This document shows, piece after piece, positions 1 through 64,000 of a stretch of DNA of 64,000 nucleotides (position 1 is the stretch's first letter; every line of letters starts with the position of its first letter). The stretch is from Acidimicrobiaceae bacterium. GTDB taxonomy: Bacteria; Actinomycetota; Acidimicrobiia; Acidimicrobiales; Palsa-688. Where the stretch lies: the NCBI GenBank assembly GCA_003166025.1, contig PMWT01000058.1, positions 1 to 64,000 on the forward strand, read 5' to 3'. Under the pieces are notes generated by a model. It was given only the letters and a program-made list of their open reading frames with translations, was not told the DNA's origin and made no database searches. The position numbers were made by a program, and so were the translations under genes.

Positions 1-2277
1 CTAAGACGAGCGAGCCAAACGCGACGTCAAGGCATGGACGGTGGAGGGATCCAAGCCCAGGCCAGGGAAGCAGCTCAGGCGCTTGAGCGGGAAGTTGCCG
101 ACCAGCGCCAACATTTCTTCGTCAGCCAAAAGCCCCTGGGGCCGGCCCTGCTCGTCGGTACCGAACGCGGCCCGAAGGGCGGCGGCACCCTCGGGGACCG
201 CCAGCCACTCCTCTATGGTGGCGTCTCCGTCGAGGCGCGGCCTCCACTCTGGGGCGGGCAGGTCGACCTCTGTCCGGGCGCGGATGTCGCGCGAGGAGGC
301 GCCGATCGCCAGTTCGAAGCGCCCAGCCTCAAGTACCCAGCCCCGGCGGGCGGCCGACCAGAAGCTAAAGGCGCGCCGGTCCAGCTCGAAGCTCACGTGG
401 GCCGTTTCGCCCGGCGCGAGGGCCACCTTCTGGAAAGCCCGCAGCTCCCACTCGGGCCGGGCGACCGTAGCGGCCACATCATGGACATAGACCTGGACGA
501 CCTCGGCCCCGGCGCGGGGACCAGAGTTCGCTACGGTCACCGTCACGCTTACAGTGAGGTCGTCCTCCGCCTCGCTCCCTCGCACCGAGACGACAAGGTC
601 GCGGCAAGCGAAAGTGGTGTACGAGAGCCCGTGGCCGAACGGGTAGCTCACCTCCCGGTGAGAGGCGTCGTAGCCGCGATAGCCGACGAAGACACCCTCG
701 CCGTAGCGGACATGACCTTCCTCGCCCGGGAAGTTGAGGTGAGATGGGCAGTCCTCCAGGCGTAAAGGGATGGTCTCGGTCAGGTGCCCCGAGGGTGAGG
801 CGTGGCCCCAGAGCAGCTCGGCCACCGCCCTGCCCATGCCCTGGCCGGACAACCAGGTCTCCAGCACGGCCCGAGCGTGGTGGTCCCAGCTGGACAGGCG
901 CACCGCTCCGCCGTTGGCCAGCACCACCACTACCGCCGCGTTTGCCTTGGCCACTGCCGCCAGCATGGCCAGTTGGTTGGCTGGCAGGTCTATATGGCGC
1001 CGGTCGAAGCCCTCGGACTCCTCGGAGGCGGGCAGGCCGAGGAAGGCGACCACGACGGCCGCGCCGGCGGCCAGGCGGGCGGCATCGGCCGCCAACGCTG
1101 GGTCGTCGCTGGTTGGCTCGAGCCCATAGCCGGGGGCGAAGGTGACCTCGGTGCCCGGGGGAGCCAGCCGCCGGAGCTCCTCCACGGGCACGTCTACCCA
1201 CGTGGCGCTGACATGAGAGCTACCTGCCCCCTGGAAGCGCGGCGTACGGGCCAGGTCGCCCACCACTGCCACCGTGCCCCCGGGGGAGAGCGGCAGGATG
1301 CCCCCGTCGTTGCGGAGCAGTACGGCACTTGAAGTCGCCGCCTCCTGGGCCAGTTGATGGTGGGCGGCCAGGTCATAGGCGGCCCGCGGCCCGGGCTCCC
1401 GACGCGCCCGGCCGACCAGGTGGAGCACTCTGGACACCGCCCGGTCCAATATGCCCTCGTCCAGTTCACCAGAGCGCACGGCGGCCACGATGGCGGCGTC
1501 GCTAACCCCGAGGTTGGGTGGCATTTCCAGGTCCAAGCCGGCCTTTAGAGCCTCGACGCGGTCGTCCACCGCTCCCCAGTCGGAGACCACCACTCCGTCA
1601 AAGCCCCACTCTTGACGAAGGACCTCGGTCAATAGCCAGGGGTCCTGGGAGCAGTACGTCCCGTTCAGCTTGTTGTAGGCAGCCATGACCATCCATGGGT
1701 GAGCCCGGCGGACCGCCAGCTCGAAGCCTGCCAAGTAGACCTCGCGCAGGGCCCGTTCGTCCACGTCGGCGCTCACTCGCACGCGCTCGGTCTCTTGGTT
1801 GTTAGCGGCGTAATGCTTCAAGCACGCACCGACTCCCTGGCTCTGGATGCCTTCCACCATGGCCGCGGCCATCTCACCGGAAAGTAGCGGGTCCTCGGAG
1901 AAGTACTCGAAATTGCGCCCGCACAGTGGCGAGCGCTTGATGTTGAGCCCCGGGCCCAGCACCACGCCGACGCCTTCGGCCGCCGCTTCCTGGCCCAGGG
2001 CCTCGCCGACCCGGCGGGCCAGGGCGAGGTCCCAACTCGAAGCCAGGGCCGAGGCGGTGGGCAAGCAGGTGGCAGGGACACCCTCGAGCAGGTCATCAAC
2101 CTTGGCCTGTTTGCGTAAGCCGTTAGGCCCATCGGCCACCATCACCGAGGCGATGCCGGCCCGCTCGATGGCCGCGGTATGCCACAGGTCAGCGCCCAGA
2201 CATAGCGACGCCTTCTCCTCCACTGACAGCAGCGCGAGCACGGCCCCCACGCCCTCCCTGTCGGCCCCGTTCACCAC
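1..2277 (-). CDS. Glycoside hydrolase family 3 beta-glycosidase
   Basis: 758-residue GH3 enzyme expected to release terminal beta-linked sugars, most likely glucose. The N-terminal TIM-barrel-like domain carries VADGPNGLR, KHYAANNQE and the nucleophile motif VVSDWGAV. A second alpha/beta domain (about residues 315-500) and a C-terminal fibronectin-III-like domain (about 590-690) complete the usual three-domain length. There is no signal peptide, so it probably acts in the cytoplasm on imported glycosides. The GTG start overlaps the stop of the upstream oxidoreductase, so it is the last gene of the sugar operon. Substrate linkage cannot be read from sequence. Confidence 0.93.
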   Translation of the reverse strand: MVNGADREGVGAVLALLSVEEKASLCLGADLWHTAAIERAGIASVMVADGPNGLRKQAKVDDLLEGVPATCLPTASALASSWDLALARRVGEALGQEAAAEGVGVVLGPGLNIKRSPLCGRNFEYFSEDPLLSGEMAAAMVEGIQSQGVGACLKHYAANNQETERVRVSADVDERALREVYLAGFELAVRRAHPWMVMAAYNKLNGTYCSQDPWLLTEVLRQEWGFDGVVVSDWGAVDDRVEALKAGLDLEMPPNLGVSDAAIVAAVRSGELDEGILDRAVSRVLHLVGRARREPGPRAAYDLAAHHQLAQEAATSSAVLLRNDGGILPLSPGGTVAVVGDLARTPRFQGAGSSHVSATWVDVPVEELRRLAPPGTEVTFAPGYGLEPTSDDPALAADAARLAAGAAVVVAFLGLPASEESEGFDRRHIDLPANQLAMLAAVAKANAAVVVVLANGGAVRLSSWDHHARAVLETWLSGQGMGRAVAELLWGHASPSGHLTETIPLRLEDCPSHLNFPGEEGHVRYGEGVFVGYRGYDASHREVSYPFGHGLSYTTFACRDLVVSVRGSEAEDDLTVSVTVTVANSGPRAGAEVVQVYVHDVAATVARPEWELRAFQKVALAPGETAHVSFELDRRAFSFWSAARRGWVLEAGRFELAIGASSRDIRARTEVDLPAPEWRPRLDGDATIEEWLAVPEGAAALRAAFGTDEQGRPQGLLADEEMLALVGNFPLKRLSCFPGLGLDPSTVHALTSRLARSS

Positions 2278-3392
2278 TTCGGGTCGGCCGGTACGGTCGC
2301 CGGCCGTTCGACCCGGCTTTCGATGCCAACGCTCTGCCTCGTCTGGCTGGCCGTCTCCACTGCCTGCAGGACCTCAAGCACGTGCAGAGCCAGGGCGGCG
2401 CTGGCCCGATGGGGGGCGCCGTCAAGGGCCCGTACTAGGTCGACCACTCCGGGGCCCCGCATGAACTGCTCGGGGGACCCCGGTTCGGCGCTGGGCGGGA
2501 ACACCGGTGGGAGCGTCGCCCACTCACTGTCATGATGCCCGCGGGTCACGACCGGCCCGTCGTACTTGTTGGGGTCGAACAACCCGAGGGCCCCTTCCTG
2601 CCCATAGATCTCCAAATACGGCAGGTGGTGGTCCCAAACGTCGAAACTGAACATCATGGTGGCAAGTGCCCCGGAGGCGAACTCCAGCGAAGCCACGGCG
2701 TGAGTGGGGACCTCGACCGTTATTTTGTCCACCCGGCGGCCGGGGGCACTGACCGTCCGCACTGGCGCGCCCACCCGGCTGAACCCCGCGACGCTGGCCA
2801 CCGGGCCGAGCAGGTTGACCAGGGCGGTGACGTAGTAAGGACCAAGGTCGAGCACCGGTCCTCCGCCCGGCTTGAACAAGAAGGTCGGGTCGGGGTGCCA
2901 CGTCTCCGCTTTGCTATGAGTGACGAAGCCGACCGCGCCGATCGGCTCGCCGATCACGCCCTTGTCCACGGCGGCCCGCGCCGTTTGGGCCGAGCTGCCG
3001 AGGAAGGTGTCCGGGGCGGAGCCAAGCACGCGCCCGGCGGCGACCGCCGCCTCGATCATCCGACGGCCCTCGGCCACGGTGGCGCCCATGGGCTTTTCCA
3101 CATAGACGTGCTTGCCCGCCTTGAGCGCGGCAAAGCTCACCTCGGCGTGGGCGACGGGCGACGTGATGTTCACGACCACGTCCACCCCGGGGTCGTCGAG
3201 GAGGGCGTCCACGGACGGGTAGGCACTGATCGCGGTGGAGGCGGACAGCTTGTCGGCCGCCTCCTGGTACATGTCCGCGCACCCGAGCGTCTTCAGCAGC
3301 GGGAAGCGGGATATACCCTTTACATAGCGCTCGGAAATGTTGCCGCAGCCGACAATACCGATCCCGGCTGGCGACGAGGAACTGAATGTCAT
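2271..3392 (-). CDS. Gfo/Idh/MocA family NAD(P)-dependent oxidoreductase
   Basis: 373 residues, usual family length. An N-terminal Rossmann fold is shown by GIVGCGNIS near residues 12-20. The family lysine motif YVEKPMGAT follows, then the C-terminal alpha/beta substrate domain. The usual DxxxxH active-site position reads VLDLGPYYV, with Tyr where many members have His. ATG start preceded by a CAGGGAG ribosome site. Members oxidise or reduce sugar or inositol hydroxyls. Next to a DUF1080 protein and a second paralogue it is a candidate glycoside 3-dehydrogenase. The reaction is inference. Confidence 0.88.
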   Translation of the reverse strand: MTFSSSSPAGIGIVGCGNISERYVKGISRFPLLKTLGCADMYQEAADKLSASTAISAYPSVDALLDDPGVDVVVNITSPVAHAEVSFAALKAGKHVYVEKPMGATVAEGRRMIEAAVAAGRVLGSAPDTFLGSSAQTARAAVDKGVIGEPIGAVGFVTHSKAETWHPDPTFLFKPGGGPVLDLGPYYVTALVNLLGPVASVAGFSRVGAPVRTVSAPGRRVDKITVEVPTHAVASLEFASGALATMMFSFDVWDHHLPYLEIYGQEGALGLFDPNKYDGPVVTRGHHDSEWATLPPVFPPSAEPGSPEQFMRGPGVVDLVRALDGAPHRASAALALHVLEVLQAVETASQTRQSVGIESRVERPATVPADPKW

Positions 3393-3427
3393 CGTTTACT
3401 CCCTGCGTGGCTTGGACGTGTCAGGGC

Positions 3428-4327
3428 TCAGGCCTGGGGGAACTCCACAAAGGCGAAGCTCTGTCCATCGGGTGCCCAACTATTGACGTTCATCGTGCCC
3501 TGGCCCCCAAAGACGGACAGGAGTGTCTCTACTGGCCCGCCCGCCGGCCCGATCAAGCGGATCTCGACCGGACGATTGGGAGGGTGACCGACCGTCCCCG
3601 GCTCGTAGCTGACATAGACAACGCGGTCGCCGGCGGGGGAGATGTGGGGGAACCAATTGACCCGTTCGTCGAAGGTGAGCTGGGTCATGTCCGACCCGTC
3701 GGCCCTCATCCGGAAAAGTTGGGCATGTCCAGCCGTCGACGAAGCCCTCTCCGAATTGAAATAGATCCAGGTGCCATCGGGGCTGTACTCGGGGCCGTCG
3801 TGGGGCTTGTCCGAACGGGTGATCTGGACATCCGGGCCGCCGGCAACCGGGACCGTGAAGATATTGAGCGAACCGAACGCGTTGCCGTCCACCTCCTCGG
3901 CACCGATGTACGCCAATGTCCGGCCGTCTGGAGATATGCCGTGCAGGAAATGGATGAACGGGCGGTCATGGCTGTTCGAGACACGCCGCGGCGTCCCGCC
4001 GGTCACCGGCACCTCGTAGAGGTGACCGTCGTTGGCCGAGATGTAGACAAAATCACCACCGGGGGCCAAGACGTGGTCATTGTTGGCGTTGCGCACTTCC
4101 CCGGCGTCGATAAGGGCGGGGGCACCACCGTCACGGGCGTCGATGCGGTACAAAAGCCCGTCCTGGTTGTAGATCAGCGAGGCACCGTCGGGTGTCCAAT
4201 TAGGGGCCTCGATGACGCTGTCGGCGGTCTCGTAAATGACGCGTTTATTGCTAGCTGCGAGGTCGAACGTACATAGGCGGGACGTCTGCCCGCTTTCGAG
4301 CTGGCGCCAGGTGTTAGGTAGAGGCAT
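3428..4327 (-). CDS. TolB-like beta-propeller protein
   Basis: 299 residues made of repeated WD40/PD40-like blades, for example WTPDGASLIY, ISPDGRTLAYI, YSPDGTWIYFNSE and ISPAGDRVVYVS. This is a TolB/oligogalacturonate-lyase-type propeller. No signal peptide or membrane segment is visible, so it is probably cytoplasmic and not a Tol-Pal component. ATG start with AAAGGAG upstream. It lies between the two oxidoreductase genes of the sugar operon. Propellers of this type include sugar-acid lyases and binding proteins; neither function is shown here. Confidence 0.78.
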   Translation of the reverse strand: MPLPNTWRQLESGQTSRLCTFDLAASNKRVIYETADSVIEAPNWTPDGASLIYNQDGLLYRIDARDGGAPALIDAGEVRNANNDHVLAPGGDFVYISANDGHLYEVPVTGGTPRRVSNSHDRPFIHFLHGISPDGRTLAYIGAEEVDGNAFGSLNIFTVPVAGGPDVQITRSDKPHDGPEYSPDGTWIYFNSERASSTAGHAQLFRMRADGSDMTQLTFDERVNWFPHISPAGDRVVYVSYEPGTVGHPPNRPVEIRLIGPAGGPVETLLSVFGGQGTMNVNSWAPDGQSFAFVEFPQA

Positions 4328-4436
4328 GGATCTAGGTCTCCTTTGCTCGGAACGAAAGAACGGTCACCTACGAGGTGGCGGTGCCGGCGGGCTAGTCGGA
4401 CGGGTCATTTTGGTATTCGTGCCCGTCCGGCGCCAC

Positions 4437-5465
4437 CTACCTCGCCCCGATTTGTCGTCGAGCCTCGTCAATGGTAGCAATTATCTGGACTGTCTCGTCA
4501 TGCCCCTGTAGGGGCGATTCAACCCTCCCGTCACCGACGAAGCTCGCAAACGCCTTAGCTTCGTGGTGCAAACCGAGGAGGACATCGCCTGTGGTCTCCT
4601 GTTCCCACCGAAGTACCTCCCCGCCACCGGGCCAGCCCCCTCCTCGCTTAAGGACAACGCTAGGCGCCGATATGAACGGCGGCCCCAGTTCGACACAGCC
4701 GTCCGGTCCGGAGATCGTAGCGTGGACGGGCGTCGCGGCGCGTGTCCACGTTGAGGCGATCCCGGTCGCGCTGCCGTGGCGTGTTACCACAACCGCCTGG
4801 TCCTCGACGCCGCTTGGTGCCAGCGTCCCGGTAGAAAAAATCGCCGAAGGGGCCCCAATGACGGCCGATACGAACGAGATCGGGTAGATCCCAGCGTCGA
4901 GCAGAGCGCCACCTGCCAAAGCAGGGTCGTAAATCCGGCTCTTCGGGTCGAAGGGCAGCATGAAGCCGAAATCCGCGGACACCTCGGCAACTTGGCCGAC
5001 CTCACCTGATTCAAGTACCTGGCGAAGCACATCGAACCCCGGCAGATAACGAGTCCACATGGCTTCCATGGCCAGGACTCCCATGCCTCGTGCGCTATCG
5101 ACAACTGCCCGGGCCTCCTCGGCCGACGTGGCGAAAGGCTTCTCCACGAGCACATGCTTGCCGGCCGCGATCGCCAAAAGGGCAAGCCGGGCATGCTCGT
5201 GATGTGGGGTGGCAACGTAGACGGCATCAACCTGGGGGTCCATAAGGAGGTGGTCGTAAGCTCCGTACGAGTTCGGCATGTCGAACTTGTCCGCAAATGA
5301 CTTTGCCCGAGGTTCGGAACGGGACGCGACCGCTACCGGCCGCTGGCGAGTGCACTTGAGGAGAGCGGTGACGAACCGAGTGGCAATCCACCCCGGCCCC
5401 AGGACTCCCCAACCTAGTGACGGGCCCTCAGGAAAGGGCCGCGGGCTCGGAAGGCTGTCGGTCAC
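4437..5465 (-). CDS. Gfo/Idh/MocA family oxidoreductase (dihydrodiol-dehydrogenase-like)
   Basis: 342 residues. Rossmann motif GVLGPGWIA at about 20-28, VATPHHEHA, the lysine motif VLVEKPFATS, and a conserved MEAMWTRYLP stretch typical of the dimeric dihydrodiol/xylose-dehydrogenase branch. The active-site segment is GALLDAGIYPI. GTG start with GGAGGT upstream. It clearly belongs to a different branch from the paralogue at 2271-3392, so the two probably act on different steps, for instance oxidation of the glycoside and reduction of the released keto-sugar. That division of labour is inference. Confidence 0.88.
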   Translation of the reverse strand: MTDSLPSPRPFPEGPSLGWGVLGPGWIATRFVTALLKCTRQRPVAVASRSEPRAKSFADKFDMPNSYGAYDHLLMDPQVDAVYVATPHHEHARLALLAIAAGKHVLVEKPFATSAEEARAVVDSARGMGVLAMEAMWTRYLPGFDVLRQVLESGEVGQVAEVSADFGFMLPFDPKSRIYDPALAGGALLDAGIYPISFVSAVIGAPSAIFSTGTLAPSGVEDQAVVVTRHGSATGIASTWTRAATPVHATISGPDGCVELGPPFISAPSVVLKRGGGWPGGGEVLRWEQETTGDVLLGLHHEAKAFASFVGDGRVESPLQGHDETVQIIATIDEARRQIGAR

Positions 5466-5495
5466 ACGGTACCTCCAACATATTCGGCTTGCACC

Positions 5496-6338
5496 TTAGA
5501 GCTCCTTGATGCGGACATGACGCCACCGGCACCGGGCGCTGGGTGCCCAGCGGTCCCGCCCGAGAAGGGCGTCGTTGTCGTGGACCTCGAACGCGATGTG
5601 CCCTCGGTCGCCGAGCACTCCCAGCACCGCCTCGGGATCGTAGTGGGGAGCCTGAAGCCTCGCCAGGTCGATTTCCGCCACCAGAAGATCGTTGACCCAA
5701 ACGGTGGTAAGCGCCGGCGCGCCGACGCAGCGGATCCGGAAATCGTTCCAGTCGCCCCACCGCCATGCAGCCAGGAAGTCCTCGGCTCGGGCGCTTTTCG
5801 TTAGCATCGCCCGCTTTTCGGGGGTGAAAGGCTCGACACTCGTGGCGGGGTCGTCCAGTTGCAGGCCGATGGGCGTCCCGTCAGGGGCCCGGCGAGCGTC
5901 CAGCGCGAACGGGACGGCGTGGAAGCCCCCGATCCCGTTTCCGTAGAACCCGCCTATGGAACCTGACTGGCGGTGGTCGATGAGTACCTGAAGTCCCTCC
6001 CAGGAATCGCGCCGACGCCGCACCATGATGCCGGTGTCCGCCGGCCAGTCCGGGTTGGCCTCGAGCCGCAGCTCGAAGTCGCCGTAGCCGCGGTCGGAGA
6101 TCAGGTACCCGCCGTACCCTGATCCCTCGGGCTGTTGTCGGCCGACGATGGCCCCGTCCTCGACGCTCCAAGCAGCAGGATGGGCATCCGCTTGGGAGTT
6201 ATAGTCGCGTGGGAAGTCGGTGTTTACGTCGAGCACGCCAGGACCACCGGGGTACAGCTGTCCGTAGTGGCGCGGGATCGCGCTCCACCCGGTAAGGCTC
6301 ACCCCGTCAAACAGGGGCTCAAATCCAGGCTCGTTCAC
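5496..6338 (-). CDS. DUF1080 family protein (3-keto-glycoside hydrolase type)
   Basis: 280 residues from the GTG at 6338, chosen over an upstream start because GAGGAG sits just before it and the family begins near FEPLFDGVSLTGW. Motifs include the YGDFELRLEANPDWPADTG core, GIMVRRR and the C-terminal GHIAFEVHD of the concanavalin-like DUF1080 fold. Characterised relatives cleave or eliminate 3-keto-disaccharides and 3-keto-glycosides. No signal peptide or lipobox is visible, unlike many secreted Bacteroidetes versions. It sits directly downstream of the sugar permeases and beside the Gfo/Idh/MocA genes, which supports a keto-glycoside pathway. Confidence 0.85.
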   Translation of the reverse strand: MNEPGFEPLFDGVSLTGWSAIPRHYGQLYPGGPGVLDVNTDFPRDYNSQADAHPAAWSVEDGAIVGRQQPEGSGYGGYLISDRGYGDFELRLEANPDWPADTGIMVRRRRDSWEGLQVLIDHRQSGSIGGFYGNGIGGFHAVPFALDARRAPDGTPIGLQLDDPATSVEPFTPEKRAMLTKSARAEDFLAAWRWGDWNDFRIRCVGAPALTTVWVNDLLVAEIDLARLQAPHYDPEAVLGVLGDRGHIAFEVHDNDALLGRDRWAPSARCRWRHVRIKEL

Positions 6339-6399
6339 TTCTGCTCCTCGTTTCTTGTGCGCCGGGCACGCGACGGGACAGGCTCGTCGCCTTCCGGGT

Positions 6400-7185
6400 T
6401 CATTTGAGCGCCCCTGCGGCCAGGCCACGCTCGAATAGTCGCTGAAGACCGATGTAGACGATCACTTCTGGGATCGCCGTCAGGACCGCGGCGGCGAACA
6501 CCTTCGTCAGGTCGTCGTTGTATTCACCGATGAAGAACTGGGGCACGAGCGTTATGGTTTGCAGGTTCGGGCTCTGCAGGAACACAAGTGGCAGAAGATA
6601 GTCGTTCCATGCGTTAATGAGGGTCAGTACTGCGATGGCAGCGGCGATCGGACGCGTGAGCGGGAGTATGATGGAGCGGAACGTGCGCCAAAGGCTCGCC
6701 CCGTCCACTCGGGCTGCTTCGATGAGACCATCCGGTATCCCGTTCATGAAATTTCTCGCCAGGAGCGTCGTGAAGGGGATCTGCAGGGCTGCTAGTGGCA
6801 GGATGACGGCCAGCAGCGTGTTGTATATATGCAACTTAATCGCGGTTGAGAACAGCGGGGTCAGCAGTACGACCTCGGGAAGGGTCAGCACTACAAGCAG
6901 GGCCCAGAAGTAGAGCTCCTTGCGGCGGATGTTCAGTTTCGAGAAACCAAAAGCCGCCAGCAGTGTGCATACGAGGACGATGGCGATCACCGAAAGGGCA
7001 ATGATCGCGCTATTGCGGAAGAACGTTGGGAGGTCGCCAAGCGCCAGCACCACGCGATAGTTGTGCCAACCGGTGCCCGCGAAGGAACCCTGGACCATAG
7101 CGATCAGGGGGAGCAGGAACGGGACCGCCAGGATGGTGAGGATAAGCTGAAGGACCACTTTCTGCCATTTGCGAGATTCGAACAT
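6400..7185 (-). CDS. Carbohydrate ABC transporter permease (MalG type)
   Basis: 261 residues with about six hydrophobic segments and the binding-protein-dependent EAA loop EAARVDGASLWRTF near residue 155, which docks the ATPase. N-terminal segment VVLQLILTILAVPFLL. Starts four bases after the end of the MalF-type gene, so the two form the inner-membrane channel together. No ATPase gene lies in the operon; actinobacterial sugar importers often share one MsiK-type ATPase encoded elsewhere. Confidence 0.93.
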   Translation of the reverse strand: MFESRKWQKVVLQLILTILAVPFLLPLIAMVQGSFAGTGWHNYRVVLALGDLPTFFRNSAIIALSVIAIVLVCTLLAAFGFSKLNIRRKELYFWALLVVLTLPEVVLLTPLFSTAIKLHIYNTLLAVILPLAALQIPFTTLLARNFMNGIPDGLIEAARVDGASLWRTFRSIILPLTRPIAAAIAVLTLINAWNDYLLPLVFLQSPNLQTITLVPQFFIGEYNDDLTKVFAAAVLTAIPEVIVYIGLQRLFERGLAAGALK

Positions 7186-7189
7186 TCTC

Positions 7190-8116
7190 TTACTCCGATC
7201 TATGGCGGAGGCGGAAACCTACGGTCAGCACCATAGCCACGCCCACGGCTAGGACCAGGAGCACGATCGAGAGCGCGGCGCCGTAACCAACTTGGGCTTG
7301 GGGGATGCTGACCCGGTAGATAAACGTTCCTAGGAACTCCGTTCCAAAGTCTGGGCCACCAGAGGTCACAAGGTACGGGATATCGAATAACTTAAGCGAC
7401 GCTATGGCGGTCAGCACGGAGAGCGCGGCTGTCGTCCCCCGGACGCTTGGCCAGATGATGTTGCGGAACATACGAATGGCCCCTGCCCCGTCAAGGCGGG
7501 CGGCTTCGATAATTTCACCGTCGATCTGGCCCATTGCCGCGAAATAGAGGATGAAGGAGACGCCCGTAGACTGCCAGATGCCGATGGCGATAATAACGCC
7601 CAGAGCGGTCCCGGGCTGCGCGAGCCACGAGCGTTGCAGAAATCCTAGCCCGAAAAAGCGCAGCGCCTCATTGAATTGGCCAGCAGGCGCGAAAACCGAG
7701 CGGAACACCGGCGCCATCGTTGCCGGGGCCAGGACTACAGGAAGGAAGATGATCACCTTGTAGAGCGCGCCCATCCACACCTTGGAGTGCAGCAGGGCGG
7801 CGAACACCATACCGAGCAGGACTTCCATAACCAGCACTATTACGAAATACAGCAGCGTGTGCCGGAGGGTCCCCCAGAAGACCGGGTCCGCCCAGAGTTG
7901 GCGGAAGTTCCCGAACCCGGCCGACTGATGGGTGGGGCTCACCCCGTCCCAGTTCCAAGTTGAGATGAGACCCGTGTACCCGATGCAGTAGTAGATGAGG
8001 CCCACCGACACGATAAGCGCCGGGGCAATCCAGAGAAGGCCTGACGACTTCGACTGGCCTACGCCTTTGCGCCTTGCTCGGGCTCTGCGCTGGGCCTGAC
8101 TGGTCCGCTCTAGCAT
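7190..8116 (-). CDS. Carbohydrate ABC transporter permease (MalF type)
   Basis: 308 residues with six predicted membrane segments and the EAA loop EAARLDGAGAIRMFRNI near residues 205-220. Partner of the MalG-type permease immediately downstream. The only usable in-frame start is the ATG at 8116, because the next upstream codons reach a TAG. That ATG lies inside the 3' arm of a perfect 19-bp hairpin, and I see no ribosome-binding site. Translation may therefore be limited relative to the binding-protein gene before it. Confidence 0.92.
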   Translation of the reverse strand: MLERTSQAQRRARARRKGVGQSKSSGLLWIAPALIVSVGLIYYCIGYTGLISTWNWDGVSPTHQSAGFGNFRQLWADPVFWGTLRHTLLYFVIVLVMEVLLGMVFAALLHSKVWMGALYKVIIFLPVVLAPATMAPVFRSVFAPAGQFNEALRFFGLGFLQRSWLAQPGTALGVIIAIGIWQSTGVSFILYFAAMGQIDGEIIEAARLDGAGAIRMFRNIIWPSVRGTTAALSVLTAIASLKLFDIPYLVTSGGPDFGTEFLGTFIYRVSIPQAQVGYGAALSIVLLVLAVGVAMVLTVGFRLRHRSE

Positions 8117-8142
8117 GGGCCAAGGCCCATGCTAGAGCGGAC
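8103..8142 (-). promoter_or_regulatory. Perfect 19-bp inverted repeat over the MalF start codon
   Basis: Bases 8103-8121 are exactly complementary to 8124-8142 with only two bases (AA) between them. In the mRNA, read on the minus strand, this makes a long perfect stem in the gap after the solute-binding-protein gene. The permease ATG (8116-8114) lies within the 3' arm. Hairpins after binding-protein genes are known to stabilise the upstream message and reduce downstream expression; covering the start codon is an additional, unusual feature. There is no U-run, so it does not look like a simple terminator. Confidence 0.85.
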
Positions 8143-8216
8143 GCTTAGCCGTGCAGCAGCCATGTGTATTGGTTCGGGCTGCAAACTATCGCTCCGTATT
8201 GCCTTAGATGGCCCGG

Positions 8217-9599
8217 CTACTTCACGTACGGGCTCGTCGCTTGCGTTTGCTGCAGAGTGGCTGCAGCCTGCGCCGGCGTGGCCTGCCCATCGATGACGCT
8301 CTGGTCCGCAGTTATGATCGCTGTATCCATAACCGAGGTAATCTGTGCATTCCTGGTCTCCGTGACCTGGTTCACCAGCGCCGCCAGCTTGTAGAGGTCT
8401 GGTGCTTGGAGGCTGGGGACGACCAGCGGGAGTGCGGAGAAATCGGGCGAGAGCGTAGTCAGTACCGGGTACTCGTCGAAGTTGTCCGCAACCCTTAGCT
8501 GACCGGCTTTGGTCGACGACAACCAAAGGGCAAACGTTGTGGCCGCGCTCTTAACCTTCGAGTTAGTGCTTACCGCGAAGCCATAGTCGGGGTCCCCGAA
8601 CAGCGCCACAGAATGGCCACCCACGTTGGGGAAGGGGATCGGGACAAAGGTGGGCAGTTTCGCGCTGGCGGAAGCGCCAGCCCCTTCGACGTTCGCCCGC
8701 AGATAGGACACCTCGGTGTTCTGCTGGTACCAGGTCCCCATTTGGACCATGGGAACTTTACCGGCAAGGAAGGCGTTGTTGACGTCCGGGTACTGCTCAA
8801 AGCCGTCAGCGCCGGGATCCAGGATGCCGTCCGTGCTCAGCTCCTTGAACAGAGCCAGCCCCTTAACCATGGCCGGGTTCGTCCATTTGATCGTGCCCGA
8901 CAGGGCCTCATTGAAGGCCCCCGGGTCAACGCTGTTCACTATTGAGTGGATCGTGTCGACGTCAAACCCAGGCGAACCTACGCCCTCCCGGAAGCAACTA
9001 CCCACACCGTTGGCGCGGAAGGTCTTGCATACGCTCACCCACTGGGCGAGAGTGGTCGGCGGCGTCAGCTTGTACTTGTTGAACAGGCCCAGGTTGATCC
9101 ACATGAACCCCGCGGCCACCCGGCCGACCGGCACGACCCTAAGTTGCCCGTCCAGGCTGAAGTCTGCTATCCCGGGCGCGTACATCCCCTTCGCCCAATT
9201 CATACCGCGCAGCTTTTCCATGGCGGGAGTGAGGTTGACGGCGTAGGGGACAAACTCGGAGAAGGCCCCGACTTGGCCGCCGGTGGCTACGTCAAACACG
9301 TCTGGTCCGACCCCGGAGAGGAGCGCGGGCCGCAGAGCGGCGGTGTAATTGGCGTCCGGGAAGTTCTTGTAAACGACCTTGATGTTGGGGTATACCTTAT
9401 TGAAGGCTGCGATATCGAGCGCGGCGAGACCGGTTACGGGCGTCCACCCCCACCAGTTAACTGTGGGGGTACTAGAGGCGGATGCATCAACGACGGACGA
9501 GGACACGCCACACCAACCGACGACGGTCGTGGCGATGCCAACCATCAATATGGATGCGCGACGGCTTGCCAGCCGTTTCTTCGACAGTGTACGAACCAT
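8217..9599 (-). CDS. Extracellular sugar-binding protein (ABC, family 1)
   Basis: 460 residues from the ATG at 9599, chosen because AGAAAGGG precedes it and an N-terminal basic region plus hydrophobic segment follow (MVRTLSKKRLASRR then ILMVGIATTVVGW). The signal peptide is probably cut near DASAS-S. The mature protein begins with VNWWGWTPV and has the family-1 layout with DVFDVATGG and an aromatic-rich binding cleft. The Cys in the signal region is not in a good lipobox. Captures the operon's sugar substrate and delivers it to the two permeases encoded downstream. Confidence 0.92.
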   Translation of the reverse strand: MVRTLSKKRLASRRASILMVGIATTVVGWCGVSSSVVDASASSTPTVNWWGWTPVTGLAALDIAAFNKVYPNIKVVYKNFPDANYTAALRPALLSGVGPDVFDVATGGQVGAFSEFVPYAVNLTPAMEKLRGMNWAKGMYAPGIADFSLDGQLRVVPVGRVAAGFMWINLGLFNKYKLTPPTTLAQWVSVCKTFRANGVGSCFREGVGSPGFDVDTIHSIVNSVDPGAFNEALSGTIKWTNPAMVKGLALFKELSTDGILDPGADGFEQYPDVNNAFLAGKVPMVQMGTWYQQNTEVSYLRANVEGAGASASAKLPTFVPIPFPNVGGHSVALFGDPDYGFAVSTNSKVKSAATTFALWLSSTKAGQLRVADNFDEYPVLTTLSPDFSALPLVVPSLQAPDLYKLAALVNQVTETRNAQITSVMDTAIITADQSVIDGQATPAQAAATLQQTQATSPYVK

Positions 9600-9840
9600 T
9601 ATTAATCCCTTTCTAGATTGCTGGTTTAGCTGGTTTAGCTGTTGTGACCGTCCCTGACCTGATGTCATGGGCGGTTTTCTCGTTGGTCCCAGTAAGTCGG
9701 TGCCGTCAGGCAGGCCCCGGTCGCCCAGGATTGCCTCCGGCCGCCACCGGTTTATCGGAAGTTCAGATCTTGCCCCCTTTACGATATATTCGATCTTGCT
9801 CTGCGTCGCTATGTTGGGGTGGGAAGGGCGGGGCGGAGAC
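9600..9840 (-). promoter_or_regulatory. Leader/promoter region between ROK regulator and importer operon
   Basis: 241 bases with no gene. It holds the ribosome site of the binding-protein gene and, at 9620-9641, a 9-bp unit GCTGGTTTA repeated about 2.4 times in tandem. An imperfect palindrome around 9781-9792 (CGATATATTCG) is a candidate operator for the ROK protein, but it is short. No convincing -35/-10 pair could be fixed by eye. Confidence 0.4.
9620..9641. repeat. Tandem 9-bp repeat GCTGGTTTA
   Basis: GCTGGTTTA at 9620-9628 and 9629-9637, followed by a third partial GCTG. It lies 21 bases upstream of the sugar-binding-protein start, just before its ribosome site, in the mRNA leader. On the minus strand it reads TAAACCAGC twice. 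Could be an RNA or regulator site or simple slippage. Confidence 0.6.
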
Positions 9841-11070
9841 CTAACCGCCCCTCTCCTCTACCAGGTCGATGGCTAAGCCATAGGCCAGGTCGAGAGCCAA
9901 TAGGGTGGCCCCGTACAACGCGGCTTCAGCGCCGAGAGAGCTGGTGACGATCCGCAGGTCCCGGGTCGAGAACATGGTGGCTTTGGCGTAAGTCGCTTCC
10001 CTCAGGCCGGCCAGGAGCGAGATCTCCAAGGAACCCAGCAAGCCGCCCATCACGATAAGAGCGGGGTTGAAGAAGCTGACGATGCCGCTCATGACCGTGC
10101 CCAGGGCTCTGCCCGCCTCACGGAGCATGTTGGTGACCACTGGGTCACCTTCTGAGGCCAATCGGGACACATCGCCCACTGTCTCGACGTCGTAGCCCCG
10201 TGCCTTCAGCCGATGGACCAGGGCGCTCCCGCTGGCCACGACTTCGAGACAGTTTTTGCTCCCGCACGAGCAGGTTAGCGGGGGCTCGACGTCAGTTACC
10301 CCGATATGGCCGACCTCACCGGCAGTCCCGTCGTAGCCTCGGTAAACCTGCCCGTTGGCTATTATGCCGCAGCCTATGCCCGACCCATGCTTGATGAACA
10401 GCAGGTCGTGGATGTTTTCCCGTCGCCATTTGGAGTTGTACTCGCCCCAGGCCATGACATTGACGTCATTATCGACGACGATGGGCCCCTGTACCCATTT
10501 TGCCAACTGGGACGACACGGGGCCGTTCCCCCAGTTGGCATAGCTCGTTGGCCCCAGGGCGGGGCCGTTGGCGAAATCGACGGGCCCGGGAAAGCCAACG
10601 GCGCACGAACGCACCACGTCGATCGACAGCTCCAGGCGGTCCAACGCCTGGCGGACTTGGGCTTCAACCGGCTTGAAGACCTTTTCGTCGCCCCATTCGA
10701 TCACCATGGGGAAGGCGTTGCCTGCAAGAGGTGCTCCGGCGAAGTCAGCCAGGCGCCAGCGGGCGTGCTTGGACCCGAGCTCGATGGCCAATACCGCTCC
10801 GGTGCTCGGTGCGAAGCCGACACGTCTGGCACGCCGGCCGCCGGTTTGCTCGGTCTCGCCCATCTCGACCAGTAGCCCGGCATCGAGCAGCTCACGCACG
10901 CGCAGCGTCACGCTGGAGCGGGGCAGGGCGCTTCGGGCGGCGAGTTCGGACCGGGTAACCGCGCCCTTCGAACCCACGGCGCTAAGGAGTGCCTTGTACT
11001 CGCTCGCCGGCACTTTGGCTAGCTCTGTTGAAAGAGGCACCGGGTAGAATCTATCTTCGGCTGAAAGCAT
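9841..11070 (-). CDS. ROK family transcriptional repressor
   Basis: 409 residues. An N-terminal winged helix-turn-helix (about 25-80, TRSELAARSALPRSSVTLRV) is followed by a ROK sugar-kinase-like domain. The ROK zinc motif CSCGSKNCLE and the GEVGHIGV histidine are present; glycine-rich phosphate-binding signatures are weak, as in NagC/XylR-type regulators. It is the first gene of the minus-strand sugar operon, so it probably senses the imported sugar and controls the operon, including itself. The effector is unknown. Confidence 0.88.
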   Translation of the reverse strand: MLSAEDRFYPVPLSTELAKVPASEYKALLSAVGSKGAVTRSELAARSALPRSSVTLRVRELLDAGLLVEMGETEQTGGRRARRVGFAPSTGAVLAIELGSKHARWRLADFAGAPLAGNAFPMVIEWGDEKVFKPVEAQVRQALDRLELSIDVVRSCAVGFPGPVDFANGPALGPTSYANWGNGPVSSQLAKWVQGPIVVDNDVNVMAWGEYNSKWRRENIHDLLFIKHGSGIGCGIIANGQVYRGYDGTAGEVGHIGVTDVEPPLTCSCGSKNCLEVVASGSALVHRLKARGYDVETVGDVSRLASEGDPVVTNMLREAGRALGTVMSGIVSFFNPALIVMGGLLGSLEISLLAGLREATYAKATMFSTRDLRIVTSSLGAEAALYGATLLALDLAYGLAIDLVEERGG

Positions 11071-11604
11071 CTGTCAAGAGGGTCATCCGAGGGGAAGTTA
11101 AGTTCGGGAAGTGGTGAGAGGTCCAGCTTGTAGGTAAAGAGTGCACGAGGACGCGCGACTTCCGCTCCAGCGGGGCTTGAGTGGGCCGGCCCTCCCGGGG
11201 GATCTAGGGAGACGGCGGCTGCTCCGAGGCGGCCGCGGGCGCGCGCCTGATCAGCGGAGCACTCGGGCACCTGCGTCGGCATCGGGTCGTGGCCAGGCCG
11301 TTGACCTTCTACAAGCTGGTCTAGATGTCGGTCCCGTACACGAGTTGGGGTACCCCGTCTAGATCGCTCACCTGTACCGGCAACCCGTCGTGGCGGGCGA
11401 AGAAGGCGAGTGCTTGGCGGTCAGGATCCTGTCCAACGATCAAGGTCGTATTGGCGTGTCGTTCGATCTTGCGGACGAGGTGCGTGTTCGCTCCTATTGG
11501 CCCCGGTTGTACAGTGCTGGGGGAATGGACTGAGCGACCTGCCAAGGAAAGGTTGATGCTCCTTCCGGGACCGGGCCACCTGGTCCTCAAGAGGGAGGAC
11601 GGTA
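11071..11604. other. 534-base divergent intergenic region
   Basis: Separates the ROK gene (minus) from the cyclopropane synthase gene (plus), so it should hold both promoters. TTGACA occurs at the ROK end. A minus-strand reading frame at about 11321-11488 ends in a protein-like stretch (TTLIVGQDPDRQ ... GVPQLVYGTDI) without a start of its own. It may be the decayed C-terminus of a lost gene, but I cannot name it. Nothing else is supported. Confidence 0.3.
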
Positions 11605-12951
11605 ATGGCATTGCGTTCTGACGAGCGGCCGGCCCGCCCCGAAGTGGCGTCGGTCGAGACGAAAGATCGGTTGGGCGCGGGCGCCGACAAGACGGTTGCG
11701 CGGGCGATGTCCCCACTGCTCGCACACTTGTTTGGTGGGAGCCTCCCCGTGCGTCTCGCGTTCTGGGACGGCAGCGCAGCCGGCCCTCTGGGCGGCCCCG
11801 GCACTCTCGTCCTGCGGGCACCGCGCGCATTGGCTCGGCTGGTCTGGTCACCCGACGAGCTCGGTATGGCCCGGGCGTTCGTTACCGGCGACATCGACTT
11901 CGACGGCAACCTCTTCGAGATGCTGTTGGCTCTCGAGGCAAAGACGAAAGGAAGGCGCCGCCTCGGCCCGCGTGCGGTGGCGAGCGGCCTGTGGACGGCG
12001 CTGCGCCTGGGCGTCATCGGTCTTCCGCCGTCTCGGCCCGAGGAGGAGGTCCGCCTCGGAGGTTGGCTGCACTCCAAACAGCGAGATGCTGTCGCCATAC
12101 GCCACCACTACGATGTCGGTAACGACTTCTACCGCCTCGTGCTCGGGCCGTCGATGACGTATTCCTGTGCTCGCTTCGACCGAGAGGGCATGTCGCTTGA
12201 AGAGGCGCAGCGCTCCAAGCACGACCTCATCTGCCGGAAGCTCGGCCTTGCCGAACGGCCGGGAGCACGCTTGCTCGACGTCGGTTGCGGGTGGGGCTCG
12301 ATGGCCATGCACGCTGCCAAGAACTACGCGGCCCGCGTCGTGGGGGTCACGCTCAGCGCTTCCCAGGTCGAGCTCGCTCGGGAACGGGTCCGGGACGCAG
12401 GCCTTGAGGCGAACGTTGAGATCCGCCTCCAAGACTACCGGGACCTGCGCGGCGAGAGCTTTGACGCGATCTCCTCGATAGGGATGTTCGAGCACGTAGG
12501 GACCAAGCGGATGGATGAGTACTTCAACATCTTGTTCTCCCTTCTCGCCCCGACTGGCCGCCTTTTGAACCATGCCATTTCGACGCCGGGAGGCTCAAGG
12601 ATGCATGGCCGGAGCTTCATAAACCGCTACGTGTTCCCCGATGGGGAGCTGGTCGACTTGGCCAACGTCGCGGGGGCTATGGAGCGGGCGGGCTTTGAGG
12701 TCCGCGATGTCGAGTCACTGCGCGAGCACTACTCGGAAACCCTGCACGCCTGGGTTGCGAACCTGGAGAGCTCCTGGGACCAAGCTGTTGCCCTCGTTGG
12801 AGAACCTAGAGCACGAGTTTGGCGCCTCTACATGGGCGGGTCGGCTAACGGCTTCGACGACGGCGGAATTGCGGTGCACCAGGTCCTCGGGGCCCTCCCC
12901 GCTCAAGGCGGTGCCAGCGGGATGCCACGGGCCCGGACTGGGTGGGGCTGA
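11605..12951 (+). CDS. Cyclopropane-fatty-acyl-phospholipid synthase family methyltransferase
   Basis: 448 residues, slightly longer than typical (about 380-430). A variable N-terminal domain of about 150 residues precedes the catalytic part: RHHYDVGNDFYRLVLG, then SAM-binding LLDVGCGWGSMAMHAA near 220-235, GMFEHVG, and a C-terminal REHYSETLHAW block. Transfers a methylene or methyl group from SAM to unsaturated acyl chains of membrane lipids. Relatives in actinobacteria also make 10-methyl fatty acids, so the product is uncertain. ATG with GAGGGAGG upstream. It stands alone, convergent with the PhyH gene. Confidence 0.92.
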   Translation: MALRSDERPARPEVASVETKDRLGAGADKTVARAMSPLLAHLFGGSLPVRLAFWDGSAAGPLGGPGTLVLRAPRALARLVWSPDELGMARAFVTGDIDFDGNLFEMLLALEAKTKGRRRLGPRAVASGLWTALRLGVIGLPPSRPEEEVRLGGWLHSKQRDAVAIRHHYDVGNDFYRLVLGPSMTYSCARFDREGMSLEEAQRSKHDLICRKLGLAERPGARLLDVGCGWGSMAMHAAKNYAARVVGVTLSASQVELARERVRDAGLEANVEIRLQDYRDLRGESFDAISSIGMFEHVGTKRMDEYFNILFSLLAPTGRLLNHAISTPGGSRMHGRSFINRYVFPDGELVDLANVAGAMERAGFEVRDVESLREHYSETLHAWVANLESSWDQAVALVGEPRARVWRLYMGGSANGFDDGGIAVHQVLGALPAQGGASGMPRARTGWG

Positions 12952-12986
12952 GAAATGGAAGACTACCCGCGAGGCCGCTCGTTGCT

Positions 12987-13769
12987 TCAAACGTCTGCTC
13001 CCGCGAAGCGAAAGTGACGAGCCGGATCGAATTGTGGCCAAGGCTGGTACTGGTTGACACCAGGCCTTCCGCGAAAATGGAACGCGCTGTTCCAGGGTTG
13101 TTCATCACTAACGATCTTCGTACTCGTGGGGATGTACCGAATAGTCAACCCGCAGCGGCGGTGCTCTGAGCGGTTAGCGTCGCTACTATGCATTATGTTG
13201 GGGTGGTGCACCTCGACGTCACCCGCTGCCAAAACGAGACTAACGGCCTTGCTCTCATCGACGTCCCTGTCTGCTTCAGAGCCCAAGACCGATTCCGTCG
13301 TAGTGTTCTCACGCAGGGACGAGAGCTCGTCGCGATGGCTGCCAGGTATCACCTTCATACAGCCATTGTTTTCATTTGAGTCGTCAACCGCGAGCCATAA
13401 ACTGACAACAGCCATCGGCTCCAATGGCCAATACGAGCCGTCTTGATGCCACAGTACCGGTTTTCCCGACCTCGGAGGCTTCGAAATATAATGGGAGGCG
13501 AATAAAGCTATATCGGGCCCTATAAACAGTTCTGCAATGTTCAACAAGCGAGGGTCGGACACGAGCCTCAACCAAAAAGGGTCGTCTCGAACAAACTCTG
13601 TCCCCAGACGTTCCGGTGGAACGTCCGGGTGCTGTTCCTGTAGCCACTCAACATGCCCATTCGTTTCACCCAGCAGATCGTCGTCTATGACACGGCGGAA
13701 TATCGTGTACCCAACGTCTTCGTACTCTCCAATGGCCCGGTCTGCGACTTCGGTGAGTTCAGGTGACAT
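12987..13769 (-). CDS. Phytanoyl-CoA dioxygenase (PhyH) family protein
   Basis: 260 residues from the ATG at 13769 (a GTGAGG site lies just upstream; a longer start 39 bases earlier is possible). Fe(II)/2-oxoglutarate enzyme: the HxD motif is WHQDGSYWPLE and the distal histidine is in the VEVHHPNIMHSS region. The 2-oxoglutarate arginine is in the CGLTIRYIP segment. The family hydroxylates lipids and many secondary metabolites. The gene follows the TetR gene on the same strand with a 194-base gap. Substrate unknown. Confidence 0.87.
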   Translation of the reverse strand: MSPELTEVADRAIGEYEDVGYTIFRRVIDDDLLGETNGHVEWLQEQHPDVPPERLGTEFVRDDPFWLRLVSDPRLLNIAELFIGPDIALFASHYISKPPRSGKPVLWHQDGSYWPLEPMAVVSLWLAVDDSNENNGCMKVIPGSHRDELSSLRENTTTESVLGSEADRDVDESKAVSLVLAAGDVEVHHPNIMHSSDANRSEHRRCGLTIRYIPTSTKIVSDEQPWNSAFHFRGRPGVNQYQPWPQFDPARHFRFAGADV

Positions 13770-13826
13770 GCTCGCCTCACGTTCCTTTCCCTGTCCTTGC
13801 GCTAACAAAGGTGCTGAGTCGCGGTC

Positions 13827-13880
13827 ACTAGGAGGACCATGTTCCTGGCCCGACCTTACGGGTACGGTGGGGCTCCTAGT
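13827..13880. repeat. Inverted repeat ACTAGGAG / CTCCTAGT upstream of PhyH gene
   Basis: ACTAGGAG at 13827-13834 and its exact complement CTCCTAGT at 13873-13880, centre-to-centre 46 bp, in the region before the PhyH gene and after the TetR gene. It could be a pair of half-sites for the adjacent TetR protein. Eight-base arms at this spacing can also occur by chance. Confidence 0.3.
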
Positions 13881-13963
13881 TGGAGCATGTTACCTTTGAC
13901 ATAACCCTTTTTCTTGCGGTCAACCGCGGTCGTAGGGCTGCCCGCTTGGGACCGCCAAAAGGC

Positions 13964-14863
13964 CTAGGGCCCCAGCCCTAGGACCGCGTGGTCGTGAGCG
14001 GGCACGTGGCGTTGACCAGCCAGGCTGCTGAGCGCCTCGTAGAGGCGAGTAACACGGTCTTCGTCCCAAGTGACCGCTGGGCCCGGCTCTAGGAACGCCG
14101 AGGCGATGGCGGCCGCTCCGAGCGCCGGAAGTGACCATTCCTCTTCGCCTGCTGCCCCGAACGGCCGGGCCGGAGCCCGGTCGTCCGCTAGGCCTGGCAG
14201 CGAAAGCGCCATGACTGTCAGTCCCCGGACATTGGCGCTCAGCAGCGTGGCCAAGGTTTCAAAGTTGGCGCCGAGCTCGGGCCGCAGCCGGTAGCCGAGC
14301 AGCCCGCACAAGAGCTCCCAAGTCGCGGCGACGCGACCTATGAAGCCTTGCTCGGATTGGGCCAATGTGGCCTGGACCTGGTCGCGCAGCTCACCTTCAG
14401 CCAGGCTCATGAACGTGGCGTGCAAGGCGATGTAGGTCCGCCATTCAGCCGAGGCGTAGAGCGTTTGGAAGTCCAGCAGCGATGCCCGTCGCAGTAGCTC
14501 GAGGACCAGGCCGTGGCGTAGCTCGGGGGTCTCCAGCCAAGCTCGGCGCTCGGCCACGACCTCTCGGAACAGGCCGGCTATGGCCTCGTTGTCGGCCGGT
14601 GTCGGTATGGCCGCTTGGGCCAGCTCTTTCACGAGGTCGCTGAAGAACAGGTCCTTGTACGGCCAACGGCGGTAGACGGCGCTCCGGGAGACGTCGGCGT
14701 CGCGGATGACGTCCTCGAAGCTGATGTGGTCGAGGCTGACCGTGAGCCCCGTCCGGTTCACCATGGCCACGGCCGCCTTTAGCATGCGTTGTTCGGTGTC
14801 GTGGTCAGACAACCGCCGTCCCCTGCGGGCCAGGCCGGTCGGAGCTTGCGAGCGGCTCTCCAA
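13964..14863 (-). CDS. TetR family transcriptional regulator
   Basis: 299 residues, longer than most TetR proteins (about 200). The N-terminal helix-turn-helix is at about 25-70 (EDVIRDADVSRSAVYRRWPYKD). The rest is a helical ligand-binding domain with no recognised signature and an extra C-terminal region of about 60 residues. Divergent from the deazaflavin-type nitroreductase gene at 14997 and upstream of the PhyH gene, so either could be its target. No clear palindromic operator was seen in the 133-base divergent gap. Confidence 0.88.
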   Translation of the reverse strand: MESRSQAPTGLARRGRRLSDHDTEQRMLKAAVAMVNRTGLTVSLDHISFEDVIRDADVSRSAVYRRWPYKDLFFSDLVKELAQAAIPTPADNEAIAGLFREVVAERRAWLETPELRHGLVLELLRRASLLDFQTLYASAEWRTYIALHATFMSLAEGELRDQVQATLAQSEQGFIGRVAATWELLCGLLGYRLRPELGANFETLATLLSANVRGLTVMALSLPGLADDRAPARPFGAAGEEEWSLPALGAAAIASAFLEPGPAVTWDEDRVTRLYEALSSLAGQRHVPAHDHAVLGLGP

Positions 14864-14996
14864 TTTTCCACCTTAGGTCTTTGGACTCTATGTCTCAAGT
14901 ATGAACATCTATGATCCTAGTACCAGGCTAGCAAGAGCGAACCGCCGCCGAGACCATGCTCATGCGCGACGGTACAAAGCGCCATAGGAGGACGAC

Positions 14997-15752
14997 ATGG
15001 GGATCCTTTTGTCTGACCAGCGACTACGGGCCATGTACCCAGGGGGCCGGGGGGACCGCACGGCACGCCGCTTCGCCCGCCTCTGGGCAGGTGTGTTTGC
15101 CCAGGGCTTGGCGCCCCGGCGCTGGGTGACCCTCGAGGTCCGGGGCCGTCGCTCGGGTCGCGCGCTACGTTTCCCCCTGGGCATGGCTGATTGGCGGGGG
15201 CATTGGTACCTCGTTTCCATGCTCGGCGAGCAATGCAACTGGGTGTGCAACGTCCGGGCCGCGGATGGCAAGGCCGCCCTCAGGCGCCGAGGTGCCATCC
15301 CGTGCCAGCTGGTGGAGGTGCCTCCAGGCGAACGGGCGCCAATCATCAAGCGCTACCTGGAGAAGGTCCCGGGGGGCCGGCCGCATATCCCCGTAGACCG
15401 GGATGCCCCTGTGGCCGCGTTCGAGGCGGTCTCGTCTCGTACCCCCGTCTTTCTGGTGGTGCCCGTGCCCCCGCCATATGGCGTTGTACCGACCCGAAAG
15501 CGCCATTGGGGCCGATGCTGGTCTGGTCGTCCCAGACGGAGAAGGTCCGGAAGGTTTTGCGTACCTATCATCCTCGCGACCGATGCACAGTCATGTCCCG
15601 GTGGCTACGGTCGATGCTGTGGGATCATTTCAGCAGGTCCGAGCGTCCCGTACCCGCTGGTTCGCTCACGGTCTGACCGAGCGACAGTGGATCCTGCTAG
15701 ACGCTGTCGCTGCCGTCCTTGGGTTGTTGGTTGGCGTCATTTACCTCCGTGA
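14997..15752 (+). CDS. Deazaflavin (F420)-dependent nitroreductase family protein, altered C-terminus
   Basis: Residues 1 to about 165 match the small split-barrel nitroreductase/DDN-like family: LAPRRWVTLEVRGRRSGR, WYLVSMLGEQCNWVCNVRAA and KRYLEKVPGGRPHIPVD. Family members normally stop shortly after the VFLVVP strand. Here the frame runs on for about 85 residues of Arg/Pro/Gly-rich sequence that looks non-native and overlaps the histidine kinase start. Either the stop was lost by an indel near 15485 or the tail is real but new. ATG with AGGAGG upstream. F420 use is inferred from the family. Confidence 0.75.
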   Translation: MGILLSDQRLRAMYPGGRGDRTARRFARLWAGVFAQGLAPRRWVTLEVRGRRSGRALRFPLGMADWRGHWYLVSMLGEQCNWVCNVRAADGKAALRRRGAIPCQLVEVPPGERAPIIKRYLEKVPGGRPHIPVDRDAPVAAFEAVSSRTPVFLVVPVPPPYGVVPTRKRHWGRCWSGRPRRRRSGRFCVPIILATDAQSCPGGYGRCCGIISAGPSVPYPLVRSRSDRATVDPARRCRCRPWVVGWRHLPP

Positions 15753-16836
15753 CCCGCGCCTTGGTGCCGTCCACGGCCCGCCGGCCGACATGGTCCTGGC
15801 GCTTCTCGCTGGCGCCCCGGTACTGTTCCGAAGGCTGTTCCCGCTGCCCGCATTTGCTATTTCCGCGGCAGCCATCGCCGCGCTCCTAGCCTTGGGCAGC
15901 TCACCGTTGCCGCTAAGTACGATGCTGGCCCTCACCGGCTACACGGTGGCCGCCCGCGTCCCCCGTCGGTTATCCCTGCCGGCGCTCGTTCTGGGAGAGG
16001 TGGCCCTTCTCATCGCTCTGGCCCTCTCTGGCGGGCCCGGCAAGGGCCCGGAGACGACCGAGGCCGTCCTACTCTTGGCGGTGGCCTGGTGCGTGGGCGA
16101 CGGTGTGTCAGCGCGACGCGCCTACTTATCCGAGCAGACGGAGCGAGACCGGGCAACCGAAGCCGACAGAGCCAGGCAGGCTGTCCGAGACGAGAGGGTC
16201 CGGATCGCACGCGACTTGCACGACGTTATCGCCCACAGCCTGGCCGTGATCACCGTGCAAGCCGGCGCCGGTCGCCGGCTGATGGCTAAACGGCCCGAGC
16301 AAGCCGCCATTGCGCTTGAGTCCATCGAGGCCACCGGGCGCAGTGCCCAAGACGAGCTCCAAGTAGTCCTCGGGCTCCTGCGGGAAGAGGTCGGCTCGCC
16401 CTCCGGCCTCGCCCCGGTGCCTGGCCTGGTCGACCTGGGACAGCTGGTCGATACGGTCCGGGCGGCCGGGACCGCCGTGGAGTTCCACGCTTCAGGGACG
16501 GATCGCCCCATTTCGGCCGCACTAGAGCTGTCGGTTTACCGCGTCGTGCAGGAGGCTCTCACCAACGTGGTCAAGCATGCGCCGGGGGCCAGTGCGACGG
16601 TGGACATTTCCGTGTCGGAGGGCGAAGTCAATATCGAGGTCGGTGACGACGGAGGGGCGCCCACCGGTCAGTTGAGGCCGTCACCCTCGGGACAGCCGGC
16701 CCAGCTCGGCGCCCGACATGGCATCGTGGGAATGCAAGAACGGGTTGGTGCCTTCGGAGGCTCCCTGATGGCCGGGCCACTCCCCGGGCACGGGTTCCGG
16801 GTCAGTGCTCGCGTCCCCCTCCCCTTTGGCCCGTGA
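15583..16836 (+). CDS. Sensor histidine kinase (NarL-type, HisKA_3)
   Basis: 417 residues from the ATG at 15583. The open frame reaches 15403, but that upstream part overlaps the previous gene and lacks protein character. Four to five hydrophobic segments (about 30-170) form a membrane sensor without a large outside domain. The phosphoacceptor motif is RIARDLHDVIAHSLAVI, the N-box is VQEALTNVVKHAPGA, and the ATPase G motif is GDDGG with HGIVGMQER. Overlaps the response regulator by four bases, so the two are one two-component system. No ribosome site is evident, so the start is uncertain. Confidence 0.88.
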   Translation: MHSHVPVATVDAVGSFQQVRASRTRWFAHGLTERQWILLDAVAAVLGLLVGVIYLRDPRLGAVHGPPADMVLALLAGAPVLFRRLFPLPAFAISAAAIAALLALGSSPLPLSTMLALTGYTVAARVPRRLSLPALVLGEVALLIALALSGGPGKGPETTEAVLLLAVAWCVGDGVSARRAYLSEQTERDRATEADRARQAVRDERVRIARDLHDVIAHSLAVITVQAGAGRRLMAKRPEQAAIALESIEATGRSAQDELQVVLGLLREEVGSPSGLAPVPGLVDLGQLVDTVRAAGTAVEFHASGTDRPISAALELSVYRVVQEALTNVVKHAPGASATVDISVSEGEVNIEVGDDGGAPTGQLRPSPSGQPAQLGARHGIVGMQERVGAFGGSLMAGPLPGHGFRVSARVPLPFGP

Positions 16837-17495
16837 GCATCCGGGTCCTTGTCGTCGACGACCAGGAACTGTTGCGCAGCGCGTTCAGGGCTGTCATCGA
16901 CGCCGAGGACGACATGGAAGTGGTCGGAGCAGCCGCCGATGGTGCCGAGGCTGTAGGGCTGGTTGCCACTACCTCGCCTGACGTCGTCGTTATGGACGTA
17001 CGCATGCCCGTTATGGACGGGATCGAGGCGACGCGTCGGATAACTTCGTCGCGCCCCGGCCAGCCGCCGCGTGTGCTCGTGCTCACTACTTTCGACCTGG
17101 ATGAGTACGTCTTCGAGGCCATGAGGGCCGGTGCGAGCGGGTTTGTCCTGAAGAGCCGTCCGCTCGAAGAGCTCCTCAACGGGATACGGGTCGTCGCTGC
17201 CGGCGAGGCCCTGCTCGCCCCGAGCGTCACCCGTCGCCTGATCGCCTATTTCGGCCGCCAAAGAGGGCCATCGCCGAAGTACCGGAGTGACCTTGACCAG
17301 CTCACCGAACGCGAGCGGGAGGTGCTACTGCTCGTCGCCCAGGGTCTTTCCAATGCTGAGCTGGCCCAAGTCCTAAATGTGAGCGTGCCCACGGCGAAGA
17401 CCCATGTAAGCAGGGCCCTGTCCAAGTTGGGCGCCCGTGACCGCGTCCAATTGGTAGTGATCGCCTACGAGTCCGGCCTGGTCGGGACGGGCTGA
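16833..17495 (+). CDS. Response regulator, NarL/LuxR family
   Basis: 220 residues. The receiver domain (1-120) has the phospho-acceptor Asp in VVMDVRMPVMDG, acidic pair VDDQ and the Lys in VLKSRP. The LuxR helix-turn-helix at about 150-210 includes LTEREREVLLLVAQGLSNAEL. GTG start overlaps the kinase stop (GTGA), which indicates translational coupling. Its targets are unknown; the secreted peptidase gene 172 bases downstream on the same strand is one possibility. Confidence 0.94.
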   Translation: MSIRVLVVDDQELLRSAFRAVIDAEDDMEVVGAAADGAEAVGLVATTSPDVVVMDVRMPVMDGIEATRRITSSRPGQPPRVLVLTTFDLDEYVFEAMRAGASGFVLKSRPLEELLNGIRVVAAGEALLAPSVTRRLIAYFGRQRGPSPKYRSDLDQLTEREREVLLLVAQGLSNAELAQVLNVSVPTAKTHVSRALSKLGARDRVQLVVIAYESGLVGTG

Positions 17496-17667
17496 ACCCG
17501 AGCCGCACCTGGTCGCCTCGGCGTGGCGGGAGGACCAGGTCAACCTTGGGACGACGGCCCGTCGTTCTGGGAGATGAGCCGAAATCTGTTCTCCGGCCTG
17601 ACGACGGATGCCTAGCAACCAGCGATCATGAGGGAGTGGAAGACCCAACCCAGAAAGTGAGGGCCCC

Positions 17668-19068
17668 GTGCCCGACTTCAAACGGCTCTACCGTCCCCGG
17701 ACTACCTCGCACCGACCGCTGAGCACCGTGGGTGCCGGAAGCATCATCGCAGCGCTAGCCGCTGTCGCTTGGTACAGCCCGTCCGTGGGCACTATGGCCG
17801 CTTCCGCCTCCGCCGACCCGCCCGCAGGCTCCACCACCGCCGATTGCTACTCGGCGACCACCTGCTATACCCCTCACCAGCTCGAAGTGGCGTACGGCAT
17901 CCTGCCCTTGCTCGACCACGGCACGAACGGCGCCGGGGAATCTGTGGTGCTGCCGGAGCTGGCCGAGCCCCAGTTCCCGCTCCCGGTTAGCGACATCCGC
18001 CAGGACATGGCCGCGTTCGACAAGCTGTTCCAGCTTCCAACGGCGCACATCCGGGTTGTGACCACCCTCGCCCCCTCTGCATCGCCGTGGTTGGCGAACG
18101 GCGAGGAGGTGCTGGACACCCAAGTGGTACACGCCATTGCCCCCGGCGCCGCCATCGTTGAGGTCCTCGTCAATGGGAACTCCCTCGAAAACGCCGCCAG
18201 CGCGGTGGCAGCGTCGGTAGCTGCGGTGCGCCTCGGCAGCTCACTTGGTGGCGTTATCTCGATCAGTGCCGCCGGCCAGACCGGCGGGGAGAACTGCGAC
18301 AACCACGCCGAGGTGGCCGCTCTCCATGCCGCATTTCAGTTCGCCGCAGCTCACCACGTAACGGTGGTCGCTGCATCTGGTGACATCGGTGCCGCTGGTG
18401 AGCCCTGCCAGGTATATAAGGGCCTGATCGGCGGAGCATTTCCTCCGGTCAAGGAAGTCAACCTGCCCGCTTCGGACCCGCTGGTACTGGGCGCCGGTGG
18501 CACCAGTCTGACGGCCAGCCACGCCACGGGCGCCTATATCAGCGAGAGCGCATGGGGCCTGCCCTACGGGAGCCCGGGAACGCAGTTCCAGGCGTCGGGC
18601 GGTGGGACCAGCCATGTTTTCTCCCGGCCCAGTTACCAAAACGGCGTCACTGGGACCGCCGGGTACCGAGGCGTGCCCGATGTGGCCGCTGACGCCTCCC
18701 CGCATGACGGTATGGCCCTGGTATTAGCAGCAGGCGGCGGCAAGTACGTTGTCCGCAACAGTGGCGGGACGAGCACGTCGGCTCCCATTTGGGCCGGGAC
18801 AATTGCCTTGGCCGACCAGTATTCCGGTCGCCACCTAGGTTTTGTGAACGCCGGTATTTACCGCATCGGCCGGAGCTCCCAATATAAGCGGGCCTTTCAC
18901 GACGTCACCACGGGGGACAATTCCGTTAGCTTCCCGCCGAAGACGCTGATCGGCAACCAGGCCCACCCCGGCTGGGACGCAGTGACTGGATGGGGTAGCC
19001 CGGATGCGGCCGTACTGGTCCCGCTCCTGGAGCACGACGTTCACTCCGACGACGCTGTCGGGCTGTAG
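17668..19068 (+). CDS. Secreted S53 (sedolisin) family serine-carboxyl peptidase
   Basis: 466 residues. A long basic N-terminus with a hydrophobic segment (about 20-45) ends in ASASA, a likely signal peptide. Catalytic residues fit the sedolisin set: Glu146 and Asp150 in NGEEVLDTQVV, oxyanion Asp239 in ASGDIGAAG, and Ser369 in SGGTSTSAPIWAG. The C-terminal calcium region is seen in FHDVTTGDN and PGWDAVTGWGSP. The large N-terminal prodomain of classical kumamolisin-type enzymes is missing. Family members are acid-active endopeptidases. GTG start. Confidence 0.88.
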   Translation: MPDFKRLYRPRTTSHRPLSTVGAGSIIAALAAVAWYSPSVGTMAASASADPPAGSTTADCYSATTCYTPHQLEVAYGILPLLDHGTNGAGESVVLPELAEPQFPLPVSDIRQDMAAFDKLFQLPTAHIRVVTTLAPSASPWLANGEEVLDTQVVHAIAPGAAIVEVLVNGNSLENAASAVAASVAAVRLGSSLGGVISISAAGQTGGENCDNHAEVAALHAAFQFAAAHHVTVVAASGDIGAAGEPCQVYKGLIGGAFPPVKEVNLPASDPLVLGAGGTSLTASHATGAYISESAWGLPYGSPGTQFQASGGGTSHVFSRPSYQNGVTGTAGYRGVPDVAADASPHDGMALVLAAGGGKYVVRNSGGTSTSAPIWAGTIALADQYSGRHLGFVNAGIYRIGRSSQYKRAFHDVTTGDNSVSFPPKTLIGNQAHPGWDAVTGWGSPDAAVLVPLLEHDVHSDDAVGL

Positions 19069-19146
19069 GTTACGCCGCCAACGGCCACGCTCTGAACATA
19101 GCGCGCCGCCAAGGGCGTCCGCTCAAGGACCTGTCCCTGGGAGCTG

Positions 19147-19773
19147 TCAAGAGCCGTCGCGGAGGTCGCTTAAGCGCTCGCGCCTGAAGCGGACGTCGTC
19201 GAAGGCGACGACGCAGCCGTCACCGGTCGGCGACTGTGCCTCGAAGCCGATCGCCGCTGGCCCCGTGGGCCCGTCGATGCTGAAGAAGCGGACCATCCGC
19301 CAGGCCTTGCCGTCGAGGGAGGCGTGGTAGGCGAAGGCGTGGCTCACCCGGGAGACCCGCAGCCATACCGTCCGGCCGTCGACGACGAACGCGTTGGCGT
19401 CGTCGGAAACGCCGCGTGTTACCACCGAGACGACCATCGGCTCGCCGGCGGGGGAAAACTCAAAGCAAAGCTTGCCCCAATGGCGGTCGTCGACCCAAAC
19501 CAAGAGCACGCCGGCGTCGTAGGCCGAGGCGAACTCCACGGTGACGCGGGCGCTGAACTGGAAGTCACCGTCGGGGGGGATGCCGAGCAGGGTCGCCGCG
19601 TTGAGCATCGACTCGGCGTTGAGCTGAGTGCCCGCTCCTGGGTCTATGAAGATGTCGCTGTGGGGGAGCGCCGAGGCTGTCACCGTGGCGGGCGTCTCTG
19701 AGATCTTCCACGCCGCGTCGGACGACGGCGAGAGGCTGAAGGGCAGGCCCGGCACGGGCCAAGCGGTGGTCAT
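19147..19773 (-). CDS. DUF1349 family concanavalin-like protein
   Basis: 208 residues of a beta-sandwich DUF1349 protein, shown by SDIFIDPGAG near residue 40, DGDFQFSARVTVEF, YDAGVLLVWVDDRHWGKLC and a C-terminal VAFDDVRFR. Relatives are annotated as regulation-of-enolase-1 or carbohydrate-binding-like proteins, without a firm biochemical function. No signal peptide. Divergent from the flavodoxin gene and convergent with the peptidase gene. Confidence 0.83.
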   Translation of the reverse strand: MTTAWPVPGLPFSLSPSSDAAWKISETPATVTASALPHSDIFIDPGAGTQLNAESMLNAATLLGIPPDGDFQFSARVTVEFASAYDAGVLLVWVDDRHWGKLCFEFSPAGEPMVVSVVTRGVSDDANAFVVDGRTVWLRVSRVSHAFAYHASLDGKAWRMVRFFSIDGPTGPAAIGFEAQSPTGDGCVVAFDDVRFRRERLSDLRDGS

Positions 19774-19968
19774 GTCGTCTCCGTCTGTCGTCGGGTCATG
19801 GCGCTGTGCCCTCGGGCCCTGAGATGGCCTTATAGGCTGTGGAGTGAATCAAACTACATGGAACCAGATGACCATTTCGAGCATGACCGGAAGTTCTTAG
19901 CCTCGTCAGGACCAAAGGCCCTGGTCAGCGGGAGCCATCCGGGCCACGCTGGCTTGGAGGTGTTGGGG

Positions 19969-20607
19969 ATGAAGGCCGCCGTCGTTTACGAGAGCATGTT
20001 CGGGAACACGAAGATGATCGCTGAGGCGGTTGCTGACGGGCTCGCCCAGTCGGGCGCGGCACTCGATGTGGTTGTCAGACCAGTGACTGAGGCCATGCCC
20101 GAAGACCTTGTGGGCCTCGACTTCCTCGTTGTCGGAGGCCCAACTCATTTGCGCCGGATGACCTCTCGCCGGACCCGTGAGATGCGTGTCGGCTCCCGAG
20201 CCACCTCGTCGTCGAGGAGTAGCAATGACTCTGAAGAGTGGGCCCAAGTGGCAGCGACGGGCGTGCGTGAGTGGCTGGCCAGCATCTCCGATGTCGCAAC
20301 AACCAAGCGAGCCGCCGTGTTCGACACCCGCCTACGTTATTTTCCAGCAGACGGTGCTGCCCCGCTGATCGCGCGCTGTCTTCGCGCTCGTGGGTACCGG
20401 GTTGAGGCGGTACCCCGCGGTTTCTTGGTCGAGAGCGCGCTAGGGCCCATAGTGAAGGGCGAGACCGAGCGGGCAAAGGTATGGGGAATGGCACTGGGCG
20501 ACCAGCTCCTGGCGCCGTGCACGTGCCGAGGCGACGCTGCTCCACCGCGCGTGGGCCGCAGTTTTCGGATGTCACTTGGCCAGGCCCGTTGGGGGATTGC
20601 CCCGTAA
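19969..20607 (+). CDS. Flavodoxin-domain protein
   Basis: 212 residues from the ATG at 19969, where GGAGG precedes and the flavodoxin fold starts: MKAAVVYESMFGNTKMIAEA is the FMN phosphate loop. FLVVGGPTHLRRM forms the second FMN loop. C-terminal part KRAAVFDTRL and GYRVEAVPRGFLVE complete the alpha/beta fold, and GETERAKVWGMALG ends it. An open frame continues 57 codons upstream but has no protein-like features. It probably carries electrons or senses redox state; the partner is unknown. Convergent with the ModB-like gene. Confidence 0.85.
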   Translation: MKAAVVYESMFGNTKMIAEAVADGLAQSGAALDVVVRPVTEAMPEDLVGLDFLVVGGPTHLRRMTSRRTREMRVGSRATSSSRSSNDSEEWAQVAATGVREWLASISDVATTKRAAVFDTRLRYFPADGAAPLIARCLRARGYRVEAVPRGFLVESALGPIVKGETERAKVWGMALGDQLLAPCTCRGDAAPPRVGRSFRMSLGQARWGIAP

Positions 20608-20634
20608 GCAGCGGTGCTGGCTAGTTGCCCCCTT

Positions 20635-21342
20635 TCACCATGGCTTGACCTTGCCGAGGCGGCTGACGCCGAAGAGTATGCCAAATGCTACGGCGAGTTG
20701 GACCAGCGCCAGCACCATCGCTTGTTCGTGCGAACCGAAGAAGACGGCGTTGTAAAGCGCGATCGGCATAGTCGTTGCTATTGGCACCGATCCCGCGACG
20801 ATCATGGTCGCTCCGAAGTCCCCCAAGGCCCGGCCGAATGCCATCACGACACCGGCGACGACGCCACGCCGCGCCAGCGGCAATGTGACGAGCAGCGCGA
20901 TCCGCCATTGAGGCAGCCCCATAGCCCGAGCGGCCTGCTCGAAGCGCGGGTCGACACCGGAGATCGCGGCTCGTGAAAAGCGCAGGCAGTAGGGGAACGA
21001 CTCGACGATCTGTGCCACGACGATCCCGGTGAACGTGAAGGTGAGCGGGTGGCCGAAGAGGCGCACCTCAGCGCTGCGGATGGGCCCGGGACCTCCCAAT
21101 TGTGTGAGGAGGTACCACCCGACGACGGTGGGCGGGAGCGCCATGGGCAGGCTGAACACGGTCTCGATAGCGCCTCGCCCAGGAAAACAGCCTTTGGCGA
21201 GAAGGAACCCGAGCGCGCACCCGACGACCGCCACGACGAGCGTCGCCTCGAGGGCGGCATGCAGGGAGACCGATAGTGGGCCCCAGACCCAGGGCGGTAT
21301 ACCGAGCGCGTTCAGCCACGAGTGCGGGACCAGTCCGTTCAC
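20635..21342 (-). CDS. ModB-like ABC transporter permease (second copy)
   Basis: 235 residues from the GTG at 21342, which overlaps the ATPase stop (GTGA). Five to six membrane segments. The permease signature is GRALGDFGATMIVAGSVPIA, very like molybdate permease ModB, and GLPQWRIALLVTLPLARRGV is the EAA-type ATPase contact. A different ModB-like permease is encoded on the other side of the ATPase, so the channel is probably a heterodimer. Substrate predicted as molybdate, tungstate or a related oxyanion. Confidence 0.86.
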   Translation of the reverse strand: MNGLVPHSWLNALGIPPWVWGPLSVSLHAALEATLVVAVVGCALGFLLAKGCFPGRGAIETVFSLPMALPPTVVGWYLLTQLGGPGPIRSAEVRLFGHPLTFTFTGIVVAQIVESFPYCLRFSRAAISGVDPRFEQAARAMGLPQWRIALLVTLPLARRGVVAGVVMAFGRALGDFGATMIVAGSVPIATTMPIALYNAVFFGSHEQAMVLALVQLAVAFGILFGVSRLGKVKPW

Positions 21343-22058
21343 GCTCGTCCGGTGCTCTCCGGTGCCCCCGACGCAGGTCCCGGGCATACGGGACGGTCGA
21401 CGACGCGGGCCCCGGTCACCCGCCCGTGGTTGTAGCCGATAATGACGTCACCGAGCTCCTCGGCTTCCTCGGCATCGTGGGTCACCAGCACCGCCGGGAC
21501 GCTCGACGAAATGATCACCCCTCGGATAAGTTCCCTCAGCTCACGGCGCACCTCGGCGTCGAGGGCCGAGAGCGGCTCGTCGAGCAAGATCAGTGCCGGG
21601 TCGCCGGCGAGCCCGCGGGCCAGGGCCACTCGTTGGCGTTGGCCACCCGACAGAGATCCCGGTCGGCGGTCGGCCAATCCTTCCGCTCCGACCCGTTCGA
21701 GCCAAGAGCGAGCGACGGCGCGTCGTGCCCGGCGCCCCCTGGTCTGACGGACGGCGAGGGCCACGTTGTCGATAACCGAGCGGTGGGGCAGCAGTAGACC
21801 GTCCTGGAAGACCATGCCGACGCGACGCTTTTGGGTGCTGACGTAGGTACGGCGGGAACAGTCCGTTACGACGTGACCGTTGATGGTGATGGTGCCGCTA
21901 TCGGGACGGATGAGGCCTGCGATCAGCGCCAGGGTCAACGACTTCCCGGCTCCTGATGGGCCGAACAGTACCGACATCCCTGACTCCACGGTGAACGCAA
22001 CGTCGAGGTTGAACTCGCCGATCTGACGAGCGACCGCAAGCTCAAGCGCGGCCGTCAT
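21339..22058 (-). CDS. ModC-like ABC transporter ATPase
   Basis: 239 residues from the ATG at 22058, which overlaps the upstream permease stop (ATGA); a longer open frame upstream is out-of-frame permease. Walker A is GPSGAGKS, signature LSGGQRQRVALARGLAG, Walker B LILLDEPLSALD, switch His in VLVTHDAEEAEELGD. It ends soon after the ATPase core, so it lacks the C-terminal Mop/TOBE molybdate-sensing domain that makes typical ModC about 350 residues long. It energises the import complex. Confidence 0.9.
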   Translation of the reverse strand: MTAALELAVARQIGEFNLDVAFTVESGMSVLFGPSGAGKSLTLALIAGLIRPDSGTITINGHVVTDCSRRTYVSTQKRRVGMVFQDGLLLPHRSVIDNVALAVRQTRGRRARRAVARSWLERVGAEGLADRRPGSLSGGQRQRVALARGLAGDPALILLDEPLSALDAEVRRELRELIRGVIISSSVPAVLVTHDAEEAEELGDVIIGYNHGRVTGARVVDRPVCPGPASGAPESTGRA

Positions 22059-22840
22059 GACCGGCTCCGACCGAGCAGGCCGACGCCGGTCATAGCGATG
22101 ATGGCCATCAAGACGAGGATCAGCAACATCGTGTCCCGCTCGGGGGTGGTGAAGGAGTCGAGGATGGCGAGCGACATCGTGCGAGTCCTGCCGTTGATGT
22201 CCCCACCGATCATGAGCGTGGCCCCGTACTCGCCGAGGGCACGTGCGCACCCGATCGTGAGCCCGGCGGCGGTCCCGCGTCGAGCAAGCGGAAGTGTGAC
22301 CTGTAAGGCGACTCGCCAGTTGGGCAGGCCCATCGTCCGCGCCGCCTGCTCGAGCGCTGGGTCGACCCCTGCTATGGCCGAGCGCGCGGCCCGCAAGCAA
22401 AACGGGTACGCGGCCACCGCCGCGGCAATTATGCACCCCCAGACGTTGTAGACGAACACGTGGCCGGTCACACGGGTCAAGAACCCTCCGACCTGGGTGC
22501 CCGGGGAGAGCACTTCGAGCAGGTAGTAGCCAATGACCGTAGGCGGGAGGATGATGGGAAGGCTCCCGACCGTTTCGAGCACGTCCCGTCCCGGGAAGTG
22601 GCCCTTCGCAAGCATGTACCCTGAGGCGACGCCCGTGACCCCGGCGATCACAATTGCCGCGGATGCGACGCGCAGCGAAAGGAAAAAAGGCCCAGAAACG
22701 ATGTCCCAGTAGGCGATGTAACGGGCCAGGAGATGAGCGGCACCGAACCCGAGCCCAAAGCCCACCAGCACGACGACTGAGATGACGACGGCCCTTTTCC
22801 TCTTGTCGAGGGCCGGCGCGGCTTTGGGCTCCCGCTCCAC
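22055..22840 (-). CDS. ModB-like ABC transporter permease (first copy)
   Basis: 261 residues, about six membrane segments. Signature CARALGEYGATLMIGGDINGR, and LPIILPPTVIGYYLLE is shared with ModB proteins. The ATPase-contact helix is GLPNWRVALQVTLPLARRG. It resembles the permease at 20635-21342 in the same motifs but has an additional N-terminal charged segment. GTG start, 20 bases after the end of the ModA-like gene. Confidence 0.87.
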   Translation of the reverse strand: MEREPKAAPALDKRKRAVVISVVVLVGFGLGFGAAHLLARYIAYWDIVSGPFFLSLRVASAAIVIAGVTGVASGYMLAKGHFPGRDVLETVGSLPIILPPTVIGYYLLEVLSPGTQVGGFLTRVTGHVFVYNVWGCIIAAAVAAYPFCLRAARSAIAGVDPALEQAARTMGLPNWRVALQVTLPLARRGTAAGLTIGCARALGEYGATLMIGGDINGRTRTMSLAILDSFTTPERDTMLLILVLMAIIAMTGVGLLGRSRS

Positions 22841-22860
22841 TAGCGGATGTTGTGTGTCAG

Positions 22861-24372
22861 CTAACTGATGGGGTCATATCCGAAGGCGGCTAGTACCGCC
22901 TGCCCCTTGGAGGAAAGCAAGTACTGGATGAACGCAAGGGCGGCTTTACCGTCGGGGCTGGTGAGGTCCGTTGCTGCGCTCTGAGCTTGGTCGTCGTTCT
23001 CGACGACCACCCATTGCCTGATCGGTTGGTAGTACCCGTGCTCGCCTACAAGGGTCTTTGGGCTATCGGCGCCGTCCTTCCCGAAGGTCCCGGAGCTGAT
23101 GTCGGCCGCCACATTGTCGTGCATACCGGCAACGTAGTTTCTATCCGTGCAAGGCTCAGCGCTGGCGATGTTGGTCTTCCAGCCGTTCGACACGGTGGCG
23201 TCGGAGACGTCCGCCACGCCGCACGCGGGCACCTCTGCCCAAAAGTCGGTGTCGTTACCTGCGGGAGAGACCTCGAACGACTTCGGCAGGAGCGCGATCT
23301 GCGAGGTGCCGGCGACGACGCTGTCCTGGGTGTAGGTCACGTTATCGCCGAAAATGACCGGCAGCGAGGGATCGGAATAGTTCCCGTTCCCGTTCTGGCC
23401 TCCCGACGAGGGGCTCGTGGTGTTGTAGTTGTCCAAGCTGGAGCCCTTGCCTGTTATGCGGTCGATCTCCGCGCAGGCCTGGTCCGAGGCCTTCGCACCC
23501 AGGGCCTTGTCGGCGTTGGCGTGGTAGTACTGGGTGGCCGCTACGTAGAGAGCCTCCATGCCAGCGAGCCCGTAGGGCGCGTTCGGCGCCACCGGCGACG
23601 GCCCGCAGCCAGTGTCTGCGAAGGTCCAGCCGTTCTTCGGGTCGGCAATGGCAAGGTACCCACCGGTGTTATGAGCGGCTGTGCCCCCGTAGGACTTTTT
23701 TGTATGGGCGAGCAGGTCGCTCCAAACCTGGGCCATGGTGTACGGCGCCTCTTTTGTGCCAGTCTTGGTGAAATAGCCGCCAACAGGCTTCGCACAGGCG
23801 GGAGCGCCTTGTGCCGGCGCCAACGTCTTCCCACCGCTCCTGCAGGAGACGATCACCAGGCGCCCGGTGGTGTACTGGGCGCGGGTGGCCCCGATACCAG
23901 GACAAGCCATGCCGTTGTTGTTACCACCATTTGGGGCGGAGTACGCGGTCGAATGCGAATCGATGCACTTGCCCACGGTGTTCTTCGGCACCGCCCCCGG
24001 GTTCGATGCCGCGGGAGAGCCGTAAGGGACCGTGTTGTCGACGTTGGCCTCGTCAGCCGATGCGAACAATGCGTCGCCGGCCGGCGAGTTGCCGGTGCCG
24101 TCCGATGCGTAATCCGCGCCGCCGTCGATCACTCCGGCGAGGTGGCCCGACCCCCCGAAACTGAATGTGACGCTGTTGCCGCCGTTGGCGGTCTGAACGA
24201 AGTTCTGGGTCATGAAGTCGAACGCCGGTTCGGTGTTCGACGCGGCCAGGAACGTTGTGCCGGTTGACTGGGCCGACGCCGGACCGGCACCAACCCCTAC
24301 TGCACCAGGCAGGACGGCTACAACCAGCCACGATGCACATACGAGCCTGGGCAATGAGAGCTTCTTGGACAA
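22861..24372 (-). CDS. ModA-like oxyanion-binding protein with large Cys-containing insertions
   Basis: 503 residues from the TTG at 24372, chosen because AAAGGGGG lies just upstream. Signal peptide ends PASA-Q near residue 34. ModA-type blocks appear in order: FLAASNTEPAFDFM, VTFSFGGSGHLAGVI, FASADEANVDN, YLAIADPKNG, LPVIFGDNVTYTQDSV and the C-terminal AFIQYLLSSKGQAVLAAFGY. ModA is normally about 230-260 residues. The extra sequence sits between these blocks and holds eight cysteines (in GKCIDS, MACPG, VSCRS, PACAKP, DTGCGPS, DQACAE, PACGVAD, AEPCTDR), enough for four disulfides. Ligand predicted molybdate-like, but the insertions could change it. Confidence 0.8.
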   Translation of the reverse strand: MSKKLSLPRLVCASWLVVAVLPGAVGVGAGPASAQSTGTTFLAASNTEPAFDFMTQNFVQTANGGNSVTFSFGGSGHLAGVIDGGADYASDGTGNSPAGDALFASADEANVDNTVPYGSPAASNPGAVPKNTVGKCIDSHSTAYSAPNGGNNNGMACPGIGATRAQYTTGRLVIVSCRSGGKTLAPAQGAPACAKPVGGYFTKTGTKEAPYTMAQVWSDLLAHTKKSYGGTAAHNTGGYLAIADPKNGWTFADTGCGPSPVAPNAPYGLAGMEALYVAATQYYHANADKALGAKASDQACAEIDRITGKGSSLDNYNTTSPSSGGQNGNGNYSDPSLPVIFGDNVTYTQDSVVAGTSQIALLPKSFEVSPAGNDTDFWAEVPACGVADVSDATVSNGWKTNIASAEPCTDRNYVAGMHDNVAADISSGTFGKDGADSPKTLVGEHGYYQPIRQWVVVENDDQAQSAATDLTSPDGKAALAFIQYLLSSKGQAVLAAFGYDPIS

Positions 24373-24445
24373 CCGAGTGCCCCCTTTCCGTGTGCGGCCA
24401 GACGCGTACAAAGAGACGTCAGATCGCCCTGAGCTTAGGTACCAT

Positions 24446-24505
24446 CCTTGCTTTGGTCAAGGCAGACTTGCTCTGGTCAAGACAGCCCTTCTGACGTTAA
24501 GGCAG
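24446..24505 (-). promoter_or_regulatory. Three tandem 20-bp repeats upstream of the ModA-like gene
   Basis: Three head-to-tail units of exactly 20 bp at 24446-24465, 24466-24485 and 24486-24505. The first two differ at four positions and share CTTGCT, TGGTCAAG and CAG; the third is more diverged but keeps AAGGCAG in register. The block lies 74-133 bases before the ModA-like start. A two-helical-turn period suggests cooperative binding by a regulator, the XRE/PBP protein at 25138 being the obvious candidate. Confidence 0.65.
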
Positions 24506-24642
24506 CTCTGAGGGTCCCCGGCTGGCTGCGAGCGGGGCTGGGAGCCCGGGTGGGTGAAGGGCCAACGCCCACGACCGAGCGGTCTAGCGGCTGTGGTCGG
24601 ACGGCGTTCCCGCGCCCGGTGGAGCCTGTCCGGGGCGTCGCT

Positions 24643-24963
24643 TCAGCCCGCCGGCGATTGGTAAGCAGGGGAGCCAATAACGATTGTACCGCAGCCCGTC
24701 CCGGGTATGTACACAACGGAATTGTAGACGGGCTTGTGCGCGAGAAGCCCTTCATCCTCAAGCGTTGAAAGCGACGCGTACTTGCCGTACTTGGAACAGC
24801 TCGCCTTCTCCGCCCGCATAATTATCGCGCTCTCGGATGCGATGGCGCCGGTCGTCCCTTTGTTTGTGGTGGCCCCCGCCAGCACGTAGACCGCGAAACC
24901 CGTGATGAAAGAAAGTACGAGCAAAAAGCCAAGAAGGTGGCCAAATGAGAGTTTGTGGGACAT
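24643..24963 (-). CDS. Small single-pass membrane protein, pilin-like
   Basis: 106 residues from the ATG at 24963, which has GAGAGG upstream; the much longer open frame to 25770 is a shadow of the regulator gene. One membrane segment (about 9-30, GHLLGFLLVLSFITGFAVYV) is followed by an outside domain of about 75 residues. Two cysteines there (KASCSKYG and GTGCGTIV) could form a disulfide. The pattern SAIIMRAEKASCSKYGKYAS followed by LSTLEDEGLL resembles type IV pilin or pseudopilin subunits, but there is no prepilin peptidase site. It is divergent from the regulator and precedes the ModA-like operon. Function unknown. Confidence 0.75.
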   Translation of the reverse strand: MSHKLSFGHLLGFLLVLSFITGFAVYVLAGATTNKGTTGAIASESAIIMRAEKASCSKYGKYASLSTLEDEGLLAHKPVYNSVVYIPGTGCGTIVIGSPAYQSPAG

Positions 24964-25137
24964 CAAAACGTTTCCTCTCAACCACGCGCTGGCGTAAAGG
25001 ACCAAAGATACCATCCGGGGCCCTTTATGACCCGGGCCCCCTGTAGTGGGGGATGGCCTCACCGCTTGCCGTCCCGCGCTTACCTGGGGACCGGCCGCGT
25101 CCGCACGGTCTCCCGGCGTTCGTGGCATCCTGAACAG

Positions 25138-26238
25138 ATGGACGTCCGGGTCAGCTCGACTAGCCGGATAGACGACCGCTTCCGCCTTGCCCGGCTCGGT
25201 CGGGGTCTGTCCCAGGCCGCCCTCGCCGAGCGAGCGGGTGTCACCCGCCAGACGATCTCCGGGATCGAAGCCGGGCGTTGGTTGCCATCGCTCGACGTCG
25301 CTCTCGTCGTGGCGGCCGCCCTGGGCTCGAGTGTCGAGGAACTGTTCGGCAAGGCTCCCAACTTCGCCCCGGCAGAAGCACGGCTCGCCTTTGGCGCGCA
25401 GAAGAGCGCCCGGCTTCTGCTCGCGGACATCGACGGCGAGCAGGTGGCGTTCCCCCTCGAGGGCGACCATGTCTTGGTCCCCGGGTTCCGCCCTGCCCTG
25501 GCCGAGGCGGACACCACTGAGGGCTCGGCGGCGGGCTCGTCCGTGGCGGCCCGACGTTTCGTGGCACCCGCGCCCGTTCTTGTGATCGCCGGGTGTGACC
25601 CGGCTTTGGCCCTGTTGACCGGGCCCTTGCAGCGGCACCGCCCGCCGGTCAGCCTGGTGTGGTGGAACTGCTCCAACTCCACTGGCGTTGAGCTCGTCGA
25701 CGCTGGTCTCAGTCACGTGTCGGCGGTCCATCGCCGTAGCGACCAAAAGCGCGGACGTTCGGCCGCGCACGAGGTCGTCGGCTTCGCCGCGTGGCGGGAG
25801 GGACTGGTCGTGTCGCCCCGTTATGCCGCCCGGGTGCAGGGGCTGGCGGACGCCCTGGAGCTCGGCCTACGGGTAGCCAACCGCGAACCAGGCTCCGAGG
25901 CTCGGCGGCTGCTCGATGATGCTCTTGTCCAACTCGGTGTGGAGGGCAAGACCGTGGCCGGCTACGACAGCTCCTGCACCGCGCACCTATTGGTGACCTC
26001 GGCTATCGCGGCCGGCCTGGCCGATGTCGGTGTGGCCAGCGAGCCGGCGGCGCTCGCTTACGGCCTGGGCTTTGTCCCCTGGCAGGAGGAGACTTGCGAG
26101 TTGTGGATCCCGGGCTCCCAGCTTGGCACCCCTGAGGTCCGCGCCCTGCTAAACGTCATGGCCGGAAGCGAGCTGCGCGCTCAGCTGGGGGCCATCGCTG
26201 GTTACGACGCCACCCCGTGTGGGACGGTGGTCGGATGA
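25138..26238 (+). CDS. XRE-family regulator with PBP-like ligand domain
   Basis: 366 residues from the ATG at 25138; upstream in-frame sequence is not protein-like. The N-terminal XRE helix-turn-helix (about 10-65) includes RGLSQAALAERAGVTRQTIS and EAGRWLPSLDVALVVAAALG. Residues about 130-355 resemble the PBP-like domain (PF12727 type) found fused to ModE, MoeA and excisionase-type HTH proteins: LVIAGCDPALALL, HEVVGFAAWREGLVV, and the C-terminal LWIPGSQLGTPEVRALL. Such proteins are thought to sense molybdate or molybdopterin-related ligands. Its place between the transporter and a molybdoenzyme supports control of both. Confidence 0.85.
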   Translation: MDVRVSSTSRIDDRFRLARLGRGLSQAALAERAGVTRQTISGIEAGRWLPSLDVALVVAAALGSSVEELFGKAPNFAPAEARLAFGAQKSARLLLADIDGEQVAFPLEGDHVLVPGFRPALAEADTTEGSAAGSSVAARRFVAPAPVLVIAGCDPALALLTGPLQRHRPPVSLVWWNCSNSTGVELVDAGLSHVSAVHRRSDQKRGRSAAHEVVGFAAWREGLVVSPRYAARVQGLADALELGLRVANREPGSEARRLLDDALVQLGVEGKTVAGYDSSCTAHLLVTSAIAAGLADVGVASEPAALAYGLGFVPWQEETCELWIPGSQLGTPEVRALLNVMAGSELRAQLGAIAGYDATPCGTVVG

Positions 26239-26292
26239 CCTCCAATATCACTCGACCATGGAGGCGCACTTTGGCCTGGGGGCGCGAACGTG

Positions 26293-26338
26293 AGGGCCCT
26301 ATTGAGGGACAAGGGCCCTATAGAGGGACAAGGGCCCT
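26293..26338 (+). promoter_or_regulatory. Three phased AGGGCCCT palindromes
   Basis: The self-complementary octamer AGGGCCCT occurs at 26293-26300, 26312-26319 and 26331-26338, exactly 19 bp apart. The 11-bp spacer is nearly the same both times (AT[T/A]GAGGGACA). The array lies between the regulator stop and the molybdoenzyme gene, ending 48 bases before its start. It looks like an iterated operator. It could also be a remnant of tandem duplication. Confidence 0.7.
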
Positions 26339-26386
26339 ACCCTGGCGGTCGGGCCGCCGGCCGAGCTGAAGGACAAGAGAGGAAGC

Positions 26387-27022
26387 GTGGGGTTCACAAG
26401 GGGGTTCCACAATCGGCGCCAAGAGCCCCGTGATCCCCGTCTGCCTCCGGGCCAGTACGACACCGGCTCGTTATGGCCAGTGCTAACGGCCGAGGTGACG
26501 CCGAAGATCTCCACCGCGTCATGGGCATTTTCTGTTGAGGGCTTAGTCGAACGTCCGACCATTTGGACCTGGGACGAGATCCAAGCCTTGCCCCCATCGA
26601 GCTACGAGGGCGACATCCACTGCGTCACAACGTGGTCCAAGCTCGGTGTGACCTTCAAGGGTGTCTCGGTCGACACCCTGCTGGCCACGGCAGTACCCTT
26701 ACCCGTAGCAACTCACGCCCTGGCTTTTTGTTATACCGCCCAGTCCAGCACGGTCCCCCCCATTGCCTACACCACTAACTTCCAGCTGGACGACCTCAGC
26801 GGAGGCAAGGCTTGGGTGGCCTGGGAGTACGGAGGCCAGCCCCTTCCCATCGATCACGGGGGACCGGCCCGGCTCCTGGTCCCGCACCTGTACTTCTGGA
26901 AAAGCGCAAAGTGGGTGGCGGGGCTTCGCCTCCTGGACCACGACCAACCCGGCTTCTGGGAACGCAACGGTTACCACAACCGCGGCGACCCCTGGGTCGA
27001 ACAGCGTTACGACGGCGATTGA
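26387..27022 (+). CDS. Sulfite-oxidase-like molybdopterin oxidoreductase
   Basis: 211 residues, one-domain protein of the Oxidored_molyb (YedY/sulfite oxidase) fold. Cys79 in GDIHCVTTWSKLGV is the expected molybdenum ligand. Further family marks are PIAYTTNFQLDDL, GGPARLLVPHLYFWKSAKW and the C-terminal PGFWERNGYHNRGDPW. There is no signal peptide or Tat motif, so it is probably cytoplasmic. GTG start with GAGAGGA upstream. Needs molybdopterin, which fits the transporter next door. Substrate unknown. Confidence 0.92.
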   Translation: MGFTRGFHNRRQEPRDPRLPPGQYDTGSLWPVLTAEVTPKISTASWAFSVEGLVERPTIWTWDEIQALPPSSYEGDIHCVTTWSKLGVTFKGVSVDTLLATAVPLPVATHALAFCYTAQSSTVPPIAYTTNFQLDDLSGGKAWVAWEYGGQPLPIDHGGPARLLVPHLYFWKSAKWVAGLRLLDHDQPGFWERNGYHNRGDPWVEQRYDGD

Positions 27023-27087
27023 CCGTTTACGAGCCCGACGGCGGCCACAGCGCTGGAGAGACGTGGCTTGACTCCAGCCGGCCATCG

Positions 27088-27101
27088 ATGCTAACGATAA
27101 C
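27088..27101 (+). promoter_or_regulatory. Candidate LacI operator ATGCTAACGATAAC (copy 1)
   Basis: A 14-bp site 45 bases upstream of the isomerase-kinase-LacI operon start. The identical 14 bases occur in the same orientation relative to the promoter upstream of the second sugar importer (43293-43306, minus strand). It has a central CG with imperfect flanking symmetry (TAA-CG-ATA), the usual LacI-family operator style. The LacI gene is the third gene of this operon. Confidence 0.7.
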
Positions 27102-27145
27102 ACGCAGGATGCCCTGTGGAACTGCCGCATCGGGATGGTGAATAA

Positions 27146-28858
27146 ATGCTCGATCTGAAGCCCCGTGCTTACGTCCCCGACCCTTGTTACCCCCCTAGTG
27201 GGGGGGCCGTCGGTTATGGCTGGGACGAGGTGGCGGCCCGGGCCGGCGACCATGTGGCCGTGGTGGCGATCGACGGCCCGGTGGTCGCTCGCTGGGAGGA
27301 GCTTTGCGCCGGGTTGGCCGGTGCCTTGTCGCGTCGAGGGCGCAAGGCCCGGTTCCTCACCTCGACGCGGTGGCTGCTGCCCTGGGAGAGGGTACAAGAA
27401 ACAACCTCATCGTACGAACTGCGCGATGACCCCGACTTCGATCATCTGGCCTCGGGACGCCTGGCTGATCTTTTCCGGGCCGAGCGTCACGTTGAGGTGC
27501 CTGAGGGCGAGCTCCTGGTGGTCTGCGGCCCTGGCGCCGCTCTGGTCCCGCACGACGTCCTGTGGTACGCCGATTTGCCAAAGCGCTACGCCGAGGCTGC
27601 GATTTTGGCCGGTGGCCTCAATCTCGGGCAACGGGGAGGGACCGGGGCCGGGACCACGAAACGGCTGTTTTTCATAGACTGGCCGCTACTCGACCGGCAC
27701 CGCGACGAGGTCGCGGCCGATATAGACCTGTGGTTGGACATGCAGCAGTCATCCGGCCCGGCCTTTCTTGACGGCGCCACCTTGAGGGCCACGCTGGCCG
27801 ACCTGGCTGGTCGTCCTTTCCGTTCCCGTCCTACTTTCAACACCACGACCTGGGGCGGTCACTGGGGGCAGGAAATCCTCGGTCATAATCGCGACCAGGC
27901 CAACAGTGCCCTGGGCTACGAGCTGATAGCCCCCGAGGCCGGCGTGCTCGTAGGCACGCCCGGTGGCCCCAAGGTGGAAGTACCTTTCCAACTGATCGTG
28001 GCGGCTCACCCGAGCGAGATGCTGGGGCGCGGCGTGCACGATGTGTTCGGTACTTCTTTCCCGGTCCGTTTCGATTACCTCGACACCCTCGGTGGGGGCA
28101 ATCTGTCAGTCCACTGCCATCCCCGGGAGCGCTATATGCGCGAGGTGTTCGGCTGGCCTTATACCCAGCACGAGTCCTATTACATGATGGTGGGCGGGGA
28201 AAAAGCCAACGTTTTCCTGGGGTTACGCGAGGACGCCGACGTCGACAAGTTCCACCGGGAGGCGGAGGAGGCTTATCACGAGGGCTCGCCGATGGACATC
28301 GAGCAATACGTGCCCAAGTTCGCGGCCACGCCGCACCAGCTCTTCCTCATTCCCGGCGGGACGCCCCACGGCAGCGGCGAGGGCAACGTGGTGCTGGAGA
28401 TCAGCGCCACGCCCTACCTCTACTCGTTGCGTTTTTATGATTGGCTGCGCCGCAACGGCGACGGCGAGCTACGGCCGGTGCACGTAGAGCACGCGTTCCG
28501 CAACCTGGATGGCGACCGGAGAGGCGCGGCGGTGCAGCGCGACCTGGTGCCCTGCCCTCGTGCGCTGCGCCACGGCGAGGGATGGGACGAGGTCGTGCTG
28601 GGGGAGCTGGCCGAGATGTTTTTCGAAGTCCGCCGGCTGGAGATCAATGCGGGTACGACGGCGCAGGACGCTACCACTTCGTCGTTCCATGTGCTGAACG
28701 TGGTCGAGGGCGACGGCGTGCTGGTCGAACCGGCTTACGGGGATGCCCATTCCCTGGTTTACGCCGAAACCATGGTGGTACCGGCCTCCGTCGGCCCCTA
28801 CCGGCTGCGGCCTCTCGGCCCCAGGTCGGTGAAGATCGTCAAGGCGTTGGTGCGGTGA
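27146..28858 (+). CDS. Two-domain mannose-6-phosphate-isomerase-like protein
   Basis: 570 residues. The C-terminal half is a class I phosphomannose isomerase-like cupin protein: TTWGGHWGQEIL, metal ligands in GGGNLSVHCHPRERY and HES, and the catalytic His in LIPGGTPHGSGEGN. The N-terminal 210 residues resemble a uridine-kinase/phosphoribulokinase-type fold (VAVVAIDGPVVARWEELC ... LLPWERVQETTS) in which the P-loop GKS is absent, so it is probably not a kinase. Overlaps the ROK kinase by four bases. It should interconvert an aldose and ketose (phosphate); exact sugar unknown. Confidence 0.83.
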   Translation: MLDLKPRAYVPDPCYPPSGGAVGYGWDEVAARAGDHVAVVAIDGPVVARWEELCAGLAGALSRRGRKARFLTSTRWLLPWERVQETTSSYELRDDPDFDHLASGRLADLFRAERHVEVPEGELLVVCGPGAALVPHDVLWYADLPKRYAEAAILAGGLNLGQRGGTGAGTTKRLFFIDWPLLDRHRDEVAADIDLWLDMQQSSGPAFLDGATLRATLADLAGRPFRSRPTFNTTTWGGHWGQEILGHNRDQANSALGYELIAPEAGVLVGTPGGPKVEVPFQLIVAAHPSEMLGRGVHDVFGTSFPVRFDYLDTLGGGNLSVHCHPRERYMREVFGWPYTQHESYYMMVGGEKANVFLGLREDADVDKFHREAEEAYHEGSPMDIEQYVPKFAATPHQLFLIPGGTPHGSGEGNVVLEISATPYLYSLRFYDWLRRNGDGELRPVHVEHAFRNLDGDRRGAAVQRDLVPCPRALRHGEGWDEVVLGELAEMFFEVRRLEINAGTTAQDATTSSFHVLNVVEGDGVLVEPAYGDAHSLVYAETMVVPASVGPYRLRPLGPRSVKIVKALVR

Positions 28859-29835
28859 CGGGCGGCGGGGGCACCGGTCCGGCCCTGGTGCCCGTCATGG
28901 ACGTCGGTGGCACGCACGTGACGGCCGCGCTCGTCGACCTAGGCGCCGGTGCCGTTATCGGCAGCACCGTGCGGCGGCGTGCCCTGCGGCCCTCGGCTCC
29001 GGCGGGAGAACTGTTGGAGAGCATCCTGGGCTGCGGCCAGGCGCTTGCCGCGCCGGCCCGGGCGTCCTGGGGCGTAGCCGTCCCCGGGCCGTTCGATTAC
29101 GACAGAGGGGTAGCCCTTTTCGCCGGCGTGGGCAAGTTCGAATCGCTCTACGGCACTGATGTCGGCCAGGAGCTGCGGGCCGGGTTGCCGGGACCGCCGG
29201 GGTCGGTAAGGTTCCTCAATGATGCAGATGCCTTTTTGTTGGGGGAGTGGCTGTTCGGGGCGGCCGACGGGCACGACCCGTGTGCCGCCATCACCCTGGG
29301 CACCGGCGTCGGATCGGCGTTCCTCTCCGGTGGCGTGGTCCGCCAGGACGGCCCGGGCGTGCCCCCTGAAGGGAGGGTCGACCTGCTCCGGATCGACGGG
29401 CAGCCCCTCGAAGACGTCGTTTCCACCCGGGCGATCGAGCGTGGCTACGAGCGCATCAGCGGTGTCAACCCACAAGGTGCGGCCCATGTCGCCGGCCTCG
29501 CCCGCGGCGGGGACGCGATTGCCGCCGGCGTGCTGCAGTCGGCGTTCGAAGCTCTGGGAAAGGCGCTGTCGCCGTGGCTCGAAGAGTTCGGGGCCGAGGC
29601 GCTGGTGGTCGGCGGCTCCATGACCGGGTCATGGGATCTCATAGGACCGGCGCTCGTCGGCGGGATCGGGGCTGCCATGGCCGACGGGGGCAAGGGGCTG
29701 AGCGTACTGGTAGCCGCCCACCCCGAGCACGCCGCCCTTCTCGGCGCCGGGGCCTACGCCGGCGGCCGGTCGGGCGTAGCCCGGGCTACGCCGGCGCGGA
29801 CGGTTAGCCCGCCAACGCCGCCTGGGGCCCCATGA
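28855..29835 (+). CDS. ROK family sugar kinase
   Basis: 326 residues from the GTG at 28855, overlapping the isomerase stop (GTGA); the longer open frame upstream is a shadow. ATP-phosphate motif MDVGGTHVTAALVD at the N-terminus, catalytic Asp in VRFLNDADAFLLGE, and second glycine-rich loop ITLGTGVGSAFL. The CxCGxxxC zinc motif of many ROK proteins is missing, and there is no DNA-binding domain, so it is an enzyme and not a repressor. The last 20 residues are Pro/Ala-rich. Probably phosphorylates glucose, mannose or a related hexose in the cytoplasm. Confidence 0.88.
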   Translation: MTGGGGTGPALVPVMDVGGTHVTAALVDLGAGAVIGSTVRRRALRPSAPAGELLESILGCGQALAAPARASWGVAVPGPFDYDRGVALFAGVGKFESLYGTDVGQELRAGLPGPPGSVRFLNDADAFLLGEWLFGAADGHDPCAAITLGTGVGSAFLSGGVVRQDGPGVPPEGRVDLLRIDGQPLEDVVSTRAIERGYERISGVNPQGAAHVAGLARGGDAIAAGVLQSAFEALGKALSPWLEEFGAEALVVGGSMTGSWDLIGPALVGGIGAAMADGGKGLSVLVAAHPEHAALLGAGAYAGGRSGVARATPARTVSPPTPPGAP

Positions 29836-30896
29836 CGGCGACACCGCTCCGGGCCAAGCGGGCCGTACCTACGATGCGCGATGTGGCCGCGCTGGCGGGC
29901 GTCAGCACCATGACCGTGTCCCGGACCCTGCACGATGACCCGCGCATAACCGACGAGACCAAGCAACGGGTGCGGGTTGCCCTCAGCGAGCTCCGGTACG
30001 TGAGGAACGACACCGCCCGCAACCTCCGCATCGGTAGGGGAGCCGGAGCCGTGGGCCTGGTGGTCGGTAACCTGGCGAACCCGTTCTATTCGCAGCTGGC
30101 CCTGGGGATCGGGGAGGTCGTCGAGCAATATGGCCTGACCGTCATGCTGGTCCACGCCAGCGGCGACCACAACCGGGAAGTGCGCCTTGTAGCCGACCTG
30201 TTGAGCCGGCGCGTCGAGGGTATCGTCATTGCCCCGGAGGGCGATGACCACCGCCACCTCGGCCCCGGGCCGATGCACGGCACGCCGGTGGTGTTCGTGG
30301 CCCGGCCGCCGTCGGGGATATCCGCCGACTGTGTCCTGGTGGACGACTTCGCCGGGACCAAGGACGCGACCGGACGGCTGATCGCCCGCGGGCATACCAA
30401 CATCGCTTTTGTCGGCTTGCCGCCGACGGTTTGGTCGGGCGCCGAGCGCTTCCGGGGCTTCGCGGCGGCTATGGCCGACGCACAGCTGCGCCTCAATAAG
30501 CGTTATGTCCGCTACCAGCAGAGCGATGTGATGGCGGCTGAGCGCACGGTACGTTCCCTACTCTCGTTGGCCAAGCCGCCCACGGCTCTGTTCGCGGCCA
30601 ACAACCGAAACATGATCGGGGCGCTGAGAGCGGCCAGCGACGCCGGGCCGCCCATAGCCCTGGCCGGTTTCGACGCTTTCGAGCTGGCGGACATGCTCGG
30701 CCTGCCCCTCATCGTGGTCTCCTACGACGCCGTCGACCTGGGCCGCCAGGCCGCCCGCCTACTGCTCGAGCGGGTCAATGCCGACGGCGCCAAACTGCCC
30801 GCCCGCCGGGTGATAGTGCCTACCTGGGTGGCGGAGTACGGGCCCCCCGGGGGCCAGTACCACCTCTTACACTTGCCTCGGCTCAGCCGCGACTAA
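29832..30896 (+). CDS. LacI family transcriptional regulator
   Basis: 354 residues. The HTH and hinge are at about 14-65 (TMRDVAALAGVSTMTVSRTL, then ALSELRYVRNDTARNLR). A periplasmic-binding-protein-like sensor domain follows (GLVVGNLANPFYSQLALGI, GFDAFELADMLGLPLIVVSYD). ATG overlaps the kinase stop (ATGA). It probably represses its own operon and the importer/alpha-mannosidase operon through the shared 14-bp site at 27088 and 43293. Confidence 0.93.
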   Translation: MTATPLRAKRAVPTMRDVAALAGVSTMTVSRTLHDDPRITDETKQRVRVALSELRYVRNDTARNLRIGRGAGAVGLVVGNLANPFYSQLALGIGEVVEQYGLTVMLVHASGDHNREVRLVADLLSRRVEGIVIAPEGDDHRHLGPGPMHGTPVVFVARPPSGISADCVLVDDFAGTKDATGRLIARGHTNIAFVGLPPTVWSGAERFRGFAAAMADAQLRLNKRYVRYQQSDVMAAERTVRSLLSLAKPPTALFAANNRNMIGALRAASDAGPPIALAGFDAFELADMLGLPLIVVSYDAVDLGRQAARLLLERVNADGAKLPARRVIVPTWVAEYGPPGGQYHLLHLPRLSRD

Positions 30897-30913
30897 AGGA
30901 GGGCTGAACGTTG

Positions 30914-32185
30914 ATGACGTCACGGGAGCGGGTACAGGCGGCGCTGGAGCACCAGGAACCAGATAAGGTGCCCCTTGATTTGGGCGGCAGCCATCAGACA
31001 GGCATGCATGTGGACTCCGTCTACAAGCTTCGCCAGGCGCTGCAACTAGATCCGCCCGGTACGCCGGTAAAAATAGAAGACCCGTACCAGTTACTGGGCG
31101 AGATCGGACCGGATCTGCTCGACGCTCTTGGCGGCGACGTGGTGCCGCTCCGAAAGCCCGGCACGATTTTTGGCTATAAGAACGAGGGTTGGAAAAGATG
31201 GACCACATTCGGTGGGACTCCTGTTCTGGTGCCCCAAGGCTTTAACACCGAACCCGAGCCCAGCGGCGACATACTCGCCTACCCGGGCGGCGACAAGACC
31301 GCGCCGCCCTGTGCGCGCATGCCCCACGGCGGTTTCTACTTCGACGCGTTGACGCGCCAGGATCCCATCGATGACGACAACTTGCACGTCGAAGAGAACC
31401 TCGAGCAGTTTGGCCCAATATCGGACGAGGACCTGGCCTACTTGAAGGCTGAGCTGGAGCGGCAGGGGGCAACCGGAAAAGCCGTCCTGGCTGGGTTCGG
31501 CGGCACCGGGTTTGGTGACATCGGTCGGCTCCCGGGTATGGAGCTCAGGCATCCCAGGGGAATTCGGGCTATCGAGGAGTGGTACGTGAGCCTGAGCCTT
31601 CGGCGCGGTTACATCTACGAGGTCTTTGAGCGGCAGTGTGAGATCGCCCTACAGAACCTGGAGAAGATCCATGCCGTGGTGGGTGATGGGGTGCAAGTAG
31701 TCAACGTGACCGGGACCGACTTTGGAGCGCAACAAGGACCGTTCATCTCCCCGAACACATATCGCACGCTGTTCAAGCCCTTTCATGCCAAGGTCAATGA
31801 TTGGATCCACACGCACACCAAGTGGAAGAGCTTCATCCATTCCTGCGGGTCCATGTGGCGTCTTTTGGACGATATCGTGGACGCCGGGTTTGAGTGCCTG
31901 AACCCAGTACAGACGTCGGCCGCAGATATGGGCCCTGGAGCTCTAAAGGCCAGGTACGGGAGCCGGCTTGTCTTCTGGGGAGGAGGGATCGATACTCAGA
32001 GGGTGCTGCCGTTCGGTACGCCGGAGGAAGTGCGGGCGATGGTCCAAGAACGGATGCGCATCTTTGGTCCGGGGGGAGGTTTTGTCTTCAACCCCGTCCA
32101 CAACGTGCAGGCTGGCATACCGACCGCTAACTTGCTGGCGCTCTTCGACGCGATCAACACCTACCGCAGCTATCCTATCGGATAA
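30914..32185 (+). CDS. UroD/MtaA-like protein of sugar loci (copy 1)
   Basis: 423 residues from the ATG at 30914 (AAAGGAGGG upstream). Uroporphyrinogen-decarboxylase superfamily, methyltransferase-type branch: N-terminal SRERVQAALEHQEPDKVPLD, zinc-ligand-like FIHSCGSMW, then ECLNPVQTSA, VFWGGGIDTQ and GGGFVFNPVHNVQ. True UroD proteins are shorter and occur in heme clusters, so heme synthesis is unlikely. Members in sugar clusters have no settled role; related MtaA/CmuA proteins move methyl groups using a zinc-activated thiol. No corrinoid protein is encoded in this window. Confidence 0.85.
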   Translation: MTSRERVQAALEHQEPDKVPLDLGGSHQTGMHVDSVYKLRQALQLDPPGTPVKIEDPYQLLGEIGPDLLDALGGDVVPLRKPGTIFGYKNEGWKRWTTFGGTPVLVPQGFNTEPEPSGDILAYPGGDKTAPPCARMPHGGFYFDALTRQDPIDDDNLHVEENLEQFGPISDEDLAYLKAELERQGATGKAVLAGFGGTGFGDIGRLPGMELRHPRGIRAIEEWYVSLSLRRGYIYEVFERQCEIALQNLEKIHAVVGDGVQVVNVTGTDFGAQQGPFISPNTYRTLFKPFHAKVNDWIHTHTKWKSFIHSCGSMWRLLDDIVDAGFECLNPVQTSAADMGPGALKARYGSRLVFWGGGIDTQRVLPFGTPEEVRAMVQERMRIFGPGGGFVFNPVHNVQAGIPTANLLALFDAINTYRSYPIG

Positions 32186-32215
32186 TCCCTTTTGCCTGAA
32201 CGGCACTTCGCCCCT

Positions 32216-33259
32216 TCACAACTCAGGCCTAGACAAACGGGGTGCACCGGGGGCCGGTGGCCGGCAGACCACAATTTCGAGGTCGCCGCTAGCTCGAGCC
32301 GGTCCGGCCGCATAGGGCATCAGCAAAGTGGCGCCGCGCTCTACAGCAACCCGGCGGGCGGGGAAGCCACCCTCAAGATTGCCTGAGCCGGCAACCACCA
32401 CGAGCACCGCGTAGCCCTCGCCGATCTCCCCGCCAGATCGTGCGAGTACTCTCTCCGCCCGGAAGAAGGGGTCTGCCGCTGGCGGCAGAAGAGAGCCTTC
32501 GGCCCCTAGCGCTCGGCCACTGAGCTTCTCGACTCGGTCCATGCTCCAAGCCTCTCGGTCCACGCAACTGAGCGCAAGGTCGAACCCGAGCCCCAAGTCT
32601 CCTCCGTTCGAGGCTCGGCGCTCAAGGGCGATGGTGAAGTCAGAGGGTTCCTGGAGCTCTATGACAAGGATTCCCGGGCCGATCGCGTGGGGTACGCCCG
32701 CGGGCACGAGAAGGACCGAACCGGTCTGAACGGGGACGACGTGAAGAGCCGAAAGCATCTCGCTCAGTCGCTGCTCGGCTACCCAGGTGCCCAGTTCGTG
32801 CCTCTCTACCGAGCGATGGAAGGCCAGGTACACCTGCGCACGCGGCTCTGCGTCAACGACCAACCAGGCCTCAGTCTTCCCGTGCGCGCAACCAAGGTGA
32901 GCTCGGGCAAAGTCCCGGTTGGGATGGCAATGCACAATTAGTCGCTCGGCGGCGTCAAGAAGCTTCACGAGCAGTCCCGGGTCGCTGCCGTAGGTGGCGA
33001 CGTGCTCGGGCCCGAGATAGGCCTCCGGGTCGAGAGCGATGGCATCTCTCAGCAGCCGTCCGTCGGGAAGCCGGCTGAGGCCACTCGACGTCTCTTGCCA
33101 CCGGGTCGTTACTGAGGCGACCCAGTCCTCGGGCTCGGGCGCCGCCCCGGGGTCGGCCCCTCGCAGACGTGCGGACATCCCGCCGCCCGGATAGGCGTGA
33201 GCCGGGTAATTTGCACCAAGCACAATCGGGTCAAGCGAAATAGCACCCACCCCTCTCAT
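32216..33259 (-). CDS. manA: Class I mannose-6-phosphate isomerase
   Basis: 347 residues. The metal-site motifs of type I phosphomannose isomerases are present: LIVHCHPNRDFA (His ligands), KTEAWLVVDAEP (Glu) and LVPAGVPHAIGPG (His). The length is close to the short bacterial form. ATG at 33259. It is downstream of the PfkB kinase on the minus strand with a 74-base gap. Expected to convert mannose-6-phosphate to fructose-6-phosphate, feeding mannose released by the GH38 enzyme into glycolysis; a different aldose phosphate is possible. Confidence 0.88.
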   Translation of the reverse strand: MRGVGAISLDPIVLGANYPAHAYPGGGMSARLRGADPGAAPEPEDWVASVTTRWQETSSGLSRLPDGRLLRDAIALDPEAYLGPEHVATYGSDPGLLVKLLDAAERLIVHCHPNRDFARAHLGCAHGKTEAWLVVDAEPRAQVYLAFHRSVERHELGTWVAEQRLSEMLSALHVVPVQTGSVLLVPAGVPHAIGPGILVIELQEPSDFTIALERRASNGGDLGLGFDLALSCVDREAWSMDRVEKLSGRALGAEGSLLPPAADPFFRAERVLARSGGEIGEGYAVLVVVAGSGNLEGGFPARRVAVERGATLLMPYAAGPARASGDLEIVVCRPPAPGAPRLSRPEL

Positions 33260-33333
33260 TGCACTAGCACCTCGAGCAAGCGGCTGTGTTGCGTCGTCAT
33301 CATTGCAGGCAACCTCCCTGTGGAGCTAAACCC

Positions 33334-34254
33334 TCACCATCCCCGTCCAACCAGCGCGTCGGTCTCGTCCCTGTTCGGCATCCCGAGCCACCCTGCTCCT
33401 TTTTGCGCCTTGATCGCCGCCGCTGCCGTGGCAAACCGTGCCGCGCCTTGAACACCAAGCCCTCGCGCCAAAGAAAAAGCATAGGCACCATGGAAGACGT
33501 CCCCGCACCCGGTGGTATCTCTCGCCCTGATGGCCGGCGCCGTCATTCTCCAGATGCCCTCGTCGGTGAGCCACACGCTCCCCTGTGGCCCTAGTGTCAC
33601 TCCAAGCGCCGGTTGGCCCAATTTGTCCCGGGCGATAGAAAGCCCGGCGTCCGGCTCAGCCACCCCCGTAAAACCGCTCAGCCCGTCCGCCGAGAAGATC
33701 ACGTGATCGGCAAGCCAAGCAAGTTTAGTTATGGCCTCCGTTCCGGCGTCCTCGAAGTCCAGTACCCTGGGGATCCCCTTCTCGCTCGCCATCCGAAAAG
33801 CGCTGGAAGTACAGCTTGGGTGCACTTGATCAGCCAGTACCGCGCCGGCTCGACCAAGGGATGGCAATCGCCAGGAGCCAGCGCCTTCATCCAGGTTGTT
33901 CCCCCGGTAATACCCAAGCCAGCGATGCCCTTCCACGTCCACGAGGACGCACGAGACCGATGTCGACCCTCCATCTGGCACCGGTCCCTCGCCAACCTCT
34001 ACGCCGCAGTCCCGGAGCATCTCCAGGACGGTCCTGCCCGCCAGGTCATCACCCACAAGACCTGTCCAAACAGCCTGGCCGCCCAACTGTGCGACCGCGA
34101 CTGCGGCAGTGGCAGCATTCCCGCCACCACCCCACCTCGAGCCCCGAGCAACGTCCTTGCCTTCTCCCGTAGGCAGTGTGGGTACTTCCATCACATGGTC
34201 CAGCACGACCGCACCCACGCAGAGCACACGAGCCTCACCACTAGCCTCGCTCAT
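33334..34254 (-). CDS. PfkB family sugar kinase (YihV-like branch)
   Basis: 306 residues. N-terminal VLCVGAVVLDHVMEVPTLP, then GKDVAR, GGGGNAATAAVAVAQLGG and the PfkB signature DTTGCGDVFHGAYAFSLARG with the catalytic Asp. The N- and C-terminal blocks recall E. coli sulfofructose kinase YihV, including the Lys of the GK-VAR lid. The Arg that I remember as contacting the sulfonate there is not kept here (ADQVHPSC instead of an ADVR-type segment). A non-sulfonated ketose or ketose phosphate is more likely. Divergent from the aldolase gene. Confidence 0.85.
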   Translation of the reverse strand: MSEASGEARVLCVGAVVLDHVMEVPTLPTGEGKDVARGSRWGGGGNAATAAVAVAQLGGQAVWTGLVGDDLAGRTVLEMLRDCGVEVGEGPVPDGGSTSVSCVLVDVEGHRWLGYYRGNNLDEGAGSWRLPSLGRAGAVLADQVHPSCTSSAFRMASEKGIPRVLDFEDAGTEAITKLAWLADHVIFSADGLSGFTGVAEPDAGLSIARDKLGQPALGVTLGPQGSVWLTDEGIWRMTAPAIRARDTTGCGDVFHGAYAFSLARGLGVQGAARFATAAAAIKAQKGAGWLGMPNRDETDALVGRGW

Positions 34255-34526
34255 CGCAGCACCGGTCCGCTGGCGCTACCTGAACAGTGCCGCCTAGCAC
34301 TAATACTACGCGAGGCACTACCCAAAGTATTTGCAACCGTGGCCACGACGTTACAGTATATGAAATAGCTGGTATGTTCTAGCTGTGCGTTGGAGGACCG
34401 GTCGCACCCCCCGGGCGCGGCATGTCCGTGAGATGATTGTGATGTCCAGAGCGTCGTGGGGCGGCTGTCCGAGGGGGCTACCTCGGTTGCGGGCCTCGGC
34501 TTGACGAACGATGGAGGAAAAGCCCT
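34255..34526. promoter_or_regulatory. Divergent promoter region, kinase/aldolase
   Basis: 272 bases between the minus-strand PfkB gene and the plus-strand aldolase gene, so it holds both promoters. The region around 34310-34385 is locally AT-rich compared with the surroundings. The 14-bp site found at 27088 and 43293 is not present, so this pair may be controlled separately. No convincing palindrome was found. Confidence 0.4.
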
Positions 34527-35345
34527 ATGAGCCTCGGTACGAACATACGTTTGGCGCGAGTATTCAGCCACCCTTCGCAGCGTCTATTTTCCGTTGCAGT
34601 CGATCATTTTGTGGGGTACCCAGGAACTATGACCCACGGCCTCCGGGACCTTCCGAAGACGCTGGCGGCGGTCGTCCGAGCGGGACCGGACGCGGTGACC
34701 ATGACAGAAGGAGCTGCCAAAAACTGCTGGGCCCCCTACGCAGGGAAGGTTGCACTCATTATCCAGATGGGCTGTTTCACACCGGATGACCGTGTTCTTG
34801 AGGTGCTGGGGAGTGTCCCCGGAGTTGTCCGCCTGGGCGCGGACGCCGTAGCGATGGCAATCGGTGTGCGGGGCCCTCGTGAAGGTGAGTACCTCCGGCT
34901 CCTGTCGAACACGGTCACCGAAGCTGAGCGCTACGGTATGCCCGTTATAGCTCACATATACGCGCGGTCCTACGAAGCCGAGCCGGTTATCGTTTCGGAC
35001 GTGGAGAGCATCGCCTGGGCTGTTAGGTGCGGCATCGAATGCGGTGCGGACGTGATTAAGGTCATCTATCCAGGAGACCCAAGTGCGTTCCGGGAGATCG
35101 TTGAGTCCTGCCCAGTCCCGGTCGTCGTGGCTGGCGGCCCGCGGACCGAGACCTTCATGGAGGCTCTCGAGCAAGTCAGGGTTGTGTTGTCCTGCGGTGC
35201 GTCGGGCCTGACCGTCGGACGGAACGTCTGGGGACCGAATGTCGACGCCCGTACCGCAGTATCGGCGTACAAGCACGTCGTGCACGACGGTCTCTCACCC
35301 AAAGAGGCGATAGAGCTGTCCGAAGACGAAGCAACGATAAGCTGA
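34527..35345 (+). CDS. Class I aldolase, DeoC/FbaB/LacD-type
   Basis: 272 residues, TIM-barrel aldolase. The Schiff-base Lys is probably in GADVIKVIYPGD, and the phosphate-binding end is ASGLTVGRNVWG. N-terminal LFSVAVDHFVGYPG matches the DhnA/FbaB/LsrF group. ATG with GGAGGAAAA upstream. Divergent from the PfkB kinase: isomerase, kinase and aldolase together would split a hexose into two C3 units. LsrF-type thiolase or aminodeoxy-heptose chemistry is an alternative for this superfamily. Confidence 0.82.
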   Translation: MSLGTNIRLARVFSHPSQRLFSVAVDHFVGYPGTMTHGLRDLPKTLAAVVRAGPDAVTMTEGAAKNCWAPYAGKVALIIQMGCFTPDDRVLEVLGSVPGVVRLGADAVAMAIGVRGPREGEYLRLLSNTVTEAERYGMPVIAHIYARSYEAEPVIVSDVESIAWAVRCGIECGADVIKVIYPGDPSAFREIVESCPVPVVVAGGPRTETFMEALEQVRVVLSCGASGLTVGRNVWGPNVDARTAVSAYKHVVHDGLSPKEAIELSEDEATIS

Positions 35346-35391
35346 TAGTCCCACCGATAGCCGAAATTTAGTTGGGTTTTTGCCCGGCCAG

Positions 35392-36630
35392 CTAGGCCCG
35401 GGCGACGTGCCCACCGACCGCGTCGAGCATGGCCACGATGTTTTCGGCCGGGACGTCGGCCAAGACGTTGTGCACCTGTTGGAAGACGAAGCCGCCCCCG
35501 GGGCTCATTATGTCCACCTGGTGACGGACGTGCTCGCGGATGGCATCGGGGGTCCCGTGAGCCAGCAGCCACTGCGTGTCGCAACCACCGCCCCAAAAGG
35601 TTATGTCCCGGCCGAAATCGCGCTTCAGCTCCGTCGCGTCCATCCCTTTGCAGCTGATCTGGACCGGGTTGATGCAATCCAGGCCGGCGTCGATGAGGTC
35701 GGCCAACAACGGTCGTACGCCGCCGCAGCAATGGAGCATCACCTTGACGTCGGCCAACTCCTTGGCCCGTTGCCACATGCGCCCGTGGCGGGGTTTGAAG
35801 AACTCGCGGTACATGCGGGGCGAGATCTGGGGGCCGGTCTGCATACCGAGGTCGTCGCCGAAAAGGATGATGTCGATATAGGGACCGACCAGGCCGAGGT
35901 ACTTTTCCAGGTTTTTCAGGTGCCGCTCGGTCAGGCGTTCGAGAAGGTCGTGGGCCCGCTCCGGTTCGGCGGCCAGAAGGGCCAGGAAGTTGTCGTTCCG
36001 GTACAGGAACTGCCCGTTTTCCATGAGGTTGCCGCCGAAGAGGCCGATTATCGCCCGGTCGGTGCCTTCCCGCAGGCGGCGGGCGCCTGCGATCATACGG
36101 TCGTCGCCGCCCGGGCCTTCTACAAGGGGGCCGGGGGGGGCGGCGATGTTCCACATGCACTCGGTCATCACCTCCTCCAGTCGTCCATGGTCCGCCTCGC
36201 CCTCAGCGAAGGGAAAGTAGGTCGACTCGAAGTACAGCGCGCCGTCGGGCATCTGGGCGATGACCCGGCCAGTCGCCGAACGTATGACCCAACCCCGCTC
36301 GGTCCGTTCCGGGGCGACCCACACCGGCACCTGGCAGGGGGTCCCATCGGGAAGGGCCCAGTCCGTCCAGTCCGCGTCGTCCAGGGCAAAGCCCCGGCCC
36401 AGTTCTATGGTGTCCACGCCGAAGCGGTCGAGCACGTCGTCGTCCAGTACCGCCAGCTGCTGTTGGATGTCGTATACCCTCACCGGCTTGGGGGCCAGGC
36501 CGAGGTAGGCCCGCAGGCGCGGGTAGGCGATGGCAGAGATGCCGGAGGACCGGTGACCACCGAGGTCGACCGGTACCCGGTCCGTCTCGCGGTGGTCCAA
36601 TGCGGCCATTACCCGGTCCCGGCGCTTCAT
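35392..36630 (-). CDS. UroD/MtaA-like protein of sugar loci (copy 2)
   Basis: 412 residues, the same architecture as 30914-32185: KRRDRVMAALDHRETDRVPVD at the N-terminus, VMLHCCGGVRPLL for the metal/thiol site, DCINPVQISCKGMD, TFWGGGCDTQ and FVFQQVHNVLADVP. The two copies keep the same motifs but differ over much of their length. Last gene of the importer/alpha-mannosidase operon, 64 bases after the GH38 gene. Function unknown; the double occurrence in one mannoside locus argues for a role in sugar processing and not in heme synthesis. Confidence 0.86.
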   Translation of the reverse strand: MKRRDRVMAALDHRETDRVPVDLGGHRSSGISAIAYPRLRAYLGLAPKPVRVYDIQQQLAVLDDDVLDRFGVDTIELGRGFALDDADWTDWALPDGTPCQVPVWVAPERTERGWVIRSATGRVIAQMPDGALYFESTYFPFAEGEADHGRLEEVMTECMWNIAAPPGPLVEGPGGDDRMIAGARRLREGTDRAIIGLFGGNLMENGQFLYRNDNFLALLAAEPERAHDLLERLTERHLKNLEKYLGLVGPYIDIILFGDDLGMQTGPQISPRMYREFFKPRHGRMWQRAKELADVKVMLHCCGGVRPLLADLIDAGLDCINPVQISCKGMDATELKRDFGRDITFWGGGCDTQWLLAHGTPDAIREHVRHQVDIMSPGGGFVFQQVHNVLADVPAENIVAMLDAVGGHVARA

Positions 36631-36694
36631 ATTTGCTCCTTACTCCTCGGTGTTCCTTCTCTGCTCGGTGTTGGTCCCGTCGCGTCTGTTAGGT

Positions 36695-39600
36695 CTAGAT
36701 GGCGGGGGCAAAGCTCAAGTCACCCCCGACGGCGAGCGCTCTGGTCTCACCGGCCTTGAGGCGGACCACGGTCGACCCGTCTTGGACCACCAGGTCGGCC
36801 CGGCCGTCCTCGAACACGGTGGCCGAGGCCGCCGTGGCCACCACCAGGTCGGGGAAGCGGACCTTGGTCGTGACCTCCTCCTCTGCCATGTTGTTGAGCC
36901 AGAGGAGGAGTTCTTGCCCATCCCGGGACGGCGTGGCCTGCACCAGCCTGACCTCGGCCCGGTCGATCAGGCACAGGCTCCCCGAGGCGGCCAGGCCCCG
37001 GCTGGCGGCCGAAGGGACGATGGCGGCGACGAGCGGGGTGCTGACCGAATCTCCCAAGCGCGTCCCCAGTGCGGCGGCGCCGCTCTTCCCAGACGAGGTG
37101 CCGGACGAGGTGACGGCGTAACGGAAGCTCATCTCGCCACCCTGCTCGGTCGGGAAGTTGGTGTCCCAGATGTTGTTGAGGGCCCAGGAGTAGATGGTCC
37201 CGGGCTCGGGCTCGTCCAGGCGGAGCGTCCCCGGGAAGGGCGAGTAGGGCGAATGGATATCGCCGAACTGGACCAGTGGGGCGTCGACCGTCGCCCAGGC
37301 GGTCGTCCCTGTCTCTCCTGCCAGGGCCACCCAGTGCCGGACCGCCCTCATGTGCTGCGGGCACCCCGGCACCGTAGGCGAACTGGCGCTGGTGCCTAAC
37401 CCCGGCAGTTCGTACACCAGGTCGGGAGCGCCGGCGGCGAAGGGGAAGGCGAAGAACACGCTTTGCTTGTCCACCGTGCGGTCCTTCCACACCCGGTTGT
37501 GGATCTCGACCCGGGGAACTCCGCGCCAGGCCGTGATGGTGGTGAGGAGCCGGGAACAGGCCGGGGCCCTGACGTCGAGGGTCATGCTCTGACCGAGGTC
37601 ACTGGCCTCGCGGCGGACGATGACGGCGGACTCGGCGGTGACCCGGTCAGCGATCAGGTCGAGGGCACGGCTGAAGACCCGCCCCGACAAGTGGTCCACC
37701 TTGGTGGCAGTCCCGTAACGGTCGAATACGTAGGCATTGAAGCCAAGGAGCGCCCGGGTGTTGACCAGCTCCCGCCCCGTCGCCAGCTCCAGGACCGAAG
37801 CGATGGAGGCGTCCGCGGCGGCGTAAGTGATGCGGTAAAACTCGTTTTCCACCACGGCGTCACCGGGGCGGCTCACCCCGACCGGTGCCGGGGCCCCCTC
37901 CACCACGTTGAAACGGGCGTAGCCGAGGCCGGGCACGTCCCGGGCCAGGAACTGAAGGAAACGCCCGGCGGGCCGGTGGGCGACGTGCTCCTGGGGCAAG
38001 GTACGGGTGGCGATCTTGGTCCCGTCTCGGTCGTCCTCCACCGTGACTTCCACGTCCCCCGGCACCGTGCTGAAGGGGAGGAAGACCTTGACCACGTCGG
38101 TGCGGGCCCAGCCGGCGGCGTTGAACACGACCACGTTGGCCAGTCCCCGGTCGCCCCCCACGAGCTCGGCGGCGCGGCGGGCGCCAATGTCCACCAATGA
38201 CGACGCCGCCTCCCGGGCATTGCGGGCGAAAGAGGCCTTGCGCTGCCATTGCAGGTCGCCTGAGCCCCACCCCTCCTCGTCGTCTTTCCAAGGGTGCCGC
38301 GCCCCCCAGGTGTGTTCGTCGAACAAGCCGATGTCCTGATAGGTCTGGCTGGTCCCGTCCACCTGCGCCGGAGGGTTCCCGGACAGGACGTCGGCCACGG
38401 CGTTGAGGGACCGGCCCACCCGCACCGACCCCTGGGCCTGGCGGGCCCAGCCGAGCATGCGGGCCCCCGAACCGAGGCCGTCCGCCCACCAGTCGGCCCA
38501 GTCCCCCTGCCATTCCGGGACCGATCCGTCCAGTCGCTGCACGGCGCGGGCATAGAACTCTTCGTTGCGGTCGACTCGCAGGCGGGGGTAGGCCCAGGTG
38601 GCGTCCCAGTCCCGGACTATCTCGGAAACGGCCAAGTTGGGGGGTGCGTTGTCGCCGTACTTGCCCTGCACCCGCAGGTGCAGGATGTCATGGGGGTAAG
38701 GGTCGCGTACCACCTTTTCTGCCTCGGGCAACCAGGTCCCCGAGTCGAAGGGATAGGAGCGTTCGGCCAGGGCGGCCAGGTAGCAGGGCAGGCTGTCCTG
38801 GGCCACGGCGAAGGAGTCGGCCAGGCCCACGATGTTGCCTTCCATGTAGGCGTTGCCGTGCAGGGTGTCGGTGTGCCAGACCAGCAGGCGCTTGCCGCTG
38901 GGCGCCTTCCAGTAGAAAGGTCGGCCCAGCTTCTCGCCACCGATGAGGTAGGGGACCGAACGCCCGGCGTAATTATGGGCGACCGAGAGGAACGTCACTC
39001 CCACGTCGGCCAGCACTTCGACCAGCCCGCTGACCCCCCCCGGGACATCGGTCTGCATGGCCGTGGTGACGGCCAAGCCGTGCTCGGCCCGCAACTCGAC
39101 GGCGTAACGCACCATCTCGTACAGCTCTTCGATGGCGCACGCCTCGGTGTGCATGTTGAGGCTCATGGCGCTGATACCGACATGACCCGCGTTTGCGGCG
39201 TCGATCATGCGCCGCCTGTCTCGGGCGCCCCGAGAGGCGAACCACCGCTCGAGTGGCCAGTTGACCTCTACGTTCCAACGGAAACGAGCGTCGTCGTCCC
39301 ATCCGCTGGTGCGCTCGACCAGGTCGAGCACCGAATCGAGGTACTGGAGGTGGTTGGCCGTCACCATGTCTTGGCGGTCTGTGTAGCCCACGTCCAGGTG
39401 TGTGTGGTGGACCAAGGAAACAGACCATTTGCGCTGAGGGCGCAAGTCCAGTTGTCCCCGGCAGACGACGGCGCCATTGTCAGCCCGGACGGTGAACCCA
39501 CACCGCTGCGGGGAGTGCACCTCGGGGACGAGCACCTGGGCGACCAGGGCGCTGCCCTGACGTTCGAAGCGGACGGGCCCGGCCTCTCGCGAGGTGCCCT

Positions 39601-39868
39601 CGAACGAGACCGACAGCGTTTCCGCCGGTTCAACACCGCTTGGGTGTTGAGCGACCATTCCCATCAAGCGGAGCCGCACCACTTGCTCCAGGCCCAGCGC
39701 CGAGCGTTTGAACAGCGGCAGGTTGGCGGCTTGCAGCGCCTTACCGGCGACTTTGCCGACCTCGACGAACACCGCGTCCGCTAGCTGGGAGCGGAACTCG
39801 TCGAGGTCACGCCGGCGATCGCCGTTTGACTTATCGTGAAAAGGGCTATTGAGAAGTCCCTCGGTCAC
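36695..39868 (-). CDS. Glycoside hydrolase family 38 alpha-mannosidase
   Basis: 1057 residues, full family length. The catalytic domain opens with VSLVHHTHLDVGYTDRQD, which holds the zinc His/Asp pair. The nucleophile region is TTAMQTDVPGG and further zinc/substrate residues are in VWHTDTLHGNAY. The middle three-helix bundle and a large C-terminal beta domain follow (from about residue 560). GTG start with GGGAGGGG. No signal peptide, so mannosides are cleaved inside the cell after import. Sits between the MalG-type permease and the UroD-like gene. Confidence 0.92.
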   Translation of the reverse strand: MTEGLLNSPFHDKSNGDRRRDLDEFRSQLADAVFVEVGKVAGKALQAANLPLFKRSALGLEQVVRLRLMGMVAQHPSGVEPAETLSVSFEGTSREAGPVRFERQGSALVAQVLVPEVHSPQRCGFTVRADNGAVVCRGQLDLRPQRKWSVSLVHHTHLDVGYTDRQDMVTANHLQYLDSVLDLVERTSGWDDDARFRWNVEVNWPLERWFASRGARDRRRMIDAANAGHVGISAMSLNMHTEACAIEELYEMVRYAVELRAEHGLAVTTAMQTDVPGGVSGLVEVLADVGVTFLSVAHNYAGRSVPYLIGGEKLGRPFYWKAPSGKRLLVWHTDTLHGNAYMEGNIVGLADSFAVAQDSLPCYLAALAERSYPFDSGTWLPEAEKVVRDPYPHDILHLRVQGKYGDNAPPNLAVSEIVRDWDATWAYPRLRVDRNEEFYARAVQRLDGSVPEWQGDWADWWADGLGSGARMLGWARQAQGSVRVGRSLNAVADVLSGNPPAQVDGTSQTYQDIGLFDEHTWGARHPWKDDEEGWGSGDLQWQRKASFARNAREAASSLVDIGARRAAELVGGDRGLANVVVFNAAGWARTDVVKVFLPFSTVPGDVEVTVEDDRDGTKIATRTLPQEHVAHRPAGRFLQFLARDVPGLGYARFNVVEGAPAPVGVSRPGDAVVENEFYRITYAAADASIASVLELATGRELVNTRALLGFNAYVFDRYGTATKVDHLSGRVFSRALDLIADRVTAESAVIVRREASDLGQSMTLDVRAPACSRLLTTITAWRGVPRVEIHNRVWKDRTVDKQSVFFAFPFAAGAPDLVYELPGLGTSASSPTVPGCPQHMRAVRHWVALAGETGTTAWATVDAPLVQFGDIHSPYSPFPGTLRLDEPEPGTIYSWALNNIWDTNFPTEQGGEMSFRYAVTSSGTSSGKSGAAALGTRLGDSVSTPLVAAIVPSAASRGLAASGSLCLIDRAEVRLVQATPSRDGQELLLWLNNMAEEEVTTKVRFPDLVVATAASATVFEDGRADLVVQDGSTVVRLKAGETRALAVGGDLSFAPAI

Positions 39869-39899
39869 CGTTCCCCTCCCTGGTGTTCTTGGCCGGGCA

Positions 39900-40733
39900 T
39901 CACCGGCGTACGACCAGGGAAAGGCCCTGGGTGAAAAAACGCCTCAGGGTGAAGAACAGGACCAACATCGGCGACGCCGCGATCAACGTGCCGGCCAGCT
40001 CCACCGGCAGGCTGGACCCGCCGTACAGGCCCATCAGGCTGCTCAGGCTGGCCATCACGGGGTGGACTGACGGTGACGAGCTCAGCACTATGCCGAACAG
40101 CAGGTCGTTCCAGATCCAGGTGAACTGGAACAGGAACAGGACCAATGCCGCCGATACGGACAACGGGACATAGATGGAGCGGAGGATCCGGACCTCACTG
40201 GCACCCTCCACCATGGCCGATTCCCGGTACTCGTTCGGTACGGTGCTGTAAAAGCCCCGCAAGACGAGGGTGCAGAACGGCACCGAGATAGCGGTGTAGA
40301 AAAGCAACAAACCCCACCGGGTGTTGTAGATGTGGATGGAGTTGTACATCCGGAACAGCGGGATGATGTACATCTGGAGCGGGAAAACCGTCCCCGAGTA
40401 GATGACCATGAAAATGGTGAAACCGCCCCGGATACGCAGCACGACGATCCCGTAGGCGGCCAGCGAGGCGATGGCGATCGAGGCGGCTGCCCCCACCACG
40501 CCGTAAATGATGCTGTTGACGAACCCGGTCCCTAGGGCGGCGCTGTCCCACGCCGAGCGGATGTTCGACAGGAGGTTGAACTCCCGGGGAATGGCGTAGA
40601 AGGGGTGGGCGAAGAAGTCTGAAGAGGACTTCGAGGCGTTGATGACCGCCCACCAGATCGGTAACGCCCACAACACGGCGGCGATGATCAATATGCCGTA
40701 GATCACGACCTGCTTTATGGTGGCGGGCTTCAT
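39900..40733 (-). CDS. Carbohydrate ABC transporter permease (MalG type)
   Basis: 277 residues from the ATG at 40733, which overlaps the MalF-type stop (ATGA); the open frame upstream is the partner gene in another frame. Six membrane segments and the EAA-like loop ESAMVEGASEVRILRSIYV near residue 180. Forms the channel with the MalF-type partner. The operon has no ATPase gene. Confidence 0.93.
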   Translation of the reverse strand: MKPATIKQVVIYGILIIAAVLWALPIWWAVINASKSSSDFFAHPFYAIPREFNLLSNIRSAWDSAALGTGFVNSIIYGVVGAAASIAIASLAAYGIVVLRIRGGFTIFMVIYSGTVFPLQMYIIPLFRMYNSIHIYNTRWGLLLFYTAISVPFCTLVLRGFYSTVPNEYRESAMVEGASEVRILRSIYVPLSVSAALVLFLFQFTWIWNDLLFGIVLSSSPSVHPVMASLSSLMGLYGGSSLPVELAGTLIAASPMLVLFFTLRRFFTQGLSLVVRR

Positions 40734-41677
40734 GTCCTCACCTCTCGCAGGCTGCGGCGGAGGTAGCCGATGGATGCTAGTAGCACGAAGATGGTCAGCA
40801 CGACGGCGATGGCTGCCCCGTAGCCCATCTTGAAGTACTGGAAAGACTGCTGGTAGGTCCAAACCGCGAAAGTGGAGGACGACCCGTACGGGCCGCCCTG
40901 GGTCATGACCCAGATCAGGTTGAAAGCCTGCAGGGCGTTGACGATGCTTATAGCCACAATTACCCGCGTCATGGGTGTCAGCATCGGCAGGGTTATGTGC
41001 CGGAACAATCTCCACCCCGCCGCTCCGTCCAGGCTGGCCGCCTCGGTGATCTGCGGGTCGATGGTGTCCAGCCCCACGAAGAACAGCAGCATGTCCACTC
41101 CCACGATCTGCCAGGTGGAGGCGATGATCATGGAATAGGTGTTGAGGGGTACGTCGTTCAGCCACTGGACGTTGGCCAAGGAATGGATACCGAGGGCCCC
41201 GAACAGGACCGAGATGCCGCTGGTGCCGAAAAGGAAGCTCCAGATGACGCCTGTGGTTACGAAACCGATGGCGTAGGGGAGGTAGAAGACCGTCTGGAAG
41301 ACGGTCCGTCCCCGCCGTTTCCTGAGCATCACGGCGGCGGTCAGGCCGAGGCCCACAGGCAGCACGATCATGGCTGCCGCCCAGATGAGGGTGTTGTAGA
41401 CATTGGTCGACAGGGAGGGGTCATGCCAGAGGGCGCGGTAATTGGCCAACCCGATGAACTGGGCGGACGATAGGCCGTTGGAGTTGGTGAAACTGAGCCA
41501 TACCGTGACCACGATCGAGTACCAGAACATCCCCACCACCAGGACCAGAGCGGGGACCACGAACAGGTAGGAGGTGGGCCGGCGCCAACGACGCCGCCCG
41601 GAACGGGCGGCGTCGTTAGTGGCCGAGACCTGGGCCGGTCCCGTGGTGACGACGCCAGGAGCAGGGAGCGTCGTCAT
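40730..41677 (-). CDS. Carbohydrate ABC transporter permease (MalF type)
   Basis: 315 residues with a charged N-terminal tail of about 35 residues, then six membrane segments. The EAA loop TEAASLDGAAGWRLFRHI lies near 215-232, and VMTQGGPYGSS is a typical MalF-family segment. ATG-overlapped with the MalG-type gene. It lies 83 bases after the sugar-binding protein gene. Imports the substrate of the GH38 enzyme, presumably a mannoside. Confidence 0.93.
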   Translation of the reverse strand: MTTLPAPGVVTTGPAQVSATNDAARSGRRRWRRPTSYLFVVPALVLVVGMFWYSIVVTVWLSFTNSNGLSSAQFIGLANYRALWHDPSLSTNVYNTLIWAAAMIVLPVGLGLTAAVMLRKRRGRTVFQTVFYLPYAIGFVTTGVIWSFLFGTSGISVLFGALGIHSLANVQWLNDVPLNTYSMIIASTWQIVGVDMLLFFVGLDTIDPQITEAASLDGAAGWRLFRHITLPMLTPMTRVIVAISIVNALQAFNLIWVMTQGGPYGSSSTFAVWTYQQSFQYFKMGYGAAIAVVLTIFVLLASIGYLRRSLREVRT

Positions 41678-41760
41678 CTCAGGCGGGCCACCCCTGGTCT
41701 ACGGGCAGGCGCACAACATTGCTTTCAGAGGCCTTACTTGTACGTTCCAGGCGAGGGGCC

Positions 41761-43059
41761 CTATTTGGCCGTCGACCAGTAGGACGTTGCCAGGTCCTGC
41801 AATGTCGTTAGGAACGGCATCAAGGGCAGGTCGGGGTTGAGGATGAACTTGGACAGGTCGGAGGCCACCGGGACGGCGATCTCAGGAGGCGTTGCCTCCC
41901 AGTACCGGTTGCTCATGTGGACGTGGTCGGCAATGATCTGATTGGCCACGGAGATGGCGGTGGGGTCAGTGGTCTTGACCGAGTTCTCCGCGCTCACGAA
42001 CGACTCGAGGCCGTCCCATTTCACCTGGACGGAGGGCTCCATGAAGGTGTTGACCGAGTTGAGGGCGGCCTGCTTATCGGAGTTGTGAGCGGACACGACC
42101 ACCGGCCCGGTCTCGAAGATGGCCTGCCAGCCCACGGCCGGGTTGATGGGAGGCACGATGAACGCGCCGTAGTCCTTGCCCGGCACCATGCCGTCGTGGA
42201 TCAAGTCGGACTCGAACCACGAGCCGATGAGGACCATGGCCGTCGAGCCGTTGACGAACGACGTCGGCGTACCCAGATCGGTGTCGATGTCTTCCGGGGT
42301 CCCGAAATACCCGTCGTCGGCTACCGTCTTCCAGGCCTGCATGGCTTTTACCACCGGTGCGCTGGTGTAGGAGATCTTGCCGGTGACGAGTTGCTGGTAA
42401 GCGGTGGGGCTCTCGGACAGCAGGAACTGCTCGAACCAGATGAAGCCGGCCCAGTCGTCGACGTAGTAATCGAAGGGAGCGATCCCATGCGCCTTGAGAG
42501 TGGCGGCGTCGCTCATCAGCTGGGCCCAGGTCATGGGCACGCCCAAGCCGTACTTGGCGAAGTCCTTCTTGTTGTAGTACATGACCCAATCAGAGGTGTA
42601 AAGGGGCGCGCCGTAGTACTGGCCGTTCACCTTGTAGGCGTTTTCGACGTCGGGGTTCAGCCCGTACTTGGCTTCCCATACTTTGACCAACGACGTCATG
42701 TTCGCCAGTGCCCCGGCCTTCACCAGTGGGACCAGCTGCTGGCCCGACCACCATGTGAACACTGGCGGGGCCTGGGAGGTGGTGGCGGCGGCCCGTACCA
42801 CGCCCTGGAAGGCGGTGGTGCTCGAGTACGGCTGGGCCTGCCAGCCAACCCCGCCGTCCAGGCCGGCCAGGACTTTACCGATGGCGTTGATACCGGTCGT
42901 CCAGGACGGCTTGTCATTTGATAGCTGGAGGTAGCTCACCGAACTACCTTCGCGGGTTGCGGCCGCACCGGCCGGGCCGGTGAACGTTGCAGTCCCGACC
43001 ATCGCCATTATCGAAGCTGTGGCCACCAGAGCCGACGTTCTCTTCGTAAAAAATCTCAC
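41761..43059 (-). CDS. Extracellular sugar-binding protein (ABC, family 1)
   Basis: 432 residues. N-terminus MRFFTKRTSALVATASIMAM then a hydrophobic stretch to AGAAA is a signal peptide. Mature family-1 features include FTWWSGQQLVPLVKAG, GQYYGAPLYTSDWVMYYNK and AFIVPPINPAVGW. GTG start with AAAGGGAG upstream. First gene of the operon that also carries two permeases, GH38 and a UroD-like protein, so it should bind mannosides or mannose-containing oligosaccharides. The 14-bp candidate LacI site lies 234 bases upstream. Confidence 0.92.
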   Translation of the reverse strand: MRFFTKRTSALVATASIMAMVGTATFTGPAGAAATREGSSVSYLQLSNDKPSWTTGINAIGKVLAGLDGGVGWQAQPYSSTTAFQGVVRAAATTSQAPPVFTWWSGQQLVPLVKAGALANMTSLVKVWEAKYGLNPDVENAYKVNGQYYGAPLYTSDWVMYYNKKDFAKYGLGVPMTWAQLMSDAATLKAHGIAPFDYYVDDWAGFIWFEQFLLSESPTAYQQLVTGKISYTSAPVVKAMQAWKTVADDGYFGTPEDIDTDLGTPTSFVNGSTAMVLIGSWFESDLIHDGMVPGKDYGAFIVPPINPAVGWQAIFETGPVVVSAHNSDKQAALNSVNTFMEPSVQVKWDGLESFVSAENSVKTTDPTAISVANQIIADHVHMSNRYWEATPPEIAVPVASDLSKFILNPDLPLMPFLTTLQDLATSYWSTAK

Positions 43060-43457
43060 TTATGACTCCCTTTCGCTCAGGAAACTGCCTGAATTTGGAC
43101 CAAGCATTGTTCTGCCAGCTGGCTCGGGCTACCCGTGTGGCCGTCTGGAGCGGTGCCTCTTGGGGGCCCCAATGTGGACGGTGCAGGCTCGGTGCCAGAG
43201 TTCCCCAGGGATCCTCCTCAGCTCATCCGCCACGGCGCACGCGTCATCCACGACACTTGCCAGCCCTGGGCTGCCCCCTTTCGTACCGTTGGGTTATCGT
43301 TAGCATTGCCCATTGGCCACTGTCAAGTCGCTCCGAGAGCATCGTCAACCTGCGGTCCCGCCGACCGGTGGGGGGTTTCATGGCCCAATAGGGCGTTCGC
43401 TACGTCGTTATGGTGCGATGCCGCGACCGGAGGCCCGCCGGCGCCATTAGGAGCGGT
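43060..43457 (-). promoter_or_regulatory. 398-base promoter/leader region of the importer operon
   Basis: No gene supported. It holds the promoter of the minus-strand importer operon, the 14-bp candidate LacI operator at 43293-43306, and a long presumed 5' leader of more than 200 bases. Open frames here read as Arg/Ser/Pro-rich and are shadows. The acyl-AMP ligase gene ends at its right edge (also minus strand). Confidence 0.5.
43293..43306 (-). promoter_or_regulatory. Candidate LacI operator ATGCTAACGATAAC (copy 2)
   Basis: Read on the minus strand this is identical over 14 bases to 27088-27101. It is upstream of the sugar-binding-protein gene in the same orientation relative to transcription. 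Two exact copies in front of the two outward-pointing operons of one sugar locus, with a LacI gene between them, is the pattern expected of a local regulon. Confidence 0.7.
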
Positions 43458-45116
43458 TCAGCTCCCGGTCCCGAGCGTGGCGGCGTCGGCTGGGCCCGTC
43501 GGGAACTCGCCCCGCTGGTGCATCTCGCGGGCGCGGCCGCGCTGGAGCTTGCCGTTTGGGGTCGTCGGCAGCGAGCCCGTGGGTACGAGCAGGACTTGGG
43601 AGGGGGCCAGCCCGACGGCGTTGACGATGGCGGCGCTGACAACGCCGGTGAGGTCTTCCTGCTCGTCGCCCACTTCCACCACTACGATCAGGTCCTCCTG
43701 CCGGCCGCCCACGGGACTGAAGGCGACGCACCTGCCGGGTGGCACACCGGCGGCGCTCTGCACCGCCTGCTCGATGTCCTCGGGGTGGTACTTGAGGCCC
43801 AGGCGGATGATGACCTCGCTCGACCGGCCCGTCACGAACAGCTCGCCGTCGGCCATGTAGCCGAGGTCGCCCATGCTGAACCAATCGCCGAGGAACCGGC
43901 CGTCCCTCGCCGTGTTGACGTAGCCGTCCGTGACCCCTGCGCTGCGCACCCATACCTCTCCCTGGTGGCGTTCGGGCAGCGGCTCGTCCGGGGAACCGAT
44001 CCGGATCTCGACACCGGGATAGGGAGCACCGCAGGAAACGACCCGCTTGGCCGGATGGCCCGGCCTGGGCGCCACCGCCCGTAACGAGCTCGCCAGCTCG
44101 TCCAGGTCCACGACGTCGACCCTCAGCTCTTTACCGGGCTTGGTCTCGGTCACCATCCCCGCCTCGGAAGAGGCGTAGTGCACGCAGATGGCCGTCGGCG
44201 ACAGGCCGAGGGGGACGCAGACCTCGGCGATCCGCGCGGCCACGTCGGGGTCGACCATCTCGGCGTTCAGGGCGGCCCCTCCAAGGCCGGAAAGGTCGAC
44301 CCCGTCCGGTCTTTTGGCCAGGGCCCGCAGAGCCGCCGCCCAGGCCGAGGACGGCCCCACGGTGTAAGTGGAGCGCGTCTTGCCGACCAGTCGGGGCCAC
44401 TCGGCCGGGTCCCGGACGAAACGGGCCATGGGCAGGACGTGCCAATCGATCGGCGTAGAGATCTCGAACAGGGCGCCCAGCCCTGCGATGTGAAAAAAGG
44501 GCAGCCACGAGACCATCGCCGGTACGGTGCCGGCGGGAGCGGCGGCAGCATTGGCGGCATTGGCCCGGGACCATTCGACGGCCCGGGCCTGGGTCATCCG
44601 CACGCCTTTGGGCGCCGCCGTGCTCCCCGACGTGCACAGCACCATGGCCAGGTCGGAGGGCGAAACCTCCGCCGGCCTCTGGTCGGGGGCCGGCGGGGCC
44701 TCGGTGGCCCAGTCGAGCCTGGGAATGCCGGCGTCGAGGAGGTCGAGGTAGCGGTCCTCGCCGACGATGACCGAACAACCGGTCGCGGTGGCCAAGGAAG
44801 CCACCTGGGAAGAAAAGGCGGCAATGTCGCGGACCCGCAGCGGGGCCGGGAGAGGGACCAGAGCGGCTCCGGCCAGCCAGGTGCCCCACGCCCATTCCGC
44901 CCACTCCGGGCAGTTGGGCCCGAGGAGGCCCACCATGTCGCCTATCCCCACTCGCGCCTGTTGGAGCTGGGCGGCCCTTCTCAGGGCCCGGGCGTAGAGC
45001 TCTGCCACCGACAGGGTGACCGGCTCCTCACCTAGGTGGAAGAAGTAGCCCCCTTCCCCTCGAGCCGCCACCTCGCCCAGCAACCCACAAAGTGTGGACG
45101 GGCCATTCGTTGTCAT
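43458..45116 (-). CDS. AMP-forming acyl ligase (acyl-ACP/acyl-CoA synthetase family)
   Basis: 552 residues of the ANL adenylation superfamily. AMP loop MVLCTSGSTAAPKGVRM, then WLPFFHIAGL, substrate-site VHYASSEAGMV, the hinge-Asp region FSMGDLGYMADGELFVTGR and the C-terminal catalytic Lys in TPNGKLQRGRAREM. Overlaps the acyl carrier protein gene by four bases (GTG/ATG coupling), which suggests it loads that carrier with an activated acyl group. Closest in style to FAAL/exosortase-associated ligases. Acyl substrate unknown. Confidence 0.88.
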   Translation of the reverse strand: MTTNGPSTLCGLLGEVAARGEGGYFFHLGEEPVTLSVAELYARALRRAAQLQQARVGIGDMVGLLGPNCPEWAEWAWGTWLAGAALVPLPAPLRVRDIAAFSSQVASLATATGCSVIVGEDRYLDLLDAGIPRLDWATEAPPAPDQRPAEVSPSDLAMVLCTSGSTAAPKGVRMTQARAVEWSRANAANAAAAPAGTVPAMVSWLPFFHIAGLGALFEISTPIDWHVLPMARFVRDPAEWPRLVGKTRSTYTVGPSSAWAAALRALAKRPDGVDLSGLGGAALNAEMVDPDVAARIAEVCVPLGLSPTAICVHYASSEAGMVTETKPGKELRVDVVDLDELASSLRAVAPRPGHPAKRVVSCGAPYPGVEIRIGSPDEPLPERHQGEVWVRSAGVTDGYVNTARDGRFLGDWFSMGDLGYMADGELFVTGRSSEVIIRLGLKYHPEDIEQAVQSAAGVPPGRCVAFSPVGGRQEDLIVVVEVGDEQEDLTGVVSAAIVNAVGLAPSQVLLVPTGSLPTTPNGKLQRGRAREMHQRGEFPTGPADAATLGTGS

Positions 45117-45382
45117 TTTGCTATGACGGAGGGGCCTGAAGTCTCTAATCGTTTGGCGTCCACGACTGCGGAAAGGGCGCCAACACTGGCGAAGTTCTCG
45201 GCCACGACATCCCTGTGGTCCAGGGAGATCTCGAACTCGTCCTCGAGCCAGGCGATCAGGACCTCGACGGAGAGCGAGTCCAGCATCCCGGCCGCCAGCG
45301 GGTCAGACCCAGGCGTGGCGTCCTCGAGTAGCTCGCTCTCGATGAACTGGGCGATCTGTTTTTCTGTGTTGCGCTCCGTCAC
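45113..45382 (-). CDS. Acyl carrier protein
   Basis: 89 residues, typical carrier size. The phosphopantetheine attachment Ser lies in GMLDSLSVEVLI near residue 36, within an acidic four-helix protein (LEDEFEISL, HRDVVAENFASVGAL). GTG start with AAGGAGGT upstream. It is the first gene of a two-gene operon with the acyl ligase. Divergent from the tandem hydrolase gene. It is not in a fatty-acid synthase context. Confidence 0.9.
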   Translation of the reverse strand: MTERNTEKQIAQFIESELLEDATPGSDPLAAGMLDSLSVEVLIAWLEDEFEISLDHRDVVAENFASVGALSAVVDAKRLETSGPSVIAK

Positions 45383-45531
45383 CAGGACCTCCTTGTCGAT
45401 GGTTCCCTGCCTATGGCCTTCCCAGCCTCTTGCTGGAGCTCTAGCGGCGGCACAGGACGCACAGGTCGTGTCATCGTCACGCCCACTAGAGTATAAGGAG
45501 AGGAGGGTTTAGGGTCTGTGAGAGCCTTCGG

Positions 45532-47307
45532 ATGCTTGCGCGCGTGCCGGCAGTCGTAACGCTGGGCGTTGGTGCGGGTGCGAGCGGCGTCGCCTCCCGT
45601 CCCGTTTGGTTCGGCGACGAGGGGCGCCCCGCCTTCGGGTGGTTCCACAGCCCTCCTGACGGTCTGGCTGTTGGGGGAGCCGTCATTTGCCCTCCTCTCG
45701 CTTTCAACCTGTTCCATGCTCACTACGCGCTGAGGTTGTTGGCGGAGCGCCTCGCCGCCAGCGGTTTTTGTGCCCTGCGGCTCGACTACGACGGCACCGG
45801 TGACTCCGCCGGCGGCAATGACGACCCGGGCCGGACCGAAGCGTGGGTGGCGACCGTGCGGTCGGCTTTGAGGCTCGTGCGCCAGAGCGGAGTGGACAAC
45901 GTCGGCCTGGTGGGGATGCGGTTCGGTGCCACCCTGGCCGCTCAGGCGGCGACGAGCGACGAGCGCGTCGACCAGGTCGTGCTGTGGGACCCCTGTGCCT
46001 CCGGTCGCTCCTTCTTGAGGGAGCAGAGGGCCATCAGCACGATCACACTGGGCAGCCCGGCGGAGTCGCCCGATGGGTCGGTGGAGATCCCGGGCACCCT
46101 GTACGACGCCTCCACCGCCGACGACATCGAGGCGGTCAGCATCGCCAAGTGCGCGCTCCCCCTGGCCCGCCGGGTGCTGGTGCTCACCCGGGCGGACCGG
46201 CCCGTCCACCGCTCGCTCCTCAACCCGGCGTTGGCGAGCGAGGAGTTCGCGCACGAACAGGCAGTAGGCCAGGCCGAGTTCATGGACCGGTACCCGCCCG
46301 TACAGGAACTGCCGCACGAGGCCATCACCGGGATCGTGGGCTGGCTCGGTGCCGGCGCCGGGGACGAAAAGGTCGTCGTACAGGTCCCCGAGGAGGGCGG
46401 GCCTCGCCAGGTCGAGCAGGGCTGGGGGGGCTCCCGGACCGTCGAAGAGCCCGTCAGCGTGCCCCCTGTGGGCTTGTTCGGGATCCTCACTTACAACCAC
46501 GACGTCCGGGCCCCCGGTGCGCCGGCCGCCCTGTTCCTCAACGTGGCCAACCAGCACCATGTCGGCCCCAACCGTTTGTGGGTCGAGTTGGCACGGCAGT
46601 GGGCCGGTGCGGGTATCCGTTCACTGAGGCTGGACCTGAGCGGCCTGGGGGACAGCCCGGACCGCCAGGGCGCCTCCGGCCGGTGGGAGTGTTTCAAACC
46701 GGAGGCCTTCGAGGATGTGGCCGACGCCGCCCAGTGGCTGTCGCCGGACGACCCCTCCAACGTGGTCCTGGTCGGCTTGTGCTCGGGCGGCTACCAGGCG
46801 CTCGAGGGTGCCCTGGTCCTCCGGGCCCGTGGTGTCGTGGCCATCAACCCCTTCGGCTCGTTCGACCCGGCCGAGTTCCGCGCCGGCCTCCCGCTCGACC
46901 CGCGCCGCCGGGTCCTCCTGCCGGCGCCCGAGCCGGAGGACGCCCGTCTCGAGGATGCCCGTCTCGACGAGGCCTGGAGAGCCGGCATCGTCGGCACGGG
47001 CGGCCGGTCCGGCTCGGGCCGGTGGCTAAGTGAGCTGGTACGACAGGGGACGGACACTTTGCTGGTCTGTGGGGACGCCGAGCTCAGGGCGGCTCGCCGC
47101 GGCATAACGGCGGCCCGGCTCCAGCGGCTGAGCCGGACGGGAGGCCTGCGCTTGGAGCACGTTGCTGGTCTGCAGCACGACCTTTTTATCGCCGACCAGC
47201 GGCGACTGGTGACCCGCCTGGTCACCGAGCACGTGCTGTCCCGCTTCTCGGTGCCGCACCTGCGGACCATTTCCGGCTCCCCCTGGGCAGCTGCGCTCGT
47301 CGAGTAA
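45532..47307 (+). CDS. Tandem alpha/beta hydrolase with non-Ser nucleophile elbows
   Basis: 591 residues carrying two alpha/beta-hydrolase folds in tandem (about 25-275 and 315-590). Each has an oxyanion/core segment (GAVICPPLAFNLFHAHY; FLNVANQHHVGPNR) and LDYDGTGDS / LDLSGLGDS. The expected GxSxG elbow reads GMRFGA in the first domain and GLCSGG in the second, so Arg and Cys replace Ser. A C-terminal His is present in AGLQHDLF. Similar substitutions are my recollection for exosortase-associated hydrolases. It could act on the acyl group loaded on the divergent carrier protein. Confidence 0.78.
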   Translation: MLARVPAVVTLGVGAGASGVASRPVWFGDEGRPAFGWFHSPPDGLAVGGAVICPPLAFNLFHAHYALRLLAERLAASGFCALRLDYDGTGDSAGGNDDPGRTEAWVATVRSALRLVRQSGVDNVGLVGMRFGATLAAQAATSDERVDQVVLWDPCASGRSFLREQRAISTITLGSPAESPDGSVEIPGTLYDASTADDIEAVSIAKCALPLARRVLVLTRADRPVHRSLLNPALASEEFAHEQAVGQAEFMDRYPPVQELPHEAITGIVGWLGAGAGDEKVVVQVPEEGGPRQVEQGWGGSRTVEEPVSVPPVGLFGILTYNHDVRAPGAPAALFLNVANQHHVGPNRLWVELARQWAGAGIRSLRLDLSGLGDSPDRQGASGRWECFKPEAFEDVADAAQWLSPDDPSNVVLVGLCSGGYQALEGALVLRARGVVAINPFGSFDPAEFRAGLPLDPRRRVLLPAPEPEDARLEDARLDEAWRAGIVGTGGRSGSGRWLSELVRQGTDTLLVCGDAELRAARRGITAARLQRLSRTGGLRLEHVAGLQHDLFIADQRRLVTRLVTEHVLSRFSVPHLRTISGSPWAAALVE

Positions 47308-47357
47308 CGGGGGAGCGGGGTAGCGCTGGGCCGCCTAGTCAGGCCAGCCCGGGGCAT

Positions 47358-48776
47358 TCAGGCGGGACCGGTGCGCTGGATGCGGGCGGAGGCGGCTCGG
47401 TGACGCTGGAGGCGGTCCTCGAGGGCGCCGTGCACGATCTCTCCGTTTTCGACGACCGCCTTCCCGGCGACGACCGTGTGGTAGGCCGCTACCGGCCCGC
47501 ACCGCAGCAGCGCTTCGACCGGGTCGCTCAGCGCACCGGCAAAACGGGGGCCGTCGACTCGCCAGCAAACGAGGTCTCCCACCGCGCCCGGCCGCAGCAC
47601 CCCGAGCTCGCCCTGGCGGCCGAGGCAGGCCGCACCTCCGAGCGTCGCCAGCTGGAGCGCTTCGCGAGCGCCCGTCGCCGCCGCCCCGGAGCGGTGCCGG
47701 GCCAGGAGCATCGCCGTCCTGGCTTCCAGCCAGAGGGAGGCGGAGTCGGTCGACGCCGAGCCGTCGCAGCCGAGCCCCACCGGGGCGCCGGCCGCCAGTA
47801 GCTCGGCCACGGGCGCCAGGCCCACCCCGAGCAGCAGATTGGAGCTCGGGCAATGCGCTACGCCGACCCGGGCCTGTCCCAGGCGCTCGATCTCGGCCGC
47901 GTTGGGGTGGACGCAGTGGGCTATCCACGAGCGGTCGGAAAGCCATCCGACGTCCTCGAACAGCTCGACGGGACGGCAGCCGTAGATCTCCTGGCAGTAA
48001 CTTTCCTCGTCGGGGCCCTCAGCCAGGTGGGTGTGGAGCCTGACGTCGAGCCGGGCGGCCAGCTCCGCCGTCTCCGACATCAAGCGGCGGCTCACGGAGA
48101 AGGGCGAGCACGGGGCCAGGGCGATGCGGACCATGGCTCCCACCGACCGGTCGTGGTGGGCCGACACCGCCGCTTCGCATGCGGCCAGGATCGTGTCCTC
48201 GTCCTGGCACACCGAGTCGGGGGGCAGGCCGCCGTCCTTCTCGGACACGCTCATCGAGCCCCGGGTGGGATGGAAGCGCACCCCGATCTCGCGCGCCGCG
48301 GCGATCTCGGCCCCCAGCAAGTCGCCGGCCCCCGCGGGGTGGACGTAAAGGTGGTCGGTGGTCGTGGTGCAACCACCCAGTGCCAGCTCGGCCAGGCCGA
48401 CGAAGGTCGAAAGATAGACCGCCTCCTCGTCGATGCGGGCCCAGTAGGGGTAGAGCGCACGCAGCCAATCGAACAAACCGGCGCGCACCGCGGGCGCGAA
48501 CGACCGGGTGAGGTTTTGGTAGATGTGGTGATGGGCGTTGACGAGCCCAGGCGTCACCACACAGTTGTCCGCCCTAATGGTGCGGACGGCCGCCGGCTCG
48601 GTCCCTGCCGGCCCGACACCGACCACGAGGCCGTTGTGGACGGCCACCCAGCCGCCCGGCACCTCCCCGGCCCTGTCCGTGGAGGCCCTGTCCATCGTCA
48701 CCACCACCTCGGCTCCGGCGACGACGAGATCTACGGGCTGGGCGTCAGGCACCTCATGACAGTACCCACCGCCCAT
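47358..48776 (-). CDS. 8-oxoguanine-deaminase-like amidohydrolase
   Basis: 472 residues from the ATG at 48776 (a start 33 bases earlier or a GTG slightly later are possible). TRZ/ATZ branch of the amidohydrolase superfamily: metal His pair in VNAHHHIYQNLTR, LGGCTTTTDHLYVHP, HTHLAEGPDEE, IAHCVHPN and the catalytic Asp in GLGCDGSASTDSASLW. The combination resembles 8-oxoguanine deaminase more than guanine or atrazine enzymes. Cytoplasmic purine deamination fits the nucleoside-degradation genes further right. Convergent with the hydrolase gene. Confidence 0.83.
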   Translation of the reverse strand: MGGGYCHEVPDAQPVDLVVAGAEVVVTMDRASTDRAGEVPGGWVAVHNGLVVGVGPAGTEPAAVRTIRADNCVVTPGLVNAHHHIYQNLTRSFAPAVRAGLFDWLRALYPYWARIDEEAVYLSTFVGLAELALGGCTTTTDHLYVHPAGAGDLLGAEIAAAREIGVRFHPTRGSMSVSEKDGGLPPDSVCQDEDTILAACEAAVSAHHDRSVGAMVRIALAPCSPFSVSRRLMSETAELAARLDVRLHTHLAEGPDEESYCQEIYGCRPVELFEDVGWLSDRSWIAHCVHPNAAEIERLGQARVGVAHCPSSNLLLGVGLAPVAELLAAGAPVGLGCDGSASTDSASLWLEARTAMLLARHRSGAAATGAREALQLATLGGAACLGRQGELGVLRPGAVGDLVCWRVDGPRFAGALSDPVEALLRCGPVAAYHTVVAGKAVVENGEIVHGALEDRLQRHRAASARIQRTGPA

Positions 48777-48829
48777 TACAGAGTGTGCCCCAATTGCTAG
48801 GCAGCACACCGGCTCCCCTTGACCGCCGG

Positions 48830-49138
48830 CCTGGCTGGCCTGAGGCGCTGGACCGGGGTGATGTCAGTGGCTTCAGAGCACGGATAGAGCCGACGGTCGA
48901 GCTGTCGCGCCATGTTTTCGCCGCGCCCACGCGCTTCTAAAAGACCGGGGTCACGTTCCTCGCTTTCCTCAACGGGTTCCAGCCCCACTTCAAGATGGTT
49001 GGGGGGTTCGAGAGCGCGCGCTCGGTCACCCACCTGGCGACGATCTTCCGGCTCGCCGACGGGGCCACTCTCCTCCGGGACGCTGATCTGGCCACCGAAC
49101 GGATGGGCCACGTGCTCGCTCTGGCCGGTATCGATTAA
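48830..49138 (+). pseudogene. Decayed C-terminus of a DUF993 (dihydrodipicolinate-synthase-like) gene
   Basis: In one frame (codons in phase with 48839) the DNA reads ALDRGDVSGFRARIEPTVEL, then SRHVFAAPTRF, a TAA at 48938-48940, then KTGVTFLAFLNGFQPHFKMV and on through SARSVTHL and RMGHVLALAGID to a stop at 49136-49138. This fits the last about 100 residues of DUF993 proteins, where Tyr normally stands at the TAA. The N-terminal two thirds are gone. DUF993 genes usually lie in sugar-catabolic clusters with oxidoreductases, so this is the remnant of one. Confidence 0.72.
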
Positions 49139-49215
49139 CGTCCCGAGCGCGCGCGCTAGCAAAGCGATGGCCCGGTGACCCGTCCTTAATCGCCGTTCCA
49201 GAAAGGATTAGATCG

Positions 49216-49969
49216 GTGCACGAAGATCGCCACCCCTTTGACCAGGAGACGATCGGCAGGGTCACGCGCGCCATGCTGTGCATGCAGCGCGCCTCCTGGG
49301 AACAGGGGGTGGCCGCCCAGGCCCTGTTGGAGCTCGACGAACAGGGACTCGTCGTCCTGTTGGCGGGCGAAGCTGTATTGCGGCGCGTCCCCGACGGGCG
49401 CGTCGCCATGCTGGGATCGGGCACGAATGTCACTGACCCGGCGGTCAACGGAGAGCCGTTGCAGCGTGCAGCTGTGGGACGACTCGATCTACATGGTGCC
49501 CCCGTTCCTGGCCCTGGCCGGCCAAGCCGACGAAGCGGTAGCTCAGGTCGAGGCCTACCGGGCCGCGCTCTGGGACCCGGTGGCCCACCTGTACGCGCAC
49601 ATCTGGGACGACGGCCAGCGGCAATGGGTCGACCCCGGGTTCTGGGGCGTGGGCAACGGCTGGGCCGCCGCGGGTCTGGCCCGGCTGGTTAAGGCCCTGC
49701 CCGAGACAATCGCCGCCCGGCTGCGGCTGGCCGGCTACGCCCGGGAGGTCATTGATGGCTGCTTGGCTCACCAACGGGGCGACGGGCTCTTCCACAATGT
49801 GGTCGACCAGCCGAGCAGCTTCGTGGAAACGAACCTGGCCCAGATGCTGGCCTACAGCATCTACCGCGGCCTCGGGGCAGGGTGGCTGGAGGACAGCTAC
49901 CGGTCCGCCGCCGACCGCATGCGCAGCGCCGCTCACGCCAAGGTAGACGCTGCGATGTGCTATAAGTAG
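49216..49969 (+). pseudogene. Broken GH88/GH105-type unsaturated-uronyl/rhamnosyl hydrolase gene
   Basis: Starts normally (GTG at 49216 after AGAAAGGA) with RVTRAMLCMQRASWEQGVAA and continues to VTDPAVNGEPLQ. The frame then shifts at about 49465-49473 and the rest is readable one frame over: LWDDSIYMVPPFLALAG, FWGVGNGWAAAGLARLV, GLFHNVVDQPSSFVETNL and SAADRMRSAAHAKVD. About 50 residues expected between the two blocks are missing, and the C-terminus stops at 49969, roughly 60-100 residues early. Three separate lesions indicate a dead gene. The toxin-antitoxin genes begin four bases later. Confidence 0.8.
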
Positions 49970-49972
49970 CAT

Positions 49973-50245
49973 ATGACGTCAGTCGGGGTGCGGGAGCTAC
50001 GGCAGCGGGCGAGCGCGCTGCTGCGCCAAGTCGAGCAAGGTGAGACGATCGAGATCACCGATCGCGGACGGCCTGTGGCCTTGCTCACGCCGCTGCCGGT
50101 TGGGAGCCCTCTGCAACGGCTCCGCCTCGCCGGCGAGATCGACGCCGCCACTTTGGACCTCGAGGACCTCCCCGACCCGCTGCCATCAAGAGCACCCGAG
50201 CCTCCCTCGGCGGTCCTTGCTCGTTTCCGGGACAACGAACGCTGA
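49973..50245 (+). CDS. Antitoxin, Phd/YefM (prevent-host-death) family
   Basis: 90 residues. N-terminal Phd/YefM DNA-binding and dimer part: VGVRELRQRASALLRQVEQG and ITDRGRPVALLTPLP. The C-terminal 35 residues are the flexible toxin-binding tail. ATG in the AT-rich junction right after the broken glycoside hydrolase. The stop overlaps the first codon of the PIN toxin frame. It should neutralise the toxin and repress the operon. Confidence 0.88.
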   Translation: MTSVGVRELRQRASALLRQVEQGETIEITDRGRPVALLTPLPVGSPLQRLRLAGEIDAATLDLEDLPDPLPSRAPEPPSAVLARFRDNER

Positions 50246-50637
50246 CGGCGGCGACGTACCTCGACTCGTCAGCGATCGTCAAGCTCGTTGTTGAGGAGCC
50301 CGAGTCGATAGCGCTGCGGCGGCACCTGCGGCGACGTACTCCCTTGATCTCCAGCGCTCTCGCTCGTACAGAAGTCCTCCGGGCGCTGCTCCTCGAGGGC
50401 GACGCAGCCCTGGCCCGAGGACGAACCGTCCTCAACCGGGTCGACATGATCCGCGTGAGCGACCGCATCCTTAGCGCGGCTGGTGTGCTGTTGCCATTGG
50501 AGGTCCGGTCCCTTGACGCCATCCACCTCGAGAGCGCCCGACAGCTCGGGACCGATCTTGGCCAGTTCGTCACCTATGACGAACGGATGTTTACGGCAGC
50601 CAAACAGCTTGGCCTCAACGCCAAGAAACCTACATAA
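50242..50637 (+). CDS. PIN-domain toxin (VapC-like RNase)
   Basis: 131 residues if started at the CTG at 50242. All four acidic PIN positions are in this frame: Asp in YLDSSAIVK, Glu in RTEVLRAL, Asp in SLDAIHLESA and Asp in TYDERMFTA. No ATG or GTG exists in frame before the first Asp. A later TTG at 50344 would remove that Asp, so a CTG overlapping the antitoxin stop (CTGA) or another non-standard start must be used if it is active. Cleaves RNA, often tRNA or rRNA, when free of antitoxin. Confidence 0.8.
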   Translation: MTAATYLDSSAIVKLVVEEPESIALRRHLRRRTPLISSALARTEVLRALLLEGDAALARGRTVLNRVDMIRVSDRILSAAGVLLPLEVRSLDAIHLESARQLGTDLGQFVTYDERMFTAAKQLGLNAKKPT

Positions 50638-50963
50638 ACCGGGGTTTATCCTTACGGGCACGCTGTCCTCCTTCGCCATGTACGTGGCTTTCCCACGCTC
50701 GGACTACTACGAGGGCTCCACCCCACCCTGGGGTTGTCGGCTGACGACGAGCCTGCCCGACCTCGGCCTGGGTGGCCGGGGGATAGGGAGGACCCAGGAC
50801 GGTTCCCACGTTCACTGCTGACCGTTCGACAGGTGAGGCGCCCAGCTTTTCCCCTGCAGCATGGGCTTGATAGGTGTCGATGACCACCATCGATGGCGCG
50901 GCATCGGCCCGGCCGAGCTTGGTCCTCGCCTTGTACGAACCGCCGTAGGCGTACATTGGACCG
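50638..50963. other. 326-base region without a supported gene
   Basis: Between the toxin gene and deoC. Short frames such as one containing AFPRSDYYEGSTPP and one reading VPTFTADRSTGEAPSFSPAA resemble stretches that I remember recurring as spurious hypothetical proteins in actinobacterial genomes, often near mobile elements. This may be a piece of a dispersed repeat. No terminal inverted repeats or transposase were seen. The deoC promoter must lie at its right end. Confidence 0.3.
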
Positions 50964-50969
50964 GTGCCG

Positions 50970-51992
50970 ATGAGCGCGCAGCCAGGGGACCAGCTCCTCG
51001 TCGTGGACAGGGCTTTGGGCCCGGCGGAGGCCGGTGGCGTGCCCGAGCGGGCGCGGCGTTCCGAGCTGGCGGACATAGCCCGGTCGGAGGTTTCCCTTCG
51101 CCGCTTCCTCCATGGTCTCCCGGGTGTCGACCAGGTTGGGGCGGAGCAGCGGGCCTCCGGTCTGGCGACCCGGTCGATCAAGGCCGGGGCCAAGCTCTGG
51201 GCCATCGACACCGCCATCTCGATGGTCGACCTCACGACGCTCGAGGGTGCCGACACGCCGGGCAAGGTGAGGGCCCTGTGCGGCAAGGCCCGCCGGCCCG
51301 ACCCCGAGAGCCCCGAGGTCCCGCCGGTCGCCGCGGTCTGCGTCTACCCCGACCTCGTCCCCTTCGCCCGGGCGGCGCTGGCCGGCAGCCCGGTCAAGGT
51401 GGCTTCTGTAGCCACGGCCTTCCCTTCGGGCCGTGCCTCCTTGGCGGTGAAGCTGGCCGATGTCGCCGATGCGGTGGCCGCCGGGGCGGACGAGGTGGAC
51501 ATGGTCATCGATCGCGGAGCTTTTCTGGCCGGCCGCTACGGGGTGGTGCTCGAAGAGGTGCAGGCCGTGAAAGAGGCCTGCGGGCAGGCGCACCTCAAGG
51601 TGATACTGGAGACCGGCGAGCTCGTCACCTACGACAACGTGCGCCGGGCGTGCTGGACGGCGATGGTCGGCGGCGCCGACTTCGTGAAGACCTCGACCGG
51701 CAAGGTGAGCCCTGCGGCCACGCCTCCGGTCGCCCTGGTGATGCTGGAGGCGGTGCGGGAGTTTGCCGACGTTTCGGGCACCACAGTCGGGGTCAAAGTG
51801 GCCGGGGGCGTCCGGACCACAAAGGACGCCATCCGCTACCTCGTGCTGGTCAACGAGGTCGCCGGCGACGCTTGGCTGGAGCCGGACCGGTTCCGCATCG
51901 GCGCTTCCAGCCTGCTCAACGACCTCTTGATGCAACGCTCCAAGCAACGGCGCGGGGCCTACGCCGGCTCGCAGGACTTCAGCGTCGAGTAG
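50970..51992 (+). CDS. deoC: Deoxyribose-phosphate aldolase
   Basis: 340 residues from ATG 50970 (a GTG six bases earlier is equally possible). Splits 2-deoxyribose-5-phosphate into acetaldehyde and glyceraldehyde-3-phosphate. VAAVCVYPDLVPFA, VDMVIDRGAFLAGRYG, VILETGELV, and the Schiff-base Lys in GGADFVKTSTGKV are diagnostic. An N-terminal extension of about 60-70 residues makes it longer than E. coli DeoC and like the DERA type. Followed after 11 bases by an aldehyde dehydrogenase that could use the acetaldehyde. Confidence 0.94.
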   Translation: MSAQPGDQLLVVDRALGPAEAGGVPERARRSELADIARSEVSLRRFLHGLPGVDQVGAEQRASGLATRSIKAGAKLWAIDTAISMVDLTTLEGADTPGKVRALCGKARRPDPESPEVPPVAAVCVYPDLVPFARAALAGSPVKVASVATAFPSGRASLAVKLADVADAVAAGADEVDMVIDRGAFLAGRYGVVLEEVQAVKEACGQAHLKVILETGELVTYDNVRRACWTAMVGGADFVKTSTGKVSPAATPPVALVMLEAVREFADVSGTTVGVKVAGGVRTTKDAIRYLVLVNEVAGDAWLEPDRFRIGASSLLNDLLMQRSKQRRGAYAGSQDFSVE

Positions 51993-52003
51993 CGGGACCT
52001 TCC

Positions 52004-53458
52004 TTGACCTCCCCCCGTTTCCCTTATGCACCTGCGCCCGAGTCGCGGGCCGTGGTCAACCTGAGGGCTTCGTACGGGCTGTTCATCGACGGGGAGTTCG
52101 TGAGCCCAGCCGACGGTGGTCATTTCAAGACAGAGAACCCGTCTTCGCAGGAAGTTCTGGCCGAGGTCAGCTCGGCCGGGCCGGCTGACGTCGACCGGGC
52201 GGTGCGAGCCGCACGGCGAGCGCAGGAAGAGGTCTGGGGACCGATGCCGGGCCGGGAGCGGGCGAAGTACCTGTTCCGCGTGGCCCGCATCATCCAGGAA
52301 CGTTCGCGCGAGCTGGCGGTGCTCGAGACCCTCGACAACGGCAAGCCCATAAAGGAGTCACGCGACGTCGACGTGCCTCTCGCCGCCGCCCACTTCTTCT
52401 ACTACGCGGGCTGGGCGGACAAGCTCGCCTATGCCGGCTTCGGGCCCCACCCGAGGCCGCTCGGCGTGGCCGGGCAGGTCATACCGTGGAATTTCCCGCT
52501 GCTGATGGCCGCCTGGAAGCTGGCCCCGGCGCTGGCGACCGGCAACACCTGTGTGCTTAAGCCGGCCGAGACGACGCCCCTCTCCGCTCTCCTGTTGGCC
52601 GAGATCCTCCAGCAGGCCGACCTGCCCCCGGGCGTGGTCAACATCGTCCCGGGCGCCGGGGACACGGGAGCCGCCCTGGTCGCCCACCCCGGGCTCGACA
52701 AGGTCGCCTTCACCGGCTCTACCGAGGTCGGCAAGCAGATCCAGCGCGACCTGGCCGGGACCGGTAGGCGCCTCACGTTGGAGCTCGGAGGCAAGGCGGC
52801 CAACATCGTCTTCGAGGATGCCCCCTTGTCCCAGGCGGTCGAAGGGATCGTCAACGGCATTTTCTTCAATCAGGGCCAGGTGTGCTGCGCCGGGTCCCGC
52901 CTGCTCGTCCAGGAGCCGATCGTTGAGGGCGTGGTCGAGGCCCTGAAGCGACGGCTCGACACCCTGCGCCTGGGCGACCCCCTCGACAAAAACACCGATA
53001 TCGGCGCCATCAATTCCTCAGCTCAGCTCGACAAGATCCGGCGGCTGGCGGCATCGGGCGAGGACGAGGGGGCGCAGCGCTGGTCCCCGGCGTGCACGTT
53101 GCCTGACCGGGGCTACTGGTTCCCTCCGACACTGTTCACCGGCGTGGTCCCGGCCCAACGGATCGCCCGCGAGGAGATCTTCGGCCCCGTCCTCTCCGTG
53201 CTCACGTTCCGCACCCCTGAAGAGGCAGTCGAGAAGGCCAACAACACCCCTTACGGGCTGTCGGCGGGGGTCTGGACCGAGAAGGGTAGCCGCATCCTGC
53301 ACATGGCCGCCCGCTTGCGGGCCGGGGTGGTGTGGGCCAACACCTTCAACCGCTTCGACCCTGCCAGTCCCTTCGGCGGCTATGGCGAGTCAGGCTTCGG
53401 CCGGGAGGGCGGCCGTCACGGTCTCGAGGCCTATCTCGAAGGCTCGTTCGATGCCTGA
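52004..53458 (+). CDS. NAD(P)-dependent aldehyde dehydrogenase
   Basis: 484 residues from the TTG at 52004 (GTG at 52052 is an alternative). Full catalytic set: VIPWNFPLLMAAWKLAPAL, VAFTGSTEVGK, the general base Glu in LTLELGGKAANI, and the nucleophile in FFNQGQVCCAGSRLL; EEIFGPVLSV follows. The adjacent deoC makes acetaldehyde or a C3 aldehyde from deoxyribose the likely substrate. Overlaps or nearly overlaps a half-length ALDH-like gene downstream, with which it may form a complex. Confidence 0.92.
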   Translation: MTSPRFPYAPAPESRAVVNLRASYGLFIDGEFVSPADGGHFKTENPSSQEVLAEVSSAGPADVDRAVRAARRAQEEVWGPMPGRERAKYLFRVARIIQERSRELAVLETLDNGKPIKESRDVDVPLAAAHFFYYAGWADKLAYAGFGPHPRPLGVAGQVIPWNFPLLMAAWKLAPALATGNTCVLKPAETTPLSALLLAEILQQADLPPGVVNIVPGAGDTGAALVAHPGLDKVAFTGSTEVGKQIQRDLAGTGRRLTLELGGKAANIVFEDAPLSQAVEGIVNGIFFNQGQVCCAGSRLLVQEPIVEGVVEALKRRLDTLRLGDPLDKNTDIGAINSSAQLDKIRRLAASGEDEGAQRWSPACTLPDRGYWFPPTLFTGVVPAQRIAREEIFGPVLSVLTFRTPEEAVEKANNTPYGLSAGVWTEKGSRILHMAARLRAGVVWANTFNRFDPASPFGGYGESGFGREGGRHGLEAYLEGSFDA

Positions 53459-53498
53459 GGGACGTGAGCCTGAGGGGCAGTTGCCTGGGGGGCGGTTG

Positions 53499-54350
53499 AT
53501 GGTACGCAAGACCTACAAGCTCTTCATCGGCGGGGCCTTCCCGCGTTCGGAGTCCGGGCGTTCCTATCCCATCTGCGGCTCGGGAGGGCAGGTCCTGGCC
53601 AACGCGGCCCTCGCCTCCCGCAAGGACCTCCGGGAGGCCGTCGTGGCGGCCCGCAAGGCCCAGCCCGGTTGGGCCAAGGCGACCGCCTACCTGCGGGGCC
53701 AGGTCGTCTACCGCGTGGCCGAGATGCTGGAGGGCCGCCACGCTCAGTTCGTCGACGCTCTCGTGGCCGGGGAAGGGCTGGACGCCGGGGCCGCCTCCTC
53801 GACAGTGGACGCTGCGGTCGACCGCCTGGTCTGGTACGCGGGCTGGTCGGACAAGTTCGCCCAGGTGGCAGGCTCCTCAAACCCCATAGCCGGCCCTTAC
53901 TTCAACTTCTCGTTCCCTGAGCCCACCGGCGTCGTGGGCGTGCTCGCCCCCCAGACCTCCTCGCTCCTCGGGCTGGTGAGCGTGATCGCCCCGGTGATAA
54001 CGACCGGGAACGCCGTGGTGGTGGTCGCCTGCGGGGCCCACCCCCTCCCCGCCCTGGAGCTGGCCGAGGTCCTGGCGACCTCCGATCTCCCCGGGGGCGT
54101 GGTCAACATCCTCACCGGACATACGGCCGAGCTCGGGCCCGTGCTGGCCGCCCACCGCGACGTCGACGCCCTCGACCTCGCCGGGGCGGCGCCAGAGGCC
54201 GAAGCCGAGCTCGAAGTGGCGGCGGCGGACAATGTAAAACGAGTCCTGCGCCGGCCGCCGATCGGCGTGGACTGGTCCGCCGAGCCAGGCCCGGCGCGGC
54301 TGGTTTTTTTCACCGAGATCAAGACCGTCTGGCACCCCGTCGGCGTCTAG
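53499..54350 (+). CDS. Half-length, catalytically degenerate aldehyde-dehydrogenase-like protein
   Basis: 283 residues from ATG 53499 (an ATG at 53451 overlapping the previous stop is possible). It matches the N-terminal, NAD-binding half of ALDHs: YKLFIGGAFPRSESGRSYPI, VYRVAEMLEGR, YAGWSDKFAQV, PGGVVNILTG. The catalytic Asn region reads VLAPQTSSLLG instead of PWNFP, and the whole catalytic-Cys domain is absent. It ends in a distinct tail, LVFFTEIKTVWHPVGV. The frame is clean, so it looks maintained, perhaps as a non-enzymatic partner of the active ALDH. Confidence 0.82.
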   Translation: MVRKTYKLFIGGAFPRSESGRSYPICGSGGQVLANAALASRKDLREAVVAARKAQPGWAKATAYLRGQVVYRVAEMLEGRHAQFVDALVAGEGLDAGAASSTVDAAVDRLVWYAGWSDKFAQVAGSSNPIAGPYFNFSFPEPTGVVGVLAPQTSSLLGLVSVIAPVITTGNAVVVVACGAHPLPALELAEVLATSDLPGGVVNILTGHTAELGPVLAAHRDVDALDLAGAAPEAEAELEVAAADNVKRVLRRPPIGVDWSAEPGPARLVFFTEIKTVWHPVGV

Positions 54351-54393
54351 CGCCGGACGGGGCCAGGCCGAGCGGCCGAGGAGGCTGGCGAAG

Positions 54394-55014
54394 TTGGGTG
54401 TACAGGTCGTTGACCATCCCCTGGCGAAAGCTTTATTGGCGCAGTTGCGCGACCGCAACACGCCGCCTCCGCTGTTCCGCCTCCTGGCCAAGCGGCTGGC
54501 GCTGGTGCTCTGCCTGGAAGCGACCAGGGGGGTACCCACCGCCCCGGTCGAGGTGGAGACGCCGCTCACCCGCACCACCGGGGCCCGGCTGGCCAAACCC
54601 CTGGTGGCCGTGCCCGTGCTGCGGGCCGGGCTCGGGATGCTGGAGGCGGTGACCGAGCTGTTCCCCGAGGTGACCGTCGGCTATGTCGGCCTCGAGCGTG
54701 ACCACGCCACCTTCGAGCCTTCCCTCTACTACTCCAAGCTGCCCCCACTGGATGGACGGGTGGTCCTGTTGCTCGACCCCATGCTCGCCACCGGTGCCTC
54801 GGCCGCGGCTGCCTGCCACGCGCTGGAGAAGGCGGGCGCCGAGGAGATCACCCTCCTGTCGGTGGTGTCGGCCCCCGAGGGCATCACCCACCTCCACCAG
54901 CTCCACCCCGACGTCAACATCGTCACCGCTTCGATCGACGAGGGCCTCAACCAGCACGCGTACATAGTCCCCGGGCTCGGCGACTTCGGGGACCGCCTTT
55001 TCGGCACTCTGTGA
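54394..55014 (+). CDS. upp: Uracil phosphoribosyltransferase
   Basis: 206 residues, usual size. Converts uracil and PRPP to UMP. PRPP loop VLLLDPMLATGASAAAA, flexible loop and base site in VPVLRAGLGMLEA, and C-terminal uracil-binding GLNQHAYIVPGLGDFGDRL. TTG start with GAGGAGG upstream. Last gene of the plus-strand deoC cluster, convergent with psuG with a nine-base gap. Confidence 0.95.
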   Translation: MGVQVVDHPLAKALLAQLRDRNTPPPLFRLLAKRLALVLCLEATRGVPTAPVEVETPLTRTTGARLAKPLVAVPVLRAGLGMLEAVTELFPEVTVGYVGLERDHATFEPSLYYSKLPPLDGRVVLLLDPMLATGASAAAACHALEKAGAEEITLLSVVSAPEGITHLHQLHPDVNIVTASIDEGLNQHAYIVPGLGDFGDRLFGTL

Positions 55015-55023
55015 GAACGCGCC

Positions 55024-55950
55024 TCAACGGGCGAAGGCGACCGCGATCCTGGCGCCCAGCCTGACATTGCCTCTGACCGCGGCCAGGTTGGCCTCGAGGG
55101 CGGCACCCCCCGTGGCCTGCACCAGCGCCGCCAGCAGGTAAGGCGTGAGGCGCTGCCCCGTGACGCCATCTCTTTCGGCCCCGGCCAGCGCCTCGGCCAG
55201 CGCCCGGTCGTGCAGCTCCGGATCCAGCTGCTCGGCCTCGGGCACCGGGTTGGCGACCAGAAGCGCCGAACCGATATGCAGGGCGTCCTGCTGGTGCATT
55301 ATCCCGGCGACCTCGGCCGGCGTGTGGACGGTCCAGTCGAGCGGGCGGCCGGAGCTGTGGAGGTAGAAGCCGGGAAAGATGGCGGTGGCGAAGCCCACCA
55401 CCGTCACGCTCAGGCTCTCCAGGCGTTCCAGGGTGGCGGGTACATCGAGGATGGACTTCACCCCGGCTGAGACCACGGTGAGGCGGGTGTGGCTTAGCAC
55501 CCCGAGGTCCGCCGATTCGTCGAAAGTCTCCGCGAACCCGCGGTGCACCCCGCCCAGACCGCCGGTGGCGAAGACCCGGATGCCGGCCGCGGCAGCCAGC
55601 CAGGCGGTGGCGGAGACCGTCGTCGCCCCGCTTGCCCCCAGGGCCAGGGCCACCGGGAGGTCGCGCGTCCCGAGCTTGCGCAGTGTGGTGTCTTCGGCCA
55701 CCCGGGCCAGTTCGTCGTCGTCCAGCCCGACGTGGGCGACGCCGTCGAGCACAGCCACCGTGGCCGGGCAGGCACCTTCTTCACGGGCGATGGCCTCCAG
55801 CTCCCGGGCCACCTCACGGTTGCGGGGCCGGGGCAGGCCGTGGGCGATGATGGTCGACTCCAGGGCGAGCACGGGCGTACCGTCCCGGCGCGCCCGTGCC
55901 ACCTCGGGGCTCAGCCGAAGTTCCCCGGGCGTAGTCGGTTGCGTGCTCAT
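55024..55950 (-). CDS. psuG: Pseudouridine-5'-phosphate glycosidase
   Basis: 308 residues. Signature LALESTIIAHGLPRPRN, FATGGLGGVHRG, and the catalytic Lys in VVSAGVKSILD with the PLDWTVHTPAE region. Splits pseudouridine-5'-phosphate into uracil and ribose-5-phosphate. ATG overlaps the mutase stop. No PsuK kinase gene is next to it in this window. The uracil could be salvaged by Upp or enter the reductive pyrimidine pathway encoded upstream. Confidence 0.93.
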   Translation of the reverse strand: MSTQPTTPGELRLSPEVARARRDGTPVLALESTIIAHGLPRPRNREVARELEAIAREEGACPATVAVLDGVAHVGLDDDELARVAEDTTLRKLGTRDLPVALALGASGATTVSATAWLAAAAGIRVFATGGLGGVHRGFAETFDESADLGVLSHTRLTVVSAGVKSILDVPATLERLESLSVTVVGFATAIFPGFYLHSSGRPLDWTVHTPAEVAGIMHQQDALHIGSALLVANPVPEAEQLDPELHDRALAEALAGAERDGVTGQRLTPYLLAALVQATGGAALEANLAAVRGNVRLGARIAVAFAR

Positions 55951-57722
55951 GAACCTCCCGTTACCAACGTGACGACTTCGCCGCGGAGCTCTTCGAGCCG
56001 AGCCCGGGCGGCCCGCCGGGCCTCGTCGAGGTCCCCGGGAACGCAGGGCCCGGTGGTCGCCTCAAGGTAGGCCTTGAGCTTGGGCTCGGTGCCGCTCGGG
56101 CGCAACACGACGCGACCCGCCCCGCCGAGCTGAAGGACGAGTACGTCCGACGGCGGCAGTTCGGCGTCGCCCCGGGCCAGGTCATGTACCGCCGTCACCT
56201 GGAGACCGCCCAGGCGCGCCGGCGGTGACGAACGCAGGCGGGACATGAGGGCGGCGAGTACGTCGGGGGCATCGCTTCCCGCCAAGCGTACGGACCACTG
56301 GCCCGTGGTGTGCACGCCCAGGCTGCATTCGAGCTCGTCGAGGCGGTCCAGTAGCGAACGCCCCTGGCTAAGGGCCCGGGCGGCCATGTCGGCCACTACG
56401 AGGGCAGCCGACAACCCGTCCTTGTCGGCCACGGCGTCGGTGACGGCATAGCCGAGCGCCTCCTCGTACCCGAACAGCAGGCGGTGGCCCGGGCGCCGGA
56501 GCGCAGCCCGGGCGATCCATTTGAACCCCGTCAACGTCTCCACGTAGGCGACCCCGGCGTGCTCGGCCAGGGCCGAGAGCATGGAGGAGGAGACCACCGT
56601 CGTTGCCACCAGCCGGTCGCTACCGCAGGTGGTCGAGATGAGGTGGTCAGCGATCAGCACCCCGAGCTCGTCGCCCGTCAGCACCCGGAAACCCGGCCCC
56701 CCCCTCCCTGGCCCAGCTCCCCCTGGCCCAGCACGCTCAGGGACGGCGACCGCCAACCGGTCGGCGTCGGGGTCGTTGGCCAGGACGAGGTCCGGGCCGA
56801 GGCGCCCGGCCTCGGCCAGGGCCAGGTCCAGGACACCTGGCTCTTCCGGGTTGGGGAAAGGGGCGGTCGGGAAGTCGGGGTCGGGCCGGGCCTGGGCGGC
56901 GACGAGCGCCGGCCGGTCGAAGCCCGCCTCTTCCAGGAGCTCGGGCAGTACCGCCCCGCCCACCCCGTGAACGGGCGTGTACAGGGTGCGCAGCCGCCGG
57001 GGCCCGGCAGTGCTCACCACGGCGAGCACTGCCTGGCGGTAAGCGGCCAACAGCTCGGCCTCGTCGATATCTACCAGGAGGTCGCCGAAAGGTCCTTCGA
57101 GGGCCGGGCCCCGGGGAAGGGCGGCCTGGGAGGAGGCGGCGGCGATGGCGGCGTCATGAGGTGGGATGACCAGGGCACCGTCGCTGAGGTAGACCTTGTA
57201 GCCGTTGTCGGGCGCCGGGTTGTGGCTGGCAGTGACCATGGCCCCGGCCGCCGCTCCCAGGTGGCGCACGGCGAAAGCCGTGACGGGGGTGGGCAGGGCA
57301 CTGCGGAAATGCCACGCCGGCAAGCCACCGGCCGCCACGACCCTGGCCGCATCGGCGGCGAGCTCGGCGGAGCGGTGCCGGGCGTCGTGCCCGACGACGA
57401 CGCCGTTGCCACCGGCCTGCCCGCCTTGGTCCCGGATATAGCTGACCAGGCCGGCGGTGGTCCGGCGGACGACGGCCAAGTTGACCCGTCCGGGGCCGGC
57501 GCCGAGCGGGCCCCGCAGGCCGGCGGTGCCGAAGCTGAGCGGGTGGTCGAAACGGTCGCGGAGGCCGCCCTCGTCGCCTTGTGCCAACAGCGCCTCCAGT
57601 TCGGCTCGCGACCCCGGGTCCGGGTCCTCGGCCACCCACGCCCTGACCCGGTCCACGAGCTCGGCGGGCAGCCCGGTGGCCGGCAGGCTGCTGGCGGTCC
57701 CCTGCGCCTCCCCCCGGTTCAT
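55947..57722 (-). CDS. Phosphohexomutase/phosphopentomutase family enzyme
   Basis: 591 residues from the ATG at 57722 (ATGA overlap with the phosphorylase stop); the 311 codons open upstream are shadow. Alpha-D-phosphohexomutase family, long PGM2/PgcA type: phosphoserine loop [17 protein letters not shown], metal loop [14 protein letters not shown], sugar loop [11 protein letters not shown] and phosphate site [13 protein letters not shown]. Beside nucleoside phosphorylase it probably interconverts (deoxy)ribose-1- and 5-phosphates; phosphoglucomutase activity is the alternative. Confidence 0.9.
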
Positions 57723-58564
57723 CCCGGCGACAGCAATGGAAGCAGGGCGGCGAGGAGCCGGCCGAGGCGGGGAACGGCGGCCGCCCCGGCGGCCAGTACC
57801 TCGGCGTGGTCGAGCGGTCCGGGCGAGACCCCGGCAGCGAGGTTGGTCACCAGCGAGAGGCCGAGCACCAAAGCGCCGAGGTGGCGCGCCGCGATCGCCT
57901 CGAGGGCGGTCGACATACCGACCAGGTCGGCGCCGGCGGCCCGGAGCATGGCGATCTCGGCCGGCGTCTCGTAATGGGGCCCGGGCAGGGCGGCGTAAAC
58001 GCCTTCGGCCAGGCTCGGGTCCACCGTCCTGGCCGTACGGCGGAGAGCCGACGCGTACAGGTCGGTGAGGTCCACGAAAGGCGAACGGTAGGGGGGTGGT
58101 GGCTCCCCGCCGGAAAGGGGGGAGGCGCCCGTCAGGTTGAGGTGGTCGCGCACGAGCACCACCTCGCCCGGCCGCAGGACCGGGTTGACGGCTCCGGCGG
58201 CGTTGGTGAGCACCACCACACCGGCGCCGGCGATGACCGCCGTGCGCACGGCGTGCACGACCTGGGCGGGCGAGCGGCTCTCGTAGAAATGGGACCGGCC
58301 GAGTAGTACCAGCACCTGGCGCCCGTCCACGCGTACCGACCTCACGGCCCCCTGGTGCCCGGGCACGGTCGGCGCCACGAACCCCGGCAGCTCGGCCACC
58401 GGGCATTCGGCGTCGGCCTCCCCGAGCGCGTCGGCCGCCGGGCGCCACCCCGAGCCGAGTACGAGGGCCACCTCTGGACGGGCCCCGAGCCGGGTCACGA
58501 GCGCTTCGGCGGCCTGCTCCGCGATGGCAAAGGGCTCGCCCGCGGCGGCCGGGGAGGTGCTCAC
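57719..58564 (-). CDS. Purine nucleoside phosphorylase (trimeric type)
   Basis: 281 residues. [16 protein letters not shown], phosphate-site [26 protein letters not shown], the purine-site [13 protein letters not shown] and [14 protein letters not shown] define the PNP/MTAP family of the trimeric, 6-oxopurine type. Splits purine nucleosides with phosphate into base and (deoxy)ribose-1-phosphate, which the adjacent mutase and DeoC would use. GTG start overlaps the LLM-enzyme stop. Confidence 0.92.
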
Positions 58565-59574
58565 GGCTGGGAGGACGCGGCGAAGGCGGGGAGGACCTCC
58601 CGGGCGTAGGCCCGCAGCGTCTCTTCCTTCTGGTCGTGCATGAGGTAGATGGCAAACTGGTCCACGCCGAGGCGCTCGAGCTCCCTCATCCGCTCGAGGT
58701 GGGCGGCGGCGGGGCCGAGTATGCAGAAACGGTCGACGACTTCGTCGGGCACGAAGTCCGTGGTCGGGTTGCCGGGCTTGCCGTGGTGGCTGTAGTCGTA
58801 GGTCTTACGCCCGGCGATGTACGAAGTCAGGGCGGCGGGCACGGTGCCGGCGTCGGCGCCGTAGCGTTCGACGATGTCGGCCACATGGTTGCCTACCATG
58901 CCCCCGAACCAGCGCAGTTGGTCGCGTTGCGCGGCCAGGTCGTCCCCCACGTAGGCGGGGGCGGCGACGCAGACCTTGAACGCGGCGGGGTCGCGCCCGG
59001 CCGCCGCGGCCGCAGCGCGAGCCACACCGATGGCCCACTCGATGATGAACGGGTCGCCGATTTGGAGGATGACGCCGTCGGCCCGCCGGCCGGCAAGCTC
59101 GAGGGCACGGGGGCCGTAGGCGGCCATCAGCACAGGAAGGCGGCTGTCGCGCGCCCAGGAGATGGTGACCGAGGCTTCGCCGACCTGGGCCGGGCGGCCT
59201 TCGGCCAGGTCCTTGATGGCGTCCATGGCCCGGCCCAGAGTGGCCAGGCTGGCCGGGACGCCCCCGAGCACACGTACGGCGGAGTCCCCCCGACCGATGC
59301 CGCACACGGTGCGGTTGCCGTACATGTCGTTGAGCGTGGCGAACAGCGAGGCGGTGACGGCCCAATTGCGCGACAGAGGGTTGGTCACCATGGGGCCGAC
59401 CACGACAGACTTGGTGGTGGCGAGGATCTGCGAGTAGATGACGAAGGGCTCCTGCCAGAGCACGGGCGAGTCGAAGGTCCAGACGTACTCGAAGCCGAGC
59501 CTCTCCGACAGCTGCGCCAGCCCGATCACATCTCGGGCCGGAGGGTCTGTCTGCAGCACCACGCCGAAGTTCAA
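58561..59574 (-). CDS. LLM-class (F420-dependent) oxidoreductase
   Basis: 337 residues from the TTG at 59574, overlapping the dihydropyrimidinase stop (TTGA). Luciferase-like TIM barrel: [46 protein letters not shown] and [18 protein letters not shown], then [12 protein letters not shown]420 rather than FMN as cofactor is inferred from branch and host. Its fixed place between dihydropyrimidinase and PNP suggests a redox step in pyrimidine or purine breakdown, for which no dihydropyrimidine dehydrogenase is encoded here. Confidence 0.86.
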
Positions 59575-60971
59575 ACGAGGTACTCGTTGGTCTTGCGGGG
59601 CAGGTAGCGCCCGTGACCTTTGTCGCCGACGTAGCGGCCGGCCTCGATCACGACCTTGCCCCGGGACAGCACGGTGTCGACGCGGCCCGTCACCTTCGTA
59701 CCTTCGTAGGCCGAGTAGTCGACGTTCATGTGGTGCGTCGCCGCCGAGATGGTCTGCGTGGCGGCCGGGTCGTAGATCACGATGTCGGCGTCGGACCCGG
59801 GGGCGAGCACCCCTTTTTTCGGGTAGAGGCCGAACATCCGCGCCGGCGTCGTGGCGTTGACCTCGACCCAGCGCGCGAGGGTGATCTCGCCCGCCACCAC
59901 CCCCTGGTAGGTGAGGTCGATGCGGTGCTCGACGCCGGGCAAGCCGTTGGGGATCTTGGAGAAGTCCTCGGCCCCCAGCTCCTTTTGTTCCTTGAAGCAG
60001 AACGGGCAGTGGTCGGTGGAGACAACCGAAAGGTCGTCGGTGCGCAATCCCCGCCACAGGTTGGCCTGGTGCTCGCGGTCCCGCAGCGGCGGGGAGCAGA
60101 CGTACTTCGCCCCCTCGAAACCCTCCCGGGCGAGGTCGTCGGCCGAGAGGAACAAGTACTGCGGGCAGGTCTCGGCGAAGGCGTTCTGGCCCTCGCTGCG
60201 GGCCTGGGCGACAGCCTCGAGGGCGCCCGTGGTGGAGAGGTGGACGATGTAAAGGGGCGCCCCGGTCACCTTGGCCAGGGCGATGGCGCGGCTCGTAGCC
60301 TCGGCCTCCAGCCGGTCGGGGCGGGTGAGGCCATGGAAACGGGGCGCCGTCTCGCCCCGGGAAAGGGCCTGGGACACCAGCACGTCGATGGCGGTGCCGT
60401 TCTCGGCGTGCATCATCACGGTGGCGCCGCTGGTCCGTGCCTCTTGCATGGCCCGGAGGATCTCACCGTCGGTGGAGTAGAAAACACCCGGATAGGCCAT
60501 GAAGAGCTTGAAGCTGGTCACGCCCTCGTCGACCAGGACGTCCATCTCCTTGCACGACTGCTCGTTGACGTCCGACACGATCATGTGGAAGCCGTAGTCG
60601 ATGGCGCAGTTGCCTTCCGCCTTGGCCAGGGCGGCTTCAAGGCCAGGCCGAAGAGCCTCTCCCTTGCGCTGGACGGCGAAGTCCACGATCGTCGTCGTAC
60701 CTCCCCACGCCGCGGCGCGGGTCCCCGTCTCGAAGGTGTCGGAGGCGAAGGTGCCGCCAAAGGGCAGTTCCATGTGGGTGTGGGCATCGATCCCGCCGGG
60801 CACGACCAAGCGCCCGGAGGCGTCGATGACCCGGCCCCCCTCGGCGAACGCCGTCGCCAGCTGCGTGCCGGGAGCGGCGATGGCCACGATCCGTTCGTCC
60901 TCCACCAGGACCTCGGCGGCCAGGGTGCCGGTCGGGCCGACGACCGTCCCTCCGGAGATCAGCGTGCGCAC
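59571..60971 (-). CDS. hydA: Dihydropyrimidinase (hydantoinase)
   Basis: 466 residues, normal length. Metal-site GGIDAHTHMELPFGG, the region around the carboxylated Lys in GVTSFKLFMAYPGVF, HAENGTAIDVL, YIVHLSTTGALEAV and STDHCPFCF are all present. Opens the dihydrouracil/dihydrothymine ring to N-carbamoyl-beta-amino acids. GTG start with GAAGGAG. It lies 38 bases after the beta-ureidopropionase gene, which does the next step. Hydantoins are possible alternative substrates. Confidence 0.94.
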   Translation of the reverse strand: MRTLISGGTVVGPTGTLAAEVLVEDERIVAIAAPGTQLATAFAEGGRVIDASGRLVVPGGIDAHTHMELPFGGTFASDTFETGTRAAAWGGTTTIVDFAVQRKGEALRPGLEAALAKAEGNCAIDYGFHMIVSDVNEQSCKEMDVLVDEGVTSFKLFMAYPGVFYSTDGEILRAMQEARTSGATVMMHAENGTAIDVLVSQALSRGETAPRFHGLTRPDRLEAEATSRAIALAKVTGAPLYIVHLSTTGALEAVAQARSEGQNAFAETCPQYLFLSADDLAREGFEGAKYVCSPPLRDREHQANLWRGLRTDDLSVVSTDHCPFCFKEQKELGAEDFSKIPNGLPGVEHRIDLTYQGVVAGEITLARWVEVNATTPARMFGLYPKKGVLAPGSDADIVIYDPAATQTISAATHHMNVDYSAYEGTKVTGRVDTVLSRGKVVIEAGRYVGDKGHGRYLPRKTNEYLV

Positions 60972-60990
60972 CTGCGGCTCCTTCGCGTTT

Positions 60991-61024
60991 AGGGTTGGAC
61001 GAGCTGTGTTCAGGGTTGGACGAG
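60991..61024. repeat. 13-bp direct repeat at the end of the beta-ureidopropionase gene
   Basis: AGGGTTGGACGAG occurs at 60991-61003 and 61012-61024, 21 bp apart. The second copy is the last four codons of the beta-ureidopropionase gene, the first lies in the gap before dihydropyrimidinase. It looks like a short local duplication that extended the intergenic space. Confidence 0.7.
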
Positions 61025-61852
61025 CGGGGCGTAGGCGGCCGGGTTGCGGTCGCGGTAAAAGGCCCAGGTCTGGCGTACTTCGACCAGGAGGTCCATGTCG
61101 AGGTCCCGCACGACGACGGCGCTGACGTCATCCGGCGCCGCTTCCCCCACCAGCTTGCCCCGGGGGTCGACGAAGTACGAGCCCCCGTAGAAATCGTCGT
61201 CGCCGAGCGGTTCCACGCCCACCCGGTTGATGGCGCCCACGAAGTACTCGTTGGCCACTGCCGCCGCCGGTTGCTCCAGGCGCCACAGGTACTGGGACAG
61301 GCTGCGGCTGGTGGCCGAGGGGTTGAACACGATGCGCGCCCCAGCCAGGCCCAGGGCCCGCCAGCCCTCGGGGAAGTGACGGTCGTAGCAGATGTAGACC
61401 CCGATCGGCCCGACGGCGGTTTGGAACACGGGGTAACCGAGGTTGCCCGGGCGGAAGTAGTACTTCTCGAAAAAGCCGTGCACCTGGGGGATGTGGGTCT
61501 TGCGGTACTTGCCCAGGTAAGTACCGTCGGCGTCGACCACGAAGGCGCAGTTGTAATAGACCCCCGCCTGTTCCTCTTCGAACACGGGCACGACGAGCAC
61601 CATGGCGAGCTCCCGGGCCAGGTCTCGCATCAGTTCGACGGTGGGGCCGTCGGGGACCGGTTCGGCCAGGTCGAAGTGGGTGGGGTCTTGGACCTGGCAG
61701 AAGTAGGGCCCGGAGAAGATCTCCTGGAAGCAGGCGACCTTGGCGCCCTCGGCGGCGGCTTGGCGGGCGAAGGCGACATTGGCCTCGACCATGGACTGCT
61801 TGTCGCCCGTCCAGCGCGACTGGACGAGCGCAGCTCGTACGATCTCGGGCAT
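61010..61852 (-). CDS. Beta-ureidopropionase (N-carbamoyl-beta-alanine amidohydrolase)
   Basis: 280 residues of the nitrilase superfamily. Catalytic Glu in CFQEIFSGPYF, Lys in KYRKTHIPQV and Cys in IGVYICYDRHFPEGWR. The sequence around FFEKYYFRPGN is typical of N-carbamoyl-putrescine/beta-alanine amidases. ATG with AAAGGAG. Flanked by dihydropyrimidinase and a class III aminotransferase, so it releases beta-alanine, ammonia and CO2 from carbamoyl-beta-alanine. A 13-bp repeat (AGGGTTGGACGAG at 60991 and 61012) duplicates its last codons. Confidence 0.92.
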   Translation of the reverse strand: MPEIVRAALVQSRWTGDKQSMVEANVAFARQAAAEGAKVACFQEIFSGPYFCQVQDPTHFDLAEPVPDGPTVELMRDLARELAMVLVVPVFEEEQAGVYYNCAFVVDADGTYLGKYRKTHIPQVHGFFEKYYFRPGNLGYPVFQTAVGPIGVYICYDRHFPEGWRALGLAGARIVFNPSATSRSLSQYLWRLEQPAAAVANEYFVGAINRVGVEPLGDDDFYGGSYFVDPRGKLVGEAAPDDVSAVVVRDLDMDLLVEVRQTWAFYRDRNPAAYAPLVQP

Positions 61853-61870
61853 GGCGGTGCTCCTTTCGGC

Positions 61871-63187
61871 CTAGCGGGCGGGGACGGAGGGACGGACCGC
61901 CCGGCCGGCGGCCTGGAGGGCGTCTCCCAGCACGGCCAGTGCCTCCTCGGCCTGCTGACGGCTCACTGACAAAGGTGGCGCGATGCGCAGGACGTTCCCA
62001 TAAAGACCGCCCTTGCCTATGAGCACGCCCCGCTCCCGGGCCCCCTCGAGGACGAGCCCGGCGGCTTGGGCGCAGGGCGTGGCGCTACCCGGCTCCACGA
62101 GCTCCACACCGATCATCAGGCCCTTGCCCCGGACGTCCCCAACTACGTCGTTGCCCTCTGCCAGCCGCCGTAGGCCCTCCAGCAGGAAGGCCCCGACCTC
62201 CCGGGCATTGGCCTGCAGGTCGTGGGAGAGGAGGTAGTCGAGGTTGGCGAGGGCGGCGCTCGTAGCCAACGGGTTGCCTCCGAAGGTCGATATCGAGCTC
62301 GCCTGCACCGAGTCGACGAGGTCGGCCCGTCCCACCACACCGGCGATGGCCATCCCATTGCCGAGGCCCTTGGCGAAGGTCAGGAGATCGGGCTTGACCC
62401 CGTGGGCCTGGAAGCCCCAGAAGTGCTCGCCGGTGCGCCCCCAGCCCGTCTGCACCTCGTCGGATACGAAGAGGATGCCGTACTCGTCGAGGACCTCTTT
62501 CAACGAGGCGAAGAAACCGTCGGGAGGGACCACGAAACCTCCCACCCCCTGGATGGGCTCGGCGATGAGGCAGGCGACGTCCCCCGCGGTGGTCGTCTCT
62601 ATCACCTGGCGCAGGTCGGCGGCGCAGGCGGCGTTGAGCTCCTTGTCGCCGAGGCCGGCGAACGGTCCCCTTAGGCGGTCCCCGTTGTGGAGGTAGCTCA
62701 CCTGCAGCGGGCTCAGGCTGGAAGCCGACCATCCCCGGTTGCCGGTGACCGACATGGCCGTGAAGGACCGGCCGTGGTAGCTGTTGCGCAGCGCCAGCAC
62801 CTGGTTGGACCGCCGGGCGCCGCAGCACAGCAGGAGAGCGGCTTCGGTGGCCTCGGTGCCCGAGCTCACGAAGAAGACCTTGGCGTCGGGGATGGTGGAC
62901 AAGGCCGCTATCTTCTCGGCCAGCTCGATCATCGGGCGGATGAGGTAGAGCGTGGAGGTGTGCAGGATGCGGCCGGCCTGCTCCCGTACCGCCTCCACCA
63001 CCTCGGGCACGGCGTGCCCGGTCATCGTGGTCAGGATCCCGCCGAAAAAGTCGAGGTAGTCCCGGCCTTGCCCGTCGGTGACGACGCAGCCCTTGCCGGA
63101 AACGAGCTCAATTGGCTCGTCGTAATAGAGAGACAGCCACGACGGCATGACTTTGCGGTGGCGCTCGAGCAACTCGGGATGGCTCAC
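61871..63187 (-). CDS. Class III aminotransferase (beta-alanine/AGXT2-like)
   Basis: 438 residues, PLP fold type I. FFVSSGTEATEAALLLC, GRSFTAMSVTGN, FVSDEVQTGWGRTGEHFWG and the PLP Lys in LLTFAKGLGNGMAIAG mark the family. GTG start. Between beta-ureidopropionase and adenosine deaminase, it most likely transaminates beta-alanine or 3-aminoisobutyrate to the semialdehyde, using pyruvate or glyoxylate. The semialdehyde dehydrogenase could be the ALDH at 52004, on the other strand. Confidence 0.92.
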   Translation of the reverse strand: MSHPELLERHRKVMPSWLSLYYDEPIELVSGKGCVVTDGQGRDYLDFFGGILTTMTGHAVPEVVEAVREQAGRILHTSTLYLIRPMIELAEKIAALSTIPDAKVFFVSSGTEATEAALLLCCGARRSNQVLALRNSYHGRSFTAMSVTGNRGWSASSLSPLQVSYLHNGDRLRGPFAGLGDKELNAACAADLRQVIETTTAGDVACLIAEPIQGVGGFVVPPDGFFASLKEVLDEYGILFVSDEVQTGWGRTGEHFWGFQAHGVKPDLLTFAKGLGNGMAIAGVVGRADLVDSVQASSISTFGGNPLATSAALANLDYLLSHDLQANAREVGAFLLEGLRRLAEGNDVVGDVRGKGLMIGVELVEPGSATPCAQAAGLVLEGARERGVLIGKGGLYGNVLRIAPPLSVSRQQAEEALAVLGDALQAAGRAVRPSVPAR

Positions 63188-63199
63188 AGCGGACCAACT

Positions 63200-64000
63200 C
63201 TAGTCCGGCTTAGCGGGGCCGCCCGGGCCCGACACGCGGAAGGCGGCCTGCGCCGCCAACGCGTCGTAGCCGGGCTTGATCACGCCGTTGATCAGCGCCA
63301 GGCGTTCGTCGAAGTCGCAGAAAGCGCTTTTCATGGCGTTGATCGACAGCCACCGCAGATCCGCCCAGGCCCAGCCGAAGACCTCGGCGCAGCGAGCCGT
63401 CTCCGACGACAGGCTCACCCCGCTCATGAGCCGGTTGTCGGTGTTGATGGTGGCCCGGAAGCCGAGCCTGCGCAGCATTCCTATAGGGTGCTCGGCCAGG
63501 TTCCGGACCGCCCCGGTGTGGACATTGGAGCTGGGGCACAGCTCCAGGGGCACCCGGCCGTCCCGGACGTAGCTGGCCAACCGGCCCAGCCTGACCGCAC
63601 CGTCGTTGCCCACCGTGATGTCGTCGAGGATGCGCACGCCATGGCCCAGCCGCTCGGCCCCGCACAACTGCAGCGCCTGCCAGATCGACGGCAGCCCGAA
63701 GGCCTCCCCGGCATGCACCGTGGCATGGAAGTTCTCCTGTTTGACCAGGCTAAAGGCCTCCATGTGGGGGACCAGGGGGTAGCCCGCCTCGGGCCCGGCC
63801 ACGTCGAACCCGGCCACCCCGGCGTCGCGGTAGCGGACCGCCATCCGGGCGATCTCCAGCGACCGGGCGGCGGTGCGCATGGCAGTCAGTAATGCCCTCA
63901 CCACTATGCGCCGACCGGTGTCACGGGCCTGAGCCATCCCGTTAGCGAAGCCCGCCAGCACGGCTTCCACGACGGCCTCGAGGCCCAGGCCGTCCTCGGT
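63200..64000 (-). CDS. Adenosine deaminase family protein, 5' end outside window
   Basis: At least 267 residues are in the window and the frame stays open to its right edge, so the N-terminus with the first metal His pair (HxH) is missing from view. Visible marks: GFDVAGPEAGYPLVPHMEAF, the HAGE motif in FHATVHAGEAFG, ERLGHGVRILDD, LELCPSSNVHTGAV and the final metal Asp in TINTDNRLMSGVSLSSE. Deaminates adenosine or a close relative to inosine, feeding PNP. First gene seen of the minus-strand nucleobase operon. Confidence 0.92.
   Translation of the reverse strand, partial: TEDGLGLEAVVEAVLAGFANGMAQARDTGRRIVVRALLTAMRTAARSLEIARMAVRYRDAGVAGFDVAGPEAGYPLVPHMEAFSLVKQENFHATVHAGEAFGLPSIWQALQLCGAERLGHGVRILDDITVGNDGAVRLGRLASYVRDGRVPLELCPSSNVHTGAVRNLAEHPIGMLRRLGFRATINTDNRLMSGVSLSSETARCAEVFGWAWADLRWLSINAMKSAFCDFDERLALINGVIKPGYDALAAQAAFRVSGPGGPAKPD

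Follow-up and report, generated by a model that had tools for sequence, protein, structure and literature searches.

Among solute-binding proteins, those related to ModA have been studied well and are compact. In the ModABC importer, a single permease, ModB, is thought to homodimerise, and the ATPase, ModC, carries a C-terminal TOBE domain. In ModA of P. aeruginosa, the oxyanion is held by Asn33, Thr60, Tyr141 and Ile168, with further contacts from Ala31, Ala32, Ala59, Ala79, Ala139, Pro140 and Asn167 (PMC9171197), and in Acinetobacter baumannii ModA a disulfide between C141 and C189 was shown to tune affinity (PMC11734730). A lineage with a lipid-anchored ModA and a single ModB is widespread in the class Acidimicrobiia (PDB chain 9wgd and loci L074-L080 are of this type).

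Here we analyze a 64,000-nucleotide stretch of the genome of a soil actinobacterium, a member of the Acidimicrobiaceae (contig PMWT01000058.1, positions 1 to 64,000; hereafter the window), in which an otherwise known kind of ModABC system has a remodelled ModA of doubled size, an unusual change to a standard nutrient importer. The enlarged protein has the core blocks and pocket positions of the class Acidimicrobiia ModA and, like it, is encoded beside a ModB of the same lineage, a short ModC and an XRE+PBP_like regulator. The class ModA, in contrast, has ~230 residues, a cysteine-free mature part, a lipobox-like cysteine and a single ModB partner. The ModAs of P. aeruginosa (7t4z) and A. vinelandii (1atg) share the motifs AxN, GxSG/GxTG, APYG, N-V/I and PIxQ with the enlarged protein but have neither insertions nor cysteines, whereas that of A. 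baumannii is of normal size with one disulfide pair, as against eight cysteines tied to insertions here. Finally, where the standard importer has one ModB and a TOBE-bearing ModC, the window operon encodes two ModBs and a ModC without TOBE.

Results

Identity and ancestry of the enlarged protein

The gene occupies 22861..24372 on the minus strand and encodes 503 residues from a TTG start. That start, at 24372, falls at the same point as an ATG or TTG start in four orthologues (L042-L045), which backs its position; the open reading frame is real. Assignment as a ModA-type solute-binding protein is supported by the orthologues L042-L046, a block alignment to ModA, and Pfam SBP_bac_11 (PF13531), which scores 32.8 bits against a cut-off of 25 in two separated stretches, one per end, and is matched by all six family members. 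The NCBIfam equivalog TIGR01256 (modA) reached 23.2 bits over the N-terminal part only and missed its cut-off of 62.5, as the insertions break the match. A hidden Markov model of ten ModAs (seven class relatives plus PDB chains 9wgd, 7t4z and 1atg) gave the whole protein 56 bits; when both ends were removed, residues 80-428 still reached 18.6 bits. In each case none of 2000 shuffles scored as high, and an earlier test with a four-member profile agrees. With a profile of 20 broader ModAs the middle of the protein was not separated from shuffles (79/1000), which suggests that this region resembles APYG-type ModAs in particular. The relation to ModA is thus firm at the ends and significant in the middle. 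The conserved blocks stand in ModA order, as first proposed.

A PDB search with the protein or its profile gave a weak match to 9wgd; matches to Keap1 and lysozyme were dismissed as chance. AlphaFold2, run on the six-member alignment, returned an unusable model (pLDDT 28), attributable to too little sequence diversity. Scans and patterns used to deepen the alignment found no ModA in viral contigs, the one match there (L052) proving on reading to be something else, and plasmids gave no match.

A 34-residue signal peptide (24271..24372, minus strand), read from the sequence, ends in an AxA-type cleavage site, between ASA and Q, and lacks a lipobox; the mature protein has 469 residues, compared with about 230 in ModA. 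The ASA motif is kept in 6/6 members. None of the six has a lipobox, whereas by eye or pattern a lipobox-like cysteine is present in nearly all actinobacterial ModAs compared. Two other solute-binding proteins of the same genome (L002 and L003) likewise have AxA-type signal peptides without a lipobox, in which they differ from the majority of actinobacterial binding proteins compared; its absence is therefore not peculiar to the enlarged ModA, is weakened as a special trait, and may be a lineage habit. How the protein is retained without a lipobox is a real question.

Insertions, cysteines and pocket

The doubling in size had been ascribed to segments placed between conserved blocks, and the block alignment confirms this, with about 239 extra residues. 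The insertions measure, in order, 12, 39, 27, 16, 17, 51, 4, 62 and 11 residues; they interrupt the ModA block series at seven or eight sites, which lie on both lobes. By alignment to ModA (minus strand, mature numbering), insertion 1 (residues 52-63; 24082..24117) lies in the loop before block FASAD; insertion 2 (86-124; 23899..24015) holds C102 and C123; and insertion 3a (149-175; 23746..23826) holds C159, with C143 just before it at 23842-23844, and is followed by insertion 3b (183-198; 23677..23724). Insertion 4 (213-229; 23584..23634) holds C222 and ends directly before the ligand motif NAPYG, at the position of the gate residue Thr138 of P. aeruginosa ModA. Insertion 5 (247-297; 23380..23532) holds C266, insertion 6 (350-411; 23038..23223) holds C350 and C374, and insertion 7 spans residues 428-438 (22957..22989).

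The mature cysteines (102, 123, 143, 159, 222, 266, 350 and 374) are invariant in the six members. The initial annotation placed all eight in the extra segments; this stands for seven, while C143 occupies a ModA-aligned column and only borders an insertion. The eight cysteines likely brace the protein by disulfides; from their spacing, 102-123, 143-159 and 350-374 would form local pairs and 222-266 a further one. Between the window protein and L042, dN/dS is about 0.10 in the insertions and about 0.07 in the core, indicating that both are functional coding sequence under purifying selection. The earlier proposal of one extra lobe or lid finds no support, in that form, in insertions scattered over both lobes, which fit a disulfide-braced shell with one gate loop better than a single added domain; insertion 4 could act as a lid.

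In the alignment, P. aeruginosa N33, T60, Y141 and I168 correspond to N12, S41, Y233 and V311, the contacts A31, A32, A59, A79, A139, P140 and N167 to A10, S11, G40, A72, A231, P232 and N310, and Gln214 to Q419. Of these, A31, A79, A139, P140, N167 and Q214 are kept and A59 is replaced by G; in L044, Y233 is replaced by F. As every pocket position is either retained or conservatively substituted, molybdate/tungstate most likely remains the ligand, which argues against the change of ligand envisaged at the outset.

Operon and neighboring genes

Downstream on the minus strand, the binding protein is adjoined, here and in L042-L045, by ModB1 (22055..22840; 261 residues; TIGR02141 modB, 176 bits against a cut-off of 182.6), followed by ModC (21339..22058; 239 residues; ABC_tran, and positions 2-214 of 353 of TIGR02142 modC) and a second paralogue, ModB2 (20635..21342; start at GTG 21342 or an ATG further up; TIGR02141, 180 bits). 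Among NCBIfam models, modB ranks first for each permease and modC for the ATPase, with every score below its equivalog cut-off. A family search found no TOBE in ModC; short ModCs are also seen in class relatives, and a TOBE protein is encoded elsewhere in the genome. The order SBP-ModB1-ModC-ModB2, and with it both ModB paralogues, is kept in L042-L045. In a tree, ModB1 and ModB2 form two clades inside the class ModABC lineage, apart from the commoner actinobacterial ModB, and this operon contains the two best modB matches of the window genome. The arrangement of a TOBE-less ModC between two ModB paralogues (20635-22840) suggests a heterodimeric molybdate permease.

In 6/6 loci, the gene just upstream of that for the binding protein encodes a small protein with one transmembrane segment and two invariant cysteines (24643..24963, minus strand, 106 residues; L042 7448-7765, L043 7453-7770, L044 898-1215, L045 3632-3949, L046 2290-2607). 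Neither Pfam nor NCBIfam yielded a match that passed the cut-off, and AlphaFold2 (pLDDT 56) gave a clear N-terminal helix only. The C-terminal half looks pilin-like by eye.

A divergent XRE+PBP_like regulator (25138..26238, plus strand; the listed reading frame starts at 24955; HTH_3 and PBP_like) precedes a molybdopterin-binding oxidoreductase (26387..27022, plus strand; Oxidored_molyb, PF00174). The divergent regulator in L042, L043, L044 and L046 is of HTH+TOBE/Mop type. Homologues of the window regulator flank normal-sized modABC operons in the class (L074-L079, L014, L020, L027, L034, L035 and L048), and XRE+PBP_like proteins are likely a molybdate-responsive regulator type. No Moco riboswitch or other Rfam family was found upstream. 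The window genome encodes five MoCoBD_1 molybdoenzymes. A secreted protease encoded further away (17668-19068, plus strand) is presumably sedolisin-like, judging by the motif SGGTSTSAPIW.

Distribution

A search for homologues with the same insertions, as had been suggested, succeeded: a collection scan recovered five orthologues (L042-L046) in Acidimicrobiaceae metagenome-assembled genomes (MAGs), 72-80% identical to the window protein; over the mature part alone, identity among the six proteins is 75-84%. Within the window's family, 1/32 genomes has the full-length form. Of 172 genomes in the family of one of the five MAGs, no other has it, and it was not found in class, order and phylum samples. 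The relatives' MAGs bear the names palsa and bog, which suggests peat. In the class, the operons that encode the closest permeases each have a single ModB together with a short ModC and a ModA of normal type. The L042 operon is followed closely by a tRNA gene and a phage integrase gene (11997-13403), an arrangement that would fit transfer but is suggestive only.

Discussion

We consider it likely that the enlarged protein is the secreted molybdate/tungstate-binding component of an importer of ModABC type, and that it arose from an ordinary ModA belonging to the lineage common in the class Acidimicrobiia. The ModB and ModC neighbors, the molybdenum-linked regulators, the five molybdoenzymes and the kept pocket all speak for such an importer; the missed modA equivalog cut-off, the pLDDT of 28, the Y233 to F replacement in L044 and that of A59 by G count against it. 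Under this interpretation, a two-lobed clamp (Venus flytrap) would close on molybdate and hand it to a ModB1/ModB2 heterodimer driven by the TOBE-less ModC, control having presumably moved to the separate regulator. The insertions would probably form a disulfide-braced outer shell (likely pairs C102-C123, C143-C159, C222-C266 and C350-C374), with insertion 4 placed at the gate beside the ligand. Such a shell most likely lends stability to the secreted protein and influences how it docks on the asymmetric permease and, perhaps, on the small membrane protein encoded upstream. A bolder version, in which the insertions constitute a new module, locked by disulfides, through which the binding protein docks on ModB1/ModB2 together with the one-transmembrane protein, in a dedicated membrane-bound receptor complex unseen in known ModABC systems, seems to us unlikely.

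Other accounts of the extra segments deserve consideration. The cleft might have been reshaped by the insertions for another oxyanion or a larger molybdenum complex, such as humic- or catechol-bound molybdate; the 17-residue insertion 4, with C222 directly before NAPYG, the replacement of P. aeruginosa A59 by G40, and the peat suggested by the relatives' names would all be consistent with this. However, the protein retains the four hydrogen-bonding positions of ModA and most of its contact positions, and there is a link to molybdate both in the adjoining regulators and in the only modB-type permeases, leaving such a ligand quite improbable. It is also conceivable, albeit with a very small probability, that the protein leaves the cell to scavenge molybdate in soluble form instead of staying at the membrane, given its AxA-type signal peptide and the want of a lipobox in 6/6 members, when a lipobox-like cysteine is nearly universal among the actinobacterial ModAs compared; against this, the genome encodes two further binding proteins without a lipobox, and the conserved membrane protein upstream could retain the enlarged ModA. 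As for an error of assembly, a fusion or relaxed drift confined to one genome, which the occurrence in a single genome of the window's family might bring to mind, we give it practically no credence: five independent orthologues share these insertions and cysteines with the window protein, and purifying selection acts on the insertions, by which this explanation is refuted.

A secreted ModA of an otherwise recognizable importer is also an example of a family member missed by profile cut-offs. With its doubled ModA, kept pocket, duplicated ModB and added membrane protein, this lineage constitutes a natural test of surface additions, one that bears on capture, stability and docking in ABC importers.
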